Assembly (NCBI GenBank): GCA_028277185.1
Contig: JANQGQ010000002.1
Location: forward strand, 1-64,000
From: Woeseiaceae bacterium
GTDB taxonomy: Bacteria; Pseudomonadota; Gammaproteobacteria; Steroidobacterales; Woeseiaceae
DNA length: 64,000 bases
Direction: 5' to 3'
Position numbers and translations under genes: made by a program. The notes beneath the pieces are model-generated. The model was not told where the DNA came from. It ran no database searches and worked only from the letters and a program-made list of their open reading frames with translations. Numbering within the stretch: position 1 is the stretch's first letter; the number at the start of each line of letters is the position of its first letter. Positions 1-64,000 of this stretch are shown piece after piece.

Positions 1-118
1 CTGGGTGCAGGAAGACCAGGTCACGATCGCGATGTCGCCGGTGGTCTACGTCGGCGTGATGGCAACCTCGCACGACGACGGCGTCATCACCACCGCCGTC
101 TTCGACAACGTCGCACTG
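1..118 (+). repeat. DNA-level copy of a protein module end, paired with 1057-1174
   Basis: Positions 1-118 align without gaps to 1057-1174, with about 18 mismatches counted by eye. Most mismatches are at third codon positions. This is the end of a duplicated concanavalin-like module within one gene, not a mobile repeat. Confidence 0.8.
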
Positions 119-1183
119 ACGCCGACCGTACCGCCCGTGCCCGACACGACGCCGCCGACCGTGCCGCAAAACGTCGTCGCCACGGCGACCGGCACGACGA
201 CGGTGTCGGTGAGCTGGACCGCGTCGACCGACGGCGACTCCGGCGTGGGTGGCTACCGCGTGTTCCGCGACGGCGGCTTCCTCGCCAACGTCAGCACGAC
301 CAGCTTCGACGACAGCGGCCTGATACCGAACACGAGCTACGTCTACACCGTACTGGCATACGACACCGCCACGCCGGCGAACGAGTCGGCGCAGTCGGCG
401 ACGGCGCCGGTGACCACCGATCCCGAGGTGTTCGTCAACGTGCCGGACATCGTGAACCAGCCGCAGGCCAGCGCCGAAGGCAGTCTCACGGCAGCGGGTC
501 TGTCCGCCGGCACGATCACGACCAGCAACAGCGACACGGTCCCGGCAGGCAACGTCATCAGCCAGAACCCCGCTGCCGGCGCCTCCGTGCTGCAGGGCTC
601 GACCGTCGACCTCGTCGTCTCCGCGGGCGTCGCACCGATCTGGCAACACCAGGATATCGGTGCAGTGGCCGCGGCCGGCTCGCTGACGGACGTATCCGGC
701 ACGCTCACGATGGAGGCGTCGGGTGCCGACATCTGGGGCACGCGCGATGAGTTCCACTTCGCCTATCAGACCCTGAACGGCGACGGCGAGATCGTGGCAA
801 GGCTGGACAGCCTCGGCGCCACCCACAACTGGGCCAAGGCCGGCGTAATGATGCGCGAAAGCCTCAACGACAACTCGGCGCATGCGATGATGATCGTCAG
901 CGCCGCCAACGGCGCGGATCTGCAGTATCGCCGCACTACCGGCGGCAGGACGGAACCGTCCCGCTCCAGCGACGGCGTCACCACGGCGCCGGCCTGGGTG
1001 CGTCTCGTCCGGGAAGGCGACGTGCTCACCGGCTACGTATCGGCCGACGGCGTCAACTGGGTGCAGGAAGACCAGGTGACGATCGCAATGTCGCCAGTGC
1101 TGTATATCGGCGTGATGGCGACCTCGCACGATGACGGCGTGATTACGACGGCCGTCTTCGACAATGTGTCGGTGGTCCCGTAG
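2..1183 (+). CDS. modular secreted/surface protein, 3' part (FN3, PASTA, concanavalin-like modules); partial
   Basis: The frame is already open at the left edge, so the N-terminus lies outside the window; 393 residues remain. In order: the last ~40 residues of a first concanavalin-like module; an FN3 domain (about residues 45-140, opening with a Pro-rich linker and containing the pattern VSVSWTAS); a PASTA-like domain (about 145-210, VPDIVNQP...GNVISQNPAAG); and a complete second module (about 213-393, beginning WQHQDIG) of the DUF1349 / enolase-regulation-like concanavalin family. The first and last modules end almost identically (QEDQVTIAMSPV, then HDDGVITTAVFDNV). PASTA and FN3 modules usually bind glycans or peptidoglycan fragments, so an extracellular role is likely but unproven. 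No PEP-CTERM or other sorting tail is present; the protein stops right after the last module. Confidence 0.75.
   Translation, partial: WVQEDQVTIAMSPVVYVGVMATSHDDGVITTAVFDNVALTPTVPPVPDTTPPTVPQNVVATATGTTTVSVSWTASTDGDSGVGGYRVFRDGGFLANVSTTSFDDSGLIPNTSYVYTVLAYDTATPANESAQSATAPVTTDPEVFVNVPDIVNQPQASAEGSLTAAGLSAGTITTSNSDTVPAGNVISQNPAAGASVLQGSTVDLVVSAGVAPIWQHQDIGAVAAAGSLTDVSGTLTMEASGADIWGTRDEFHFAYQTLNGDGEIVARLDSLGATHNWAKAGVMMRESLNDNSAHAMMIVSAANGADLQYRRTTGGRTEPSRSSDGVTTAPAWVRLVREGDVLTGYVSADGVNWVQEDQVTIAMSPVLYIGVMATSHDDGVITTAVFDNVSVVP
1057..1174 (+). repeat. second copy of the module-end repeat
   Basis: Partner of the copy at 1-118. The encoded residues are nearly unchanged (VVYVGVM versus VLYIGVM), while codons differ, which suggests an old duplication kept by selection on the protein. 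Confidence 0.8.
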
Positions 1184-1282
1184 CCATAGAAGCTTAGTGC
1201 GCTGCCAATCTCAATCGCCCGGAAGTGCGCCGCGCCGCGAGTAAAGTAAGCCATGCCCTGAAGTTCAGGATGGCGTCGCTGT

Positions 1283-1315
1283 CTGCGGTCCCGATATAGG
1301 CTATCGGGACCGCAG
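1283..1315. other. perfect 14-bp inverted repeat, possible terminator
   Basis: Left arm 1283-1296 (CTGCGGTCCCGATA), five-base loop, right arm 1302-1315, an exact reverse complement. It lies 100 bp after the first gene's stop and 18 bp before the next start. No T-tract follows on either strand, so it is not a textbook intrinsic terminator. It could still stop read-through or act as a leader hairpin. Confidence 0.5.
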
Positions 1316-1333
1316 TCTAGTATAGTCGCGGCG

Positions 1334-2980
1334 ATGGCAAACGCACCGAGAAGCCAGGAAACGATACGGCGACCTCAACAGGTCGCTGTTTTCGCTTTTC
1401 TGATGCTGTCGATGTCGGCGCTCCTGTGGCTGGCATCCCGCAATCAACTCATAGCGACCAACGACGAGCTGTATCACCTGCTGGCCGCGCAGTCTCTGCT
1501 GCGCGACGGCAGCCTCAGTATCGCTTTCGGAGAGTACGAGCGCGCCGGACTATTCACCTGGCTCATCGGCATCGGCTACCAACTGGGCGGGGAATCCTTC
1601 AGATCCGCGCAGCTGATATCCGGCGTGTTCGTTTCGGCGCTGACGGCATCGGTATTCCTGCTGACTTACCCGCTGATCGGCCGGCGGGCCGCCGCGGTCG
1701 CGACAGTATTGTTCGCGCTATCGTCGAACGCGCTCGAAGTCGGCACGACCGTACGGTTTTACGGGATTCACGCTCTGCTCTTTTTCCTCGGCTGCATGCT
1801 GTTTTTCCGGACGCTGCAGAGCGAAGCCCGGTTGCAAAAACTGTGGTATGGCTCGCTGTCCGGCATCACTCTGCTTCTCGCCTTCTATTTTCAGGTGACA
1901 ACGGCGATCGGCGTGTCGGTGCTATTTGGCTGGCTGCTCGTCCTCGGACTGTGGCTGTTGTTCCAGGACGCCAGGATCTCGCCGCGAGTCAGGCTTGCGG
2001 CCGTGTTCGGCTTGCTGGTCGCCGCCGTCTTCACCCTTTACCTCGCACCGCTCGACAGGCTGATCGAAGAGTACCGGTATCAGGCGTTGTGGAGCCAGGC
2101 CACGAATCCGCGCATCTATTACTGGATGATGACGGATCTCTACGGCGTATTCTTCGGTCTGTATCCGGTTTTCGCGATAGTCGCCTTCCTCAGACACCCC
2201 CGCTTTGCCATATTCGCAGTGGCTCTGTTCGTGCTGCCGGTAATCGTTCACTCGTTCGGCGGAATGCGGGCGCACCGCTATATCTTCTATACGCTGCCGT
2301 TTTTCTTCATAGTTTGCGCTATCGGTATCGTCGGTATTCTCGAGTGGCTGTACGCGCTCCTGAAACAGTACTTCCGAAACTCAGCGGTGAAAACATCCAC
2401 CCTGCTCGTCGCAACGCTGCCCGCCGCAATTCTTGGCGTGGCCGCATTCATACTCGTATTTGCCAACGAGGGATACCAGAACGGACTGAAATCGATACAT
2501 CAGGGATACGCCGAAAATCGTCGGTCACCCCCTGACTGGCAGTCTGTCGAAGAGTACGTCCCCGTCGATCGATTCGAAGTGCTGGTTACCCCGAATATGT
2601 TGCAGACACTCTACTATCTCAACAGACCGAACTTTCAGTTTCACGGCGATGCCCGACACGAGTTCGAGATCGACCATCGCACCGGCTTGCCGAAGATAAG
2701 TAGTACCGAATCGCTGAAGAAAATGACGGAGTGCTTTGGATCGATACTCGTGTTGTCCGAGGAGCGGAACTGGGGCAGACAGTCCGGCGTCGGGATCAAC
2801 CCGGAATCCGCGTCGTACATCGAAGCGGATTTCCGCGCTTTCGAAGTACCGAAGGACGTCCGTATTCGCGCCTACTACTGGTCTGAACCGGACTCGTCGG
2901 CAAACGCGTCCGCAGAATGCGCCGACCTACGCACGCTCACGTCCCGGTGGCCGATACCGGCATCTACCGATCAGTCATGA
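1334..2980 (+). CDS. GT39/ArnT-like membrane glycosyltransferase
   Basis: 548 residues with about a dozen hydrophobic segments and a soluble C-terminal tail of roughly 170 residues. The first periplasmic loop carries NDELYH near residue 42, matching the acidic D-E...Y catalytic loop of ArnT/PMT-type glycosyltransferases, which use polyprenyl-phosphate sugars on the periplasmic face. It probably adds a side-chain sugar to a lipid-linked glycan; the substrate cannot be read from sequence. The start is an ATG 18 bp after a 14-bp inverted repeat, with no strong ribosome site. Its stop overlaps the sulfotransferase start (ATGA), so the two are translationally coupled. Confidence 0.75.
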   Translation: MANAPRSQETIRRPQQVAVFAFLMLSMSALLWLASRNQLIATNDELYHLLAAQSLLRDGSLSIAFGEYERAGLFTWLIGIGYQLGGESFRSAQLISGVFVSALTASVFLLTYPLIGRRAAAVATVLFALSSNALEVGTTVRFYGIHALLFFLGCMLFFRTLQSEARLQKLWYGSLSGITLLLAFYFQVTTAIGVSVLFGWLLVLGLWLLFQDARISPRVRLAAVFGLLVAAVFTLYLAPLDRLIEEYRYQALWSQATNPRIYYWMMTDLYGVFFGLYPVFAIVAFLRHPRFAIFAVALFVLPVIVHSFGGMRAHRYIFYTLPFFFIVCAIGIVGILEWLYALLKQYFRNSAVKTSTLLVATLPAAILGVAAFILVFANEGYQNGLKSIHQGYAENRRSPPDWQSVEEYVPVDRFEVLVTPNMLQTLYYLNRPNFQFHGDARHEFEIDHRTGLPKISSTESLKKMTECFGSILVLSEERNWGRQSGVGINPESASYIEADFRAFEVPKDVRIRAYYWSEPDSSANASAECADLRTLTSRWPIPASTDQS

Positions 2981-3924
2981 CTTCTCCGCAGGAAACGGGC
3001 GCTACGCCGAAAATTCTGTACATCCTCGGCGGAGGACACAGCGGTTCGACCCTGCTCGACCTGATTCTGGGTTCCTGCGACGAAGTATTCAGCGGCGGCG
3101 AGCTCTTCTACTATGACTACTACAAAGACTATCGCACGCTCCCCTGGACTCTGAAGCGAGGTCGGATTTGTACCTGCGGCAAGGGCTTCGACGACTGTCC
3201 GATATGGGAGAAAGTCAATTTCCCGGACGAGAACAACATCATTTGCGACCGTCCGATCGGTCAATCCGTCAGGATTGCAGCAAATCTGCTCAACCCATGG
3301 TCTTCCAGGGCGGGATTCCCCGTCGTCACCGGCAAGAACTCCGACCTGTACAGGAAAATCCAAAAGGTTGCGAATGATCAGCACGACGGCATCGAGTTCA
3401 TTGTGGACTCCTCTAAAGACCCGCGACGGCTCTATGAGCTCGTCATCGATCCGAAAATACCGAACGAGGACATATCGGTAATACACCTGGTCCGTGACGT
3501 CCGCGGGTACGTGAACTCGTACCAAAAAACCACGCGCTCGCGTCCGCCCAGATCGGCCGTGGTCTCCGCATTTGAGTGGCTCGTGATCAACGTGTTCTCT
3601 GAACTCGTCGTTCGCCGATTCCGCTTACGCAGCATCCAGGTGAGTTACGACGAGTTCACGTCCGATTTCAGCCACAGCCTCGAGCGGCTCTCGGACTTCC
3701 TGAACATAGAGATTGCCGAGCAGGACCTTGCCCGGCGTATAGAGGAAACGGTCTACCACAATGTTCACGGCAACCCGATGAGGCTCGGCAGCTTCAAAGG
3801 GATCAAGCGGGACACCAAATGGCGGGAGAAACTGGGACCGGTTAAGGTCCGCCTGCTGGGTGCGTTTTTCTGGCCGTTCCTTCGGCGTTGGGTATACAGA
3901 CGGTCAGAGGCGGCGACCGACTAG
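2977..3924 (+). CDS. sulfotransferase family protein (PAPS-dependent)
   Basis: 315 residues. The N-terminal GGGHSGSTLLDLIL is a 5'-phosphosulfate-binding loop, and IHLVRDVRGYVNSY around residue 170 is the 3'-phosphate-binding segment of PAPS sulfotransferases. A Cys-rich stretch (ICTCGKGFDDCPIW) after the P-loop resembles other bacterial members. An upstream in-frame start exists at 2917, but the ATG at 2977 overlaps the previous stop (ATGA) and places the P-loop at the usual distance from the N-terminus. Inferred role: sulfation of a glycan made by this locus. It ends 21 bp from the convergent flippase gene. Confidence 0.8.
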   Translation: MTSPQETGATPKILYILGGGHSGSTLLDLILGSCDEVFSGGELFYYDYYKDYRTLPWTLKRGRICTCGKGFDDCPIWEKVNFPDENNIICDRPIGQSVRIAANLLNPWSSRAGFPVVTGKNSDLYRKIQKVANDQHDGIEFIVDSSKDPRRLYELVIDPKIPNEDISVIHLVRDVRGYVNSYQKTTRSRPPRSAVVSAFEWLVINVFSELVVRRFRLRSIQVSYDEFTSDFSHSLERLSDFLNIEIAEQDLARRIEETVYHNVHGNPMRLGSFKGIKRDTKWREKLGPVKVRLLGAFFWPFLRRWVYRRSEAATD

Positions 3925-3945
3925 CAGGCGCCACGGCAGCGTTCG

Positions 3946-5466
3946 TCAAGCGGCTCTTCTGTCCATCCACCGCCGTGCAAAGGCCCACGCCTGCAAGCGC
4001 TCTTCGTGCGTTAGTATTACGAGTAAGGCCAAGGGCAGACCGACCACTCCGAGCAGCATCAACAGCACGAGCAAGCCCAACCAGCCCTGTGGGTCGGCGA
4101 CTGCTGCTGCGTGAATCGCGAAATAGGCAGCAGGAACGTACAGTATCGCGAACAAGAGCGACCGTGAGTAAGACTGAACGACGAAGTCCATAGGTGCGAG
4201 ATTCATTCGCCTGCATGCCGCGTTTATGAGCCAGACGACCCGCACGAGCAACACCGCGGCAAGCGTACCCCACGCCGCGCCGAACACTCCGATCATGCTG
4301 AGCAGCCACGCACTCACCGCCACGTCGACGACGACTTCGACAACCGATATTCGCGCGTACACGCCGTGCTGGCTTGTGGCGTACAGATAGCTGGTCAGGA
4401 CGGACATACCGTATCCAAGCGCAATCGCGGGCACCATGATTTGCAGAATCCGGTAGCTGATCTCGAAGGACTCGTCCAGCCAGATCTGCAGGAACGGGTT
4501 TGCCGCAAACCAGACCACCACCAACATGAACGTCAATATGGACGTGGACATGCGCGCGCCCATGATCACCTGGCGGCGAATCTCCGATTCGTCGCCCTCC
4601 CCCTGCAGGCGGCTGAACCTCGGTATGAAGGTTGCCGTTACAACCCGAAGCAGCTGCACCATGTACGTCACGAGCTGAAACGCTATGGCGTAGTATGCGA
4701 CGCTGCGAAGATCGGTGAAAGCGCTCACCATCACGTTGTTCAGGTTGCCGCGCAAGTAGTCGCAAACGCTTATGACAACCGTTATCCCGCTATAGGAGAA
4801 CAGTGTCGCGACATACGTCGACCGTTCGAACTTGATTTTGGGCCGTAGCGGTCCGAACATCTTCTGTGCAACGACGTATTCGAACAGGTTTGCGCCAATC
4901 GCGGTGCACAGGGTAGCCACGGCAAGCCCGATGATTCCCATACCGGCCTTCAGTACCGTGATCAGCAGCACGACTCTAAGGACCTCGCCGATCAGCTGAA
5001 TTCCGTAGATAACGTCGAATCTCTCGTGAGCCGATATGACGCCGCCGAACGGCTTCAGCAGGAAGATCACCGCTGCCCGCAAGCCCAACAGGAACATTAC
5101 CAGGCGAAAGTCTGCAGTTCGCTCATCGGCGATATCGACGAGCTGAGGCCCGATAGCAATGATCAGCGCCGTGACGACCACGATCAGCATGGCGAGGCCG
5201 GCGAATATCGTTGCGCTGGCGTTCAGGTAACTCTGCATCAGGTGCTCGTCCCTGCGACCGATTGCCTGGGAGTAGTACCTGCGTAAACCGTTGCTTGTGC
5301 CGAAATCGACGAGTTCGAGCAGCGCGGCGATACTGATGATCAGAGCCCACAAGCCGTAGTCATCGATGCCGAGGCTCCTGAGGATGAACGGTGTCAGGAG
5401 CAGAGTGGTGAGAATGCGGACGAGAAAGACCGCCCACCCTGTTGCGATGTTTCTCGCTATCTGCAC
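3946..5466 (-). CDS. Wzx-type polysaccharide flippase (MATE/MviN superfamily)
   Basis: 506 residues, strongly hydrophobic, with about 12-14 predicted membrane segments and the typical N-terminus (GWAVFLVRILTTLLLTPFILRSLG...YGLWALI) of polysaccharide transporters. It would flip undecaprenyl-diphosphate-linked repeat units to the periplasm, where the ligase/polymerase and chain-length protein act. It is the last gene of a minus-strand run that begins with a GNAT-FemAB double protein and two glycosyltransferases. Its start overlaps the end of the GT4 gene by 10 bp. It is the only clear Wzx candidate in the window, so it probably serves both EPS blocks. Confidence 0.85.
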   Translation of the reverse strand: MQIARNIATGWAVFLVRILTTLLLTPFILRSLGIDDYGLWALIISIAALLELVDFGTSNGLRRYYSQAIGRRDEHLMQSYLNASATIFAGLAMLIVVVTALIIAIGPQLVDIADERTADFRLVMFLLGLRAAVIFLLKPFGGVISAHERFDVIYGIQLIGEVLRVVLLITVLKAGMGIIGLAVATLCTAIGANLFEYVVAQKMFGPLRPKIKFERSTYVATLFSYSGITVVISVCDYLRGNLNNVMVSAFTDLRSVAYYAIAFQLVTYMVQLLRVVTATFIPRFSRLQGEGDESEIRRQVIMGARMSTSILTFMLVVVWFAANPFLQIWLDESFEISYRILQIMVPAIALGYGMSVLTSYLYATSQHGVYARISVVEVVVDVAVSAWLLSMIGVFGAAWGTLAAVLLVRVVWLINAACRRMNLAPMDFVVQSYSRSLLFAILYVPAAYFAIHAAAVADPQGWLGLLVLLMLLGVVGLPLALLVILTHEERLQAWAFARRWMDRRAA

Positions 5467-6668
5467 TGCGCTATCAACTGGACCAGCTGGCGGGAGTTCT
5501 TTCTGCTGTCGTGCAGGGCCTCGACTCGCTCCCGCGCCTTTGCGGACGTAGCATATCCATCCGGATCTGCGTAAATCCGCTCGATAGCATCCGCCAGACC
5601 CTTTGCATCGCGCTCGTCTGCAAGCATTCCGGTAACGCCGTCTTCAACCAGTTCCGGAATGCCCGTATGCCGGGTGGAGACGACCGGCAGTCCGCTTGCC
5701 ATGGCTTCCATGATCGTTACCGGTATGCCTTCCTGGTCGCCGTCCTGGGCTGTGACACTCGGCGCCATCAGTACGTGACTGCTTGCAAGAATCTCCCCAA
5801 CCACAGGCTGCGGCTTGAAGCCCACGAAGTGCACGCGGTCCGATATGCCGAGCTCTGCCGACAAGGCCTCCAGTTCCGTCCGCAGCGGGCCGTCGCCGAC
5901 AATCGTGTATTCGACGTCGTTGTCCGAGGGATCGACGAGAGCCATGCCGCGCAATGCGTACTCGATGCCCTTCTTCTCTACCAGCCGGCAAACGCTGACG
6001 AGCTTGAGCTTACTCCGGGGTTCCCGGACTACGGCCTTGTAGCGAAAGTCGTTTACGTCAACACCCATCCGGCAGATGGTAGTGCGGGCCTCGTCAAAAC
6101 CCTCGCCAACCAGCTTGTCCCGCCAGTAAGCAGAAATGGGCAAGTACCGTCCCGCCGTTTTTTTCAGCAGCGAATATGGGTCGCCCTGCCGTTGACTCGG
6201 ATACTTGACGACGTCGTAACCATGGAAGTAGGTGAAGAGCGGCACGTCGACGAACCCCGCGGCGACCAGCTCGCTCGCCAGCTCTCCGTTGGGTCCAAAG
6301 TGGGCCACCACGGCGTCGAACGGTCCGGCACTCTGGTATTGCCCGCCATAGGTGAGCAGGACCTTTCCGGACTGGCGGCGCTCCTCGGACCCGAACAGAA
6401 ACCGGAGCAACTTCGGAACTCTGCCGGGCCGCCTGATCGTCAGAAGCGCTGCCCGAAGGATCGCCCGCAGCATGGTCGCCGGCTCCCAATGCACGGTTAG
6501 TCCGGACATGCCGTACTTGCTCCACACGGGATGCTTCGTTTCGTCGTCGTCCGGCTTGTGGCCGAATACGACGACATCGACATCGAGCTCGCGGAAATCC
6601 GCTACCTGATTCAGGATGAACGTCTCCGAACCCTTCGGAAACACGTTTACGAAAACGGCAATTCTCAA
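5457..6668 (-). CDS. GT4 family glycosyltransferase (WcaL-like)
   Basis: 403 residues with a GT-B fold: an N-terminal acceptor domain starting RIAVFVNVFPKGSETFILNQ, as in WcaL-type colanic-acid enzymes, and a C-terminal nucleotide-sugar domain with EGIPVTIMEAMASGLPVVST containing the E-x7-E motif. The start is a TTG with a GAGGA ribosome site five to six bases upstream; no in-frame ATG lies nearby. It adds a hexose-type sugar to the growing repeat unit on the cytoplasmic side; donor and acceptor are unknown. Confidence 0.8.
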   Translation of the reverse strand: MRIAVFVNVFPKGSETFILNQVADFRELDVDVVVFGHKPDDDETKHPVWSKYGMSGLTVHWEPATMLRAILRAALLTIRRPGRVPKLLRFLFGSEERRQSGKVLLTYGGQYQSAGPFDAVVAHFGPNGELASELVAAGFVDVPLFTYFHGYDVVKYPSQRQGDPYSLLKKTAGRYLPISAYWRDKLVGEGFDEARTTICRMGVDVNDFRYKAVVREPRSKLKLVSVCRLVEKKGIEYALRGMALVDPSDNDVEYTIVGDGPLRTELEALSAELGISDRVHFVGFKPQPVVGEILASSHVLMAPSVTAQDGDQEGIPVTIMEAMASGLPVVSTRHTGIPELVEDGVTGMLADERDAKGLADAIERIYADPDGYATSAKARERVEALHDSRKNSRQLVQLIAQCR

Positions 6669-6730
6669 AGCATGTCCTCTACACCCGCAGGCACCCGGGC
6701 AAATGCGCCTGACTCCAAATCACTAACGCG

Positions 6731-7693
6731 TTACGACGGCCGCCGGACGACGGCTGCGACAAGCGCTGCAAGCAATCCACGAAAATAGGACAAGCGCACG
6801 GCCTTTCGAATCGCCGTGACATAGCAGCGCACCGCGAGCCCGTACTGCCCGCTGTCCTTCGCCTCCCAGGCCATTGCGCTGTAGTTTTCCGCAATACGAG
6901 AGCTGACGGTGTTCCGTTGCCGTGGCGTCAACGAATGCTCAAGCTGTCGTTGCAGGACTTTAATGCGGTTAGGTGCAAGCTTCAGCGTAGTACGCCTGCT
7001 TATGCTCGCGTTTCTCCGTCGATAGGTATGCAGCACGTCACCGATTAACAGCATGCCTCCATGCCTTGCCAGGCGAAGCCACATCTCGTAGTCGTCGCCG
7101 TTCTGCAGCGAGGTGTCGAAATCGCCAACCTCCCGCAGAGCCGCTCTTCGCACGGCGACGCTCGACGTTCCGACGAAGTTACCGGGCAGCAGAGCTTCAT
7201 AGGCTTCCTGCGGCTCCAGAGACAGGCAGCTGTGTGGCTGGCTCGTGCGGAACCGGTCCGCAATACGGTCGAAGCTCCGCATGTATGCCTGCTCCACAAT
7301 ACGGCCGCTTGCCTGGTCCAGCACCTCGAACTCCGTTGCTGCAAAACTCCTTCCCGCCGCGTCGCGCTCGAATTGTCCGACCGTTTCCTCGACCTTCGCC
7401 GGTTTCGCGATATCGTCGGCGTCGAAAAAGAACACGAACTCACCTCTGGCTTCGCTGGCTCCCCGGTTTCGGGGGCTTGCCGGCCCGCCGCTGTTTTCCT
7501 GGGAAATGACGCGCAAGCGCGGATCGGCCCGAAAGCGTTCGATACTTCCGATGCTCCCGTCCGTAGAACCGTCGTCGACGACGAGAATCTCGAGCTGCTC
7601 GTAAGTTTGGCGCAGCAGACCGTCGATACAATCGGGCAGGAACTCTTCTGCGTTGAACACGGGAACAACGATACTTGCGAGGGGCTTATTCAT
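6731..7693 (-). CDS. GT2 family glycosyltransferase
   Basis: 320 residues. The GT-A domain begins ASIVVPVFNAEEFLPDCI, with LEILVVDDGSTDGS as the nucleotide-binding motif and FFFDADD as the metal-binding D-x-D. A QNGDDYEMWLRLARHG segment matches the acceptor/catalytic ED..W region. The C-terminal ~100 residues are charged with no obvious membrane anchor. It lies between a GT4 gene and the GNAT-FemAB gene, all on the minus strand, and probably extends the EPS repeat unit. Confidence 0.82.
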   Translation of the reverse strand: MNKPLASIVVPVFNAEEFLPDCIDGLLRQTYEQLEILVVDDGSTDGSIGSIERFRADPRLRVISQENSGGPASPRNRGASEARGEFVFFFDADDIAKPAKVEETVGQFERDAAGRSFAATEFEVLDQASGRIVEQAYMRSFDRIADRFRTSQPHSCLSLEPQEAYEALLPGNFVGTSSVAVRRAALREVGDFDTSLQNGDDYEMWLRLARHGGMLLIGDVLHTYRRRNASISRRTTLKLAPNRIKVLQRQLEHSLTPRQRNTVSSRIAENYSAMAWEAKDSGQYGLAVRCYVTAIRKAVRLSYFRGLLAALVAAVVRRPS

Positions 7694-7866
7694 TTGACCC
7701 GGCGAGGTGTAGACAAAGTCGAAACGGGACCTGGATGCGATTCGGGCGAATATAGCAAAGTCGGTTCGCGCAAAACTGTGAGAACGTCGACTTTTGCCAC
7801 TTGCGTCGGAAGCACCCTGCCTCCTGCAGGCTGACGCCCATGAATCCTCATCGGATCGCTATTCGG

Positions 7867-9975
7867 CTAGCCGCTCTTCGATCGAAACAACCGATAGGCC
7901 GCTTGCCGAAGGCGTGGTCTGATCACGTGCCGGGTAACGAGGACCACCCCTTCCGGCGCTATCCTGGGCTTGTAGAACTCTCGTTTTCCGGATCCCGCAA
8001 GCAAGTCGAACTCGGTAACCCGACGCCGAATCGCGTCCTCGATTGCGTAACCAAGATGTAGCGTACCCAAAGAAATTTTACCAGAATGAAAAGATTGATC
8101 GAAACCCATCTGCAGGTTGTACTCGCGTCCTCCCGCAACGACGTTGTAGAGCACCGACAGAACCCGTCCGTCCAGCAGCAACTCGCTTGCGTGAATGTTA
8201 CCAAGAGGAAGGAGTTGCCGGCACAGGTCGAGATGGAACTCGAGCCGACTCCCCTCGAAGGCCGGCGCGCCCCAGCGGTGGACGTGGAAGCGATTCAGAA
8301 CCCCGAAGAACTCGGCAATCCGCTCCGGACCTGCTTTCCTGATCTGCACGTGCCCGAGCCGCTCCAGGTACTTGCGTCGCCCGTGCAGCCGGCGCCGGGT
8401 GTTGCCGCCGAGCGTAGCGAGATAGTCCTCGTAGGATTCCGGTAGTGCGATGAACCGCGCTACGTCTTCCTCGGCGCGCGACAGACTTCGCACCAGACAG
8501 CGGTCCGAGAGTCGCTCGCACAGCGCCGCGGCAGATCGCGACGCTGCCGGGCTGTCCTTGAACACGAACTCATGGCAGTCCCCGATGTCCAGCAGCCACC
8601 TGGCAAGCGCCGGCGCCGCGGGCGCTACCCACGCCGGGTCTATCAGCGGCTCGAGGTATTCGGACCGCATCGTGCGATTGCTTCTCCACAGACCGCCGAT
8701 CAACTCGATCCTGCGCGTGCGCAGCCCTTTGGTAGACAGGACGCGGCTGCAAAACGGCGCCAATGCGACCAGTTGCCCTTCCTTGTTGCGCAGCGAGACG
8801 ATGTGCGGAGTGAGGGCGGCTTCCTCACGGAAGTGCCGCAACCAGGTCCTTTGCCAGCGCCAGGACATGAACAGAGGATCTGCCGCGCAACGGCGCATCA
8901 GGTCATCCCAGTCCTGCTGCAGACCGTCGAGTTCGGCATCATCCGCAACCGACACCGAGAAATCGGACCAGTAGCGCCGCGAATTTCGCAGCACCTCCGG
9001 ATCCGAGTCGCCTCCCATCAGGAACCATTCCTTCGTGCCCGCGCCCGTGAACCCGTCCCGGTCCTGCGTGAAGAACGCGACGCTCGGCCCTCGCGTCCGC
9101 AGAAAGCCGCGGCGCATGAGTTCGTCCGGGAAAGCGCCGTCCGAGACAAAACAGTCGACCCGGACGTCGTTGCTCGAATAGTCGATGGCGACGTCAACCG
9201 CATGGCTGATGACGGCTTTGTCGTTGAGCGGACCAACGTAGTCGACGAGTTCGACGGAATCCGCGTAGCGCTTCACTACCAGCAGGTAACGCAGCTTTCC
9301 CGACTCGGAACCGGAAATGAACACGTAGCCCCCGTGAGGCATGTCCCCGTACCGCCACTCGAGGTAGCTTCCATCCCGAACGACGCAGCATGGGTAGCTG
9401 CCTTCTATCTCCGACCACAACCCATCCAGCATGGAGGTCGGGGGCAGACTCGTCCGGGCCTCCGCCGTAAGCTCCGGACGATCCCGGGCATCGCGATGGG
9501 TCTTGCGGTCGATCAGGCGCTGGACGCCGGCTATCAGCCGGCGGGTCGGGGAGTCGCCTCGTACGAACTTTACGTAATGCCGGGGACCCTGGCTCCGCCG
9601 CCAGCCGGTTCTGGACAGAACCGCCTGGCCGACGTTGCTGATTCCAAGAGCCATTACGAGCGGCCACTGCCCACGCAAAGCCTGCTTGAGCGCTTTGCCC
9701 AGTCCGGCACGCCGCATGTCGGACGCCACCAGAAAATCACACGACCATGCAGCCCGACAACGCGAGCTTCCGTTCCAGACGACAACCGGCATGATGCCGT
9801 TGAACGCAAGAGCGCGCCTTCCATCTTTGACCATCACCGGCGCGTGACGCTGGTCGCGTCCGAACTGCCAATCGATCGTGTAACGCTTGAACCAGCTGTT
9901 CTGAAAAAGCTCCAGCACAGCGTCCTGGTCCGATTTGCTATACGGCTCCGGCTGCAGGCTCGTCCGTTGAGTCAC
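7867..9975 (-). CDS. double acyltransferase: N-terminal GNAT plus C-terminal FemAB/CelD-like GNAT
   Basis: About 702 residues. The N-terminal ~300 contain a GNAT-type region (SCDFLVASDMRRAGLGKALKQ, like the R/Q-x-x-G-x-G/A acetyl-CoA loop). The C-terminal half (about 340-700) resembles the Acetyltransf_6/CelD/FemAB group, with NTRRRLHGRRKYLERLG, a conserved HRWG segment and a final SGKREFYKP. FemAB-like proteins are common in XrtA loci, but this two-domain fusion is not the form I know from them. A longer frame begins with TTG at 10011; I chose GTG at 9975 because GAAGGAAG lies just upstream. It probably transfers an acyl or aminoacyl group to the glycan or a matrix protein; substrate unknown. 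Confidence 0.65.
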   Translation of the reverse strand: MTQRTSLQPEPYSKSDQDAVLELFQNSWFKRYTIDWQFGRDQRHAPVMVKDGRRALAFNGIMPVVVWNGSSRCRAAWSCDFLVASDMRRAGLGKALKQALRGQWPLVMALGISNVGQAVLSRTGWRRSQGPRHYVKFVRGDSPTRRLIAGVQRLIDRKTHRDARDRPELTAEARTSLPPTSMLDGLWSEIEGSYPCCVVRDGSYLEWRYGDMPHGGYVFISGSESGKLRYLLVVKRYADSVELVDYVGPLNDKAVISHAVDVAIDYSSNDVRVDCFVSDGAFPDELMRRGFLRTRGPSVAFFTQDRDGFTGAGTKEWFLMGGDSDPEVLRNSRRYWSDFSVSVADDAELDGLQQDWDDLMRRCAADPLFMSWRWQRTWLRHFREEAALTPHIVSLRNKEGQLVALAPFCSRVLSTKGLRTRRIELIGGLWRSNRTMRSEYLEPLIDPAWVAPAAPALARWLLDIGDCHEFVFKDSPAASRSAAALCERLSDRCLVRSLSRAEEDVARFIALPESYEDYLATLGGNTRRRLHGRRKYLERLGHVQIRKAGPERIAEFFGVLNRFHVHRWGAPAFEGSRLEFHLDLCRQLLPLGNIHASELLLDGRVLSVLYNVVAGGREYNLQMGFDQSFHSGKISLGTLHLGYAIEDAIRRRVTEFDLLAGSGKREFYKPRIAPEGVVLVTRHVIRPRLRQAAYRLFRSKSG

Positions 9976-10167
9976 CCGTCTTCCTTCAGCCGCCTGTCCA
10001 CCAGGACGCAACGGCGGTAAACGTTTATACTTCCGCCCAATTCATGCCCGACTAAACTCGCCAGAGACCCCAACATCCGTAAGAGAGCCCTAAAAGCCGC
10101 GCTTCTCGCAATTCCCGGCTTTCAGCCGATTTGCCGATGGCTTACGAGGAGGCATGTTCGTGCATTC

Positions 10168-11130
10168 ATGTATCATCGCTTTTGCGACCACGAATCGCAA
10201 ACACCCTCGGCGGTGAGCGCCGGCGCCCTTGCGAGGCAGATCGAGTACGCAAAACGCCATCACCCGATCATCGATTGTAACCAACAATTCGACGATGAAG
10301 ATGACACACCCGGCTGCGCGGTAGTCTTCACGGTCGACGATGGCTACAGAGATTTCTTCACGACCGCTTTCCCGGTTTTCCGTAGCGCCGACGTGCCCGT
10401 CACGGTGTTCGTTGCTGCGGGTTTTGTCGATGGCGCCTATTGGTTCTGGTGGGACCGGCTGCGTTACCTGACGGAGAACCGGGAGAACCGTCGGGGAACT
10501 CTGTCACTGCCCAACGCCGACCCGGCAATCGACGTCGACCTGACGAAGGACGACACGGAAGTATGGGATGCCGTGTCGGATTTTCTCGTTGCACTTCCAC
10601 CCGCGGATATCGAGGCCGCTCTCGACGACATCTCGATCCAACTCGGACTTCCGGTGCCAAAGGACCCGCCGGCGGCCTATCGTCCTTTCAGCTGGGACGA
10701 AGCGCGAGCCATGCAGGAAGCCGGCATCTCCTTCGGTGCACATACGGTCGGTCACCCGGTTTTGGCAAAACTACCGGCGGCCGAGGTCGAAGAGGAGATC
10801 GCCGGGTCAAAAGCGGCCCTGAACCGGGAGATAGGCTCGACAAGTCATGTGTTTTGCTTTCCGCACGGCCAACCGACCGATTACTCACCCACGGTCGAAC
10901 GAATCGTAGAGGCTTGCGGCTTCTCCGGATGCTACGCTGCCCATCCAAAGCTCCATGATCGCGACAGATACTCTTCGCCCCGCTACGGGGTATCCGACGA
11001 TATCGTCGACTTCAGGTGGAAGCTCTGCGGCGCCGAGCGACTGTATGCCAGGCTCTCTTCGTCTTTACGAGGGAAGCCCGCTGCGCCGTCACACGGCGCC
11101 GCTCCCTTAGGCGACTTGCCGGGGAACTGA
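10168..11130 (+). CDS. polysaccharide deacetylase (NodB/CE4-type)
   Basis: 320 residues. VVFTVDDGYRDFF holds the D-D pair and SFGAHTVGHPVL the metal-binding His pair of CE4 deacetylases; FCFPHG follows near the C-terminus. It would remove N-acetyl groups from the EPS or from a lipid-linked precursor. The coding frame is readable a few codons upstream (RRHVRAF before MYHRF), but that stretch has no ATG, GTG or TTG. The ATG at 10168 is therefore used, although the AGGAGG at 10147-10152 is 15 bases away, a long spacing. The stop overlaps the next GT2 start by one base (TGATG). Confidence 0.8.
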   Translation: MYHRFCDHESQTPSAVSAGALARQIEYAKRHHPIIDCNQQFDDEDDTPGCAVVFTVDDGYRDFFTTAFPVFRSADVPVTVFVAAGFVDGAYWFWWDRLRYLTENRENRRGTLSLPNADPAIDVDLTKDDTEVWDAVSDFLVALPPADIEAALDDISIQLGLPVPKDPPAAYRPFSWDEARAMQEAGISFGAHTVGHPVLAKLPAAEVEEEIAGSKAALNREIGSTSHVFCFPHGQPTDYSPTVERIVEACGFSGCYAAHPKLHDRDRYSSPRYGVSDDIVDFRWKLCGAERLYARLSSSLRGKPAAPSHGAAPLGDLPGN

Positions 11131-12035
11131 TGGCAGCCGGGGTCAGCGTCGTGATCGCCGTCTACAACGGCGAACGATTCATCGAACGAGCCGTACGTTC
11201 CGCTCTGGAGCAGACGTATGCAGACCTCGAAGTCATCATCGTAGACGACGGCTCCACGGATTCGACCATCGAAGTCATCTCCAGCCGTATCGACGACCGG
11301 CGAATCAGACTGCATCGGCAGGAAAACCGGGGCCAAGCCGCCGCCAAGAACGCCGGTGCAAACCTCGCAACCCGCGATTTCATTGCCTTCCTCGATGCCG
11401 ACGATACCTGGGAGCCGGACAAGCTTGCGGCCCAGATGACGCACTTCGACGACAGCGCCGTCGGCGTGGTCTATTCGAACCGTCTCTACGTCGACGAAGA
11501 CGACAGACCGATCGATCCGCAGCCCGGATTCGTCGAGAGACCCAGCGGTATCATCACCGAGCAGCTGTTCGTGCAGAACTTCATACCGTTCGCTTCCACC
11601 GTCGTGCGCCGCGAAGTTTTCCATGAAGAACAAGGTTTCGACGAAAGCCTGAGTATGGGGATCGACTGGGATCTCTGGCTGCGGATATCCGTGCGGTGGA
11701 AGTTCCGCTACATAGACCGAAAACTGCTCAACTACCGTGTATGGGGCGGGCAGATGTCGAAGAACGTGGCCGGCCGCTACGACGGCGCGTTCCGGATAAT
11801 GGACAAGTTCCTCGCGGCGCACGGAGACTCCGTTTCGGAGCGGGTACGCCGGACGGCCTACGCGGACACGTATGCCCGGCGGGGCCTCTCGAGGGCGACG
11901 CTGATGCAGGACGGGATCGGGGGCTTCCGGGACTGCATAAAGGCACTCGGGTACCGGCTTACGTACGCCTACGCATGGAAAGCGCTGCTGAAAATTCCGC
12001 TCCGACGCCTGCGGGGCGCCGTTTCTGCCTCATGA
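11130..12035 (+). CDS. GT2 family glycosyltransferase
   Basis: 301 residues starting MAAGVSVVIAVYNGERFIER, with VIIVDDGSTDST and the metal-binding FLDADD, and GIDWDLWLRIS as the acceptor-side motif. The frame is open further upstream to 11016, but the ATG at 11130 overlaps the deacetylase stop by one base and puts the GT-A fold at the true N-terminus. It forms a two-gene plus-strand operon with the deacetylase, between minus-strand genes on both sides. Confidence 0.82.
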   Translation: MAAGVSVVIAVYNGERFIERAVRSALEQTYADLEVIIVDDGSTDSTIEVISSRIDDRRIRLHRQENRGQAAAKNAGANLATRDFIAFLDADDTWEPDKLAAQMTHFDDSAVGVVYSNRLYVDEDDRPIDPQPGFVERPSGIITEQLFVQNFIPFASTVVRREVFHEEQGFDESLSMGIDWDLWLRISVRWKFRYIDRKLLNYRVWGGQMSKNVAGRYDGAFRIMDKFLAAHGDSVSERVRRTAYADTYARRGLSRATLMQDGIGGFRDCIKALGYRLTYAYAWKALLKIPLRRLRGAVSAS

Positions 12036-12092
12036 CCAGGCCGGTTGGCGTGCGATCGTCAACTCCGATCGCAAGCGGCAACCGGACTCGAT

Positions 12093-13139
12093 TCACATCG
12101 CGGCGAGGCCGTCAGGTGATTTAGGTGTTTTGCAGTCCGTGCAGAGAGGATATCCGCTGCTGCTGACGTTACCGTCCGAATCGACAATGTACAGATACTT
12201 GCCGTTGAAGTTGCTCATGCCGCCCTGGTTGAGCTCTATCGTAATCGAGTTATCCGACCACGATACGGGTATCTGAATTTCCTTCTCGGTCACGTCGTCC
12301 CAGTTCGCCGCGTTGCCGAGCTCCACTCTCGCCTGCGTAACGTCTACGTAGATCTCGCCAAACTCGAAACTGATCGGTGGAGGATTCGATCCGCCACGGT
12401 CAAAGCCTACGCGCGCGAGATTGAGCCCTCTGCCGGACGCGGCGGAGTTCTTCGCGAAGTTCGTAATATTGTGTTTGAGTTCGCCGTTGGTCCATGCCCG
12501 GATCAGATTCTCATCGGCATCCACGTACATCTCCAGCCGATTCCACTGGTTTGTCCGGCCTCCCCAGCCTTTCCAACTCGGACCGCCGCCATCGTAGGTC
12601 AGGTGCATCTGCGTCCACGAAATGCGCGTACCCTCTCCACTGCTCCTGTCCCATACGCGGAAGAACTTGCTTGAGTGGCCGCCGCCCGGAATGTCCCCGA
12701 GCGGTTTGAACCAAAAACTGACATAGAGCTGGCGCTGATCCGACGGCGCTCCACCCTCGCCGCCGGTTGCTCGCGGCCATTGCATATAGCCGTTACGCGA
12801 CGCCTCGTATTGCGCAGAAAGGCGCGAATGCCGGGTTCCGCTGCTGCTGTATTTGACGGAGTCCGGATCGTTGTATGTGTTGATCGAATAAGGATCCGAA
12901 CTGCCGGTGGGTATCGCCTGTCCTTCATTCAGGTCGGAGTAACTCGACTGATTGTCTACGGTGTCCCAGAGCCGCGGGGATGCCTGATCTTTGTTGCCGA
13001 AACCGGTACCGCCAATCGTTACACTCGATCCATGATTGATGTTACCGCTGATCGTGTTGATTCGGGGTTCCGCCACGGCCGCTTGCAGCGCCGTGAGAGT
13101 CGCCAGAATGCCGATAGCGAAAGCCGTCGTCGTCTTCAT
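12093..13139 (-). CDS. secreted protein with TIG-like and jelly-roll (lyase/LamG-like) domains
   Basis: 348 residues. A clear signal peptide (KTTTAFAIGILATLTALQAAVAE) is preceded by a GAGG ribosome site; a longer frame to 13295 lacks a signal peptide start and was not used. After the signal: a short IPT/TIG-like strand pair (ISGNINHGSSVTIGGTGFG), a jelly-roll region (about 90-290, LYVSFWFKPLGDIPG, KFFRVWD, WNRLEMYVDAD) like polysaccharide lyases or laminin-G/concanavalin folds, and a C-terminal TIG-like strand pair ending with two Cys (CTDC). I cannot assign catalytic residues. It may bind or cut the polymer made here. The gene is monocistronic and divergent from the GT4 at 13491. Confidence 0.6.
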   Translation of the reverse strand: MKTTTAFAIGILATLTALQAAVAEPRINTISGNINHGSSVTIGGTGFGNKDQASPRLWDTVDNQSSYSDLNEGQAIPTGSSDPYSINTYNDPDSVKYSSSGTRHSRLSAQYEASRNGYMQWPRATGGEGGAPSDQRQLYVSFWFKPLGDIPGGGHSSKFFRVWDRSSGEGTRISWTQMHLTYDGGGPSWKGWGGRTNQWNRLEMYVDADENLIRAWTNGELKHNITNFAKNSAASGRGLNLARVGFDRGGSNPPPISFEFGEIYVDVTQARVELGNAANWDDVTEKEIQIPVSWSDNSITIELNQGGMSNFNGKYLYIVDSDGNVSSSGYPLCTDCKTPKSPDGLAAM

Positions 13140-13490
13140 ATACCTATACCTCGTGCCCGCGAAGCTGCATGTACGACCGCGCCGGTATTTGTTTCGAAGT
13201 ACCGCCGGGGCGCCATACCGGCGGAAAGATACCGTATTTGCCATGTCGGTGGGCAGGCTTTTTGCCGGCGGAATTGAGACTGTGATCTTCGTCACATTTG
13301 CGACTCGCGACCGATCGCTGGCACGGCGAAAAATATTCCGTAAAATACGGTTGTTAAGCGATGTTTTTGCTGTATTTCTTCAGCCCGCGTGGCATCCCTT
13401 ACAACACCCTGCCGCAGTATTCGCTGTCGCCAAACAGAGACGGTAGACGAGAGTCCACTTCCATGCTGACGAGCGCCGCGCGCAAACACG
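13140..13490. other. 351-bp divergent intergenic region
   Basis: Between the secreted TIG/jelly-roll gene (minus) and a GT4 gene (plus). It includes an AT-rich stretch around 13325-13380 (AAAATATTCCGTAAAATACGG) that could hold promoters. I see no RNA gene, no clear sigma-54 site and no terminator. Confidence 0.4.
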
Positions 13491-14651
13491 ATGCCCGTAC
13501 ATAAAGTCCTGCACCTGATCGACAGCGGCGGTCTGTACGGCGCCGAACGAATGCTTCTGGGCCTCGTGCAGCAGCAGACAAAAATCGGCATGCAGCCGAT
13601 GATTCTGAGCGGTGGCGCACTCGGGCAATCGCAGAAGCCTATCGAAAAAGAGGCGGAACGCCTCGGAATTCCAGTCACTCCGTGGCGCTCGTCCATGACT
13701 TCGCAGTTCTCCGCGTTCCGCTCTCTGATCCGGTCTGTATCGCGCTCAGGATTCGAAGTCCTTCACTCGCATGGATACAAGTTCAATATCCTGTCGGCCA
13801 CGCTAAGGCGCTCCGCAATGCCGATAGCGACGGTCGCCACGCTGCACGGATACGTCGCGCAGAACCGGCTATCGAAAATCCGCGTCTACGAGACTTTGGA
13901 CAGGCTGCTGCTCAAGCGGCTGGACATGGTGGTAACGGTAAACCGGCAGCTCGGTGAAGTTATCGGGCGCTACGTCGAGTCGCCTGATCGCATCCAGCAC
14001 ATACCGAACTGTATCGGCACCGACGACTCCACCGCGAACCTGCATTCATCGACGCACAAGTCGATTCGGGAGTTCACAGAGCGTCATCGGTTCAACGTAT
14101 GTTTCGTCGGCCGCCTGTCGCCCGAGAAATGCGTTGAGCATTTGCTCGAAGCGTTTAAGACCGTTGTGGCGCGAAATCCCGGTGCCGGTCTCTGCATAGC
14201 AGGGGACGGCCGGCTGGCCGACCCGCTGCGCGCCCGCGCTTCCGAACTAGGGTTGGCCGACGAAGTACTGTTTTGCGGCTATGTGGAGCACATGCATTCC
14301 CTGTTGCCTCACTTCGACTGTATCGTCCTGCCTTCGAAGACCGAGGGGCTGCCTATCGTTCTTCTCGAAGCCATGCAGGCAGGCGTTCCGATCGTTGCGT
14401 CCGAGGTCGGCGGTATACCGGAGCTGCTCGACGGAGGCAAAGCCGGGTTGTTGTTCCCTCCGGGCGACGTCGATCGCCTTGCCGACTCAATAGCTTCGCT
14501 GGTCGACGACCAACAGACGGCCTCCAGACTTGCGGAAAACGCCAGACTTCGCTTTGACCGGCACTACTCGTCGGAATCGATGGCGGACGCCTACAACCGG
14601 GTCTATGAACGTGCCCGGCAACTCGCCGAAGGACACAACTCGGGACCATGA
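13491..14651 (+). CDS. GT4 family glycosyltransferase
   Basis: 386 residues, GT-B fold. The N-terminus KVLHLIDSGGLYGAERMLL is the acceptor-binding start, and the C-terminal donor domain carries KTEGLPIVLLEAMQAGVPIV with the E-x7-E motif. It resembles the stp2-type glycosyltransferases often found near exosortase A genes, but I cannot assign it to that subfamily by eye. It overlaps the following CapK-like gene by four bases (ATGA), so the two are probably made together. Confidence 0.82.
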   Translation: MPVHKVLHLIDSGGLYGAERMLLGLVQQQTKIGMQPMILSGGALGQSQKPIEKEAERLGIPVTPWRSSMTSQFSAFRSLIRSVSRSGFEVLHSHGYKFNILSATLRRSAMPIATVATLHGYVAQNRLSKIRVYETLDRLLLKRLDMVVTVNRQLGEVIGRYVESPDRIQHIPNCIGTDDSTANLHSSTHKSIREFTERHRFNVCFVGRLSPEKCVEHLLEAFKTVVARNPGAGLCIAGDGRLADPLRARASELGLADEVLFCGYVEHMHSLLPHFDCIVLPSKTEGLPIVLLEAMQAGVPIVASEVGGIPELLDGGKAGLLFPPGDVDRLADSIASLVDDQQTASRLAENARLRFDRHYSSESMADAYNRVYERARQLAEGHNSGP

Positions 14652-16042
14652 ACAAGCACCTGGAAAGGATCTACCACGGCTCTCCGAGCTTCGTCCAAAA
14701 CGCGCTCGTTTCCGCGTACGGTCTGAAGCTCTACCGCGAGCGATACGGGCGGATTTCAAAGGGGTTTCTCGACGAGCTGCTGCTTAGCCAAACCTACAGT
14801 CCCGACCAGATGCGTGACTACCAGAGTGAGCGTTTCGTCCGCCTTGCGCGACACGCTATCCGAACCGTTCCGTTTTACCAGGCCTGGTCTTCGGACTCGG
14901 GAGTCCGGCCGGACGATATCCGCAGCATTGACGATCTCGGACTGTTTCCGATAATGACCAAGGACATTTTGCGCAGCGATCCCGACCGCCTGCTCAGTTC
15001 CGAGGCGCCGGCAAAAAAGCATCTGATTTCGCTTCAGACGAGCGGTACTACGGGCACGCCGCTTACGATCTACTGCACAAAGCGCGATCGCACGCATCAC
15101 TACGCTTTCTTTTCCCGCTTGCGGGCCTGGTTTGGCCTACCGCCACGCAGCAAGCGCGCGACTTTTTTCGGCCGGATCATTCAATTGCCGGAACAGCATA
15201 GTCCCCCGTTTTGGCGGCATGACCTCGCCCAGCGAAACTTGCTCATGTCGTCTTACCATCTGTCCGAAGCAAATCTTGCTCACTACTACGAGAAGCTTGT
15301 CAGGTATAGACCTGAGGAAATTATCGGATACCCATCCAGCATCTACGCGATAGCACAACATATCCTGCAGAACCGCCTGCCCATGCTGAAGCCGCGCCTC
15401 ATAATCACAACCGCGGAAACGCTGCTGGACTACCAGCGTGAGGCGATAGAAACCGCATTCGAATCGACCATCGTCGACCAGTACGGCTGCGCGGAAATGG
15501 CGGTTTTTGCCTCAGAGTGCGAGCACGGCACAATGCATGTGCACCCCGAACACGGCATAGTCGAGACAGTCGACGAGGATGGCCGTAGTGTCGTCGGCAA
15601 ACCGGGAAGCGCGGTCGTCACCGGCTTGATCAACATGACAATGCCCCTGATTCGCTATGCGATCGGTGACCGCATAACGCTGGCCGGGCCGGATGCCCGC
15701 TGTGACTGCGGCCGTCCTTTCCAGATAATCAGCGAGATCGAAGGACGTATTGACGACGTACTCTACAAACGTGACGGGACGCCCATAGGCCGGCTCAGCC
15801 CGGTGTTCAAGGGCAACCCGAGCATCGTGGAAGCGAAAGTCATTCAGGAGACCAGCGGCGACCTCACGATCAAGCTGGTCACCACTCCGCTCTTCAGCGA
15901 CACGGATCGAAACTGGCTGACCGGCGAGATGCAAAGACGCGTAGGCACCGGTCTCGACGTCAACATTGAGCTGGTCGACAGCATTGCGCGACAGCCGAAC
16001 GGCAAATTCAAGGCAGTCGAGAGCCGCTACCGCCCGGGGTAG
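14648..16042 (+). CDS. CapK/PaaK-like adenylate-forming enzyme
   Basis: 464 residues. LQTSGTTGTPLTIY (about residue 126) is the ATP/AMP P-loop of phenylacetate-CoA-ligase-type enzymes; DQYGCAEMAVFASEC and PLIRYAIGD match later core motifs. Family members near capsule genes (CapK) activate an acid for attachment to the polysaccharide; the substrate is unknown. The start overlaps the previous GT4 stop (ATGA). A second gene of the same family lies at 18675-20033. Its stop is 18 bp from a convergent GT4 gene. Confidence 0.78.
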   Translation: MNKHLERIYHGSPSFVQNALVSAYGLKLYRERYGRISKGFLDELLLSQTYSPDQMRDYQSERFVRLARHAIRTVPFYQAWSSDSGVRPDDIRSIDDLGLFPIMTKDILRSDPDRLLSSEAPAKKHLISLQTSGTTGTPLTIYCTKRDRTHHYAFFSRLRAWFGLPPRSKRATFFGRIIQLPEQHSPPFWRHDLAQRNLLMSSYHLSEANLAHYYEKLVRYRPEEIIGYPSSIYAIAQHILQNRLPMLKPRLIITTAETLLDYQREAIETAFESTIVDQYGCAEMAVFASECEHGTMHVHPEHGIVETVDEDGRSVVGKPGSAVVTGLINMTMPLIRYAIGDRITLAGPDARCDCGRPFQIISEIEGRIDDVLYKRDGTPIGRLSPVFKGNPSIVEAKVIQETSGDLTIKLVTTPLFSDTDRNWLTGEMQRRVGTGLDVNIELVDSIARQPNGKFKAVESRYRPG

Positions 16043-16060
16043 CAGAAGCGCTCTGCCTAC

Positions 16061-17260
16061 CTACGCGCCCGGATCGTAGGTATCCAGCACGCCCTGCATA
16101 ACGCGCTCTTCGCGCGCCCAGTTGTATTTTTCGAGCACCGCCTTACGACCGTTCTCGCCAAGCCGCTGCCTGAGCGCCGGGTCACGCAACTCGAGAAGCT
16201 TCTCTGCGACGTCTCCGGCATCCTGATCCCGGCAGATCAGACCGCAATCGGTCTCCTCGACGATTCGACGAATCGGGATCGCCTCAGTCGTCAGGACCGG
16301 TAACCCGGCAAGCATATAGTCGAACAACTTGTTCGGAATAGTACTGTTCCAATGCCGGCAGACTCGATACGTCAGCGCGCCGACATTCGCCCCTTCCATC
16401 AGACGATCGACTTCGCTTTGCTCCAACCAACCATGCAGCGTAACGTAGGGCTCCAGCTTCCTCGTCCTGACCAGCTCGTTCAACTCGGCGCGAGTGTCAC
16501 CTTTACCGACTATGTCGAGTCTGATGTCCGCAGCTCCGTCGCTACGTTCGACGAACTCCGCAACGGCCCGCACCAGCAGATCGAGGCCGCGGATTCTCCC
16601 CATGAATCCGACGTATACGATTCTCAACCCTGCGCCTTCGTGTTCGATCGCGTGCGCCGTACTGTTGTCGGTAACGACTGGGGTATTGCTGACTATGGAG
16701 ACCTTGCCGGTATCCAGGCCCATGCGCTCAAGCCGATCGAAGGACTCCTCGATCATCACGAAAGTATGATCGACCCGCTTCACCGCCATGCGCTCGTACA
16801 CGGCAGCCAGGGAGGGGCTCTTGAGAAAACTCTCAACGAGTCCCTGCTTTGAGAACTCCCTTCTCGACGCATAGAGTTCGGGATAGCACTCGGCCATATC
16901 GAAGACGACTTTGGCGTTGCGCCGTCTTGCGCCGACCAGCAGGCCCGTCAGAACCAGCGGCAGATCCCTGACGATGATGACGGTCCGACCCGTTTTCGGC
17001 GTCGCCCTGGCAAGCTCGCGAATCCAGAAAGGATTGAACCAGAACGCGAAGTTGACCAGGCTCCTCAAGAACGACCATTTCCCGCTCGTCCTCGGCAATC
17101 GCCGGATATCGATATTGCCTATCGTTTCCGATCGCTTAAGCTGCTTCAGGTTCTGGCAAACGATCGTAACCCGGTGGCCCATCCCGGCGAGACTCTTCGC
17201 TATCTTCTCTACCCGGATGTCCCACGGATAGTCTTCCTTGTACAAAATGATGACGTTCAT
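16061..17260 (-). CDS. GT4 family glycosyltransferase (WcaI/WbuB-like)
   Basis: 399 residues. Starts MNVIILYKEDYPWDIRVEKI, the usual N-terminal beta-strand and glycine-poor loop of this group; NKLFDYMLAGLPVLTTEAIP is the donor-binding segment. A longer frame up to 17410 would overlap the ligase gene and has no domain-like sequence, so the ATG at 17260 is preferred. First downstream partner of the O-antigen ligase-like gene, 35 bp away, probably co-transcribed. Confidence 0.8.
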   Translation of the reverse strand: MNVIILYKEDYPWDIRVEKIAKSLAGMGHRVTIVCQNLKQLKRSETIGNIDIRRLPRTSGKWSFLRSLVNFAFWFNPFWIRELARATPKTGRTVIIVRDLPLVLTGLLVGARRRNAKVVFDMAECYPELYASRREFSKQGLVESFLKSPSLAAVYERMAVKRVDHTFVMIEESFDRLERMGLDTGKVSIVSNTPVVTDNSTAHAIEHEGAGLRIVYVGFMGRIRGLDLLVRAVAEFVERSDGAADIRLDIVGKGDTRAELNELVRTRKLEPYVTLHGWLEQSEVDRLMEGANVGALTYRVCRHWNSTIPNKLFDYMLAGLPVLTTEAIPIRRIVEETDCGLICRDQDAGDVAEKLLELRDPALRQRLGENGRKAVLEKYNWAREERVMQGVLDTYDPGA

Positions 17261-17295
17261 TACACCCAGAGTACTCGCGATTGCGCGCCTGCGCG

Positions 17296-18663
17296 CTATG
17301 ACGACGTGGCCTCGGCCTTCGTCTTCAGGTTGCTTACCAATTCGTTTGTCTTGACCTGCGACACGACGTTGGCGCGGTGGAGCGCATACAACAGGCCGAT
17401 GATTACCCACCAGTAGATTTCATACAAATCGTGTCCGAACAGGCCCAATACCAGCCGCACCAACAAGTATCCGGACGTCGCCATGCAGATCGCCTTCATG
17501 AACTCGAGATCGGCGTAGTGCTTCTCGAACTCCGGAGGAGCTTCCTTCCCGTCTCTGGCCAGCGCCGCTGACATCGCGCTGAGCTGAGACGAGAAACTTC
17601 GAATCTGCCGATAGAACAGTATCGAGATCTTCATCAACAACAAGCCGAACGCGATCAAACCCTGGATACCGAGATTGGTCGCAACCTCCATGTAGAGGTT
17701 GTGAGTATCCGGCCGCTTGCCGAACTTTTCGAATCGAGCTGCCGGAAACGCGGCAACTCCTACGCCCAGGGGGTTCTCCGCAAATATTGCGATAGAGTCG
17801 GAAAGTATCTGCAACCTCGCCTCAGAGGATCGGCCCTCTGCCTCCTCCCCGGTGAAGATACTCTCGAATCGTCCGATGTATTGCTCGGGTATTTTGGGAA
17901 TTGCGATCGCTGCAATGACCGCTGCCGCAAGCACAAACCTCATTCGATACCGGTTGCCCCAGAACATGAAGAGCAGCAAACCGAACACACCGACATACGC
18001 CGTTCTCGAGCCGGAAAAAAGGATGATGTTGATCGAGAAGACCAGCAACACGATCAGAAAGACCTTGATGTATTTGTTTACCAGCGGGAACAGATAGTAG
18101 ATGAACGGCAGAGTGCCGATTGCCATACCGGCGTAGGAGTTGGGATGCCTGTACATGCCCGTCGACCCGTGCAGACGCATGATTCCCTGACTCTCCCAGA
18201 CCATGCTGCCCGTCAGGTTTCCCAGCAGCCCCTCCTGCCCCATCTTGAAACACGACAGCAGGAACGCGGCGATAAAGATCTTTATTGCTCTCGGACTGAC
18301 GCAAAAGGTGGCGATTATCAACGCCATTGCGGCGAACTTCAGAAAGCGGTTGACAAATATCTCGTATGAGCGGTCGAAGTCGACGGAAAACGGTACCTGG
18401 ATAACGACGACGAAAATATAGAAGAACAGGTAGCCCGACAGTCCGGACGGAGGATACTTGTGCCTCGTCATCTGCAGCATCGCCAGCGCAAGCAAACTGG
18501 CCGCTACCAGGAATTCGAACCGAATCGCTCCCAGGATATCGACCCGCGATCCCGCCTGCAGAAAGAACGTGCCGACGTAGAGGAACAGCAGCGCTGCGAC
18601 TCCTGTAGCAAGCGGCGGATACTCGCTGGCGGGTGGCTGGATTTGTGCGGATCGGGTGGCCAT
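17296..18663 (-). CDS. O-antigen ligase/polymerase-like membrane protein (Wzy_C family)
   Basis: 455 residues with about ten membrane segments and a large periplasmic loop after the run ending NIILFSGSRTAYVGV. The loop has GVGVAAFPAARF and RPDTHNLYMEVATNLG, the R...H-N pattern of Wzy_C ligases and polymerases. In XrtA loci such proteins are annotated as O-glycosylation ligases or EPS polymerases. This is the only polymerase/ligase candidate in the window, so it most likely polymerises the repeat unit, though glycosylation of PEP-CTERM proteins cannot be excluded. Confidence 0.78.
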   Translation of the reverse strand: MATRSAQIQPPASEYPPLATGVAALLFLYVGTFFLQAGSRVDILGAIRFEFLVAASLLALAMLQMTRHKYPPSGLSGYLFFYIFVVVIQVPFSVDFDRSYEIFVNRFLKFAAMALIIATFCVSPRAIKIFIAAFLLSCFKMGQEGLLGNLTGSMVWESQGIMRLHGSTGMYRHPNSYAGMAIGTLPFIYYLFPLVNKYIKVFLIVLLVFSINIILFSGSRTAYVGVFGLLLFMFWGNRYRMRFVLAAAVIAAIAIPKIPEQYIGRFESIFTGEEAEGRSSEARLQILSDSIAIFAENPLGVGVAAFPAARFEKFGKRPDTHNLYMEVATNLGIQGLIAFGLLLMKISILFYRQIRSFSSQLSAMSAALARDGKEAPPEFEKHYADLEFMKAICMATSGYLLVRLVLGLFGHDLYEIYWWVIIGLLYALHRANVVSQVKTNELVSNLKTKAEATSS

Positions 18664-18674
18664 ACCGGGATGAG

Positions 18675-20033
18675 CTACGCCTGCTCCTCATCGATCAGAC
18701 ACACCGCGAAGCGGCTCTTGCCTCGCGCAGTTTTCGGCAGGCGCTCCAGCCGCTCAATCGCCACCTTCGCACTTTCGCCGAATACCTCCCTGACGGCAGC
18801 AACCAGAGAGCGCTGCGTCTCCTCGTTGAAATCGCGCGCGGGTACCAGATTCAGCCGAAAGTCGGCGTAGCTTTCCTGAACGATCTGTAGCTGCTCGATG
18901 CCGGGGATTGCCGTCAGTGTCTTTTCTACCATCGATATGCCCGACACCCGGCTCCCATCGGATTTGATCAGGTAGTCCGCGGTTCGGCCGACGACTTTCT
19001 CGATCAGCGCAAGTCCGCGTCCGCATTCACAGCTCCGATCAGACGGTATTGCCTCATCGCCCACGGCATACCGAATGAGCGGCATACCGTAGTTATTGAG
19101 ATCCGAAACGACGACAGCCGCCGGCGTCGCCTCCTCGTGAGCCTCACCCTGCTCGTTCAGGAACTCGACGACGACATGGGCTTCGTTCAAGTGCATCCCC
19201 TCATGCTCTTCGCATTCGCTGGCAATCAGTCCTACCTCTTCGCATCCGTAGCGATCCGTCACGTTGGTCCGAAAGACCCGCTCGACGACTTTGCGATGGA
19301 CGGGCAGCAGCATCATCGACGTTGAAACGGCGGCGTCTATCGTGATCGGCTCGAGTTGTGCGTCGTCGATGAACCTTGCCAGTTCATAGAGCGAATGCGC
19401 ATGACCAAAAAGTGCACGGGGCTTGCGGCGCTGAAGTTCGCCGTGAAAGGCAAGCATGGTGTCGTCGTTGAGGTTCATCGTGTCCAGAAAGAAAATGCGG
19501 TCGTGCAGGTAGCGACGCAACTTCGACCGAAGTGTGGACGCGACGGGCGGGCTGCCCCAAAGCGCGGCTTTCAGCATGCCCGGCCGCCAGCCGGCCCAGG
19601 AGTCGGACAGCATCGCGGCGGCATTCCGCTGTTGTTGGCACCGCTTGTCGAACAGCACTTCGAGCGCGACACCGGTCGAACCCCCGGTCTTTGCCGCTAT
19701 GAGGTCGGACCTCGATACCGTCTCACTGACGAACAGCGACTGGTGCTCGCGTAAATCATGCTTCTCGACGACGGGGAAGTCGCGTAGCTCGGCCTTGCTC
19801 TGCAACGGATACTTGAGCGGATCCCGTGGCCAGTTCTGTCGATAGAAGGGCACGTTCCGGTACGCGTGCTCCATGACCGCCTGCAGACGGCGAAGCTGAA
19901 GCTCTGCTATGTCTGCGGGATCCAGCCACTGTATGCGCTGCAGCTTGCGATGTTCGTCGAGGCGAACACTGTGTTCCTTCAAATCCCACAGTGGATACGC
20001 CACATGCCGGCTGATCAATTCGATGAAAGACAC
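18675..20033 (-). CDS. CapK/PaaK-like adenylate-forming enzyme
   Basis: 452 residues, start GTG. AKTGGSTGVALEVLFD is the P-loop, DRYGCEEVGLIASECEEHEG the second adenylation motif, and MPLIRYAVGDEAI a later core segment. Paralogue of the 14648 gene but clearly diverged, including in the P-loop (GGSTG versus SGTTG). It probably activates an acyl group for attachment to the glycan or to a carrier. It lies between the O-antigen ligase-like gene (downstream) and a GT4 gene, with 8 bp to the latter, in one minus-strand operon. Confidence 0.75.
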   Translation of the reverse strand: MSFIELISRHVAYPLWDLKEHSVRLDEHRKLQRIQWLDPADIAELQLRRLQAVMEHAYRNVPFYRQNWPRDPLKYPLQSKAELRDFPVVEKHDLREHQSLFVSETVSRSDLIAAKTGGSTGVALEVLFDKRCQQQRNAAAMLSDSWAGWRPGMLKAALWGSPPVASTLRSKLRRYLHDRIFFLDTMNLNDDTMLAFHGELQRRKPRALFGHAHSLYELARFIDDAQLEPITIDAAVSTSMMLLPVHRKVVERVFRTNVTDRYGCEEVGLIASECEEHEGMHLNEAHVVVEFLNEQGEAHEEATPAAVVVSDLNNYGMPLIRYAVGDEAIPSDRSCECGRGLALIEKVVGRTADYLIKSDGSRVSGISMVEKTLTAIPGIEQLQIVQESYADFRLNLVPARDFNEETQRSLVAAVREVFGESAKVAIERLERLPKTARGKSRFAVCLIDEEQA

Positions 20034-20041
20034 GGCAGAGC

Positions 20042-21223
20042 TCAGGACTGCTTACGGTTGGCTGGATACACGGGCTTACCGCCGGGTTTTGGGCTCCGGT
20101 TGAAGGCTTCCCCCCGATACAAGCGCGTCAGATCTTCCAGCAGACGACCCACGCTGTAGCGCTCCTCTGCCCGCCTCCCGGCGTAGCTGCCGTACTCGCG
20201 CCGCAGGGATGCATCACTGCCCAAAAGACGGATCGCGCGCCGTAGCTCGTCCACCTCGCCCACCGGATAGGTGATACCCGTCCGTTGCTGCTCGACTATT
20301 TCCACGTTGCCCCCCACCGCACTCGCGATGACGGGCTTTCCCGCGAACATGAATTGTAGCAACGAATTCGACATTCCTTCCGTCTCAGAGCAGAGAACGC
20401 CGACATCAGACGCCGCAATGAGCGTGTCGGTGTCCTCTACGGCGCCCAAAAATCTGACCCTGTCGGAGACGCCCAATTCGCCAGCCAGTTCCTCCAACTC
20501 CCGCCGGTGCGAGTCGCCCCTGCGGCCGGGGCGATCAGCTCCGGCAACCAGCAGAATCCAGTCCGGCTGCCCGGCAGCCAGGCCGGCAACTGCCGCGATG
20601 GCGTCCTCCACCCTCTTCAGAGGCCGCAGGTTGGCAATGATCGTAAACACGACCGCTTCGGCACTCAGACCGAACCGGTTTCTCGCTTCCGGATTTGAGA
20701 GGTTGCTCGCAGGCGGCTTGATACCGTTCGGCATTACCACTACGTCGGACCGCCCGTAGCCCTCGTGTTGGACGACCGCATCCGCCACGGCGTTGGCATT
20801 CGCGATGACGCAGGAAACAACAGGCCTGTTGACCTTCAGCACCCGCAGAATCTTGCGAGTGTACCAAAAGCCCTCGTCGCGACGAGAAACGATAACCCGA
20901 ATACCCATCAGCCTCATCGGCCACGGCAGCAAAATGCTGACGTCGTTGAGGAAGGTGTGCACGATCCGATATCCGTTACGCCGTGCCCACAGCGCAGCAC
21001 TGAACGCACGGAACACGGCAGTTGGCGAAAACAGCTTCGAAACGCGCATCGTCCGCACCGCGATATCCGGCGCACTCCTGGCGAGGAACGCGGATGGGCG
21101 CAGCAACAGCACGCCAGGTTCGATCAGGTTCCGGTCGAGCCCGGTGAGTACGTTCCAGAACTGCGTTTCGGTACCCGCGACCGGGCCTTCGAAATCGTCG
21201 ATCGCAAACAGGACTTTGGTCAT
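20042..21223 (-). CDS. GT4 family glycosyltransferase
   Basis: 393 residues. N-terminus VLFAIDDFEGPVAGTETQFW; donor domain with CSETEGMSNSLLQFMFAGKP, with the E...E pattern of GT4 catalytic sites. Tightly packed: 8 bp to the CapK-like gene downstream and 7 bp after the GT2 gene. It probably adds one sugar of the repeat unit. Confidence 0.82.
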   Translation of the reverse strand: MTKVLFAIDDFEGPVAGTETQFWNVLTGLDRNLIEPGVLLLRPSAFLARSAPDIAVRTMRVSKLFSPTAVFRAFSAALWARRNGYRIVHTFLNDVSILLPWPMRLMGIRVIVSRRDEGFWYTRKILRVLKVNRPVVSCVIANANAVADAVVQHEGYGRSDVVVMPNGIKPPASNLSNPEARNRFGLSAEAVVFTIIANLRPLKRVEDAIAAVAGLAAGQPDWILLVAGADRPGRRGDSHRRELEELAGELGVSDRVRFLGAVEDTDTLIAASDVGVLCSETEGMSNSLLQFMFAGKPVIASAVGGNVEIVEQQRTGITYPVGEVDELRRAIRLLGSDASLRREYGSYAGRRAEERYSVGRLLEDLTRLYRGEAFNRSPKPGGKPVYPANRKQS

Positions 21224-21230
21224 ATGGACC

Positions 21231-22370
21231 TTATCCGACCCGCGGGCGCCACGTCACAAAACGCTCTCCGCGAACGATATTGACCATCGCGAACAACTGG
21301 GCCACGTTCAGTAACAGGAAATAGAGACAGAACCGGCAGATGCTGAGTCGCTCGCGCAATACAGGAGAAACGCCGGCCAGTCCCGCCAGGCCGATACCGA
21401 GCAGGCCCCCGAGCGCGACGGTGGCCGCGAGTGCCGAGTCCCGTGCTGACCACACCGCCAACAACCACGCGAGGCCCAGCGGAACGATGGAGACGTAGCG
21501 CAACCATTTGTGTGACAGGAACTGCCAGGAAAACAGACCGTGGCGATACACGTTCAACAGGTCCGCATGCTCCAGCAACGCCCAGAAAGCCCGGGTCGTC
21601 ACGCGAACCCGCATCCTGAACTCCTGACGCGCCGACGAAAGAGACGTTTCGTTGGAGATTGCGCCAGGCTCGTAGACAACCCGATAGCCGGCCCGGGCGA
21701 CCGTCAACGGTAAAACGAAGTCCGGCAGCTGGTCGGCGCGCATGTCCCGGTACAGACAGCTGCGAACGGCGTCGATCCCGCCGTCGACTCCGACGATCGA
21801 ACCAATCTTCGTTTCCAGCGTTCGCAACAGGTTTTCGTAGCGCATGAACGCGCCGGATCCGCCGCTCACCGCGCCCGCTTCGCCTTCGGCGTACTGCAGA
21901 CAACCGGTAACGTAACCGACGCTCGGATCGCCGAAACGCGAAACCAATTCCTTGATCGCGCCGGGCTCGTATACCGAATTGGCATCCGAGAAGACGATGA
22001 TTTCCGCGTCCGTCTGCGAAACGGCGGTATTGAGCGCCGCCGTCTTACCTTGTCTGGGAGACTGGCGGAAAAAGCTCACTCTGTCTGTCCCGGCTGCTAT
22101 GTTCCGGACGATTTCGTCCGTGCGATCTTCGGAGGAGTCGGAAACGACCAGAACGTTCAGATGCGTTGCCGGATAGTCCTGATCGAGTTTGTTCCGTATC
22201 GTTTCGGCAATGGACTCCTCCTCGTTGTACGCGGAAATGACGACCGTCACCGTTCGCAGCGCGTCGTCCCTTCGGACGGGTTTGCGGACGACAAACCCCA
22301 GAATCCAGACGAGCAGCGGATAGACCGCGTAGGGATAGATGCCGATGAAAAGCAATATCAACACCGCCAT
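21231..22370 (-). CDS. membrane GT2 glycosyltransferase (hyaluronan/cellulose-synthase-like)
   Basis: 379 residues. A membrane segment at the N-terminus (MAVLILLFIGIYPYAVYPLL) precedes a GT-A domain with VTVVISAYNEEESIAETI, NVLVVSDSSEDRTDEIV and IIVFSDANSVYEPGAI. Three to four membrane segments follow (about 280-375). In XrtA loci such GT2 proteins lie beside the deacetylase and xrtA. It may be processive or may add one sugar at the membrane; the QxxRW motif of processive synthases is not evident (QEFRMRVRVT at that place), so single addition is more likely. Confidence 0.78.
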   Translation of the reverse strand: MAVLILLFIGIYPYAVYPLLVWILGFVVRKPVRRDDALRTVTVVISAYNEEESIAETIRNKLDQDYPATHLNVLVVSDSSEDRTDEIVRNIAAGTDRVSFFRQSPRQGKTAALNTAVSQTDAEIIVFSDANSVYEPGAIKELVSRFGDPSVGYVTGCLQYAEGEAGAVSGGSGAFMRYENLLRTLETKIGSIVGVDGGIDAVRSCLYRDMRADQLPDFVLPLTVARAGYRVVYEPGAISNETSLSSARQEFRMRVRVTTRAFWALLEHADLLNVYRHGLFSWQFLSHKWLRYVSIVPLGLAWLLAVWSARDSALAATVALGGLLGIGLAGLAGVSPVLRERLSICRFCLYFLLLNVAQLFAMVNIVRGERFVTWRPRVG

Positions 22371-22376
22371 CGGATA

Positions 22377-23255
22377 CTACTCTTTGGCTGTTTCCGGTTT
22401 GTCAATCAGACTGACGTCACCGAGCACATCCGCACAAGTCGTAAACTCGAACTCCGCGAACATGCGCTTCAGTCGCGATTCGAACTTGTGGATGTTGTTG
22501 TAGTGGCGGAACCTCGACTTCCACGACGCATCCTCGAATCTCGGCTGCCCGGTGTCCAGCTCCCATGGATGGCAATAAAAGTTGATTGGCCGCCCACCAC
22601 GGGAAACCGACTTGAGGAACGCGCGCGTCATCCAGTACGGGTATAGCCGGAAGTATCCTCCGCCGCCTACCGGCAGCGGGACACGAAACAGCCTGACCGT
22701 GCTCAACGGGAACTCGACGAGCTTCTGTCCGGACTCAAGGTCCAGACGGGACGGGACTCTTTCGGCGCCCGGTATTCCGTAGTTGTCGTGCCAGATCGGG
22801 TAGATGCTCGAATCGTAGGCGAAGCCTTCTTCGGCGATGATATCGAGCGCCCACATGCTGTCATTCGTTATCGAAAAACTCGCGGCGCGATAGCCGATGA
22901 CTTCCCGGCCAACGCAGTCTTCGAGGATTGCCTTTGAGCGCCGGGTTTCTTCACGAAACACGTCGCGTTCCTGGGAGTAGATTTTCCTGTGCGAGTGGCC
23001 GTGACAGGCGACTTCGTGACCTGCGTCCGACACTCTCTTTACCAGGTCGGGGTGCTGCTCCGCAACCCAGCCGAGCACGAAAAACGTTCCGGTCACCTCA
23101 TGTTGCGCCAGCAGATCCAGCAAGTGGTCGGTGTTTCTGACGACCCGGGATGGCATGGAACTCCATGCTGACCGGTCGACTATCGACTCGAATGCCGATA
23201 CATGAAAGTAGTCTTCCACGTCGACCGAGAAGGCGTTCCGTGCAGCGCCGGTCAT
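22377..23255 (-). CDS. XrtA-system polysaccharide deacetylase (TIGR03006/DUF3473-type)
   Basis: 292 residues. FSVDVEDYFHVSAFE at the very N-terminus is characteristic of the PEP-CTERM-locus deacetylase; CHGHSHRKIYSQ has the metal-binding His pair, and IGYRAASFSI is the following motif. The C-terminal region (FYCHPWELDTGQPRF) is the DUF3473 part. A GTG lies one codon earlier, but AGGAG is five bases before the ATG at 23255, which overlaps the xrtA stop by one base (TGATG). It probably deacetylates the EPS in the cytoplasm or periplasm; no signal peptide is present. Confidence 0.9.
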   Translation of the reverse strand: MTGAARNAFSVDVEDYFHVSAFESIVDRSAWSSMPSRVVRNTDHLLDLLAQHEVTGTFFVLGWVAEQHPDLVKRVSDAGHEVACHGHSHRKIYSQERDVFREETRRSKAILEDCVGREVIGYRAASFSITNDSMWALDIIAEEGFAYDSSIYPIWHDNYGIPGAERVPSRLDLESGQKLVEFPLSTVRLFRVPLPVGGGGYFRLYPYWMTRAFLKSVSRGGRPINFYCHPWELDTGQPRFEDASWKSRFRHYNNIHKFESRLKRMFAEFEFTTCADVLGDVSLIDKPETAKE

Positions 23256-24868
23256 CACAGCTCCTCAGCGGGAATCTTCGAAGGCGTCCCGGGGGACGCC
23301 TTCTGTTTGATCAATGGCACAATTGCCGGCGCCGCCTCTCCGAAAAACTGCAGCGCTTCCTGCCGGGCATTCGCGCAGTCGTCGCCGCACCCGATCGCAA
23401 CCGTAATAGTGCCGCTGACGGCATCGCCGAGCAACATCGCGAACGCGGTACGCAGCTTTGCTTCGCGATCGGAGGCGACCAGACGATTTCCAACGACGTA
23501 CGTACGAATCACGACACTCCTGCGCTGGCTGCCGTCACGCGCGACTTCCTCAACCACGAACTCTTGGGGGCTGCCGTCGACGGTCTCCCGGAGCACGGCG
23601 GCATTCGAGGCAGACTGCCAGGGACGCCCATACCAGGCGTTCTGATAGCCGACGAGTTCGGCACCCTGACTCTGTTGCGTATACCGGTTGACGTACAGCA
23701 GCAACACATGACCGCCCTTCCCGTATACGCGGGCGGCTTCCGCCTGCGCACCGACGAAGCTGGGACGTGGAAGAACGTCATCGCCGGACAGAGCGGACTG
23801 CCAGGCGCCGATCGAACCCGGCAAATCGAGATCGGCATCGACGTCTCCACCCAGTCGGTCGACGACGAATACCGCATAGGCCGGCGGTACCAGTACGAGC
23901 AGCGCCAGAGCCGCCAGTCCCGATACACGCTTCAGCCTCGTGCCGGCCGCCTGCGAAGGCCTCGGACCGGCAGCGGCAGACGGTTCGGCTCCCGAATCGA
24001 CGGCCTGCTCCCTCCCCTGCACGTACCGCCCCAGAATGAACAGCGGAATCATCGCAAGCGCGAAAACGACCCAGCCGAAATAGTAGTGATCGACCTGAAT
24101 CAGGAAGTGTTGCATATCCGTAACGTCGCCGACGACAATGAGGGCGAATACGCGAATCCAGTTGGCGAGGATCGCGATGCAGCCCGCGGCAAGGATCATC
24201 GTGAGACGACCGACAAGCGTCTTCGAATAGAGATGCGCGTACAGCGTACCGAGAGTCAGTGCCACGACGAAAAAATGCGTGCCGCTGCAGCCTTCCTCAA
24301 TGTGAAACGATCCCGCTTTGACGTGGACGATGTCGCCGTCGAGATACGCCGTCCATCCGAGCCAGGACAACACCGCGGAATTGGCCTCGATCGTGAGGGC
24401 CTGAAGCGTCGGTGTCGCGACATCCCAAACCGGCACCGAAAACAAGACGACTCCCGCCGGTATGAGATAGCGGAAAGGCCGCTCCGGATCAAACGCTGCC
24501 GCGACCACGCAGAAAGCCAGCACCACCAACGCCAGCATCTGGACGAGTTGAGTAGCCGATACGTAGCCTACAAGCCATGTAAGGCTGGCGACGCCGGTGA
24601 GCGATATCAAAGCGAGGGACGGCGCAGACGGCGATACCCCATCCATCTCCATCTGCCGCCAGATCAGCCAGGCGGCGACCACGAACACGAGTAGTCCGTG
24701 CGAATAGCCGGACTGATTTGCCCAGGCGCTGACCAGCAATGCGGTAGTTGGAAGATAGGCGAGGAGCAGCGCGGTCAGCAGGCCCGCCACGAATGCCAGG
24801 CCCTTAACGGTGTAGGCGCTGGTTCGATTCGTACTTTCGAAGCCCTGTCTGTAGTCTCCGGCAACCAT
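23255..24868 (-). CDS. xrtA: exosortase A fused to an EpsI-type domain
   Basis: 537 residues. The N-terminal ~300 contain about eight membrane segments and the exosortase catalytic triad: Cys194 in EEGCSGTHFF, Arg239 in ANWIRVFALI and His261 in QVDHYYFGW. After a charged linker (about 290-315) another membrane segment is followed by a periplasmic EpsI-like domain (about 340-537). Exosortase A cleaves and processes proteins with a C-terminal PEP-CTERM signal; EpsI is a companion of unknown role. The fusion occurs in other XrtA loci. It is coupled to the deacetylase downstream by a one-base overlap. A PEP-CTERM candidate substrate lies at 39685. Confidence 0.92.
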   Translation of the reverse strand: MVAGDYRQGFESTNRTSAYTVKGLAFVAGLLTALLLAYLPTTALLVSAWANQSGYSHGLLVFVVAAWLIWRQMEMDGVSPSAPSLALISLTGVASLTWLVGYVSATQLVQMLALVVLAFCVVAAAFDPERPFRYLIPAGVVLFSVPVWDVATPTLQALTIEANSAVLSWLGWTAYLDGDIVHVKAGSFHIEEGCSGTHFFVVALTLGTLYAHLYSKTLVGRLTMILAAGCIAILANWIRVFALIVVGDVTDMQHFLIQVDHYYFGWVVFALAMIPLFILGRYVQGREQAVDSGAEPSAAAGPRPSQAAGTRLKRVSGLAALALLVLVPPAYAVFVVDRLGGDVDADLDLPGSIGAWQSALSGDDVLPRPSFVGAQAEAARVYGKGGHVLLLYVNRYTQQSQGAELVGYQNAWYGRPWQSASNAAVLRETVDGSPQEFVVEEVARDGSQRRSVVIRTYVVGNRLVASDREAKLRTAFAMLLGDAVSGTITVAIGCGDDCANARQEALQFFGEAAPAIVPLIKQKASPGTPSKIPAEEL

Positions 24869-24948
24869 TGCCTGCTCGCAATCCCTGCAGCATCAAGTCA
24901 CTGGACAGCCCGTACGTACCGTACCGGGCCGCCGTGGTCATCACGTGT

Positions 24949-24968
24949 GAACGCCGCAACCGGCGTTC
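24949..24968. other. perfect 8-bp hairpin between the outer-membrane protein gene and xrtA
   Basis: GAACGCCG, loop CAAC, CGGCGTTC. It lies in the 136-bp gap before xrtA, with no T-tract on either strand. It may separate an upstream minus-strand transcript (prsT to the barrel protein) from xrtA, or modulate read-through. Confidence 0.4.
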
Positions 24969-25004
24969 TGACACGAAATGAGACTGCTGTCACTCGCAAG
25001 ACGC

Positions 25005-26294
25005 TCACTGGGTCTGGCCCAACGGCCTGAAACGAAACAGCAACGAGTACCGGTTTTCGGTGTACTCCTGACCACTCACGTTGCTCGACCGGTCGTTGTA
25101 CGTGTATTGCAGCGACAGCCAGAGCGTCCGCGCGAGACGGCGGTCGAGTTCGATCGTGCCACTCAGATAGTCGTCGTTGCGATCGGAGCGCCCGAAATCC
25201 CGATCCTCGTACCGCAGGCGGGACCCGATTTGCCACCCCGACCCGAGGCCTATGTCGAAATTCAAGCGGCCGCCGGTCCGGCGCCGGTCGAGGTCCGCAT
25301 CGTTTTGAAACTCGTCTTCACTGAAGAACGCGGAGATCGAAAGCCTGACGCGACTGCGATTGTAGCTATACGTAGCCGAAAGACGTTCGTTCTCGAACGG
25401 ATCGCCGCTTGGAATGATTTCCTGGGGGCCCTGGGGATCCGAGCCGGCGCTGTTGAACCTCGCAAAGAAATCGCCGGCGTCCGAGAACCGTCTGCTATAA
25501 GTCAGAGAAAAGTCGGATATCTCCGAGAGACTCCTCGACCAGGACAGGCTGGCGAGAGTACCCGAAAACGTCTCACCCTGATCGCGCAATTCGTTCACGC
25601 CAATATCGAACTGCAGGGTCCCCCGCGACACCTGGCTATTGAGCGAGAGGTAAGCGGTCTGCCGATCGAAGCTGCTGTTCAGGTCCTCGTCGTCATACTC
25701 GACACGGTCGGCCGATACGTTCAGCGACAACGACCGATTCCGTGACAATGCACGTATCAACGCCAGCGAACCGGATGTCGTCGTGTTGTCCGTGTCACTC
25801 GTCTCGAACCAGTTGTGCCGGTAGCGTGCCGTCACCTCGACCGAGGTCCTGTTGCTGATTCGCAGCCTGAGGTCCGGGCCTGTCGAGAACGTATTGATGT
25901 TCTCACGGTTATCCGGCGTATCCGGATCAAACTGATCGCGCCGCAACATTCCATACTTGTCTTCGACGACCCAATGAAAAACATCCGGCGCAAACTTGAA
26001 CAACGCGTTCGCCTCTGCCGAAGAAAAGTTCTCCGCCTCGAAAGCGTCGTCGAGGAAGTCCCGATACTCGAGGTCCGCCAGCAGTCTGCCCTCAAACCCA
26101 CGAGTTTCCGTGGACGTATCGAGCCTCAACCCGGCGCGGGCAATGGTCTGATCTTCTTCGTTGAGCGCGCTGCGCCGAACGTTGTCGCTGTATGTGCCGC
26201 CAACGCGGAACTCGACACTCGTTTCCGCAACCGCCGGCTGCTGCAGGAGCACCGACGCCAGTATGCAACACATGAAGTTCCTGATCGGTCGCAT
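25005..26294 (-). CDS. XrtA/PEP-CTERM system outer-membrane beta-barrel protein (TIGR03016-type)
   Basis: 429 residues. Signal peptide RPIRNFMCCILASVLLQQPAVAE, then a long series of alternating polar/hydrophobic strands (VEFRVGGTYSDNVRRS at the start, YSLLFRFRPLGQTQ at the end) typical of a barrel of at least 14 strands. An ATG eight codons upstream (26318) was rejected because AGGAGA lies just before the ATG at 26294. This family always neighbours the tyrosine kinase and exporter genes of XrtA loci and is thought to help the polymer cross the outer membrane. The ATPase gene that often follows it is not present here. Confidence 0.85.
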   Translation of the reverse strand: MRPIRNFMCCILASVLLQQPAVAETSVEFRVGGTYSDNVRRSALNEEDQTIARAGLRLDTSTETRGFEGRLLADLEYRDFLDDAFEAENFSSAEANALFKFAPDVFHWVVEDKYGMLRRDQFDPDTPDNRENINTFSTGPDLRLRISNRTSVEVTARYRHNWFETSDTDNTTTSGSLALIRALSRNRSLSLNVSADRVEYDDEDLNSSFDRQTAYLSLNSQVSRGTLQFDIGVNELRDQGETFSGTLASLSWSRSLSEISDFSLTYSRRFSDAGDFFARFNSAGSDPQGPQEIIPSGDPFENERLSATYSYNRSRVRLSISAFFSEDEFQNDADLDRRRTGGRLNFDIGLGSGWQIGSRLRYEDRDFGRSDRNDDYLSGTIELDRRLARTLWLSLQYTYNDRSSNVSGQEYTENRYSLLFRFRPLGQTQ

Positions 26295-26321
26295 TGCTTT
26301 CTCCTGACGATCATGCATCGG

Positions 26322-27215
26322 TCAGTGAGATCCATAACTGCCGTACGCACCATACTGATCAGTACCGAACCCCGAACCGGATTGGTTGAAGACGACACTA
26401 ACGGCCTTATCCTGATCGAGACTCTCCACCGCTTCCATGACGGCATCCTGTGGCGTCCGTGCGGAACAAACGACGAGTACGATCTGACCCATCAGACTTG
26501 CCAATACCCTGGCCTCGCTGGTTGCAAGCAGGGGCGGCGAATCGAAAATGACGACGCGATCGGGGAACGTTTTCGACAGCGTGGCGGCGATACTCGCCAT
26601 CCGGCGGCTCGCGAGCAACTCCGTTGCATGCTCGTGCCGCCGGCCGGCAGGCATGATGCGAAGTCCGGATACGTTTGTCTTCAGCAGCGTCTTGCCAACT
26701 TCGAGATCCTCGTCGAGCAGCAGGTCGATGAGTCCCGGTTCGTCCTCGAGGCCGAATATGGAACTGATGTGCGGCTTGGCAACATCCGCATCGACGAGCA
26801 AGACAGACCTGTCCCGCTCCGTCGCCATACTGAGCGCCAGATTCAGGCAGTTGAATGTCTTGCCGTCACCGGGGAGCGGGCTTGCAATCATGATCAGGTT
26901 GACATCGTCGGCCTGGTAGTCGCCACGGGCGGAAGCGTTGACCAGCAGCGGCCGCTTGATGATGCGATATTGATCGGCCAGGTGCCGTTGCTGGTCGACG
27001 GGAGCGAGCAAGCCAGCGGACCGCAGTGCTCCGTAGTCGATCTCGACCAGCCTGTCGTCCTCGAGAACGGTTGCCGTCTCCGCGGCGGAATCCCGCGCAC
27101 CGGATCTCGTAACTCTGGCGAGCGGTACAGGGTCCGAATCCGACTTTGCCGAACCGGTATCCAGTCCCGGCGTCGACGACTGAAGCTTTTTCAGCGCTTC
27201 CTGAATCTTGCTCAT
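26322..27215 (-). CDS. XrtA-associated tyrosine autokinase (BY-kinase, CpsD/CapB type)
   Basis: 297 residues. Walker A SPLPGDGKT (112-120), Walker A' VLLVDADVAKPH (about 138-149) and Walker B VVIFDSPPLL (about 220) are complete. The tail has a Tyr cluster (QYGAYGSYGSH), the autophosphorylation site of BY-kinases. It is separate from its membrane partner, the chain-length protein encoded 5 bp upstream at 27221, as in Gram-positive CapA/CapB. Phosphorylation cycles with that partner control polymer length. Cytoplasmic and membrane-associated through the partner. Confidence 0.9.
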   Translation of the reverse strand: MSKIQEALKKLQSSTPGLDTGSAKSDSDPVPLARVTRSGARDSAAETATVLEDDRLVEIDYGALRSAGLLAPVDQQRHLADQYRIIKRPLLVNASARGDYQADDVNLIMIASPLPGDGKTFNCLNLALSMATERDRSVLLVDADVAKPHISSIFGLEDEPGLIDLLLDEDLEVGKTLLKTNVSGLRIMPAGRRHEHATELLASRRMASIAATLSKTFPDRVVIFDSPPLLATSEARVLASLMGQIVLVVCSARTPQDAVMEAVESLDQDKAVSVVFNQSGSGFGTDQYGAYGSYGSH

Positions 27216-27220
27216 CGTTG

Positions 27221-28771
27221 CTACAGCCTGTCCAAAAGTGATCGGGCCAGCTCACTGCCAGGTTCATTGAGGACCACGGCAGCCACAAAAAAGACGCACA
27301 GCAGCGACACCGAGAAGGCGAAAGAGCCGAGCTGTACAAAACGGCGGCGGCGGCGCTCTCGTGTCTGCAAGACCTGTACGGTCCCCAGTACCGGCAGGCC
27401 CGTAGCCTGCCGGATCGATTTGGGATCGATGAAAACAGGATTCAGTTGATTGCCCAGAAACGCAGCGCCGCCGCCCGCGCCCAACGCGACGAACAAGACT
27501 GCGGCGAGGAACAACGGCCGGTTGGGTGCGGCTGGCCGCGTTGGCAGCGTTGGCGGTTCGATGATCTGAAAGTCTACGTTTTCGCTTTGCTCCGCGGACT
27601 CGGATAGCTCGGCAACGTCCAGACGCTGCAGCAGCGAACGGTACTGGGATTGTGTGACGTCATAGTCGCGATTCAACCTGGCCAGTTCGGCCTCGACCTG
27701 CGGCAGCACGTCGACGAGTTCTTCCAACTCTGCGATGCTTCGCAGTTGCGTACGCTCCTGCTCCTCGAGAGAAGCGATCAGGACATTCACCTTGGAAAGC
27801 TCGATCTGGATGTTCTGAAACACGGGATTGTCGGATACGACGCCAAGCTCGGTGGAATCCCTGAGCGCATCCAGCTGCTGCTGTTTCTGATTTCTGAGCT
27901 GTTCGAGGGTTTCTCCGACGGCGATCACATCCGGATGGCGTTCCGTGAATCGGAGCTGCAGCTCTTCGAGTCGTTTCTCGTTCTCCCAAATGCGCTGATC
28001 AATCTCCGATCGGACGCCCGACTGCTGCATTGTCGGTTGCTCGCCAGCCAGCTGCATGTTCAGCGTTTCGCGCTGCCGGTTCGCCTGCCGCAACTCGGTT
28101 CGCGTAAGCTCGAGCGCGTTCATCGTTGACTGCAGTCGCTGAAAGTAGTCGCCGCTCTCGCCGGGCATCCGCCCGACGTTGTTGCGCTTGAAGTCCGCCA
28201 GGCGCTCTTCCGCCTCAGTCAACGAAGCTTCCAGCGTATCGATCTGCTCGCGCAGAAACTTCTGCGCCCGTTGCGTGCCTTCGCGGTTTGCACCTAGCGT
28301 GTCCTCGACGAAGGCATCCAGCAGCGTCGCGACGACGGATTGCGCGACGTCCGCCTCTTCATAGCGAAAACTGATTTCGTAGAGGTTGGCGCCGCGCCGC
28401 CGGTCACTCGTGATGTCGATACTGGAGCGCAAGGTCCCAACCAGGCCGCGCAGCTCGCTATCGCTGCCGGCGAGCAAATGCAGGTCCGTCTCGCGCAGTA
28501 CCTTTTCGAGTTGTGCAGTACTCAGCAAAGCGGTTCGCACGGTCTCGATTCGCGTCAACGGGTCCGCGCTGACGGTCAGCGACTCCAGGAGTTCATCGAG
28601 TTCGGACGTCGTATCGAACAGCACGGTCGCCTTGGATTCGTATTCGTCCGGTATCGCGTAAACGACAGCCCAGCCGATAAGGCAGATCACCCAGGCTGCA
28701 GCGACGGTCAACCAGCGAAAACGCCACGAGCCGCGCAGTTCGGCAATGACCATCTGATAGAGCTCACGCAT
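27221..28771 (-). CDS. XrtA-system polysaccharide chain-length determinant (Wzz/GNVR family)
   Basis: 516 residues. Membrane segment near residue 20-38 (RWLTVAAAWVICLIGWAVVY), periplasmic Wzz part, long coiled-coil region (about 170-400, many heptad Leu/Glu/Gln), a GNVR-like C-terminal region (PTLPTRPAAPNRPLF), and a second membrane segment near 425-445. A last hydrophobic segment lies near the C-terminus (about 480-500). It has no kinase motifs; the kinase is the next gene. It spans the periplasm and sets chain length with the flippase/polymerase. Confidence 0.9.
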   Translation of the reverse strand: MRELYQMVIAELRGSWRFRWLTVAAAWVICLIGWAVVYAIPDEYESKATVLFDTTSELDELLESLTVSADPLTRIETVRTALLSTAQLEKVLRETDLHLLAGSDSELRGLVGTLRSSIDITSDRRRGANLYEISFRYEEADVAQSVVATLLDAFVEDTLGANREGTQRAQKFLREQIDTLEASLTEAEERLADFKRNNVGRMPGESGDYFQRLQSTMNALELTRTELRQANRQRETLNMQLAGEQPTMQQSGVRSEIDQRIWENEKRLEELQLRFTERHPDVIAVGETLEQLRNQKQQQLDALRDSTELGVVSDNPVFQNIQIELSKVNVLIASLEEQERTQLRSIAELEELVDVLPQVEAELARLNRDYDVTQSQYRSLLQRLDVAELSESAEQSENVDFQIIEPPTLPTRPAAPNRPLFLAAVLFVALGAGGGAAFLGNQLNPVFIDPKSIRQATGLPVLGTVQVLQTRERRRRRFVQLGSFAFSVSLLCVFFVAAVVLNEPGSELARSLLDRL

Positions 28772-28804
28772 GATGCAGAACCCCCGAAATCGCTGCTGCG
28801 GCCA

Positions 28805-29449
28805 CTAGAACAACGCCTCGGGTATGATGATGACGTCGCCGGGCTCCATCGCCACGTTGTGCTCGATCCTGCCCTTGTTCAGCAGGTCCGCAAGCCTGAT
28901 GCGGTATTCGACGGTCTCGCCATTGATCTTGCGAACGAGCCTCGAACGGTTCCCCGCGGCAAACTCGCCCATACCTCCCACGGCGATCATGACGTCGAGC
29001 ACGGTCATCCCCTCGCGAAAGGGTACCGACTGCGGATTGGCCGCCTGCCCGACGACGCGAATCTGCTCCTCGGGCACGCCCTGAAAACCAGACACGATGA
29101 CGTTCACCGACGGCGAGCGGATATACACCGCCAGCACCTCCTCGATATCGCGCGCCAGCTGTGTTGGCGTCTTGCCGACAGCGACCATATCGTCGACCAG
29201 CGGTGTCGATATCTTACCGTCGGGGCGAACCGGCACGCTGGTCGAGATCTCCGGGTTCCGCCAGACGAAGACCTGCAGCATGTCGCCCGGACCGATCCGA
29301 TAGTTGGTCTGATCGGTCGGGTCGAACTCCGAATCTATGACTGACCCGGCGGCCGGCAGACTCGGCGAGGAACCGCAGCCGGCGACGAACAAAGCGACCG
29401 CAACGACGCTCGCCACGCTGCGAATTGAGGATATGCGCGTGCCCTTCAT
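28805..29449 (-). CDS. XrtA-associated polysaccharide export lipoprotein (EpsE/Wza family)
   Basis: 214 residues. Lipoprotein signal with lipobox VAGC (about residue 25), a Poly_export domain starting YRIGPGDMLQVFVWRNPE, and one SLBB domain (about 115-190). Much shorter than the 919-residue SLBB exporter at 50219, as is normal for XrtA loci. Probably an outer-membrane channel component acting with the barrel protein at 25005. The start overlaps the prsT stop by four bases (ATGA). Confidence 0.9.
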   Translation of the reverse strand: MKGTRISSIRSVASVVAVALFVAGCGSSPSLPAAGSVIDSEFDPTDQTNYRIGPGDMLQVFVWRNPEISTSVPVRPDGKISTPLVDDMVAVGKTPTQLARDIEEVLAVYIRSPSVNVIVSGFQGVPEEQIRVVGQAANPQSVPFREGMTVLDVMIAVGGMGEFAAGNRSRLVRKINGETVEYRIRLADLLNKGRIEHNVAMEPGDVIIIPEALF

Positions 29450-32211
29450 AACGATCTCGCCAGTTCCTCAGCTGCTGCCCTGCTCGGAAAGGCCTGATCG
29501 GTTTCCAGCAACATGGCAATTATAGCGCTCGCCCGCTCCTGATTGCCGGCTTCGGCCAGCGCGGCGGCGAGGTGAAAACGGATTTCGTGGTTGTTCGGCG
29601 AAAGCTCCGCGGCCCGCTCCAGCAACGGCAGGGCCTCATCGAGATTGCCGTTCTGGAACAGAATCCAGCCATACGTATCGACGATGCTGCCGTTATCCGG
29701 CGCAAGCTCGTACGCCTTTTTCGCCAGCTCGACCGCTTCCTCACGGCCTTCCTGCGCGTACTGCCAGGCGAGGTTGTTCAGCGCAATCGGGTCCTCCAGA
29801 CCCGACGCAAGCAGCTTTTCGTACTCGGCAACGGCGGCAGACTGCTGTCCCATTGCTTCCAGGAGCTGGCCGTACACGCGCCGAACACGGGCGTCATCCG
29901 GGTTCTCGTTCAGCCAGCGCTCGAGCGGTTGCGTCGCCATGGCGGGCCGCGCACGCTGGTAGGCGCCGGCCAGGCGTACCGCAAGCTCGCGCCCCCATTG
30001 CCGCTCCGCCGCGGCTTCGTAAGCCTCCGCTGCCGCCCGCGCGTCTCCCGCTGCCATAGCGATGTCGCCGAGCAGGATTCCAGTGCCATTCGCATCGGGA
30101 TTGGCCGACGCGAAGGTCCGGACGGCTTCACGAGCGCGCTCGTGCGAACCCTGGCGCAGCAGAACCCTCACCTGCGCCGCCAGACCCGATGCATCGTCCG
30201 GCCGCAATGCACGATAGCGTTCGATGGCGTCGGCCGCCGTCGACAAATCGCCGCTGGAGAGCGCCAGTCTCGCCAGATCGAACTGAAAGGCCGGGTTCTC
30301 CCGGTCTGCGTTGGCCGCCTGGCGCAGCTTCGCCAGCGCGATTTCCATTTGTCCCTGCTGCAGGCGAGCCAGCCCTTCGGCGTGATCCAGCAGCGGTTCC
30401 TCGGGAAACCGCTCCCTGGCCTCCCGTACGGCAGCCAGTGCCGCCTCCGGTTCCTCCCCAAACAGGTCGACACGAATCCTGAGCAGTCGCGGCGCCAGTA
30501 CGGCCTCGTCCGCGGCGATCGCCGCGGCGATCCGTGCATCGATCTCACTGAGTCGCCCATCGTAGGCCAGCAAGCCGGCCAGCCCGGTCAGCGCCGGCAT
30601 GTAAGCGGAACTTCGATCCAGAATCTGATTCAGCAAGCGCTCGGCAACGGCCGGTCTGCCTTCGCCAATCTCGAGACGGCTCAGCGCATAACCGGCAGAC
30701 GGGTTGCCGGGATCGAGTTCCAGCGCTTGTTCGAGCGCCTGCCGCGCGCCTTCGACGTCACCGAGCGTCCGCCGCATAGCGCCAACGGTCGCGTAGGCCG
30801 CGGGGTCGTCCGGATTGTTCGCGAGGAGCTCGTCGCCGACAGCGACCGCGGCATCGCGGTTCCCGTCCTGAATGTGCGCCGCAATCATCAGCGTCTCGCG
30901 GCGAAAACGGGTGTCTTCAGTCTCGGGAATGGCCTCCAGCAGTTCGACGGCTCGTCGATACTCACCGGCCGTGAAAAAACCGGCAGCCAGCGACAGACTC
31001 ACGGCGGCGTTGCGGTCTTCGATCATTGCGCCCCGCTCGAAGTATTCGAGCGCGCCGGCCGTGTCGCCCAGGCCGAGCCGGGCCCTGCCGTACAAGGACA
31101 GCAGCGACGGATCGGCGCTGTCGCCAGGCTCCATGCCGCCGAGAGCCGTCAACGCCTCGCCCGGCTTGTCCAGGCGGAGCTGAGTCTCAGCCAGCAACCT
31201 TGCGATCGCCGGGCCGCCGACGTTGTTGCGCACAGCCTGCCGCAGATAGATCTCGGCCTGACGCAGGTGATTCTGCGAGAAGTTCACCGCTCCGAGCAGC
31301 GCATGACCGCGCAGGTCTTCCGGCACGCCCGCGAGGTATTCGCGCAGCTCGTTTTCGGCAAGCGCGTAGTCGCCCTGGGCATACGCAAGCCGCCCGTGCA
31401 GGTAGCGCACGTAAGGGTGCCGCGGAAATCGCTGCCGGAGTTGTTCGAAATGCCGTGACGCCTGCGCTGTATCCTGGACGTCGAGCAAAGTGGACACCAG
31501 GTTGACGCGCGCCGTGAGCTGCTCGGCAAGCGGTGTTGCGCCGGTCTCGAGCGTGATCGCCCGTTCGTAGGCTTCCGCCGCCGCCGCGTCGCGGCCTTCG
31601 GCCCGCAGGAAGTTCCCGCGGGCGCGCCAGACCAGTGCCGATCCGGGGTTGCGTTCAGCGGCCTCGGACAGCAGCTCCTCTGCACGCCCTGCGTCGCCGT
31701 TCAGCCGCGCGATCACGGCCTCGCCGATCAGCGCCCCGGGCGTCGCGGCATCCAGACCGAGAGCGCGACGGTAGTGCTCCGTCGCCTGCTCGAGATTGCC
31801 GAGCGCAAGGAAAGTATCGCCGAGCATCACGAGCTGTTCGGGCGTGGCCGTGTCGACGTTGAGATTCGGCTCGACGCGCTCGAGTACGCCTTCGGCATCA
31901 CCTGCCGCCAGCAGCGCCTTGCCGAGAACGTGCCAGACTTCCGGCTCGTCCATGCCCAAAGACAAGGCACGCTCGGCCTCCGATTGCGCGGTCGCAAAAT
32001 CGGCCAGTTGGTAAGAGGCTTGCGCCAGCAGGAACCGAGCCGCCGGATACTCCGCCCGGTCCTGCAGCGCGTTCTTGAGTTCGATCACGACGGCGCGGTA
32101 CTCGTGCTCGTCGAAGTGCGCCTGAGCCCGCTCGAATCGTTCTTCAGGCGCCGGCTGACAGGCGGCTACAGCCAGCAGTGTGGCTGCAATCAACAGCTTA
32201 GGTGGTCGCAT
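29446..32211 (-). CDS. prsT: XrtA/PEP-CTERM system TPR-repeat lipoprotein PrsT
   Basis: 921 residues. Lipoprotein signal (RPPKLLIAATLLAVAAC) followed by about 25 TPR-type repeats to the end; length and position match the PrsT family. An in-frame start 21 codons upstream gives no signal peptide; the ATG at 32211 does. PrsT is invariant in XrtA loci and is thought to scaffold the export machinery in the outer or inner membrane. First gene of the conserved minus-strand core; a TATACT box lies about 40 bp upstream. Confidence 0.9.
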   Translation of the reverse strand: MRPPKLLIAATLLAVAACQPAPEERFERAQAHFDEHEYRAVVIELKNALQDRAEYPAARFLLAQASYQLADFATAQSEAERALSLGMDEPEVWHVLGKALLAAGDAEGVLERVEPNLNVDTATPEQLVMLGDTFLALGNLEQATEHYRRALGLDAATPGALIGEAVIARLNGDAGRAEELLSEAAERNPGSALVWRARGNFLRAEGRDAAAAEAYERAITLETGATPLAEQLTARVNLVSTLLDVQDTAQASRHFEQLRQRFPRHPYVRYLHGRLAYAQGDYALAENELREYLAGVPEDLRGHALLGAVNFSQNHLRQAEIYLRQAVRNNVGGPAIARLLAETQLRLDKPGEALTALGGMEPGDSADPSLLSLYGRARLGLGDTAGALEYFERGAMIEDRNAAVSLSLAAGFFTAGEYRRAVELLEAIPETEDTRFRRETLMIAAHIQDGNRDAAVAVGDELLANNPDDPAAYATVGAMRRTLGDVEGARQALEQALELDPGNPSAGYALSRLEIGEGRPAVAERLLNQILDRSSAYMPALTGLAGLLAYDGRLSEIDARIAAAIAADEAVLAPRLLRIRVDLFGEEPEAALAAVREARERFPEEPLLDHAEGLARLQQGQMEIALAKLRQAANADRENPAFQFDLARLALSSGDLSTAADAIERYRALRPDDASGLAAQVRVLLRQGSHERAREAVRTFASANPDANGTGILLGDIAMAAGDARAAAEAYEAAAERQWGRELAVRLAGAYQRARPAMATQPLERWLNENPDDARVRRVYGQLLEAMGQQSAAVAEYEKLLASGLEDPIALNNLAWQYAQEGREEAVELAKKAYELAPDNGSIVDTYGWILFQNGNLDEALPLLERAAELSPNNHEIRFHLAAALAEAGNQERASAIIAMLLETDQAFPSRAAAEELARSL

Positions 32212-32251
32212 GCGGTTTCTGCGGATTCTTGTGGGGGCCCGTAAGTTGCCG

Positions 32252-32257
32252 AGTATA
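32252..32257 (-). promoter_or_regulatory. candidate -10 box upstream of prsT
   Basis: On the minus strand the sequence reads TTGTATACT, 41 bp before the prsT start; TATACT is five of six matches to the sigma-70 -10 consensus. No convincing -35 hexamer is seen at 17 bp. The 235-bp gap between gltX and prsT shows no RNA gene or intrinsic terminator. Confidence 0.35.
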
Positions 32258-32446
32258 CAAGGATTCTGTGGCATTGCTGCGATTTAGGTCGGGAACGAAA
32301 GTGTGAACTGCTTCACGTTTTTTCCCGCCCTTTTTCGCGCCCTTCCTGCCGCCCAACATAACGTCGGACCCGGGCGACCCGAAGCGTCGCCAACGGAGTG
32401 AAGCCCGTCTGGCCCGGTTTGCGTTAGCGCAATACTTCGAGCGTCG

Positions 32447-33862
32447 TCAGGCGGTTTGTCCCGCGCGTTTTTCGATGAGTGCTATCGCCCGATCCAGGCG
32501 CTCGAGCGTACGCTTCTGCCCTACCAGCCGCAGCGTAACGTCGATCGACGGCGATACCGGCCCGCCGGTAACGGCGACCCGCAGCGGCTGCCCCAGTTTG
32601 CCGAGGTTCAGATCGTAGTCCTCGGCGACGTCGCGCACCGCCTCGGATATCGCCGTCTCACCCCAGTGCGCGAGGCCTGCCAGGCAGGCACGGAGACTGC
32701 GCATGGGTTCGAGAACGACCGGACGAAGGTGCTTCTTCGCCGACTTCGGGTCGATCGTCTCGAAGTCCTCGTAGCAATAGCGGGCGCCGGCCGCCATGTG
32801 TAAAAGAGTCTCCGCCCGCTCGTGGTAGGCCTCGGCCACCGCTACCGGATCCGGTCCCTCCGCGGGATCCAGTCCGACCTTGATCAGGAAGTGCAGCAGA
32901 TCGCCGGCAAGCGATTCTGCGGGAGCCGCGATGATGTGCTGCTGGTTAATCCAGAGTAGTTTCTCGGGATTGAACGACGAAGCCGACTGGTTGACGTCGG
33001 CGATATCGAAAAGCCCGATCATCTCTTCGACGGAGAAAATCTCCTGGTCGCCGTGCGACCAGCCAAGCCGGACCAGGTAGTTCAGCATCGCCGCGGGCAG
33101 ATACCCTTGCTCGCGGTACTCGCGGATATCGACGGCTCCGTGACGCTTCGACAGCTTCGCGCCGTCAGGCCCGAGAATCATCGGCAGATGCGCGTACACG
33201 GGCGGCTCCGCGCCCAAAGCATCGAGCATGTTTATCTGCCGGGGCGTGTTGTTGAGATGATCGTCGCCCCGGATGACGTGCGTAATCCGCATGTCGTGGT
33301 CGTCGATGATCACCGTAAAGTTGTAGGTAGGCGTGCCGTCGGAGCGCGCAATGATCAGGTCGTCGAGCTGTGCGTTGTCGAAGACGACTCTGCCACGCAC
33401 GCGGTCCTCGACGACGACTAGCCCGTCGAGCGGATTCCTGAAACGTACGACCGGGCTGACCCCCTCGCGTGGCGACTGCCGGTCGCGGCAGCGGCCATCG
33501 TAGCGGGGCGTCTCGCCCCGGGCCATTTGAGCAGCACGCAGTTCGTCGAGTTCCTCTTTCGTACAGTAACAATGGTAAGCCTTGCCCGCTGCCAGCCAGT
33601 CTTCCAATACTTCCTTGTAGCGTCCGAACCGTTCGGTCTGGAAGAACGGACCCTCGTCGGCATCGAGACCCAACCATGCCATTCCGTCCAGAATGGCCTG
33701 CACGTTTTTCTTCGTCGAGCGTTCGCGGTCGGTATCTTCGATGCGAAGGATGAAGTCACCGTTGTGATGTCGGGCGTATAGCCAGCAAAACAGCGCGGTA
33801 CGAACGCTGCCGAGGTGGAGCACGCCTGTCGGGCTGGGTGCGAATCGGGTACGGACAGTCAT
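32447..33862 (-). CDS. gltX: glutamyl-tRNA synthetase
   Basis: 471 residues, the normal bacterial length. Starts [20 protein letters not shown] with the class I HIGH-type motif (HLGS); KLSKRHG near residue 245 is the KMSKS equivalent. [18 protein letters not shown] precedes a Cys-containing zinc-type region. The frame is open further upstream (to 34060), but that part has no homology-like content and the ATG at 33862 gives the family start. Charges tRNA-Glu in the cytoplasm. A housekeeping gene inside the EPS region, with no operon partner on either side. Confidence 0.95.
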
Positions 33863-34203
33863 TGTTGGCAACCAGGCGGATCGCGGGACGGGGCCGTAGA
33901 TTAGCAGTTCGAAATCCCTTTGCGACAGAGCCTTGCGCTCCCCTTGCTCGTTCAGCAAACCGGCCGGGGTTTGCGCATTTTGCCGCGGCAAATTTCGGGC
34001 CGGGCAAGCCGATTCGGCCGTCGCCATATGCCGACAAGGCAAAAACAAGCGGCTAACCATACTGTTATCGCAACTAGCTGAGATACGACGTCAAAAACCT
34101 GTCTGGTAATCGCGACAGCCTTCCTTGAATCGCCGCTTCGACGCCCGCCAGGTATTCGAGCTTCCGGCCATAAGCGTCTGTTTGACAATAAGTTGCTTTC
34201 GAG
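33863..34203. other. intergenic region between gltX and the sigma-54 site
   Basis: 341 bp with no supported gene. It should contain the gltX promoter (minus strand) and any enhancer sites for the sigma-54 promoter at 34204. CCGCTTCGACGCC at 34133-34145 recurs, inverted and with one change, at 39524-39536 upstream of the other sigma-54 site. I saw no tRNA. Confidence 0.4.
34133..34145 (+). promoter_or_regulatory. candidate activator-binding motif upstream of a sigma-54 promoter
   Basis: CCGCTTCGACGCC, ending about 60 bp before the -24 element at 34205. The copy at 39524-39536, read on the minus strand, matches 12 of 13 bases. Position fits an enhancer-binding-protein site, but the match is short and could be chance. 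Confidence 0.25.
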
Positions 34204-34219
34204 TGGCATGGTGCTTGCT
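34204..34219 (+). promoter_or_regulatory. sigma-54 (RpoN) type promoter for the riboswitch-controlled lipoprotein gene
   Basis: TGGCATGGTGCTTGCT fits the consensus TGGCACGN4TTGCW with a single change (T for C at the sixth base) and exact -24 GG / -12 GC spacing. It points toward the two riboswitches and the lipoprotein gene. Transcription would start near 34230 and give a leader of about 530 nt. Confidence 0.65.
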
Positions 34220-34360
34220 TCTTTACTCTGGCGTTCGCGTCTTTCGCTTGGGCAAAGCTTTCGACACATCGCCAAACCGTGATCGACCGCACACTATTGC
34301 AGTTGCAGGTCGATTTATGTCTCATACGCGTTGTTGGTGGTTCCGGCGACCGAGATACTC

Positions 34361-34446
34361 GGCACCGTGTCAAAGGCAAACCTGTCGAAAGGCAGGGACG
34401 CAAAGCTTCCGGTCTACGGGCTTCGGCCTAAGATAGCGGGGTCGCC
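34361..34446 (+). ncRNA. cyclic-di-GMP-I riboswitch (GEMM-I), first of a tandem pair
   Basis: The conserved core is almost textbook: GGCAAACC (34375-34382), P2 closed by a GAAA tetraloop (CCTGTCGAAAGGCAGG), then GGACGCAAAGC, a P3 arm with a CCTAAGATAG receptor-like strand, and GCGGGG before the closing GGTCGCC. P1 pairs GGCACC with GGTCGCC, leaving one bulged C. By manual alignment to the Vibrio Vc2 RNA, the position that contacts the ligand (G20) is G, which favours c-di-GMP over cyclic AMP-GMP. Confidence 0.92.
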
Positions 34447-34527
34447 GAATAGAGCGCCTTAACGGCGCACGATTCGACAGTCGTCGAGTTCGTCTATCCG
34501 CATACCCGCGATCGCCGGAGCATGAGC

Positions 34528-34547
34528 GCCGTTACGGGAGTAACGGC
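34528..34547 (+). other. perfect 8-bp hairpin between the two riboswitches
   Basis: GCCGTTAC, loop GGGA, GTAACGGC. No T-tract follows, so it is not a classical terminator. A smaller hairpin, GCGCC-TTAAC-GGCGC, lies at 34453-34467 just after the first aptamer. Both could be folding spacers or parts of the expression platform. Confidence 0.5.
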
Positions 34548-34566
34548 ACGAATGCATCAACAAACG

Positions 34567-34657
34567 AGTTTTCTGAAAAGGGCAAGTTCGTCGAAAGGCG
34601 AACACGCAAAGCGACCGGTCCGGCTCTTTCCCCGGACGGCGGCGCTGCCAGAGAATT
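34567..34657 (+). ncRNA. cyclic-di-GMP-I riboswitch (GEMM-I), second of a tandem pair
   Basis: AGTTTTCTG (34567-34575) pairs with CAGAGAATT (34649-34657) as a 9-bp P1 with two G-T pairs. Inside it: GGGCAAG, a P2 with GAAA tetraloop (GTTCGTCGAAAGGCGAAC), ACGCAAAGC, and a long P3 (CCGGTCCGG ... CCGGACGG). More diverged than the first copy at the bases just after GGCAA, but the helix pattern and core words are kept. The G20-equivalent is G. Confidence 0.82.
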
Positions 34658-34730
34658 GCTGACGGACGACGTCGCGTGCACTTGAATCGTCCTGATGCCA
34701 GCAGCGCTGTACTAACGGTTTGCCGACGCT

Positions 34731-34752
34731 TGCCCGATTCGTTGGACGGGCA
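34731..34752 (+). promoter_or_regulatory. hairpin just upstream of the lipoprotein start codon
   Basis: TGCCCG (34731-34736) pairs exactly with CGGGCA (34747-34752), six bases before the ATG at 34759. The right arm includes the only purine-rich, ribosome-site-like stretch (GACGGGCAGAG). A second inverted repeat, GGACGA (34664-34669) with TCGTCC (34687-34692), lies between it and riboswitch 2. These could form a translational expression platform. Confidence 0.5.
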
Positions 34753-34758
34753 GAGCAT

Positions 34759-35712
34759 ATGCGGCTTAAACCAGGTTACGTTGCAAAACGGTTTTCTCTG
34801 ATCTTACTCGGCGGCGCCATGAGCGGCTGCCTGAGCAGCGGCGACGACGACGGCGACAATACGTTTACGGACCCGGGGGATACCGCGACAAACGAGCCGC
34901 CGTCGCTTTCCGGCTCGCCGCCTAACAGCGTCGAGACCGGCAATATGTACCGCTTCGAGCCAACGGCGTCGGACCCGGACGGTGACACCATCACGTTCTC
35001 CGTCGACAACAAACCCACCTGGGCAGACTTCGATTCGCAGACGGGCGAATTGAGCGGACGGCCGGTCCTCGGCAACGAGGGCACCTACAACGGCATCAGG
35101 ATTCAGGCAAGCGACGGCAAGGATACTGCTTCACTCAGCTTCTCGATAACGGTCACGGGAGCGGACAGCGGCGCAAATCAGCCGCCGTCGCTGTCGGGGT
35201 CCCCGACTACGTCCGTGAAGGTCGGTGAGCAGTACGCCTTCACGCCGACGGCAACCGATCCCGATGGGGATTCGATCAGTTTCTCGGTCGCCAACCTGCC
35301 GTCCTGGGCCGGTTTCAGCAATCAGGACGGCAGCATCTCCGGCACGCCCGATGCCGGCAGCGAGGGCACATACAGCAACATCACGATCACGGCGTCGGAC
35401 GGGACCGCCACCGATACGCTGACGTTTTCGATTGAGGTCACCACCGTTGCGAATGGCAGCGTTACGCTGTCATGGTCGGCGCCGACCGAGAACGAGGACG
35501 GAACGACGCTGACGAACCTCGCGGGTTTCAAGCTCTACTACGGCACGGAAACCGGGCGCTACACGGAGACGATCGACATAGACAATCCGGGAGTCAACAC
35601 CTACGTCGTCGAAAACCTGACCCCGGATACGTACTTCTTTGCCGCCACCGCTTACAACACCGACGGTATCGAAAGCGAGTTCAGCGAGGAAATTGAGAAA
35701 GTAAGCAACTAG
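34759..35712 (+). CDS. lipoprotein with two Ig-like (He_PIG) domains and one FN3 domain
   Basis: 317 residues. Lipoprotein signal ending LLGGAMSGC, a Ser/Asp-rich linker (LSSGDDDGDN), Ig-like domain 1 (about 40-135, with PSLSGSPPNSVETGNMYRFE), Ig-like domain 2 (about 140-225, PSLSGSPTTSVKVGEQYAFT) and an FN3 domain (about 230-317, SVTLSWSAPTENEDG...). The two Ig domains are clear internal duplicates with a DPDGDTITFSV / DPDGDSISFSV core. The frame can be opened at TTG 34720, but the ATG at 34759 begins the signal. Probably outer-membrane anchored and adhesive. Controlled by a sigma-54 promoter and two c-di-GMP riboswitches. Function not known; convergent with prsK. Confidence 0.8.
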   Translation: MRLKPGYVAKRFSLILLGGAMSGCLSSGDDDGDNTFTDPGDTATNEPPSLSGSPPNSVETGNMYRFEPTASDPDGDTITFSVDNKPTWADFDSQTGELSGRPVLGNEGTYNGIRIQASDGKDTASLSFSITVTGADSGANQPPSLSGSPTTSVKVGEQYAFTPTATDPDGDSISFSVANLPSWAGFSNQDGSISGTPDAGSEGTYSNITITASDGTATDTLTFSIEVTTVANGSVTLSWSAPTENEDGTTLTNLAGFKLYYGTETGRYTETIDIDNPGVNTYVVENLTPDTYFFAATAYNTDGIESEFSEEIEKVSN

Positions 35713-35738
35713 TCGAAAGGACGGTCCGGACCTTCGAC
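35712..35738. terminator. hairpin between convergent lipoprotein and prsK genes
   Basis: GTCGAAAGG and CCTTCGAC can pair with one bulge around a central GGTCCGGACC palindrome. It fills the whole 26-bp gap between the two stop codons. There is no T-tract, so any terminator role, possibly bidirectional, is a guess. Confidence 0.3.
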
Positions 35739-37826
35739 TCAGACCGCGGCCCGCGCGGCATCCCGCGTTGCCGACGATTTCTCGACGGGCAGGCGAATCG
35801 AAAACGTCGTGCCCTCGCCCTCCACGCTCTGAACGTCGACGGAGCCGCCGAAAGACCGTACCGTCTCGCGGATCTGGTAAGCGCCGATACCCATGCCCTG
35901 CGCGCCTTTCGTGCTGTCGAAAGGCTTGAACAGGCGCTCGCGCACGAACTCCGGCGTCATCCCGGCGCCCTCGTCGACGATGTCGATCCGATAGCAGTCG
36001 GCCTCGTCGGCAACCGCGACGGTGACCTTACCGTCGACCGGCGTCGCGTCCTGGGCGTTGCGGATCGCGTGAACGACAGCCATCTGCAGGCGATCCCGGT
36101 TGCCCCGCACCCAAAGCCTTGCATCCCCAATGTGGGTAGTCGGTTCCGGCCGCCGATCGGCACACATCGAAACGGCGGTCATGACGGTTGCGCCGAGTTC
36201 GACGCGATCGGTCGCGGGACGAACCGAGTTCTGGCGTAGCTGCTCCATGACCTGCTTCATTCTCAGCACGCCGCCGCGGATGGTCTCTATCGCATCCGCG
36301 ACGAAGGCCGGGTTGCCGCTGTGCTTGCGCGCGTTTTCGACGAGCAGGGACTGCTGCGCTATGACGTTCTTGAGGTCGTGCATGAGGTAAGCCGTGAGCC
36401 GATTGTAGGCTTCGAACTGGCGGCTTTGCGCTAACAACTCCGTCGCCCGCTCCTGCGCCAGATGGCCCGCTATCTGGCGACCCGCGGTCTTCAGCAGATC
36501 GCGATCCTCGTAGGTCATCGAGATGCCGTCCGCGGGACGGTCCAGCGCGACCACCCCGATCAGGGATTCACCGTCGATCAGCGGCACGAGCAATCCATCT
36601 TCACCGACGCCGAACGAGGCCGCATCGGCGTCCAGCGACTCGTACCGGCTCGGATGCGCCGAATACTCGGCGAGATCGACAATCCAGCCTTTCGCCTCGA
36701 AGAACCCAGTAAGCCCGGCTGCCGGCAACGGCGAAAAGCGGTCGCTTTTCCTGTTCCAGCCGCAGGCAGGCTGCAGTTCGCCCTGATCTCTGTCGAGGAG
36801 CCAAAGAAGCCCGGCTGCAGAGTCCGTGATGTCGCAAAGTGCCTTGACGGCGCATTTCTGCAGCGGCAAACCACCTTCACGTCGGGTTAGCGTCCGGATC
36901 AGACGCAACCATTCCGTACGGTAGTCGTACTTGTTCTCGAAGAAGTGCTTGGAGAAAAACGTTCTGGTAGCGCGGCGAATGCGCAATGACGAGAGCAGCA
37001 CCACCAGCGCGAGCAGCGCGGCGGCGAGAAAGACGATGTGAGCGATGCTGCCCCACGACTGGCCCGTTGCCCGCAGCCACTGACCGACGAAACCCACGAC
37101 AGTCAGGTAGACGCCCGCAGCGACGATCGTCGTCGAATAGAACACCACGTGGCGGGACACGAATATGCCGCCAGCCCATATCGGAGACCGGCGCAACGCA
37201 AGCACGATCAGCGGCAGCGTCAGCGCGACGACGAAACCGCGAGCTATCCACAACTCGGCTGAAATCGCGCCCGCGGCGACCGACAGGGAATACAGCGTCA
37301 GATCGTAGAGAAACAGCGTGGCGACCCCGAGGCACAAGAACTTGATACCTCGGCGCTGCCCGGCTCGCGCGTTGCGGAACACCTGCTCGACTACGACGAG
37401 CCCGGCAAGCGATGTCAGGATCTGCCCCGGAATGAGGGCGGATGCAGTGCCCGCAGACTCGCCCTCGCCGAGCATGGCGAGGCCGACGCCTACCGCGACG
37501 ACGAGCGCGCCGAGAACGACGGCACCGTAGCGAAGCAAGTTGGCCGTGGTCCCGCCCAGCGCTCCCGCCATCAGACTCGATAGGAAGATCAGCCAGACGA
37601 GGTCGAGACCTGATTCGAGTAAGAACACGATCAGCGGCCGCGGCGCGGCCAGTACGGCACCGGCCGCGTACGCCATTCCCCAAACGGACGTTACGACGAG
37701 GGCAAGCGAGAGCGCCCTGCTCTGCAGACGTTGCTTGTACCGTGTGAGCGTAAGCGCGGCGAGAATCGCGAAGCCGACCGCAACCAGGCCGTAACCCGAT
37801 GCCTCGATGAAGAGCCTGACGTCCAA
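35739..37826 (-). CDS. prsK: PEP-CTERM system sensor histidine kinase PrsK
   Basis: 695 residues, start TTG (the only start near the upstream stop in this frame). About nine membrane segments in the first ~290 residues, a GAF-like domain (about 330-450), then the kinase: H-box YLMHDLKNVIAQQ, N-box AIRNAQDATP, G-boxes DEGAGMTPEF and GMGIGAYQI. This architecture is diagnostic of PrsK. The partner response regulator PrsR, a sigma-54 activator normally encoded next to it, is absent here: downstream is the convergent lipoprotein gene. PrsK with PrsR and RpoN is reported to drive PEP-CTERM protein genes in floc-forming bacteria. It follows the sugar-transferase gene by 12 bp. Confidence 0.92.
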   Translation of the reverse strand: MDVRLFIEASGYGLVAVGFAILAALTLTRYKQRLQSRALSLALVVTSVWGMAYAAGAVLAAPRPLIVFLLESGLDLVWLIFLSSLMAGALGGTTANLLRYGAVVLGALVVAVGVGLAMLGEGESAGTASALIPGQILTSLAGLVVVEQVFRNARAGQRRGIKFLCLGVATLFLYDLTLYSLSVAAGAISAELWIARGFVVALTLPLIVLALRRSPIWAGGIFVSRHVVFYSTTIVAAGVYLTVVGFVGQWLRATGQSWGSIAHIVFLAAALLALVVLLSSLRIRRATRTFFSKHFFENKYDYRTEWLRLIRTLTRREGGLPLQKCAVKALCDITDSAAGLLWLLDRDQGELQPACGWNRKSDRFSPLPAAGLTGFFEAKGWIVDLAEYSAHPSRYESLDADAASFGVGEDGLLVPLIDGESLIGVVALDRPADGISMTYEDRDLLKTAGRQIAGHLAQERATELLAQSRQFEAYNRLTAYLMHDLKNVIAQQSLLVENARKHSGNPAFVADAIETIRGGVLRMKQVMEQLRQNSVRPATDRVELGATVMTAVSMCADRRPEPTTHIGDARLWVRGNRDRLQMAVVHAIRNAQDATPVDGKVTVAVADEADCYRIDIVDEGAGMTPEFVRERLFKPFDSTKGAQGMGIGAYQIRETVRSFGGSVDVQSVEGEGTTFSIRLPVEKSSATRDAARAAV

Positions 37827-37838
37827 CGCGGGCGTGCG

Positions 37839-39233
37839 CTAGCGAGCGCCTTTCCCCCAGATGACGACCTCCACCGTCTGCAGGATGATCATGAGGTCGA
37901 GCAGGAAATTCTGATTCTTGATGTAGTAGAGATCGTATTGCAGCTTTTCGAGCGCATCGTCCTCGGACGCGCCATAGGCATAGCGGAGCTGCGCCCAGCC
38001 CGTAACTCCGGGCTTCACGGCGTGGCGTTCCTTGTAGAACGGAATCTTCTCGCTCAGTGATTCGACGAACTCCGGCCGTTCCGGTCGGGGACCGACGATA
38101 CTCATCTGTCCGGCAAGAACATTGAGCACCTGCGGCAGCTCGTCGAGGCGATACTTTCGAATCACCGAGCCCACCCGGGTAACCCGCTTGTCGTTCTTCT
38201 GGGCCCAGACCGCCCTTCCGTCGGCTTCGGCGTCGGGCGTCATGCTGCGAAACTTGAGTACCTCGAAGCTGCGGCCGCCCAGACCGACGCGTCGCTGGCG
38301 GTAAAGGACCGGAGCAGTGGACCCGTCTTCGAGTTTGATACAGATCGCGACGGCAAGCATGACGGGCCACGCGAGGAGCAGGAGGGTTATGCTAACCGCG
38401 AGATCGAGGACGCGCTGACTGAAGCGCCGGAGTCGCGAAATGCGGAACCCGCGCGAAAAAATGAACCACGACGGCTTGACGAGATCGACGCGAATCTTCC
38501 CGGTCTCGCGTTCCAGGAACTCGAGCAAATCGATGACCTCGACGCCGCCGAGCTTCAGATCCAGCAACTCGCGAATTGGCAGGTTGCCGCGCCGATCGTC
38601 CATGGCGATCACGATCTCGTCGGCACGCCGTTCGTTGGCGAGTTCGGTAATCGACCGGTCGAATTCAAGAGCCTGCGCCGACTCGTCGCAATGGGTATCG
38701 CCGGGTGCCGGGATCGTGCCGACGATGCGGAAACCACGCCGGTCCGCCCGCCGCTTCAGATCGGAAATCGCGCTGGCCCGCTCGCCGGCGCCGTAGACCA
38801 GCGTCCGCCGCCGGAAGACGCTCTCGTCGACGCTTTGAACGAACGCGTAGCGCACCATCAGCAGTGCGACGACGGCCGTCAGGACGGCGACGGCCGCCAC
38901 GCGGGGTTCCAGATTCAGACTGGGAAAAACATAGTAACCAGCCGCCAGCACGGCGGAGCCGATCGCGACCCCGACGAGGATGCGCACGAGGATCTCGTGG
39001 AAATAGGCCCGCTGGTGAAACTGATAGAGCCCCATGGCGATCAGCGAGGTCAGCATGACGAAGGCGACGACAGCCGCCTTCGGAGCAAGCGGTCCTATCG
39101 AGTCCTCGAAGAACTGAACGCCGCCGAAGGCCACGACGACCGCAAAGTATACAGACGCGTACAGCACAGCGGCTTCCGCAAGCGCAAGCAGTACGAGGGG
39201 CGTTCTGGCGAACGTTTTTGACCAGACGGACAC
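37839..39233 (-). CDS. XrtA-system initiating sugar transferase (TIGR03013-type)
   Basis: 464 residues, start GTG. Five membrane segments (four N-terminal, one near 280), a Rossmann-like CoA-binding region (about 130-250) and a C-terminal Bac_transf domain with KFRSMTPDAEADG, RLDELPQVLNVLAGQMSIVGPRP and VKPGVTGWAQLRY. It moves a sugar-1-phosphate from a nucleotide sugar to undecaprenyl phosphate, starting repeat-unit assembly. A second initiating enzyme, shorter and of PglC/WcaJ type, lies at 47305. Probably co-transcribed with prsK, from a promoter within 39234-39600. Confidence 0.9.
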   Translation of the reverse strand: MSVWSKTFARTPLVLLALAEAAVLYASVYFAVVVAFGGVQFFEDSIGPLAPKAAVVAFVMLTSLIAMGLYQFHQRAYFHEILVRILVGVAIGSAVLAAGYYVFPSLNLEPRVAAVAVLTAVVALLMVRYAFVQSVDESVFRRRTLVYGAGERASAISDLKRRADRRGFRIVGTIPAPGDTHCDESAQALEFDRSITELANERRADEIVIAMDDRRGNLPIRELLDLKLGGVEVIDLLEFLERETGKIRVDLVKPSWFIFSRGFRISRLRRFSQRVLDLAVSITLLLLAWPVMLAVAICIKLEDGSTAPVLYRQRRVGLGGRSFEVLKFRSMTPDAEADGRAVWAQKNDKRVTRVGSVIRKYRLDELPQVLNVLAGQMSIVGPRPERPEFVESLSEKIPFYKERHAVKPGVTGWAQLRYAYGASEDDALEKLQYDLYYIKNQNFLLDLMIILQTVEVVIWGKGAR

Positions 39234-39618
39234 TAGGAGTTTGTTGGATTGCTTAGTTGAGAGCTGCGAAGGCTACAGGGGTCATGTGACCGGCAAATGT
39301 AAGTATATGCGGAGCGAACGACCCTTACCGTGAAGGCCTCGACGTTCAGCCCTGTGAGCTCCGTCATAAACCGCAGGCCGCTCCGGTATCGGGTTGCTCG
39401 CCCAACGATGATAGTTATGTCAAGCAGATTAACAACTTGTTTCAATAAGCTTAGCCAAAAATGCAGCTACTTGCCGAGAATTTCCCGGCTCCGCCCGCGG
39501 ACACGGGCAGCCAGCGCCCGCCCGGTGTCGAAGCGGGTGTCGGGGCTCTTTACATTAATCGCGCGGCGGCGCGGCTACACTTAGCTTAACCCAATGTTTT
39601 GTAAAGCTTTTCGAAGTT
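39234..39618. other. intergenic region with divergent promoters
   Basis: 385 bp between the sugar-transferase gene (minus) and the sigma-54 site of the PEP-CTERM gene (plus). It contains several small hairpins (AGCCGGGAAATTCTCGGC on the minus strand near 39474-39491) and the motif GGTGTCGAAGCGG at 39524-39536. No gene or RNA was recognised. Confidence 0.4.
39524..39536 (-). promoter_or_regulatory. inverted copy of the candidate activator motif
   Basis: GGTGTCGAAGCGG on the plus strand, read on the minus strand as CCGCTTCGACACC, differs from 34133-34145 by one base. It lies about 83 bp before the -24 element at 39620. Only two examples exist in the window, so this is suggestive only. Confidence 0.25.
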
Positions 39619-39634
39619 TGGCACAAAACCTGCC
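39619..39634 (+). promoter_or_regulatory. sigma-54 (RpoN) type promoter of the PEP-CTERM gene
   Basis: TGGCACAAAACCTGCC has the -24 TGGCAC element intact and GC at the exact -12 position (CTGC for TTGC). Transcription would begin near 39645, giving a 40-nt leader before the ATG at 39685. Matches the PrsK/PrsR-RpoN control known for PEP-CTERM genes elsewhere. Confidence 0.75.
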
Positions 39635-39684
39635 TATGAATAAGCAGAGTACTGCTTTCTACTTTCGCTTGAGGAATAACAACA

Positions 39685-40221
39685 ATGCTGCATTTCCGGA
39701 AAATCCTGCTTGCCACCGCAGCGCTGGCCGTGCTCGGTCTGTCACCGACCGTCAGCGCAACGCCTGTCGGCTACGAGTACAACGGCATTTGCGTTCTGGA
39801 CTGCGATTCGATCGATCTCAACCCCGGGGATTCCGTCTTCGGCTTCCTGGAGTTCGACGACAGCGCACTGGACGATTTCGTATTGTCCGGCGACGAGATT
39901 GGCTTCTATCTCTTCGGGTTCGGGGACCTGATTTTCGACAACACCGACTCCGGCATCTTCGGCTTTCTGAACCTCGACAGCGCCTACAACGTCATCGGCG
40001 GGTTTCTCAGGATGGGACGCATCGTCGACGCGGCGAACACGCTGACGTTCACGCCGGACGGCGGCGGCGTCTGGACCGTCCGCGCCGGGATCAGGAACGC
40101 CCAGTTCGCGGGTGGGATCGGTCGCTACTCACCCGTTTCCGTTCCGGAGCCCGGCACGCTGGCACTGCTCGGACTCGGCTTGCTGGGGCTCGGCTTCGCC
40201 CGCCGCTTCCGGCGCGTCTGA
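39685..40221 (+). CDS. PEP-CTERM sorting domain protein
   Basis: 178 residues. Signal peptide (RKILLATAALAVLGLSPTVSA), an acidic middle region rich in Asp, Phe and Gly with no known enzyme motif, and a canonical C-terminal sorting tail: VPEPGTLALLGLGLLGLG followed by FARRFRRV. The tail is the exosortase A recognition, membrane and basic segments, so this is a probable XrtA substrate. Ribosome site GAGGA ten bases before the ATG. Only two Cys, close together near the N-terminus (ICVLDC). It is monocistronic, between a sigma-54 promoter and an intrinsic terminator. Its role in the matrix is unknown. Confidence 0.92.
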   Translation: MLHFRKILLATAALAVLGLSPTVSATPVGYEYNGICVLDCDSIDLNPGDSVFGFLEFDDSALDDFVLSGDEIGFYLFGFGDLIFDNTDSGIFGFLNLDSAYNVIGGFLRMGRIVDAANTLTFTPDGGGVWTVRAGIRNAQFAGGIGRYSPVSVPEPGTLALLGLGLLGLGFARRFRRV

Positions 40222-40281
40222 AGAGGTCGGCTTAGCGCCGGCTTATCGGCCCGGCACCAGTACGCCAAACCATCGATGAAG

Positions 40282-40310
40282 GCGCGGCCCGAAAGGGCCG
40301 CGCTTTTTTT
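40282..40310 (+). terminator. Rho-independent terminator of the PEP-CTERM gene
   Basis: GCGCGGCCC, loop GAAA, GGGCCGCGC, then seven T. A perfect 9-bp GC-rich stem about 60 bp after the stop codon. Confidence 0.95.
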
Positions 40311-40498
40311 GAGCTTGCAGTTGGCCGGGTTCTCGCTCGCGGCCGCGACGACGCCATCGCCGGCCTCGACAAGTACCCGATCGCGTGATGGGTCAGACTC
40401 CGCGCGTTTCCCTTACCGGTCCCACACTGAACTCCGATGCCTACGAAGACGCGCATACGGGGTCACTGGCGCCCTTCGTTGAGCGACAGGTTCGAACT

Positions 40499-41848
40499 TC
40501 AGCCTTCGAGGATCGCCAGCACCTCGGCCGTCTTCGCCTGCATCAGCGCGGTATCGCCCCGGCTTTCGACGTTTAGGCGCACGACGGGCTCAGTGTTCGA
40601 TTTACGGACGTTGAACCGCCAGTCGTCGAACTCGAAGCTGTAGCCGTCGGTTTCGTCGACCGAGTTTGCCGATGCCGCGTACCGGGTATGCAGCGCGGCA
40701 AGCGTGGCATCTGCATCCTGCACCTGACGATTGATCTCCCCGCTTGCGGGAAACAAGGCCTGGCGCTCGCCGACGAGCTCCGACAGCGTCTTTCCCGTCG
40801 TCGACACGAGTTCGGCGACCAGCAGCCACGGGATCATGCCGCTGTCGGCGTAGGAGAAGTCCCGGAAGTAATGGTGAGCGCTCATCTCACCGCCGTAGAG
40901 GCCGTTGACGGCGCGCATGGTCTCCTTGATGAAAGAGTGACCGGACTTCGATTGCACGGCCTCACCGCCCGCTGAGGCAACGATATCGAGCGTATTCCAG
41001 GTCAGGCGCGGATCGTGGACGATTTTCGCGCCCGCGTGCGATCCGAGCAGGCTCCCTGCGAGCAGGCCCACGATGTAGTAGCCCTCGATGAACCCGCCTT
41101 TCTCGTCGAACATAAAGCAGCGGTCGAAATCGCCGTCCCATGCAATACCGAAATCGGCTCCGCTTTCGAGGACGGCGTCCACGGTCGACTGACGGTTTTC
41201 CGGAAGCAGCGGGTTCGGAATGCCGTTCGGGAACGTCCCGTCCGGCTCGTGGTGAACCTTGACGAAACGAAACGGAAGCTGTGGTTCCAGACCGTCGACG
41301 GCAATTCCGGCGCAGCCGTTGCCGGCGTTGACGACGAGCTTCAAAGGCTTGAGACGCTCGCGATCGACGTAGCTCAGCATGTGCCCGACGTAGGCATCGA
41401 ACACGTCGACGTCGGTCCGCTTGCCGCCCTCGCCCATCGAGCGCTCATCCGCCTCGGCGAGTGTCCGGATCGTCTCGAGGCCCGTATCCGCGCTGATCGG
41501 CTTGGCAGCCTCCCGAACCAGCTTGAGCCCGTTGTAGTCGGCCGGGTTGTGGCTTGCAGTCACCATGACGCCACCGTCGGCCTCGAGATGCATGACCGCG
41601 AAATAGACCATCTCGGTCCCGCAGAGTCCGATGTCGAGTACCTCGACGCCGGCGTCCGTCAGGCCGCGGGCGACGGCGTCGGCGAACTCAGCACTCGACA
41701 GCCGCATATCGCGTCCGATCACGACGCGTTTCGCGCCGAGAAAAGCCGCCGTCGCATTCCCAATCCGGTAGCAGATGTCCGGGTTGAGCTGATTCGGGAT
41801 CTGGCCGCGGATGTCGTAGGCCTTGAAGCTCTCGATCGTTATGGTCAT
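40499..41848 (-). CDS. manB: phosphomannomutase / phosphoglucomutase
   Basis: 449 residues. TASHNPADYNG holds the phosphoserine loop, WDGDFDRCFMFD is the metal-binding DGD loop, GGEMSAHHYFRDF the sugar-specificity loop, and RKSNTEPVVRLNVE the phosphate-binding loop. Converts mannose-6-P to mannose-1-P (and probably glucose-6-P to glucose-1-P). It is the last gene of a minus-strand run and follows manC by 21 bp, giving the substrate for GDP-mannose and, via Gmd/Rmd, GDP-rhamnose. Confidence 0.9.
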   Translation of the reverse strand: MTITIESFKAYDIRGQIPNQLNPDICYRIGNATAAFLGAKRVVIGRDMRLSSAEFADAVARGLTDAGVEVLDIGLCGTEMVYFAVMHLEADGGVMVTASHNPADYNGLKLVREAAKPISADTGLETIRTLAEADERSMGEGGKRTDVDVFDAYVGHMLSYVDRERLKPLKLVVNAGNGCAGIAVDGLEPQLPFRFVKVHHEPDGTFPNGIPNPLLPENRQSTVDAVLESGADFGIAWDGDFDRCFMFDEKGGFIEGYYIVGLLAGSLLGSHAGAKIVHDPRLTWNTLDIVASAGGEAVQSKSGHSFIKETMRAVNGLYGGEMSAHHYFRDFSYADSGMIPWLLVAELVSTTGKTLSELVGERQALFPASGEINRQVQDADATLAALHTRYAASANSVDETDGYSFEFDDWRFNVRKSNTEPVVRLNVESRGDTALMQAKTAEVLAILEG

Positions 41849-41869
41849 TGATGTACCGTTTCCGCCGTT

Positions 41870-43285
41870 TCAGGTATTCGTACCCTCGCGGCCGTAATTG
41901 TCCTCGAGGCGTACGATGTCGTCCTCGCCAAGATAATCGCCGCACTGAACCTCGATGATGTGCACGGGCTCGTCGTAGGGGTTTGCGATTCGATGCACGT
42001 CGCCGATTGCAATATAGGTCGATTCGTTGACGTTCAGATCGAACTCCTCGTCGTTGCGGGTGATGCGGGCTCTGCCCTTCACACAGACCCAGTGCTCGGA
42101 TCGATGCGCGTGCTTCTGCAGCGACAGGACGGCGCCCGGCTTGACGATGAGACGCTTTACCTGGAAGTTGTCCTCACTGTCGATGCTGTCGTAGCTTCCC
42201 CACGGCCTGAATACTTCGCGGCCCAGCGAGACCTCCGGTCTGTCGCCGGCCTTGAGCCGATCCACGATGGCCTTGACGTCCTGAGAGTGCTCCCGGTCGG
42301 CGACGAGCACGGCATCCTTCGTCTCGACGATCACGGCGTTGCTCAGACCGACCGCCGCAACGAGACGGCTCTCCGCCTGTACGTAGGTCCCGCTGCAGTT
42401 GTGAACGTGCGCATCACCCTCGAGCGAGTTGCCGTCCGCGTCCTTGTCACGCACGTCGTGCAGCGCGGACCAGGAGCCAACGTCCGACCAACCGGCGTCC
42501 AGCGGTACCATCATCGTCGCCGCGGACTTTTCCATGACGGCGTAGTCTATCGAGTCAGACGGTGAGTTCAGGAAGGCTTCAGGCTCCGGCCGCAGGAAAT
42601 CGCCGTCGACCGTCTTCGCCTCCATAGCCTGACGGCAGGCTGCAAGCATCAGCGGCGCGAACTCGCCGAGCTCGTTCAGATAGCAGTCGGCGCGAAAGAG
42701 GAACATCCCGCTGTTCCAGAAGTACTCTCCGGAGGCCACATAGCCTTCCGCCGTCTCGAGATCGGGCTTCTCGACGAAGCGGTCGACCGCGACGGGCGCC
42801 TCGCCGTTCGTCTCGGCCCGGATATAGCCGTAACCGGTTTCCGGAGCGGTCGGGACGATCCCGAAGGTCACGAGATTTCCAGCCTCCGCGGCAGCCGTTC
42901 CCGCGGCGACTGCGCGCCTGAAAGCCCCGACGTCCTGGATCACGTGGTCTGCCGGCATCACGAGCAGCAGGTCGTCGGGTGCCGCCGCGAGGGCGGCCAG
43001 AGCGACCGCGGGCGCCGTGTTGCGGCCCTGGGGTTCGAGAAGTATGGTCGCGCGCCGTTCGATGCGATGCATCTGTTCGGCAACCGTGAAGCGGTGGTTT
43101 TCGTTGCTGACGACGAGGCAGCGGTCCGTCGCGCCCGGCAGACCCGCGGCGCGAAGGGCCGTGGCTTCGAGCATCGTGCGCTCCCCGGCCAGCGGCAGCA
43201 GCTGCTTGGGATACATGGCGCGTGACGCGGGCCAGAGCCGCGTGCCGGACCCGCCGGACAGAACAACGGGAACGATCTGACTCAT
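41870..43285 (-). CDS. manC: bifunctional mannose-1-phosphate guanylyltransferase / mannose-6-phosphate isomerase
   Basis: 471 residues. N-terminal nucleotidyltransferase with VVLSGGSGTRLWPASRAMYPKQ and FVEKPDLETAEGYV; C-terminal cupin isomerase with VKPGAVLSLQKHAHRSEHW, the metal-binding His-Gln-Glu motif of type II PMI. Supplies GDP-mannose. It lies between ugd (42 bp upstream) and manB in the minus-strand operon. Confidence 0.93.
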   Translation of the reverse strand: MSQIVPVVLSGGSGTRLWPASRAMYPKQLLPLAGERTMLEATALRAAGLPGATDRCLVVSNENHRFTVAEQMHRIERRATILLEPQGRNTAPAVALAALAAAPDDLLLVMPADHVIQDVGAFRRAVAAGTAAAEAGNLVTFGIVPTAPETGYGYIRAETNGEAPVAVDRFVEKPDLETAEGYVASGEYFWNSGMFLFRADCYLNELGEFAPLMLAACRQAMEAKTVDGDFLRPEPEAFLNSPSDSIDYAVMEKSAATMMVPLDAGWSDVGSWSALHDVRDKDADGNSLEGDAHVHNCSGTYVQAESRLVAAVGLSNAVIVETKDAVLVADREHSQDVKAIVDRLKAGDRPEVSLGREVFRPWGSYDSIDSEDNFQVKRLIVKPGAVLSLQKHAHRSEHWVCVKGRARITRNDEEFDLNVNESTYIAIGDVHRIANPYDEPVHIIEVQCGDYLGEDDIVRLEDNYGREGTNT

Positions 43286-43327
43286 GACAAATCCTGGCTC
43301 AAATGGGGACGAGATTCTAACGCGGTT

Positions 43328-44677
43328 CTAATCCGGTCGGTCCGTCCGTGACTGTCGACCGCGTCCGATCGCATAGTACATGAGGCCCAGCGTCTCGACG
43401 GTGTCAGGCTCGTACAGATTGCGACCGTCGAAGATAACCGGATCTGCAAGCGAGTCTTTGATGGTCGGGAAGTCGGGGCTGCGGAACTCCTGCCACTCGG
43501 TCGCGATCGCCAGCACGTCGGCGCCCTCGAGCGCCGCATAGGCCGATTCGCACAGCGCCAGACGCGGTTCGTCGGGATACAGCCGGCGCGCTTCGTCCAT
43601 GGCCTCGGGATCGTAGGCACGCACGCTGGCTCCCGCGTCCCACAATGCCTCCATCAGGACGCGGCTGGGCGCTTCGCGCATGTCGTCGGTCCGGGGCTTG
43701 AAGGACAGGCCCCACAGAGCGACGGTGCGCCCCTCGAGCCGGCCGTCGTAGTGCGAGTGAATTTTCTCGAACAGCCGGTGTTTCTGCCGATCGTTGACCG
43801 TCTCGACGGCCGAAAGAAGCGCCGCCTCGTACCCGGCCTGTTGCGCCGACTGCGCAAGCGCGCGGACGTCCTTTGGAAAGCAGGATCCGCCATAACCCGT
43901 GCCCGGGTAGATGAAGTGGTAGCCGATTCGGGGGTCGGAGCCGATGCCGATACGAACCTTTTCGATATCGGCGTCGAAACGCTCCGCGAGATTTGCGAGC
44001 TCGTTCATGAAACTGATCTTCGTCGCCAGCATCGCATTTGCCGCATACTTGGTCAGCTCGGCGGAGCGCACGTCCATGCCGATCACACGATCGTGGTTGC
44101 GGTTGAACGGCTCGTACAGCGACTTCAACAGCTCCGTCGTGCGCGGATTATCGGTGCCGACGATGATCCGGTCGGGCTTCATGAAATCATCGATCGCGGC
44201 ACCTTCCTTGAGAAACTCGGGGTTCGAGACGACGTCGAACTCGACAGCCTTGCCGCGAGCATCGAGGGCCGACTGAATCTCCGCCTTCACCTTGTCGGCG
44301 GTGCCAACCGGTACCGTCGATTTGTCGACGACGATGCGGTATTCCTCGATGTGCTCGCCGATGGACCGGGCCACCGCAAGGACGTGCTTGAGATCCGCCG
44401 AGCCGTCTTCGTCCGGCGGGGTGCCGACGGCGATGAACTGGAACAGGCCGTGCGCGACGCCCTTCGCGACGTCGGTCGTAAACTCCAGACGGCCCGCCTC
44501 CATATTGCGCTCGATGTAGGCGTCGAGGCCCGGCTCGTAGATCGGCACCTCGCCGGCGTTCAGCCGCGCGATCTTGGCCTCGTCGATATCGACGCAAACG
44601 ACATGGTTACCCGTTTCCGCCATGCAGGCCCCGGTGACGAGGCCCACGTAGCCGGAGCCGAAAATGGTAAGGCGCAT
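43328..44677 (-). CDS. ugd: UDP-glucose 6-dehydrogenase
   Basis: 449 residues. NAD-binding [18 protein letters not shown] at the start, the catalytic-Cys segment [16 protein letters not shown] in the middle, and the C-terminal UDP-binding domain with [17 protein letters not shown]. Oxidises UDP-glucose to UDP-glucuronate, used as a uronic-acid donor and by the epimerase at 57363. GDP-mannose dehydrogenases share the fold, but the YGGSCFPKD form and the overall sequence favour the UDP-glucose enzyme. A second, TviB-type dehydrogenase is at 58405. Confidence 0.85.
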
Positions 44678-44732
44678 CGGAAATCCCCGAGTGAATACTG
44701 GCGCGGATTATACGGAAAACGTTCCGGGCAGG

Positions 44733-45632
44733 TTAGCCGGCAGACAGCATATCGCGGAGACTCTGCTCGAGGCTGTACCGGGGCGTCCATCCGGTCACCC
44801 GCCTGAGACGTGCCGGATCGCCGATGAGGACCGACGTATCGTCGCCCGACACCGAACCCTCGGCAAAACGGATCTCCCGTTCGAGCCCGGCGATCGTGAG
44901 GGCCGTCTCAACCACCTGCCGAATCGATTGCCCCGTGCCCGTGCAGACGTTGAACACCCGCCGCGGCAGGTCGGGCATTTCGAGCAGCCCGACGTACGCC
45001 GCAACGACGTCGCGCACGTCGATGAAGTCCCGCACGCTGTCGCGGCCGAGCATTTCGATGGGGCCAGGCTCGGTTCGTGCGCGGGCGACACGCTCGAGAA
45101 TCGCGGGTATTGCCAATCCCGGCTGCATGCCTGGGCCGATGTGGTTGAACGGCCGCGCTGTAAGGATGTCCAGGCGTTTCGAATACACGCTGGCGAGTTG
45201 CTCGCACAGATACTTCGAGAGGCCGTAGAGCCCCTGCGGTTCGAGCGTTTCGTCCTCTCCATGCGGCCGCGGCCCGGGTCGATAGACCAGGGCAGAGCTT
45301 GCAAGCAGGAACCGGCCGGCCTCGAGATGTTCGAGCAATGTCAGCATCATCGACGCGTTCGCGAGCGCAGAGTCCGAGTTTCTGAATGCGCCGGGCACGG
45401 TATTGCCCGCGAGATGCACGACGCCGGACCATGCCGTCGCAAGCCCATCGAGGGACGCCGCGGCCAGCAGATCGGCCCGGTACCAGTCGGCTGCCTTTGG
45501 AAAATCCTCCGGGCGCGATTCCTGACCGAGCCCGGTCACGTCGTAGTTGCGGGCCAGCAGTTCGTCCACCATGAAGCGGCCCACGAAGCCGGCGGCCCCG
45601 GTGACGAGCACTCTCGGCGGCGCGCCGGCCAT
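44733..45632 (-). CDS. rmd: GDP-6-deoxy-D-lyxo-4-hexulose reductase (Rmd-type)
   Basis: 299 residues of the extended short-chain dehydrogenase family. [19 protein letters not shown] is the NAD(P)-binding loop, YGLSKYLCE the catalytic Y-x-x-x-K, RPFNHIGPGMQPGLA and RDFIDVRDVVAAYV the motifs shared with Rmd. Reduces the Gmd product to GDP-D-rhamnose, or possibly another 6-deoxyhexose. Ten bp after gmd on the minus strand, in keeping with that pathway. Confidence 0.82.
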   Translation of the reverse strand: MAGAPPRVLVTGAAGFVGRFMVDELLARNYDVTGLGQESRPEDFPKAADWYRADLLAAASLDGLATAWSGVVHLAGNTVPGAFRNSDSALANASMMLTLLEHLEAGRFLLASSALVYRPGPRPHGEDETLEPQGLYGLSKYLCEQLASVYSKRLDILTARPFNHIGPGMQPGLAIPAILERVARARTEPGPIEMLGRDSVRDFIDVRDVVAAYVGLLEMPDLPRRVFNVCTGTGQSIRQVVETALTIAGLEREIRFAEGSVSGDDTSVLIGDPARLRRVTGWTPRYSLEQSLRDMLSAG

Positions 45633-45641
45633 CGGGCTGGC

Positions 45642-46652
45642 TCAGCTCCCGGCTCTGGCGAGCCGCGCCTCGTGCTTCAGATCGTGCTCGACCATCATTT
45701 TTGCCAGCGAACGAATGTCGTGCTGCGGCTGCCAACCAAGAGAGTCGCGGGCCTTCGTCGCGTCCCCCAGAAGATAGTCGACCTCTGCGGGCCGATAGAA
45801 GCGCGGATCGGTGTCGACGTAACGCTCCCAGTCGAGGTCGAGGTGATCGAAGACGATCGACAGGAAGTCGCGGATAGAGATGCTCTCGCCGGTTGCGATG
45901 ACGAAGTCGTCGGGTTCCTCGTGCTGCAGCATACGCCACATGGCCTCGACGTAGTCGCCCGCAAAACCCCAGTCGCGCCTCGCGTCCAGATTACCCAGCG
46001 TGAGCTTTTCCTGCAGCCCGAGCTTGATGCGCGCCGCGGCCTTGGTGATCTTCTTCGTGACAAAGGTCTCGCCCCGGCGCGGGCTCTCGTGGTTGAACAG
46101 AATGCCGTTGGCCGCGAACAGGCCGTAGCTCTCGCGGTAGTTGACGACCTGGTAGTGCGCATAGACTTTGGCACAGGCGTAAGGGCTGCGCGGCTCGAAG
46201 CGTGTTTGCTCGTTCTGCGGCGGTTTCGCCGATCCGAACATCTCACTCGACCCCGCCTGATAGAAGCGTATCGGCTTCGAGCCGTGTTCCATCGCGGAGC
46301 GAATTGCTTCCAGAAGCCGAATCACGGCTGTACCGGTCACGTCGACGGTGTACTCGGGCTGGTCGAAGCTAACGCGGACGTGACTTTGGGCGCCCAGGTT
46401 GTAAATCTCGTCCGGCTGAGTCCGGTCGATCAGGTGGCGCAGCGAATTGGCGTCGGCGAGGTCGCCGTGATGAATGTGGAAGCGGTCGGCGAGCGACTCG
46501 TCGCCGATGAGATGGTCGATTCGGGAAGTATTGGGCCCCGATGCCCGGCGCACGACGCCGTGAACGGCGTAGTTCTTCCCCAGCAACAGCTCGGCGAGGT
46601 AGCTACCGTCCTGACCGGTGATGCCGGTTATGAGTGCGGATTTAGCCTGCAT
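45642..46652 (-). CDS. gmd: GDP-mannose 4,6-dehydratase
   Basis: 336 residues. [19 protein letters not shown] at the start and [14 protein letters not shown] match Gmd; [20 protein letters not shown] holds the Y-x-x-x-K, and [17 protein letters not shown] is a further family signature. Makes GDP-4-keto-6-deoxymannose from GDP-mannose, for rmd downstream. No fucose-synthase gene is in the window, so D-rhamnose rather than L-fucose is expected. Confidence 0.93.
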
Positions 46653-46672
46653 TCGCGCATTCTGGCCGGCAG

Positions 46673-47263
46673 CTACCCGGACGATCGGAGTTCGGCCAGA
46701 TACTCCCGCTCGAGACGAAGCAATCCTCGCGAGCGGTCTTTTCTCTTTTTGGCCGGACAGCCCGAGTAAACGCCCCAGGCTTCGAGGTCATAGTTGACGA
46801 GAGACAGCGCGCCGACGGAGCAGCCGTCGGCCAACGTCGCACCGGGAAGAATCACGCTGCCGGACCCGACTATCACATGGCGCCCCAGTGTGACCTTGCC
46901 CCTCGCTCCGCCGGTGTATTTGGCCGGCACCGTCGGATTCGTCAGGTGCTCCCCGCCGTAGTCATCGGACCGGGTATAGATTTTGACGCCCTGCGAAAGG
47001 CCGCTGAAGTCATGCATCTCGATGCCCTCGCCGCCCGAAAGGAGACAGTAGGCGCCTATGTGCACGTTCGAGCCGATGACTATGGGCGCCTCGCTGGCAA
47101 CGATCGTGCAGTACCCGTCGATCCTGACGTTGTTGCCGATAGTCACGTTAGCCGTACCGATTACCGTGCAATTCCTCGCAATAGCGACTCCGTTGCCCAG
47201 CGCAGCGAAGCCCTCGGCACGGAGCTCGGACTCGTTAAGATATCCAGGGTCAAGCTTGCTCAT
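46673..47263 (-). CDS. left-handed beta-helix (hexapeptide) acyltransferase
   Basis: 196 residues. Imperfect hexapeptide repeats run from about residue 25 to 165 ([52 protein letters not shown]), the coil of LbH acyltransferases such as WcaF. Likely O-acetylates the repeat unit or an intermediate, in the cytoplasm. It sits between gmd and the WcaJ/PglC-like gene on the minus strand. Confidence 0.85.
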
Positions 47264-47304
47264 CGTAATCCGAACGAGCGGCTAAAGGGCTGAACATACG
47301 CAAA

Positions 47305-47940
47305 TCACTCACTGCCCCTAAACGGTGGCATCGTCGTATAACCCTCCATATTGACGCCGGAAGGCCGAAGAATCTGCCAGACAGTCAGCGCGATGATTCT
47401 GAGGTCAAGCAGCAGCGACTGATTGTCGACATACCAGACATCGAGGTCAAACTTCTCTTCCCAACTCAAAGAGTTTCTTCCACGCACCTGCGCCCAGCCC
47501 GTCAGGCCGGGCTTCACTTCGTGTCTCCGCGCCTGTGTCGAATTGTAGAGCGGCAAGTACTCCATGAGCAGCGGTCTCGGCCCAACCAGACTCATTTCGC
47601 CGCGGAGAACGTTGAGCAATTCAGGCAATTCATCGAGGCTGTAGCGCCGCAATACAGAGCCAACTCGTCCAAGTCGCTTCGATTCCGGCAGCAGTTCCCC
47701 CGACTCGTCGCGCGCATCGGACATAGTACGGAATTTGTACATGGTAAACGGCTCGGCGTGCAGCCCCGGGCGGCGCTGTCTGAAGAATACCGGACGCCCA
47801 AGGTTGACGAGGACCGTTAGCGCGACAAGGCCCATGAGCGGCAGTGCGAGGCCCGCCGCGAGCAACACCACCGAGACGTCGAAGATTCGCTTCATGAGCG
47901 TACGCAACGCTCTATCTCCCCGACGATCTTCCTGTGTCAC
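47305..47940 (-). CDS. PglC/WcaJ-like initiating phosphoglycosyl transferase
   Basis: 211 residues. One N-terminal membrane helix (DVSVVLLAAGLALPLMGLVAL), then the Bac_transf core: FTMYKFRTMSDARDESG, YSLDELPELLNVLRGEMSLVGPRPLL, VKPGLTGWAQVRGRN. Transfers a sugar-1-phosphate to undecaprenyl phosphate, as does the longer XrtA-type enzyme at 37839. The start is uncertain: GTG at 47940 has a GGAAA box about eight bases upstream, while ATG at 47895 (MKRIFDV) is the more usual family start without a visible box. Confidence 0.88.
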   Translation of the reverse strand: MTQEDRRGDRALRTLMKRIFDVSVVLLAAGLALPLMGLVALTVLVNLGRPVFFRQRRPGLHAEPFTMYKFRTMSDARDESGELLPESKRLGRVGSVLRRYSLDELPELLNVLRGEMSLVGPRPLLMEYLPLYNSTQARRHEVKPGLTGWAQVRGRNSLSWEEKFDLDVWYVDNQSLLLDLRIIALTVWQILRPSGVNMEGYTTMPPFRGSE

Positions 47941-47964
47941 ACAGGATTTCCAACGTGATTCCTG

Positions 47965-49932
47965 CTAGCCCGAGCCCGGAAACTCGATAACACGGTCGTC
48001 GGTTTCGCTCGATGCGGCGGCAACGAACTGCTTACGTCTCCAGACATGATCCTCAATTGACTCGCCCGGCGCATACTCCTTAACTGCCGACATGAGCAGA
48101 GCCTTCGCTCGTTCGCAGTCGAGATCACGAGAAGCTGCCTGCAATTCATCGATGAGCCGGCTGAGTTCTTTTTTGGGAATAAACTCTTCGTCGGCCCTGA
48201 GTATCCGTGGATGCTCGGTTCCGCTCACGTTACTGCCGATCAGCAATTCCTCGTAGAGCTTCTCGGCGGGCCTGAGGCCAACGAACTCGATTTCTATATC
48301 ACCTTCGGGATTGTCCTCGTTTTTGACCGTCATGCCCATCAGGTTGATCATCCGAACGGCAAGGTCGTAGATTTTGACCGGCTTACCCATATCCAGTACG
48401 AACACGTCGCCACCCTCAGCCATGGATCCCGCTTGAATGACGAGTTGCGCGGCTTCGGGAATGGTCATGAAATAGCGGATGATGTCTCGATGGGTAACTG
48501 TTACGGGCCCGCCATTGAGGATCTGCTGCTTGAACAGCGGTACGACCGAGCCAGATGAAGCAAGGACGTTGCCGAAGCGCACCATACTGAAAGTGGTCGG
48601 CGCGTCTTCATTGAATGCCTGGAGGATCAACTCCGCCATTCGCTTAGTGGCGCCCATGACGTTGGTGGGATTCACAGCTTTGTCCGTGGATATCAAGACA
48701 AACGACTTGACGCCGGAATCCCTTGCGGCTCGCGCAACGTGCAGCGTTCCCAGCACGTTGTTGTGTATCCCTTCGAAAAGATTGTGCTCAACGATCGGCA
48801 CGTGCTTGTACGCAGCAGCGTGAAAAACGGTGCTTACCTTGAACGCAGACAGGGCTTCCCGAATGCGGTCTTCGTGGTGAACCGAACCCAGCAACGGCAC
48901 GACTTCGACGCTCACGTCGAGCGTCTTCTTAAGTTCCTTGAGTTCCCGATCGATGGCATACAGGGAAGGTTCGCTGAGTTCCAGGATGACCAGACAATGA
49001 GGTTTCAGAGCCAGAATCTGGCGGCACAGCTCCGAGCCAATAGAGCCACCCGCGCCGGTGACCAGTACGGATTTCCCTGTAATTGATTTCTGTAGCAGGT
49101 GCTCGTTCGGCGGCACCGAATCCCGACCGAGCAAGTCTTTGACATCTACGTCCCTGATCTCGTCGACCTTCGCTTTGCCGCTGACTATGTCGTCGATATC
49201 GGGAATCGTCTGGACATGGACAGGGTACTCGGACAAGTACTCGAGGACCTGGCGGCGGCGGCGGCGACTCGCGCTGGGCATCGCCAACAGTATTCGAGTG
49301 ATGTTGAACTTCCGGATGAGCACCGGGAGCATTCTCGGGGAATAGACAGCTACTCCCTGCACCCTGGTTTCGTGTAACGCGGCATCGTCGTCGACAACGG
49401 CGGCGGGCAAGTACGATTCGTTCGCTATCAGACTCGGAATCAGCTGAGCAGCAGCGGTGCCCGCACCATAGATGAGGACATTCTCTCTGCTGCCGTTGCC
49501 TCGCTGCCCCCGGAGAAACACGCGCGTCAAGTACCGGATCCCGCACAGATAGATCAGCGAAAACGCGAAGCAGGAGAATGCCCAGCGCGTCGCCACGGCC
49601 GCCGGCAGGAGCGGCAACGCAGACAAAAACCCGATTAAGGCTGCCACTGATGCGACCTTGACGCCGACCACCAGCAGATCCAGGCCAACGTAGCGAATAA
49701 CTGATTTGTAAAGCCCGATAGACCACATCGCCAGAACAGACACTGCTACGAAAACGAGCGTAGTCAGCAAAAACGAGGTCATCGGTGTGCCGCTCGCACC
49801 TGTCAGCCAGAAGGACAAGCCAGCGCTTAACGTGAGTCCAAAAAGGTCGGCGGTAATGGCCAAGGTCGACTTGGCCGCCCGCGGCAGGTAGATCAGCTGT
49901 TCACGAATTCGGTCGTTGAACCATGCAGCCAC
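47965..49932 (-). CDS. CapD/WbpM-like nucleotide-sugar 4,6-dehydratase
   Basis: 655 residues, start GTG with GGGGG just upstream. Four membrane segments (about 20-130), a CoA-binding-like region (about 150-270) and the catalytic part with VLVTGAGGSIGSELCRQIL, AFKVSTVFHAAAYKHVPIVE and the later STDKAVNPTNVMGATKR, in which the Tyr of the usual Y-x-x-x-K is replaced by Met as in membrane WbpM/PglF dehydratases. Converts UDP-GlcNAc to the 4-keto-6-deoxy sugar for QuiNAc/Bac-type derivatives. First gene of the minus-strand run down to manB. Confidence 0.88.
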   Translation of the reverse strand: MAAWFNDRIREQLIYLPRAAKSTLAITADLFGLTLSAGLSFWLTGASGTPMTSFLLTTLVFVAVSVLAMWSIGLYKSVIRYVGLDLLVVGVKVASVAALIGFLSALPLLPAAVATRWAFSCFAFSLIYLCGIRYLTRVFLRGQRGNGSRENVLIYGAGTAAAQLIPSLIANESYLPAAVVDDDAALHETRVQGVAVYSPRMLPVLIRKFNITRILLAMPSASRRRRRQVLEYLSEYPVHVQTIPDIDDIVSGKAKVDEIRDVDVKDLLGRDSVPPNEHLLQKSITGKSVLVTGAGGSIGSELCRQILALKPHCLVILELSEPSLYAIDRELKELKKTLDVSVEVVPLLGSVHHEDRIREALSAFKVSTVFHAAAYKHVPIVEHNLFEGIHNNVLGTLHVARAARDSGVKSFVLISTDKAVNPTNVMGATKRMAELILQAFNEDAPTTFSMVRFGNVLASSGSVVPLFKQQILNGGPVTVTHRDIIRYFMTIPEAAQLVIQAGSMAEGGDVFVLDMGKPVKIYDLAVRMINLMGMTVKNEDNPEGDIEIEFVGLRPAEKLYEELLIGSNVSGTEHPRILRADEEFIPKKELSRLIDELQAASRDLDCERAKALLMSAVKEYAPGESIEDHVWRRKQFVAAASSETDDRVIEFPGSG

Positions 49933-50218
49933 AACTACCCCCTATGTCACAGAAGTCCGTCTTGCGGACGAAAACCGGACCGTCGGTCCGCAAAGTTACG
50001 GATATGATACGTTATATTTACCATATTTAGGATATCGCTACCCGATAAACCTTGTTTTGAATTTGTCGAAACTTGTGTTTGATAAACGCGCATGAGCGAC
50101 ATGCGATGACAACGGCTTCAGCTTGCAAATCGCAAGAAGAACTCCGGCGACGCCACGTCACCGACGGCCAGAACACCCAAGATGCGCTGTCATTTCCCGC
50201 GGTTTCTCCCCAAGTCGT
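49933..50218. other. AT-rich promoter-like region between two minus-strand EPS operons
   Basis: 286 bp. From 50000 to 50090 it is much more AT-rich than its surroundings (GATATGATACGTTATATTTA near 50001), fitting a promoter for the run that starts at 49932. Two small hairpins near the gene start (GTCCG-N5-CGGAC at 49957-49971 approximately, GGACCGTCGGTCC at 49977-49989) could be leader structures. No gene was seen. Confidence 0.4.
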
Positions 50219-52978
50219 CTAATCCTCAAACGTTCTGATGGCAGCCAGTGCTATTGCACCCTGATACAGAATCTGAGTGACGCTTGCCCAGAACGTCAGC
50301 GAACGAATTCGATCTGTCTCCAGCGGGACGACGATAGTATCGCCGGGCTGAATTGCAAGCCTCTGTCCACTTCCAAGCCAGCGCGAACGGTTGCCTGTGA
50401 CGACCGCCCCGCTGGCGCGAACGACGTAGATGAGCTTCTTGTCCGCCCTCCGGGTAAGCCCGCCGCTAAGATCGATATAGTCATCACGAGTCAGCCCGTC
50501 CTGGTGCAAATGCGACGTATTCTGCTGCGCCTCGCCGATTACCGTTACGACTTGCGACCTCTGCGGAATCATCAATCGATCGCCGTCACGCAATTCGACT
50601 TCATTGGCGCCCCCAGCGTGCTTCGCAGCCAGGTGTTCGACGTTTAGAACCAACCGGCCAACAGGTTCGTAGCCCCGCAGTTGCTCGAGCAAGGCTTGTC
50701 CGGTAGCAAGAGCCTCGGCGCCGGAAGTCTCGACCGCCGCCAAACTAAGCGAAGCCAGATCTGCCTCGAGGCGGCGAGCGAGCAATTCTACCTGCTCCTG
50801 TTCCCGCTCCTTGAGGCTCTCCCGAAGAAACACGGCTCCCTCCGGAAACGCGGCAGCGGTAAGGCCACCAGCACGCACGAGAACCGAGGACAACGTCTCG
50901 CCACGTCGGATTCGATACTCCCCCGGGAAGCGTACTTCCCCTTCGAGCGTAACGGACCAGTCAGTATCCCACTCCGGCACCCGGGTGACGCTCAGATTGT
51001 CGTGTGGCGCCAGTATCAAATCGTTACCGACATCGCCGCGCAGGATTGAGTCAAGGTCGACATTGACCACCTCAGATTGCCGGACGGTGCCACCTTCCAC
51101 CGTGTAACGGGTCAGCTCGGCTCGCAGCGTGTATGCCTCCTCGGCGAGGCTCCCGCCCGCGCGAATCAGGTCGCTTACCCGCATGCCGGGTTCGAGCGGA
51201 TACTCGCCCGGCGCGCGAACGTAGCCAACTACCTCGACGCGCTGGAACGGCATGTCAAATGTCGCCTGTAACTCAAGTTCGTCCATGAGAGGCGATACGA
51301 CCCGCTGCCGGCCGAAGCTAAGGCTGAAGACATGAACCGTATCGCGCGATTCGAGTCGAACGTCTTCCACGCTTCCCGGCGCCCGGAAAGCCGCGCCGAG
51401 ATCGGCTGACAGCACCTGGATCGGCTCCCCGCGTACACGCTCCCGCCTGATGAGGATGTACGCGTCATCGACCCCGGGCTTGAGTTCGGCTGGTGACCGT
51501 ATGAGGTCGGTGAGCCGCATGCCTTCTGACCATTGATAGGGCCCGGGACGCTGAACGTGACCCGAGAGCGATACCGTGTTTTCGAGATCGGGGAGCACTT
51601 CGGGAACGAGCAGGATATCGCCAGCCATAATGCGTCGCTGCGATTGATCGTCTGCGGTCAGGTCTACAGTCAACACCTGCCGGGTACGGTCCCGTCCGAT
51701 ACGCTCGAGCCTCGCGCCTTCCGCGAAGGCTACGGGCGACAGCCCGCCGGCAAGTTCAATCACGTCACCGACGGTTGCGCCGTCGCTTGCCTCGTAGATT
51801 GCCGGCCGTACTACGGCACCTCCAACTCCCACGGTCGACCCTATTGGAGGCACGAAGATCACGTCACCGGGCTGGAGCCGCCGATCATTCGACGTGTCGC
51901 CCTCGAGCAACAAGTCGTAGAGATCCAGCGTTGTCACGCGCTGCCCGTTTCGCTTGAGCTGAATACGCCTGAGCGAGCCTACCTCGCTTATGCCGCCGCT
52001 GCGGTAAAGTGCGCTACTGATGGTTGAGAGGCCGCTGACGACGTACGACCCGGGCCGCTGAACGTCGCCAAGGACGAACACGCGTATGGTGCGCAACGGC
52101 CCCATTGTCACACTGACCTGAGTTCCGATGAGCATCTCTGCCACGCGTTGGTTCAAGTCTTTTCGGAACTCCGAAAACGGAATTCCGGCCACCGTGACCG
52201 GCCCGATTTCTGGAAGATTCAGTATACCGTCGCGTGTAACCTCGAACTCGTAGATACCGTTGACGTTGCCAAAAAGTTGAACGCGAACACTATCGCCCGG
52301 CCCAAGCACGTAGTCCGGCGGCACCGGCCCACTCTGCGGCGCCTCGAACGAGCTGTCATCGGTCTCGAACAACTCGTACCCGAACGGCCTCAGCGCATCC
52401 CGTCCCGTTGCCTGCGTCTCGAGTATCCGGACGCTGATATCGAAATTCCTGAGAAAAGGCTCTGCCTCGAGCCGGCGTTCGATATCCGGCTCGGTCAATC
52501 CGAGCAGTGGTACGAATTCGAGTCCTTGCAGCGACAGCACGCCCGAATCGTCGAGCGTATACGCTCCACTGCCTGAGAGCCTCTTGAGCACCGGGTCTTC
52601 CGTAACCGCAGTTCGCTCCTCCGGTGTCAGGAACGCTTTCGGCGTGAAGGTAATCACGAGACTGCCGCCGGCGTCCGCCCGCAGTACATCATCGTCATCC
52701 AACCCGCCCTGCTCGCGCGCCGTTCCGGGCCTGGATTCGTCTCCCTCCGGCTCAGCGGATTCGTTGATACTCGACTGGCCCGCACCGGTCCGCTCGTTGC
52801 TCATTTGCCGCAGCGCATCCAGCGCCCGCTGACGTTCGGCCGGCGGCAGCGCATTCAGCATCTGTCGCTGCTGGGGCGTCAGCTGAGTCCCCTGTTGCGC
52901 TTCGACGCCGGTAGAAATCAACAGCAGCAGCGCCGGAAGAAGCAGCCGGATCGAACTGCCCGTCATCGGGACTGCCAT
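50219..52978 (-). CDS. large SLBB-domain polysaccharide exporter (Wza superfamily)
   Basis: 919 residues. Signal peptide (SIRLLLPALLLLISTGVEA), Gln-rich N-terminal part (QLTPQQRQMLNALPPAERQR), Poly_export domain near 225 (PDYVLGPGDSVRVQLFGNVNG), then a series of at least five SLBB domains (for example VEVVGYVRAPGEYPLEPGMR, VTLEGEVRFPGEYRIRRGET). A final hydrophobic segment sits at the C-terminus (FWASVTQILYQGAIALAAI). It is much longer than Wza and forms the outer-membrane conduit of the second block. ATG 52978 or 52966 may start; the latter gives an ATGA overlap with the Wzi stop. Confidence 0.9.
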   Translation of the reverse strand: MAVPMTGSSIRLLLPALLLLISTGVEAQQGTQLTPQQRQMLNALPPAERQRALDALRQMSNERTGAGQSSINESAEPEGDESRPGTAREQGGLDDDDVLRADAGGSLVITFTPKAFLTPEERTAVTEDPVLKRLSGSGAYTLDDSGVLSLQGLEFVPLLGLTEPDIERRLEAEPFLRNFDISVRILETQATGRDALRPFGYELFETDDSSFEAPQSGPVPPDYVLGPGDSVRVQLFGNVNGIYEFEVTRDGILNLPEIGPVTVAGIPFSEFRKDLNQRVAEMLIGTQVSVTMGPLRTIRVFVLGDVQRPGSYVVSGLSTISSALYRSGGISEVGSLRRIQLKRNGQRVTTLDLYDLLLEGDTSNDRRLQPGDVIFVPPIGSTVGVGGAVVRPAIYEASDGATVGDVIELAGGLSPVAFAEGARLERIGRDRTRQVLTVDLTADDQSQRRIMAGDILLVPEVLPDLENTVSLSGHVQRPGPYQWSEGMRLTDLIRSPAELKPGVDDAYILIRRERVRGEPIQVLSADLGAAFRAPGSVEDVRLESRDTVHVFSLSFGRQRVVSPLMDELELQATFDMPFQRVEVVGYVRAPGEYPLEPGMRVSDLIRAGGSLAEEAYTLRAELTRYTVEGGTVRQSEVVNVDLDSILRGDVGNDLILAPHDNLSVTRVPEWDTDWSVTLEGEVRFPGEYRIRRGETLSSVLVRAGGLTAAAFPEGAVFLRESLKEREQEQVELLARRLEADLASLSLAAVETSGAEALATGQALLEQLRGYEPVGRLVLNVEHLAAKHAGGANEVELRDGDRLMIPQRSQVVTVIGEAQQNTSHLHQDGLTRDDYIDLSGGLTRRADKKLIYVVRASGAVVTGNRSRWLGSGQRLAIQPGDTIVVPLETDRIRSLTFWASVTQILYQGAIALAAIRTFED

Positions 52979-54450
52979 TGAACGAACACACTGGTATCCG
53001 ATGTCGCGATGCCGCTCGCGCGGTCATCGATGTCGACGTAGCCCGCCCCGACCGTGAAACGGCCGAATCGGGACTGGCGTTCGTAAGTTATCTGAATGTC
53101 GGTTAGATCCCGGGCGGTGGGCGCAACACTGTGATTCGGCTGCGGCGACCCTTGGCGATTCAATTCCATGTGGCGCAGGGAGATGTTCCAGACGTGACCG
53201 GCGGATTGTACCAGCGTTGAACCGATCGAGTAGGACAAACCGTCTCCATCAATACTGTGCCCGATAGGCTTGCCCTTGTATCGATACCCGCTGTTATAGA
53301 TCGGGTGCTCGTAGGCGCAATTCGGTTTCCGGTCCGCAAATCCGAAACCTCCCTCCCGGCACTCGGTGTCCGCTACCTCGACGTGAGTACGGTGGCTCAG
53401 GCCGCCGATGTCACCGTGAAACTCGAACCCCAGCTGGCGCAGCCACGACCCGATCCCGTCGCCCCCACCCCGGCCATCTTCACCGATCCACTGCATGTAG
53501 GCAGTCACGGGCACTCCACCGGGCAGCGACCAGCGAATGTCGATTCCACCGAGCTGATTGCCTGGTTCGTCTTCCGCATCGACGTTTACGCCGCGATTGT
53601 CGCGGCCGAGAAGCAGATCACCGAAGGTTTCGAGTCGACAAGGCCTGTCGTCCCCGCACCATTGCGCCGTGCGTGACAGACCAATCTCGAGACCCTTGAC
53701 GGGCCGGATACTCCCGCGGATTCCGAACAACAACGCATCGTTGACGACGCGATCGTCGTCGAGTTGCTGCATGAAGGTAGTGAACGTCCACGGCCCCATC
53801 CAGGACAACCACGGCGTCTCGAACGGCGTACTGTTGTTTCGCTGAAGCGTAATGCCTGGGGCAGGACGGTGGTTTGTGCCGAGAATCAGGCTGCCGTCAC
53901 GTCCAGGACCCCACCAGCGCTCTTGCCAGCCGGCCGTCAGCATCCAGTTGCCGAGTGCCATACCGACGTACGTGCCATCCGGACGAAACTCATCGCCGTC
54001 GAACGAATCGTCGACGATCGTACCCTGAACATTGATCGTGAATCTCTCGCCAACCCACGTCACTTTCGCTGTCAGCTCACGTTCGTCACGAGGCGTGTTC
54101 TCGAAGGTGCGAATAAACCGCGGCTGCTCGCCCACGGCCGCGCGGACGTTGACGGTCAGAAAATCGGGCTCGAGTTCATCGCGGGACTGCCGAAACAAAC
54201 GATCGTATGCTGCACGTTGGTTGGGTGTCAGCGTCGCCTGATCCGTGGATCGCAAGGCCGTCTGGATTTCTCCCCAGGAGATCGGCCATGCAGTCGAAGC
54301 GATGTCGATCGCACGTGTGTCGTTGAGCAGATCGATATCATGACGAATTCGCAGATCACCCGGGGGCGCCAGAACCTCGGCGGCCGCGTTCGCGGCGCAA
54401 AGGCCCAGCAGGGCGGGGCCGAGCCAGGGTGAGAGTCGTTGCAAGGACAT
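52963..54450 (-). CDS. wzi: Wzi-family capsule assembly outer-membrane protein
   Basis: 495 residues. Signal peptide (GPALLGLCAANAAAE), then a beta-barrel with repeated aromatic strands; GWQERWWGPGRDGSLILGTN and the Arg/Trp-rich loop are typical of Capsule_assemb_Wzi. Wzi binds polymer at the cell surface and helps anchor capsule. It ends in the start of the SLBB exporter gene, so the two are translationally linked, and it is separated from wecB upstream by 152 bp. Confidence 0.88.
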   Translation of the reverse strand: MSLQRLSPWLGPALLGLCAANAAAEVLAPPGDLRIRHDIDLLNDTRAIDIASTAWPISWGEIQTALRSTDQATLTPNQRAAYDRLFRQSRDELEPDFLTVNVRAAVGEQPRFIRTFENTPRDERELTAKVTWVGERFTINVQGTIVDDSFDGDEFRPDGTYVGMALGNWMLTAGWQERWWGPGRDGSLILGTNHRPAPGITLQRNNSTPFETPWLSWMGPWTFTTFMQQLDDDRVVNDALLFGIRGSIRPVKGLEIGLSRTAQWCGDDRPCRLETFGDLLLGRDNRGVNVDAEDEPGNQLGGIDIRWSLPGGVPVTAYMQWIGEDGRGGGDGIGSWLRQLGFEFHGDIGGLSHRTHVEVADTECREGGFGFADRKPNCAYEHPIYNSGYRYKGKPIGHSIDGDGLSYSIGSTLVQSAGHVWNISLRHMELNRQGSPQPNHSVAPTARDLTDIQITYERQSRFGRFTVGAGYVDIDDRASGIATSDTSVFVQWQSR

Positions 54451-54602
54451 CCTGTATACGCGGCAAACCGTTCAGCGACGCGCCGGATGTTAGCAGCATT
54501 TCGGACGAATGAAACAGCATTGCCGTCCAGCGACGGCACCCAGGCCGAGTGCGCGGCAGGAGCAACCCCGGAAAGAAGTCCTGACGAACGCACTCGCCGA
54601 AA

Positions 54603-55706
54603 CTAGTCGACGCAGAGCCAGCGCTGGATCGAGTCAACCACACGCGCCGCGGTTTTCCCGTCCCATAGCGGCACCGTCGATCCTCGCGACCACTCGCCGC
54701 TCATGGCCTTGCTCAGACTCTCGCCGAGCGTCTCCGCCTCGACGAGCTTATTGGTCCCAGCGTGAATCGTGATGGGGCGTTCGGTGTTTTCGCGCAGCGT
54801 CAGACAGGGAATGCCAAGGTAGGTAGTCTCCTCCTGCAGGCCGCCCGAATCCGTAATGACGAGCCGCGCTCCTGTCAGCAGGCTCATGAAGCGGACGTAA
54901 GGCAGCGGCTCGACGAGCTTGAGACCCGGCGCCCCGCCGATAAGCCGGTCGAGTCCGAAAGCCTTGAGCGCTTTCAACGTGCGGGGGTGAGCAACGAATA
55001 CGACCGGCAGATTTGCCGCAGCCCGAATCAAAGCCTCCACGATGGGCTTCATCGATTTCTCTTCGTCTACATTGGAGGGGCGGTGCAGCGTAACGAGCGC
55101 ATAGTCCCCGGCATCGAGGCCAAGCTCCTCACGCACTGAAGCGCTCGCGATCTTCTCACGGAGCATTTCGAACGAGTCGATCATGATGTTCCCGACCAGC
55201 TCGATTTTGCCCGCATCGACGCCTTCCGCCAGCAAGTTGTCGTTGGCGTCCTGCGACGGTGTCCAGAGAAGATCGGAAATCGCGTCGGTGACTAGTCGAT
55301 TTATCTCCTCCGGCATGCGTCGATCGCCGCTCCGCAGGCCCGCTTCCAGGTGAGCGACGGGAATCAGCAGCTTTGCGCATACCAGCGCGCATGCAGCAGT
55401 GGGATTTACGTCGCCGACGACGATCACCATGTCCGGCCTGTCGCTAAGGCAGAGTCTCTCGTACTCGATCATGACCCTGCCCGTCTGCTCTGCATGCGTG
55501 CCACTGCCGACGCCGAGGTTGTACGCTGGCTCCGGCAGCCGCAGGTCTCGCAGAATGGCGTCGGACATATTGGTGTCGTAGTGCTGACCGGTGTGCACGA
55601 GCAGCGGCTCTGCCCAGTCGGTCGCCGCAATCGCGTGGTACAGCGGCGCAACTTTCATGAAGTTCGGCCGGGCGGCAGCAATGAGATGAACGCTCTTCGT
55701 AGTCAT
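54603..55706 (-). CDS. wecB: UDP-N-acetylglucosamine 2-epimerase (non-hydrolysing)
   Basis: 367 residues. HTGQHYDTNMSDAIL, VVGDVNPTAACAL, HLEAGLRSGDRRMPEE and TDSGGLQEETTYLG are the core motifs of the WecB family, and LTLRENTERPI the conserved C-terminal one. Converts UDP-GlcNAc to UDP-ManNAc, which the TviB/WecC-type dehydrogenase at 58405 could oxidise. 38 bp after pgi on the minus strand. Confidence 0.92.
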   Translation of the reverse strand: MTTKSVHLIAAARPNFMKVAPLYHAIAATDWAEPLLVHTGQHYDTNMSDAILRDLRLPEPAYNLGVGSGTHAEQTGRVMIEYERLCLSDRPDMVIVVGDVNPTAACALVCAKLLIPVAHLEAGLRSGDRRMPEEINRLVTDAISDLLWTPSQDANDNLLAEGVDAGKIELVGNIMIDSFEMLREKIASASVREELGLDAGDYALVTLHRPSNVDEEKSMKPIVEALIRAAANLPVVFVAHPRTLKALKAFGLDRLIGGAPGLKLVEPLPYVRFMSLLTGARLVITDSGGLQEETTYLGIPCLTLRENTERPITIHAGTNKLVEAETLGESLSKAMSGEWSRGSTVPLWDGKTAARVVDSIQRWLCVD

Positions 55707-55744
55707 ACGCGAATCAATACGTTTGGCCGGCCGGGATACGAGCT

Positions 55745-57370
55745 TTAGTGCCCGCGCAGTTCTTGCAGTCTGCCGATGAGCGCCGCTGTCGACGCGTTGC
55801 TGCCCTCGTATTGCTCGTGTCGGGACACCGCTCCTGTCATGGAGTCAGCCAGGCGCTTCCCCAATTCGACGCCCCACTGATCGAAGGAGTTGATTCCCCA
55901 GAGCACGCCCTCGACGAATACCTTGTGTTCATATAGGGCAATCAACTGGCCGAGCGTTTCGGGCGTGAGTGCACCAAAGACCAGCACGTTCGAAGGATTG
56001 TTGCCCCTATGCACGCGATGGGGGGCCAGGCCCCCTTCGTCAAAACCGTCCATGAGCGCTTCGGCCTGTGCGAGGCAATTCGCGATCGCAAGATCCTGCA
56101 GCGACTGAGCGGCACCTGAGCTGGTAGCCGGCAACAGAAAGTCGACCGGGACGAGGCGCGTCCCCTGATGCAGCAACTGATAGAACGAGTGCTGCGCATT
56201 GTTGCCGGCCTCACCCCAGATTACAGCGCCCGTTTCGCAACGAACCCGCTTGCCGTCCGTTCGAACGGATTTGCCGTTGGACTCCATCTGTAACTGCTGC
56301 AGATAGGCAGGGAACCGATCCAGACGATTGTCATACGGCAGGATGGCATGTGTTTCGGCGCCGAAGAAATTGTTGTACCAGTTGCCCAGCATGGCGAGCA
56401 CCACCGGCATGTTCTCGCTCAGGGGCGACAGACGAAAGTGTTGATCCATGATCCGGCCGCCCAACAACACCCGCGAAAACGTCTCGAACCCCAAAACGAG
56501 TGCCAGCGAGAGTCCGACGGCAGACCAGAGCGAGTAGCGGCCTCCCACCCAGTCCCAGAAGCCGAAACGGAAATCCGGACGGATGCCGAAATCATTCATC
56601 GCGGCGTGGTTTGTCGACGTAGCAGCGAAATGCGCTTCGACCGCTGCGTCACCCAGTGTGTCGACGATCCAGGCACGTGCCGCCCGGGCGTTGCTCATCG
56701 TCTCGAGTGTCGTGAACGTCTTCGAGCAGACCACGAACAAGGTCTCTGCCGGGTCCAGCTCGCTCCGCAAGTCGGCGAGCTGCGTACCGTCGACGTTCGA
56801 CACACTGAAGAAGCGCATGCCGTCGGTCCAGTAGTGCCGGAGCGCTCTCGCCACCATCACCGGCCCCAGATCGGAGCCGCCGATCCCTATATTGACCACA
56901 TTGCGAAAGCGTTTTCCGGTGCTGCCGACGATCTCGCCTGCATGCACGGCGTGGACGTATTCCTCGATTCGCGTCAGCACCCCCCACAGGTCCCGGACGG
57001 CGGGAACCTCCAGCGCCACCCGATCTGAGATCTTGGAGCGCAACGCCACGTGCAATACCGCCCTGTCTTCCGTCACGTTGATGCGTTCACCGGAGAACAT
57101 TGCCTCGATGGACTCCGGAACCGAAGACTCCTTTGCCAGCCGCGTGAAGAGCTTTAGGGTCTTACTCGTGACGTGGTTCTTCGAATAGTCGAGCGTCAGG
57201 TCCCCGGCGCTAAGGACCAGCCGCTCCGCTCGCGACCGGTCGCGGCGAAACAGCTCCTTCAGGGAGCGGTGACGCAGCTCGTCCCTATAGTGAGTCCTTA
57301 GAGCCTGCCACGCCGGCAGGTCTGTCGGATATCGGGCGGACAACTTTCGCCCGGGATAGGCATCAGGCAC
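55745..57370 (-). CDS. pgi: glucose-6-phosphate isomerase
   Basis: 541 residues. [20 protein letters not shown] is the phosphate-binding loop, and [15 protein letters not shown] the C-terminal family signature. A GTG at 57370 is used, overlapping the epimerase stop by eight bases; no ATG is close. Interconverts glucose-6-P and fructose-6-P, linking central metabolism to both mannose-6-P (manC) and UDP-GlcNAc supply. Its place inside an EPS operon is meaningful: it feeds precursors. Confidence 0.94.
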
Positions 57371-58388
57371 TTTGCTTTTGCCCTTCCCGGTAGTATTCGA
57401 GATACCAGTCGACGAACTTCCTGACGCCCACGTCTATCGGCGTACTCGGCTGATAATCGACGTCGACGGCCAGATCCTCAGTGTCGGCCCAGGTATCCGG
57501 AACGTCGCCAGGCTGCAAGGGAAGCAGGTTCTTCTCAGCTTTCTTCCCGACGCATTCTTCGATGACCTCGATATAGCGCATCAGCTCGACCGGTTGCTGG
57601 TTACCTATATTGTAGATTCGATACGGCGCGCGGCTCGTACCGGGGTCCGGGTTGTCGCTGTCCCAGCTCTCGTTGGGCGCCGCAGAGCGATCCATTGTCC
57701 GGATCACGCCTTCGACGATGTCTTCGACATAGGTGAAGTCCCTACGATGATTGCCGTAGTTGAAGACGTCGATCGGCTTGCCTTCGAGAATGTTGCGGGT
57801 AAACAGGAACAGTGCCATATCCGGACGCCCCCAAGGCCCATAGACCGTGAAGAACCGCAACCCTGTCGTTGGCAAGTTGTAGAGGTTCGAGTAGCTGTGC
57901 GCCATCAGCTCGTTCGCTTTCTTGGTAGCACCGTACAGCGCAAGCGGATGGTCGACATTCTGGTGAATCGAAAACGGCATTGCCGAGTTGGCGCCGTACA
58001 CGGAACTCGACGATGCGTAGACAAGGTGCTCTACGTTATTGTGCCGGCAGCCCTCGAGAATGTGCAGCGTCCCGACGATATTGCTATCGATATAGCTATG
58101 AGGGTTCTCGAGCGAGTAACGTACGCCCGCCTGGGCTGCAAGGTGTACGACGCGATCGAAACCCTCTTCTGCGAACAGCTTTTCGATGCCCGGGCGGTCG
58201 GCCAGGTCGAGCCGATGCATTGTGAAGCGATCGTAGTCCGCGAGCTGCCTGGCGCGCGCCTCTTTCAAAGCGACGTCGTAGTAGTCGTTGAAGTTGTCGA
58301 GCCCCACGACTTCATCGTCGCGCTCCAGCAGCTGTTTGGCAGTGAAGCTCCCGATAAAGCCCGCTGCGCCGGTAACGAGGATTTTCAT
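57363..58388 (-). CDS. UDP-glucuronate 4-epimerase (CapI/LspL-type)
   Basis: 341 residues. [20 protein letters not shown] opens the NAD-binding fold, [16 protein letters not shown] is the signature of GlcA 4-epimerases, [15 protein letters not shown] holds the Y-x-x-x-K, and [16 protein letters not shown] the substrate loop. Makes UDP-galacturonate from the UDP-glucuronate of ugd at 43328. 16 bp after the TviB-type dehydrogenase. Confidence 0.88.
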
Positions 58389-58404
58389 ACACTACTCCGA
58401 AGTG

Positions 58405-59685
58405 CTACAGACGGTCGTCGCTGAGTTCTGCGGGGAGAACGTACTTCACATCGTAGACCACCGCAGCCGGTTTCGCGAGGCTGTGTATCCACTCCTTGCC
58501 GCCTTCGATGAATTGCGAATGCGCGACTGCGATGACGACGGCGTCGTACCCACCTGCCTCCGGGTGTTCCGTTAAACTGAGGCCGTACTCCTGCCGAGCC
58601 TCGTCGGACGACACCCAGGGATCGTGCACGTCCACCTGAGCACCGTACGTCTCCAGCTCCGAGACGATATCCACCACCTTGGTGTTTCGCAGATCGGGAC
58701 AATTCTCCTTGAAGGCCAAGCCGAGAATCAGCACGCGCGACCCAAGCGGCTGGATCGCTTTCTCGAGCATCAGTTCGACGATTCGGGAAGCGACATAAAG
58801 CGGCATATCGTCGTTGATTCGACGGCCGGCCAGGATCATCTGAGAATGGTAGCCGAGCTGCTGAGCCTTATAGGTCAGATAGTAAGGGTCTACGCCGATG
58901 CAGTGACCGCCGACGAGCCCGGGCCGGAACGGCAGGAAGTTCCACTTCGTGCCTGCCGCCTCGAGTACTTCCTCGGTATCGATGCCGACGCGGTCGAAGA
59001 TCATTGCAAGTTCGTTGACAAGAGCAATATTCACGTCCCGCTGCGTGTTTTCGATGACCTTGGCGGCCTCCGCCACCTTGATGCTCGACGTCTTGTGCGT
59101 TCCCGCAGTGATGATCGATGCATAAACCCTGTCAATAAAATCGGCGACCTCCGGCGTCGAGCCGGAGGTGATCTTCAGTATGTTGACGAGCCGGTGCTCC
59201 TTGTCGCCCGGGTTGATTCGCTCGGGGCTATAGCCTGCGAAGAAATCGACGTTGAGCTTCAGGCCGGCGCCCTGCTCGATGATCGGGACGCAGAAATCCT
59301 CCGTCGCGCCCGGATAGACGGTAGACTCGTAGACGACGACGTCACCCTCGCTGACTACGGAACCGAGCGTCTCACTCGCTTTTCGAAGCGGCGTTAGCAA
59401 CGGTCGCTTGGAGTCGCTAATGGGCGTCGGTACCGTAACGACGTAGAAATTACATTCAGCCAGGCTGTCGACCGATTCAGCGTAGAAGAGTTGCGTCGCC
59501 TCGGCGAGTTCTCCGTTCGAGACCTCGAGCGTCGAATCCTGGCCGGCTTTCAGCTCGGCTACGCGCGCTTCGTTCACATCGAAACCGACGGTAGGGTACT
59601 TCTTGCCGAACTCGACGGCTAGCGGCAGCCCGACGTAGCCGAGCCCGATCACGCCGATCCTGAGATTTTCCAGATCAAAATCCAT
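58405..59685 (-). CDS. UDP-HexNAc 6-dehydrogenase (TviB/WbpO/VipA-type)
   Basis: 426 residues. [19 protein letters not shown] at the N-terminus; [36 protein letters not shown] (catalytic Cys) and [19 protein letters not shown] match TviB/WbpO rather than Ugd. Oxidises UDP-GlcNAc, UDP-GalNAc or UDP-ManNAc to the uronate. With wecB in the same operon, ManNAcA is one possible product; the substrate is not certain. 21 bp after nhaB. Confidence 0.87.
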
Positions 59686-59706
59686 TTCGCTTCCTGATCA
59701 CGTCCT

Positions 59707-61209
59707 CTAACCCAACAACCAAAGCGCTGCCAGACCCGTGATGCTCATCGTAATCGTATACGGCAGCGCCATGACAACCATGCGACCGTAAGACAGGCGT
59801 ATCAGCGGTGCAATCGCCGAGGTCAGCAGAAACAGGAACGCCGCCTGGCCGTTCGGCGTCGCGACGGACGGAATGTTCGTGCCCGTGTTGATCGCAACGG
59901 CCAATCCGTCGAACTGCTCGCGGGTCAGCTCGCCCGCGAGGTACATGTCCTCGACCTGACCGATGTAAACCGTTGCCACGAATACGTTGTCGGATATCAT
60001 CGACAGGAAACCGTTGGCAACGTAGAACAGCGCTTCCTGAGTCTTGCCCTCGTAGCTCATGACCCAGGCAATCACCGGATCGAAAAGGCCCTGATCTCCG
60101 ATCACGGCGACGATCGCAAAGAACACGACGAGGAGAGCCGTGAACGGTAAAGCCTCTTCGAACGCGTGGCCGAGGCGATGCTCCTCCGTGATGCCGTTCA
60201 AGGCCGTCGCGAGCACGATCACCATGAGACCGACAATGCCCGGCTCCGCCGCATGCGATACCAACGCCGCGGCAAGCAACAGAGCTACGATCGCCTGGAC
60301 GATGATCATCGCCCACTCCTGTGTAGACCGCTTCTCGGAGGTCTCCCGGTCGTATTCCTGCAGCACCGTTCGCACTTTGTCTGACAGGCGCGCTCCGTAA
60401 CCGAATGAGCGCGTAGCCTCCAACACCATGCAGGTCGCGAGTCCGACGGCGAACACGGGCATCGAGATATGCGCCATCTTCAGGAAGAACTCGGTGAATC
60501 CCCAGTCCATCACCTCCGCAATCAGCAGGTTTTGCGGCTCGCCGACCAGCGTCGTGACGCCGCCGAGCGCGGTGCCAACGGCACCGTGCATCATGAGGCT
60601 CCGCAGAAACGCGCGGAACTGCTCGAGGTCCTCGCGATGCAATTCGATCACTTCGTCGTCCGAAGTCGCATCGTGCTCGGCCTGATGAAAGTGCTTGCCC
60701 GACGCTACCTTGTGATAGACGCCATAGAAGCCGACGGCGACCGTGATAATCACCGCAGTCACCGTTAGCGCGTCCAGAAACGCAGAGAGCACGGCGGCCG
60801 TCGTAGAGAAGATCAGCGACAGCAACATCTTCGAGCGAACGCCCAGGAGTATCTTCGTGAACGTGTACAGCAGCATCTCGCGCAGGAAGTAGATTCCGGC
60901 GACCATGAACATCAGCAGCAGAATCACGGGGAAGTTGTGCTCCGCTTCGACGAAGACATGCTCGGGCGTCGTCAGGCCGATGATCACGGCCTCGATAGCA
61001 AGGAGCCCTCCAGGTTGCAGCGGATAGCACTTGAGCGCCATCGCCAGCGTGAATATGAACTGCAGTACCAGAATCCAGCCCGCCATGAACGGATCGATCA
61101 TGACGAGGATCGGATTCATGGCGAGGAATGCGACTATCGTCCACTTGTACCACGTCGGCGAATTGCCCAAGAAATTCGCCCGCATTGACGCTGCCATCGT
61201 TGCGGCCAT
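59707..61209 (-). CDS. nhaB: Na+/H+ antiporter NhaB
   Basis: 500 residues, about 12 membrane segments, length and start ([21 protein letters not shown]) typical of NhaB. Interior signatures include [19 protein letters not shown] and the paired [21 protein letters not shown] at 61209 with AGGAG six bases upstream. Exchanges Na+ for H+ at the inner membrane. It is the first gene of the minus-strand run leading to wecB and the SLBB exporter; whether it is truly in that operon is not shown, only tight spacing. Confidence 0.93.
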
Positions 61210-61307
61210 AGCTGCTCCTGCCTGAAGACGCCCTTCCGAGCCCCCGGTTGCTTGTCGTTGTCGTTATTTGCGGGATTCTAGACGCTATCAGCAGTAACGG
61301 CTATGCG

Positions 61308-62021
61308 CTAGCCGGCGTTCAGGCGATCCCAGACGCACTCTCCCCGATCCCGCAGTTTGTCGAGCAGCGCTTCGTGCGCGGCCAGTTCCTCGTCGCTGGC
61401 CCTGACCACGCGTAGCTCGAGTTCGCCGGCCCGGCTGACGGCCTCGACCTCATTCGTCTCCGCCGTGTCGGCCGCCGACACGGCGTCGAGGGACAGCGCC
61501 GTCTGCCCGCCCGTCATCGCGAGATACGCGCGTGCGAGAAGATCGGCGTCGATCAGCGCGCCGTGCACGTCGCGCTTCGAAGCGTCGATCTCGTAGCGCT
61601 TGCAGAGCGCGTCGAGGCTGTTGCGCTGCCCGGGGTGCATCTCGCGGGCAAGTAACAGGGTATCCAGCACGCTGGCGTGGTCCGTGACGCGCGGCTTTGG
61701 ATGCCGCATCAGGCCAAGTTCGTAGTCGAGGAAGCCGACGTCAAACTCCGCGTTGTGGATCACGAGTTCGGCGCCGCTCAAAAAAGCCAGCAGCTCGTCG
61801 GCGATCTCCGGAAAGCGCGGCTCCGATTCGAGCGAAGCGCGGCTGATGCCATGGACACGCTCGGCGCCCTCGTCGATGTCGCGATCGGGATTCAGAAAGC
61901 GATGGAACTCACGCCCGGTCAGGCGTCGGTTGACGATTTCCACGCAGCCGATCTCGATGATCCGGTGACCCTGCGCCGTGGACAGTCCGGTGGTTTCCGT
62001 GTCGAGGACGATTTGCCGCAT
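61308..62021 (-). CDS. dnaQ: DNA polymerase III epsilon subunit
   Basis: 237 residues. VLDTETTGLSTAQGHRIIEIG holds the D-x-E of ExoI, VIHNAEFDVGFLDYEL ExoII, and HGALIDADLLARAYLAMTGG the H-x4-D of ExoIII. Proofreading 3'-5' exonuclease of the replicase core. The C-terminal ~60 residues are the alpha-binding part. Downstream of rnhA after a terminator, so it probably has its own promoter. Confidence 0.94.
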   Translation of the reverse strand: MRQIVLDTETTGLSTAQGHRIIEIGCVEIVNRRLTGREFHRFLNPDRDIDEGAERVHGISRASLESEPRFPEIADELLAFLSGAELVIHNAEFDVGFLDYELGLMRHPKPRVTDHASVLDTLLLAREMHPGQRNSLDALCKRYEIDASKRDVHGALIDADLLARAYLAMTGGQTALSLDAVSAADTAETNEVEAVSRAGELELRVVRASDEELAAHEALLDKLRDRGECVWDRLNAG

Positions 62022-62070
62022 GGGTCGCTATTACACCAAACCCCGCGGCAAATTGGCACCGTCGCAGCGC

Positions 62071-62096
62071 AAAAACGACGGCGCTTCCCGCCGTCG
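62071..62096 (-). terminator. Rho-independent terminator after rnhA
   Basis: On the minus strand: CGACGGC, loop GGGAAGC, GCCGTCG, then TTTTT. A 7-bp GC-rich stem with a short T-tract, 43 bp beyond the rnhA stop and before dnaQ. Confidence 0.75.
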
Positions 62097-62138
62097 GGTG
62101 GTTGGCTCCCGGTCCAGCATCAGCAGCCGCGAGCGCGG

Positions 62139-62576
62139 CTAACGAAGCTCATCGATGCCCCGATTCGCGAGAGCATCCGCCAGCTCGTTACCGGAATTCC
62201 CGGCGTGCCCTTTGACCCAGACCCACCGAATGCTGTGCTTCTCCGCTTCCTCGTCGAGCGCCTGCCAGAGATCGCGGTTCTTGACGGGCTTCTTCGCAGC
62301 GGTCGTCCAGCCGCGCCGTTTCCAGTTCTCAAGCCAGCTCGTGATCCCGTCCATGACATAGCGGGAATCGGTGTGGAGCACGACGTCGCTCGGGCGCTTC
62401 AACGCCCGGAGCGCTTCGATCGCGGCCGTGAGTTCCATTCGGTTGTTGGTGGTCTCGGCCTCGCCGCCGTAGAGGGTCTTTTCGCGGCTACCGGCCTTTA
62501 GCAGCACGCCCCAGCCGCCCGGACCCGGGTTGCCCCGGCAGGCGCCATCGGTGTAGATCTCGACAGGTGCGCTCAA
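62139..62576 (-). CDS. rnhA: ribonuclease HI
   Basis: 145 residues. [44 protein letters not shown] and [15 protein letters not shown] give all catalytic residues (D, E, D, D). Removes RNA from RNA-DNA hybrids. TTG start, overlapping the upstream methyltransferase stop by four bases (TTGA). Confidence 0.94.
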
Positions 62577-63367
62577 GCTTTGTCGTCTAGCGGCGCGCTC
62601 GACAGCCGGCTCACCCGCGTCGACGGCTCAGCCAGACCGGCCACCAGTTTCGGCTTACTTCGCCAGGCAGGGCGCACCGGCGTCATCGTGCATACGCGCT
62701 TCTGCGCCGCCAGCATGTAGCAAGCCGAAAACGCCGGCCAGAAACGCTGCCCGCGTTGCTCCCAGCGCGCCGAACTCGGTCCGCGGCTGCCGGAAACGGG
62801 CCAGCGAAAAAAGTACTCGGTCATGCCGTGGATCCGCATGTCGAGGAGCTTCAGCCAGTCGCGCAGACGGCGGTCGGAGACCAGGTTTTCCGCTGCGGGC
62901 GGCAGCGCGGCGCCTGGAACGACGCGTCTTAAACCCCATAAGCCCCCGGGACGGAAGGCCAGAACGATCAGATGTCCGTGGGCGTGCAGGACTCGGTTCA
63001 CCTCGCGCAGAATGGCATGCGGCCGGTCCGAGAACTCGAGCGTGTGCGGAAGCAGCACGCAGTCCACGGTTTCGTCGGCCACGGGGAGCCGCCATGGCTG
63101 CCCGACGACGACGGGCACGGCGTCGGACGGTGCGTCGGCGATCAGGAACCCGCGCTGGGTCCGCGCGGAGCGCAGGAAGGTCTCGGGCGCTCCCCAACCG
63201 CCTACCTGAAGACACTGCTCGCCGAAGATGCCCTCGAAGGCGTCCTCGACGAGTCGCGCTTCGCGGGCAAGCAGCGACTGACCGAGCGGCTGAGCAAGCC
63301 AGTCGCGCGCGACGTCGGGAAAACGAAACACCTCTGTCAAGGGAACCAGCTCCGCTGTGAACTTCAT
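62573..63367 (-). CDS. YafS-like SAM-dependent methyltransferase
   Basis: 264 residues. The methyltransferase core is weak at motif I ([13 protein letters not shown]) but clear later: [29 protein letters not shown] and [19 protein letters not shown] match class I enzymes, as in YafS, which occupies the same place beside rnhA in enteric bacteria. The frame is open to 63466, but [10 protein letters not shown] at 63367 is the family-like start. Substrate unknown. Confidence 0.78.
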
Positions 63368-63404
63368 CCTTGCACTCGCACCCGGCCCAGGTAAAGCTAG
63401 TCCG

Positions 63405-64000
63405 ATGCGCCAAACCTCACCCCGATTATTGCAGAAGCTGCGGCCGATTGTTGCGGTCCTTGTCACTTTTTCGGCTACGGCCGCCGCGTCGCCGCCAGCG
63501 CTCGAAGCAAGCGGTCAGACGCTGCTCGACGAACTCGGCACCCTGGAACAGCTCTCGCCCATTGCCCGGCCGACGGCCTATGTCGGCGACAACCTGGGTT
63601 TGGCGCCCGAAGCGGCTCCGACAGCGCGTCCGGACGATCTCATCGTCCTGTTGCGCGACGGGTTTTCGCTGAGCTATGAGCACAACCGGCGAACCGAAGC
63701 CGAGCGCAAGTGGTATGCGCGCCACCCGGACTACCTGCGCCGGGTATTGACGCGCGCCCAGCGCTACATGCCGTACATCGTCGAGGAACTCGAGCGCCGC
63801 GAGCTGCCGCTCGAGCTGGCCCTGTTGCCGATCGTGGAGTCGGCCTACGATCCCTTCGCCTACTCGCACGGCCGCGCGGCCGGGCTGTGGCAGATGATCC
63901 CGGGGACCGCGAAGCGCTTCGGCATCCGTCAGAACTGGTGGTATGACGGCCGCCGCGACGTCGTCGACTCGACACGCGCCGCGCTCGACTACCTCGAGTA
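63405..64000 (+). CDS. mltD: membrane-bound lytic murein transglycosylase D, N-terminal part (partial)
   Basis: 198 residues remain; the gene runs off the right edge. Signal-like N-terminus (LRPIVAVLVTFSATAAASPP), then the SLT domain start: HPDYLRRVLTRAQRYMPYIV, LPLELALLPIVESAYDPF with the catalytic Glu, and AAGLWQMIPGTAKRFGI. MltD cleaves the glycan strands of peptidoglycan in the periplasm; C-terminal LysM repeats should lie beyond the window. Divergent from the methyltransferase, with 37 bp between the starts. In E. coli gloB lies between them; here it does not. Confidence 0.9.
   Translation, partial: MRQTSPRLLQKLRPIVAVLVTFSATAAASPPALEASGQTLLDELGTLEQLSPIARPTAYVGDNLGLAPEAAPTARPDDLIVLLRDGFSLSYEHNRRTEAERKWYARHPDYLRRVLTRAQRYMPYIVEELERRELPLELALLPIVESAYDPFAYSHGRAAGLWQMIPGTAKRFGIRQNWWYDGRRDVVDSTRAALDYLE

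Follow-up and report, generated by a model that had tools for sequence, protein, structure and literature searches.

This locus raises the question of how many signals reach a single lipoprotein gene through its leader, and whether the two riboswitch aptamers in that leader act as two switches or as one. The window (the whole stretch of 64,000 nucleotides that was analysed) belongs to a draft genome of 4.4 Mb in 44 contigs. The gene is convergent with prsK, gltX lies divergent on the other flank, and a PEP-CTERM gene at 39685 belongs to the same XrtA neighbourhood; an earlier reading of the DNA by eye (the sequence-only reading) had placed the locus there, and PrsT, PrsK, EpsB2, the export protein and the chain-length protein were all identified. 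The prsR gene sits on a different contig (C29, 710 bits). The lipoprotein matched no named relative, whereas the best named matches to GltX were MAGs with 71-73% identity, among them one labelled Woeseiaceae, and we therefore speak of a Woeseiaceae-like bacterium. The same reading had described the product as an adhesive Ig/FN3 lipoprotein, of which the domains were borne out and the adhesion was left unsupported. We interpret the region ahead of the gene (Table 1) as a leader under layered control, in which a sigma-54 promoter, two c-di-GMP-I aptamers and a translational switch at one start-site platform would be combined, and we put the probability of this reading at about one half.

Table 1. 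Coordinates of the features in and around the lipoprotein leader, numbered from the first letter of the window.
Feature	Position	Strand	Remarks
GTC-N10-GAC box, putative enhancer site for NtrC-type activator	34101..34116	+	103 nt before sigma-54 site
Sigma-54 (-24/-12) promoter TGGCATGGTGCTTGCT	34204..34219	+	start predicted near 34230
CRP-like site	34278..34293	+	8/10 consensus bases; 71 nt before aptamer 1
c-di-GMP-I aptamer 1	34365..34449	+	RF01051, 79 bits
Core GGCAAACC of aptamer 1	34375..34382	+	
Linker between aptamers	34450..34571	+	strongly structured, z -3.0
8-bp hairpin, GGGA loop, in linker	34528..34547	+	stretch 34505-34560 z -3.2
Possible 36-codon leader ORF	34553..34663	+	spans aptamer 2; significance uncertain
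c-di-GMP-I aptamer 2, divergent	34572..34653	+	RF03167 60.5 bits; RF01051 63.1 bits
Core GGGCAAG of aptamer 2	34580..34586	+	
GGTTTGCC, complement of aptamer 1 core	34717..34724	+	
Start-site hairpin over presumed ribosome-binding site	34728..34756	+	6-bp core 34731-34752
CTTGCCC, complement of aptamer 2 core	34729..34735	+	also in start hairpin 5' arm
Putative lipoprotein gene	34759..35712	+	317 aa; two Ig-like (He_PIG) stretches and one FN3 domain (domain search); lipobox by eye
prsK, XrtA/PEP-CTERM histidine kinase	35739..37826	-	TIGR02916, 653.5 bits

Both aptamers proposed by the sequence-only reading were recovered by covariance models. The first, which it had placed at 34361-34446, scored 79 bits against an RF01051 cut-off of 35 bits (E 7e-14), and the RF01051 hit on which it had staked the second was found at 34571-34652, at 63.1 bits against the same cut-off of 35. 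Aptamer 2 also exceeded the cut-off of RF03167, the c-di-GMP-I-GGC variant (60.5 against 59 bits), and RF03167 was its best model by E-value, which would suit a reading in which aptamer 2 senses a different ligand, as the GGC label in Rfam implies. Against this, its bit score was higher in RF01051, aptamer 1 likewise passed RF03167 (67.1 bits), and RF03167 ranked first for several single aptamers in relatives; the scores of each aptamer in the other's model indicated that the two models overlap. Both aptamers carry GCAAA, with A where the consensus GCGAA has G, a position that we take to be the A47G that defines the GGC variant. As the presumed defining base is A, aptamer 2 was rejected as a true GGC variant on this mapping, and a different ligand appears very unlikely indeed.

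Vc2 numbering was placed on the Rfam consensus with what we take to be the sequence of Vc2. Both aptamers, on this presumed mapping, retain the equivalents of G20, A47 and C92, the residues named as c-di-GMP contacts of Vc2 in the available passages of PMC4744006. Aptamer 2 lacks the tetraloop receptor, as its P3 is a simple helix from which the CUA motif is missing. Alignment to the Rfam model revealed compensating changes in its stems that maintain pairing where the sequence is altered. It would probably bind c-di-GMP, and more weakly, because the usual tetraloop receptor is absent. Mean identity to the remaining aptamers of our set was 71% for aptamer 1 and 58% for aptamer 2. Since the two share just 55% identity, a recent local duplication was rejected, as was a hybrid origin from a sigma-54 unit and a non-sigma-54 unit, because nearest-neighbour identities failed to separate the classes; for the same reason we make no claim on how the doubling arose.

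The promoter was evaluated by comparison with other leaders. The set comprised 112 c-di-GMP-I aptamer entries (111 distinct) from 51 genomes, made up of the two aptamers of the window, two more from its genome, search-derived loci and 60 fetched stretches (54 from the top of the ranked matches listed and 6 from another search); a few entries near contig ends were skipped. Lipoproteins are over-represented, because some loci entered the set through resemblance of their lipoproteins. Leaders were classed (lipoprotein, M23-like, other) by regular expressions and reading rather than domain searches, the M23 label being one that we presume to fit. The set was split into 43 lipoprotein leaders and 66 others, a division that excluded a duplicate, a leader truncated at a contig end and aptamer 2 of the window. 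Full-length upstream DNA was available for 35 of the 43, the remaining 8 having less than 260 nt.

The near-consensus -24/-12 site of the sequence-only reading, TGGCATGGTGCTTGCT, has one mismatch to TGGCACGN4TTGCW and carries GG at -24 and GC at -12, and the remaining window sites with GG kept have two mismatches each. Across the genome the bare pattern was not enriched (36 sites against 67 for the reversed control), so the support for the promoter rests on relatives. When up to one mismatch was allowed, 12/43 lipoprotein leaders and 0/66 others had a site within 260 nt upstream of the aptamer (Fisher p 5e-6), and the reverse strand of the same 43 and 66 leaders yielded none. Removing the window and one leader chosen with its box in view (G065_C1b, which joined the set after that box had been seen) left 10/41 against 0/66 (p 3e-5); as the leaders are related, these p values are no more than indicative.

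In nine of the 12 sigma-54 leaders a GTC-N10-GAC box begins 91-105 nt ahead of the sigma-54 site; by chance, ~0.004 such boxes would be expected in each leader. The spacings fell into two groups near -92 and -103, and the difference of ~11 bp corresponds to roughly one turn of DNA. Of 30 other sigma-54-like sites in the genome of the window, 2 had such a box within 140 nt, and one of these precedes a pilin gene. The box joined to the sigma-54 pattern gave 58 matches in 46 of 101 genomes searched, against 15 for the reversed control; 30 of the 58 loci were read, of which 10 lay before type IV pilin genes, 7 before lipoprotein genes (window included) and the rest before other genes or by chance. 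Inspection by eye of the 150 nt upstream of the lipoprotein's sigma-54 site found no TTTACA. Such an element does precede the PEP-CTERM gene at 39685 (TTTACA at 39549-39554, a 64-nt spacer to its own sigma-54 site), in agreement with the PrsR motif, given in the passages of PMC1569441 as 17 nt ending TTTACA with a mean spacer of 62.8 nt to the sigma-54 site. PrsR was rejected as the lipoprotein's activator because the GTC-N10-GAC box is unlike that motif. An activator that is PilR-like or of some other type is probably the better candidate, judging from the box; the pilin and lipoprotein boxes differ in their inner bases, so the PilR-like activator is a lead only.

A further input is suggested by the CRP-like site, scored against a consensus that we take to be that of CRP. 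Sites with at least 8/10 consensus bases, 70-73 nt before the aptamer, occurred in 10/40 lipoprotein leaders (those with sufficient upstream DNA) and in 0/66 others (p 3e-5). This fixed spacing across relatives suggests a second, CRP-family promoter whose start would lie past that of sigma-54 and ahead of aptamer 1; either start would yield a transcript with both aptamers. The site was rejected as a rule for all sigma-54 leaders, as only 5/12 have it at 70-73 nt. A scan of 34060-34800 returned no ordinary sigma-70 promoter.

The pairing of sigma-54 with a c-di-GMP-I aptamer recurs in relatives, and the doubling is, by the comparison of leaders, a local variation. Relatives with the same promoter type and a single aptamer indicated that the layout is real. 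A whole-leader search of 107 family genomes gave full-length identity in the window's genome only, among the matches listed; the further matches listed had one aptamer only, and a strongly diverged tandem could escape such a search. Covariance-model scans of 45 family loci (43 distinct), including the 11 other sigma-54 leaders with one aptamer each, found no second aptamer within 400 nt. A strict core regular expression recognised 69/112 known aptamers, which is why the single-aptamer statement rests on the covariance-model scans; a looser one recognised 104/112 and flagged eight more loci (one duplicate), of which L004, L055, L057, L084, L213, L240 and L250 had one aptamer each by covariance model. 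An apparent second aptamer in G221:C4 was rejected as a coincidental match to the core, with just one aptamer recognised there by covariance model. Other members of the order do have tandem aptamers, and seven such loci were read; their scanned stretches held no sigma-54 site, and two of them (L010 and L018) carried GGUUUGCCC in the linker. An aptamer-lipoprotein gene lies convergent with prsK in G210 and G208 and divergent to gltX in L252, each with one aptamer and without a sigma-54 site within 330 nt upstream. Rfam scans of 20 PrsK loci gave 0 aptamers; the aptamer of G210 lay beyond the locus edge, so these scans do not support an absence.

If each aptamer were a complete switch, an expression platform would be expected behind each of them. 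Two independent transcriptional switches in series, giving a sharper response as in the Bacillus triple tandem, would fit the strongly folded linker, and the passages of PMC4759541 describe tandem c-di-GMP-I units that work in this way, but a simple consensus scan of 34060-34800 for a GC-rich hairpin followed by a U run returned 0 terminator-like sites (Rho-dependent termination being outside its reach). Terminator-based switching was rejected on this ground, control is probably translational, and serial transcriptional switches seem quite improbable. Within the linker, complements to the aptamer core reach 5 nt at most, and inspection by eye found in it, ahead of aptamer 2, no promoter-like block of the kind seen in non-sigma-54 leaders. 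With neither a terminator nor a linker anti-aptamer element longer than 5 nt, one start-site platform is likelier than two complete switches. Of the proposal that an RpoN transcript is filtered twice, the RpoN-type promoter and the two aptamers on one leader are supported, and two complete switches are less likely.

The linker also holds the beginning of the possible leader ORF, and with it another way of coupling the aptamers. Aptamer 1 could control this ORF, whose ribosomes would cross aptamer 2 and thereby regulate access to the main start. Its ATG lies ~103 nt past aptamer 1, near the aptamer-to-start distance of many single leaders, with GGGAG upstream and the stable linker hairpin immediately before it. 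Chance ORFs of 36 codons are common at this G+C content, however, and the seven tandem loci of the same order had no consistent counterpart, nor did the 107 family genomes offer a full-length leader relative among the matches listed. We regard such leader-peptide coupling as a long shot.

The region before the start codon is where a single platform would lie. The sequence-only reading had noted a hairpin six bases before the ATG; the position held, as its core ends six bases before ATG 34759, while the energy was unremarkable, the hairpin alone being no better than shuffled sequence (z -0.8). The ribosome site preceding this ATG is weak. Lipoprotein leaders of relatives have a hairpin with similar position and 5' arm, and in many non-sigma-54 lipoprotein leaders (an alignment of 17 picked by eye) it takes a form like GGGUUGCCCG...CAGGCUGGAGCRCAACCC-AUG, in which the 3' arm contains the ribosome site and the 5' arm is a complement of the aptamer core GGGCAAACC. 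Five pairs were predicted by RNAalifold from 18 leaders. Among 13 relatives chosen by eye, 75.9% of cells were paired in register (16/500 shuffles as high) and 31-43% when slid; the covariation score was equalled by 11/500 shuffles, and only two pairs changed on both sides, a number that 94/500 shuffles matched. The pair counts on these 13 relatives thus lend modest backing to the predicted start hairpin.

In the window, each aptamer core has a complementary stretch shortly before the ATG, GGTTTGCC for the aptamer 1 core GGCAAACC and CTTGCCC for the altered core GGGCAAG of aptamer 2. In shuffles of the 105-nt platform, GGTTTGCC appeared in 0.24%, CTTGCCC in 0.8% and both in 0/40000; the complements were noticed first rather than predicted beforehand, and freer tests gave P 0.012 and 0.035. 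Core complements of at least 7 bases were found in 12/32 lipoprotein leaders without sigma-54 (the window's aptamer 2 included), where ~1 was expected, and 9 of these 12 lie 23-36 nt ahead of the start. None was found in the 12 sigma-54 leaders, among which the window's aptamer 1 was tested against the linker side, or in 67 others.

From these elements we propose the following course of events. RNA polymerase-sigma-54 at 34204 would be switched on by an enhancer-binding protein that occupies 34101-34116, while a second start downstream may depend on a CRP-like protein. Without ligand, the aptamers would pair with the two elements ahead of the ATG, so that the ribosome site stays accessible; once folded around c-di-GMP, the aptamers would release at least CTTGCCC, which could then fold over the ribosome site, so that the net direction would be a lowering of lipoprotein translation by c-di-GMP. 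Several results weigh against this course, among them the ordinary energy of the window's hairpin, the no more than modest pair counts, the five pairs of RNAalifold, the weak ribosome site and the lack of such complements in the other sigma-54 leaders. In addition, ViennaRNA without ligand placed the start-hairpin state at -82.3 and the aptamer-2 anti-core state at -76.8 kcal/mol, a gap of 5.5 kcal/mol; with the hairpin state preferred, the switch would need to be kinetic, or off by default. The more specific version, in which the two aptamers share one translational platform through separate anti-core elements (34717-34724 for aptamer 1 and 34729-34735 for aptamer 2) under gating by sigma-54 with a pilin-like activator box and possibly by a CRP-family protein, is tentative, and we would not give it even odds. 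If true, a single leader would join up to three signals and set a c-di-GMP threshold at one start codon.

The nearest competitor of the layered reading, which we consider unlikely without dismissing it, holds that aptamer 2 alone operates the start-site platform and that aptamer 1, without a platform of its own, is carried along passively or does no more than shape the transcript. The short core complements of the linker agree with this, as does the family norm of a single aptamer, seen in each of the 11 other sigma-54 leaders, and GGTTTGCC could be left over from a time when it paired with aptamer 2 in an older form. Conservation speaks against this reading, since aptamer 1 has changed less than aptamer 2 (79 bits; 71% against 58% identity), unlike a dead copy.

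More is learned from the recurring pairing of sigma-54 and c-di-GMP-I ahead of lipoprotein genes than from the doubling. The locus suggests that Woeseiaceae-like bacteria have a regulon of Ig/FN3 lipoprotein genes that would be under joint control of sigma-54 and c-di-GMP. The activator box has the same form as before pilin genes, which makes the action of a pilus-linked activator and c-di-GMP on one mRNA testable, as is the manner in which two aptamers might share one ribosome-site switch. Anti-core pairing of GGUUUGCC against GGCAAACC could serve as a simple predictor of expression platforms in many such leaders.

The sequence-only reading knew of no described XrtA locus with this arrangement, a statement to which two corrections apply: c-di-GMP riboswitches beside PEP-CTERM genes have been published for an exopolysaccharide region of Methylophaga (PMC12530212), and tandem pairs are common, with 347 doublets and 12 triplets of c-di-GMP-I, the doublets outnumbering those of any other riboswitch class surveyed, in the available passages of PMC9481103. 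Among the matches listed from open-licence papers, none joined sigma-54, c-di-GMP-I and lipoprotein leaders. The Methylophaga case likewise has its riboswitches in an exopolysaccharide/PEP-CTERM region; unlike the window leader, it comprises four riboswitches that stand apart, each next to a gene of its own, and the passages available draw no link to sigma-54. RpoN control of a PEP-CTERM gene has been demonstrated, as stated in passages of PMC9850573, and the RpoN/PrsR-controlled PEP-CTERM genes described there and in those of PMC1569441 likewise combine sigma-54 with an upstream enhancer motif beside prsK in an XrtA locus. Their motif ends TTTACA and is present before the window's PEP-CTERM gene, whereas the lipoprotein gene has GTC-N10-GAC instead.

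Among tandem aptamers, the Bacillus triple tandem likewise carries several class I aptamers per leader, before surface-protein genes, and gives sharper control (passages of PMC4759541); its units are described as complete transcriptional switches, whereas no terminator was found in the window leader and its elements suggest one translational platform. Known c-di-GMP-I tandems are apparently tabulated with separate platforms in PMC9481103, as far as its passages go, and the tandem passages of this paper and of PMC4759541 make no mention of sigma-54, for which the window leader has a site. In its proposed mode of action the leader resembles Vc2 of Vibrio cholerae, likewise of class I and acting on translation as an OFF switch (PMC9262584, in part), for which a title cited in that paper speaks of masking a distant ribosome-binding site. 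Vc2 is a single aptamer, while the window leader has two, each with a different anti-core element.

Loci with two aptamers in tandem occur in other families of the order, and in two of these (L010 and L018) the sequence GGUUUGCCC sits between both aptamers. It is the complement of the aptamer core, as if each aptamer were provided with its own platform. The studied leader also holds a short open reading frame, listed below with the remaining features.

Features of the window and of other contigs of the same genome (G000)
Feature	Location	Remarks
36-codon ORF	window 34553-34663	GGGAG upstream; traverses aptamer 2 and stops shortly past it
c-di-GMP-I aptamer	G000:C8:57614-57713	
c-di-GMP-I aptamer	G000:C44:92966-93046	like aptamer 2 of the window, without the usual P3 receptor sequence
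PrsR motif end TTTACA, 64-nt spacer and TGGCACAAAACCTGCC	window 39549-39634	in front of the PEP-CTERM gene at 39685
prsK	window 35739-37826	
prsR	G000:C29:12704-14029	

Many lipoprotein leaders that lack a sigma-54 site, including those of loci L074, L048, L055 and L201, were seen by eye to have in common a block resembling GTCGC.AATTTGAGACAGGTTTTTTTT...AATAGTGTTA, located approximately 10-60 nt 5' of the aptamer and, in some leaders, farther away. This block may represent an unrecognised promoter together with an operator. One aptamer-lipoprotein gene, at locus L252 in a metagenome-assembled genome labelled Bythopirellula, adjoins a GltX gene, the product of which is 72% identical to the gammaproteobacterial GltX of the window. 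Bythopirellula is a planctomycete name, and the label is probably wrong.

A c-di-GMP-I aptamer was also found in many genomes of the genus (L025, L033, L072, L192 and others) at the gene for a 310-aa protein with the N-terminus MNVVIFGKG, which may be M23-like; at these loci, a GTGAC...GTCACC palindrome is often located 50-52 nt upstream of the aptamer.

Within the genus, ten genes for type IV pilins (L167, L169, L174-L179, L183 and L188) combine a sigma-54 site with a GTC-N10-GAC box, a putative enhancer site for an NtrC-type activator. The box starts mostly around 81-84 nt upstream, at 103 nt in L174, and at 74 nt at the pilin gene of the window's own genome (L149). The genes prsK and prsR lie apart, on different contigs, and the end of the published PrsR motif precedes the sigma-54 site of the PEP-CTERM gene in the window.
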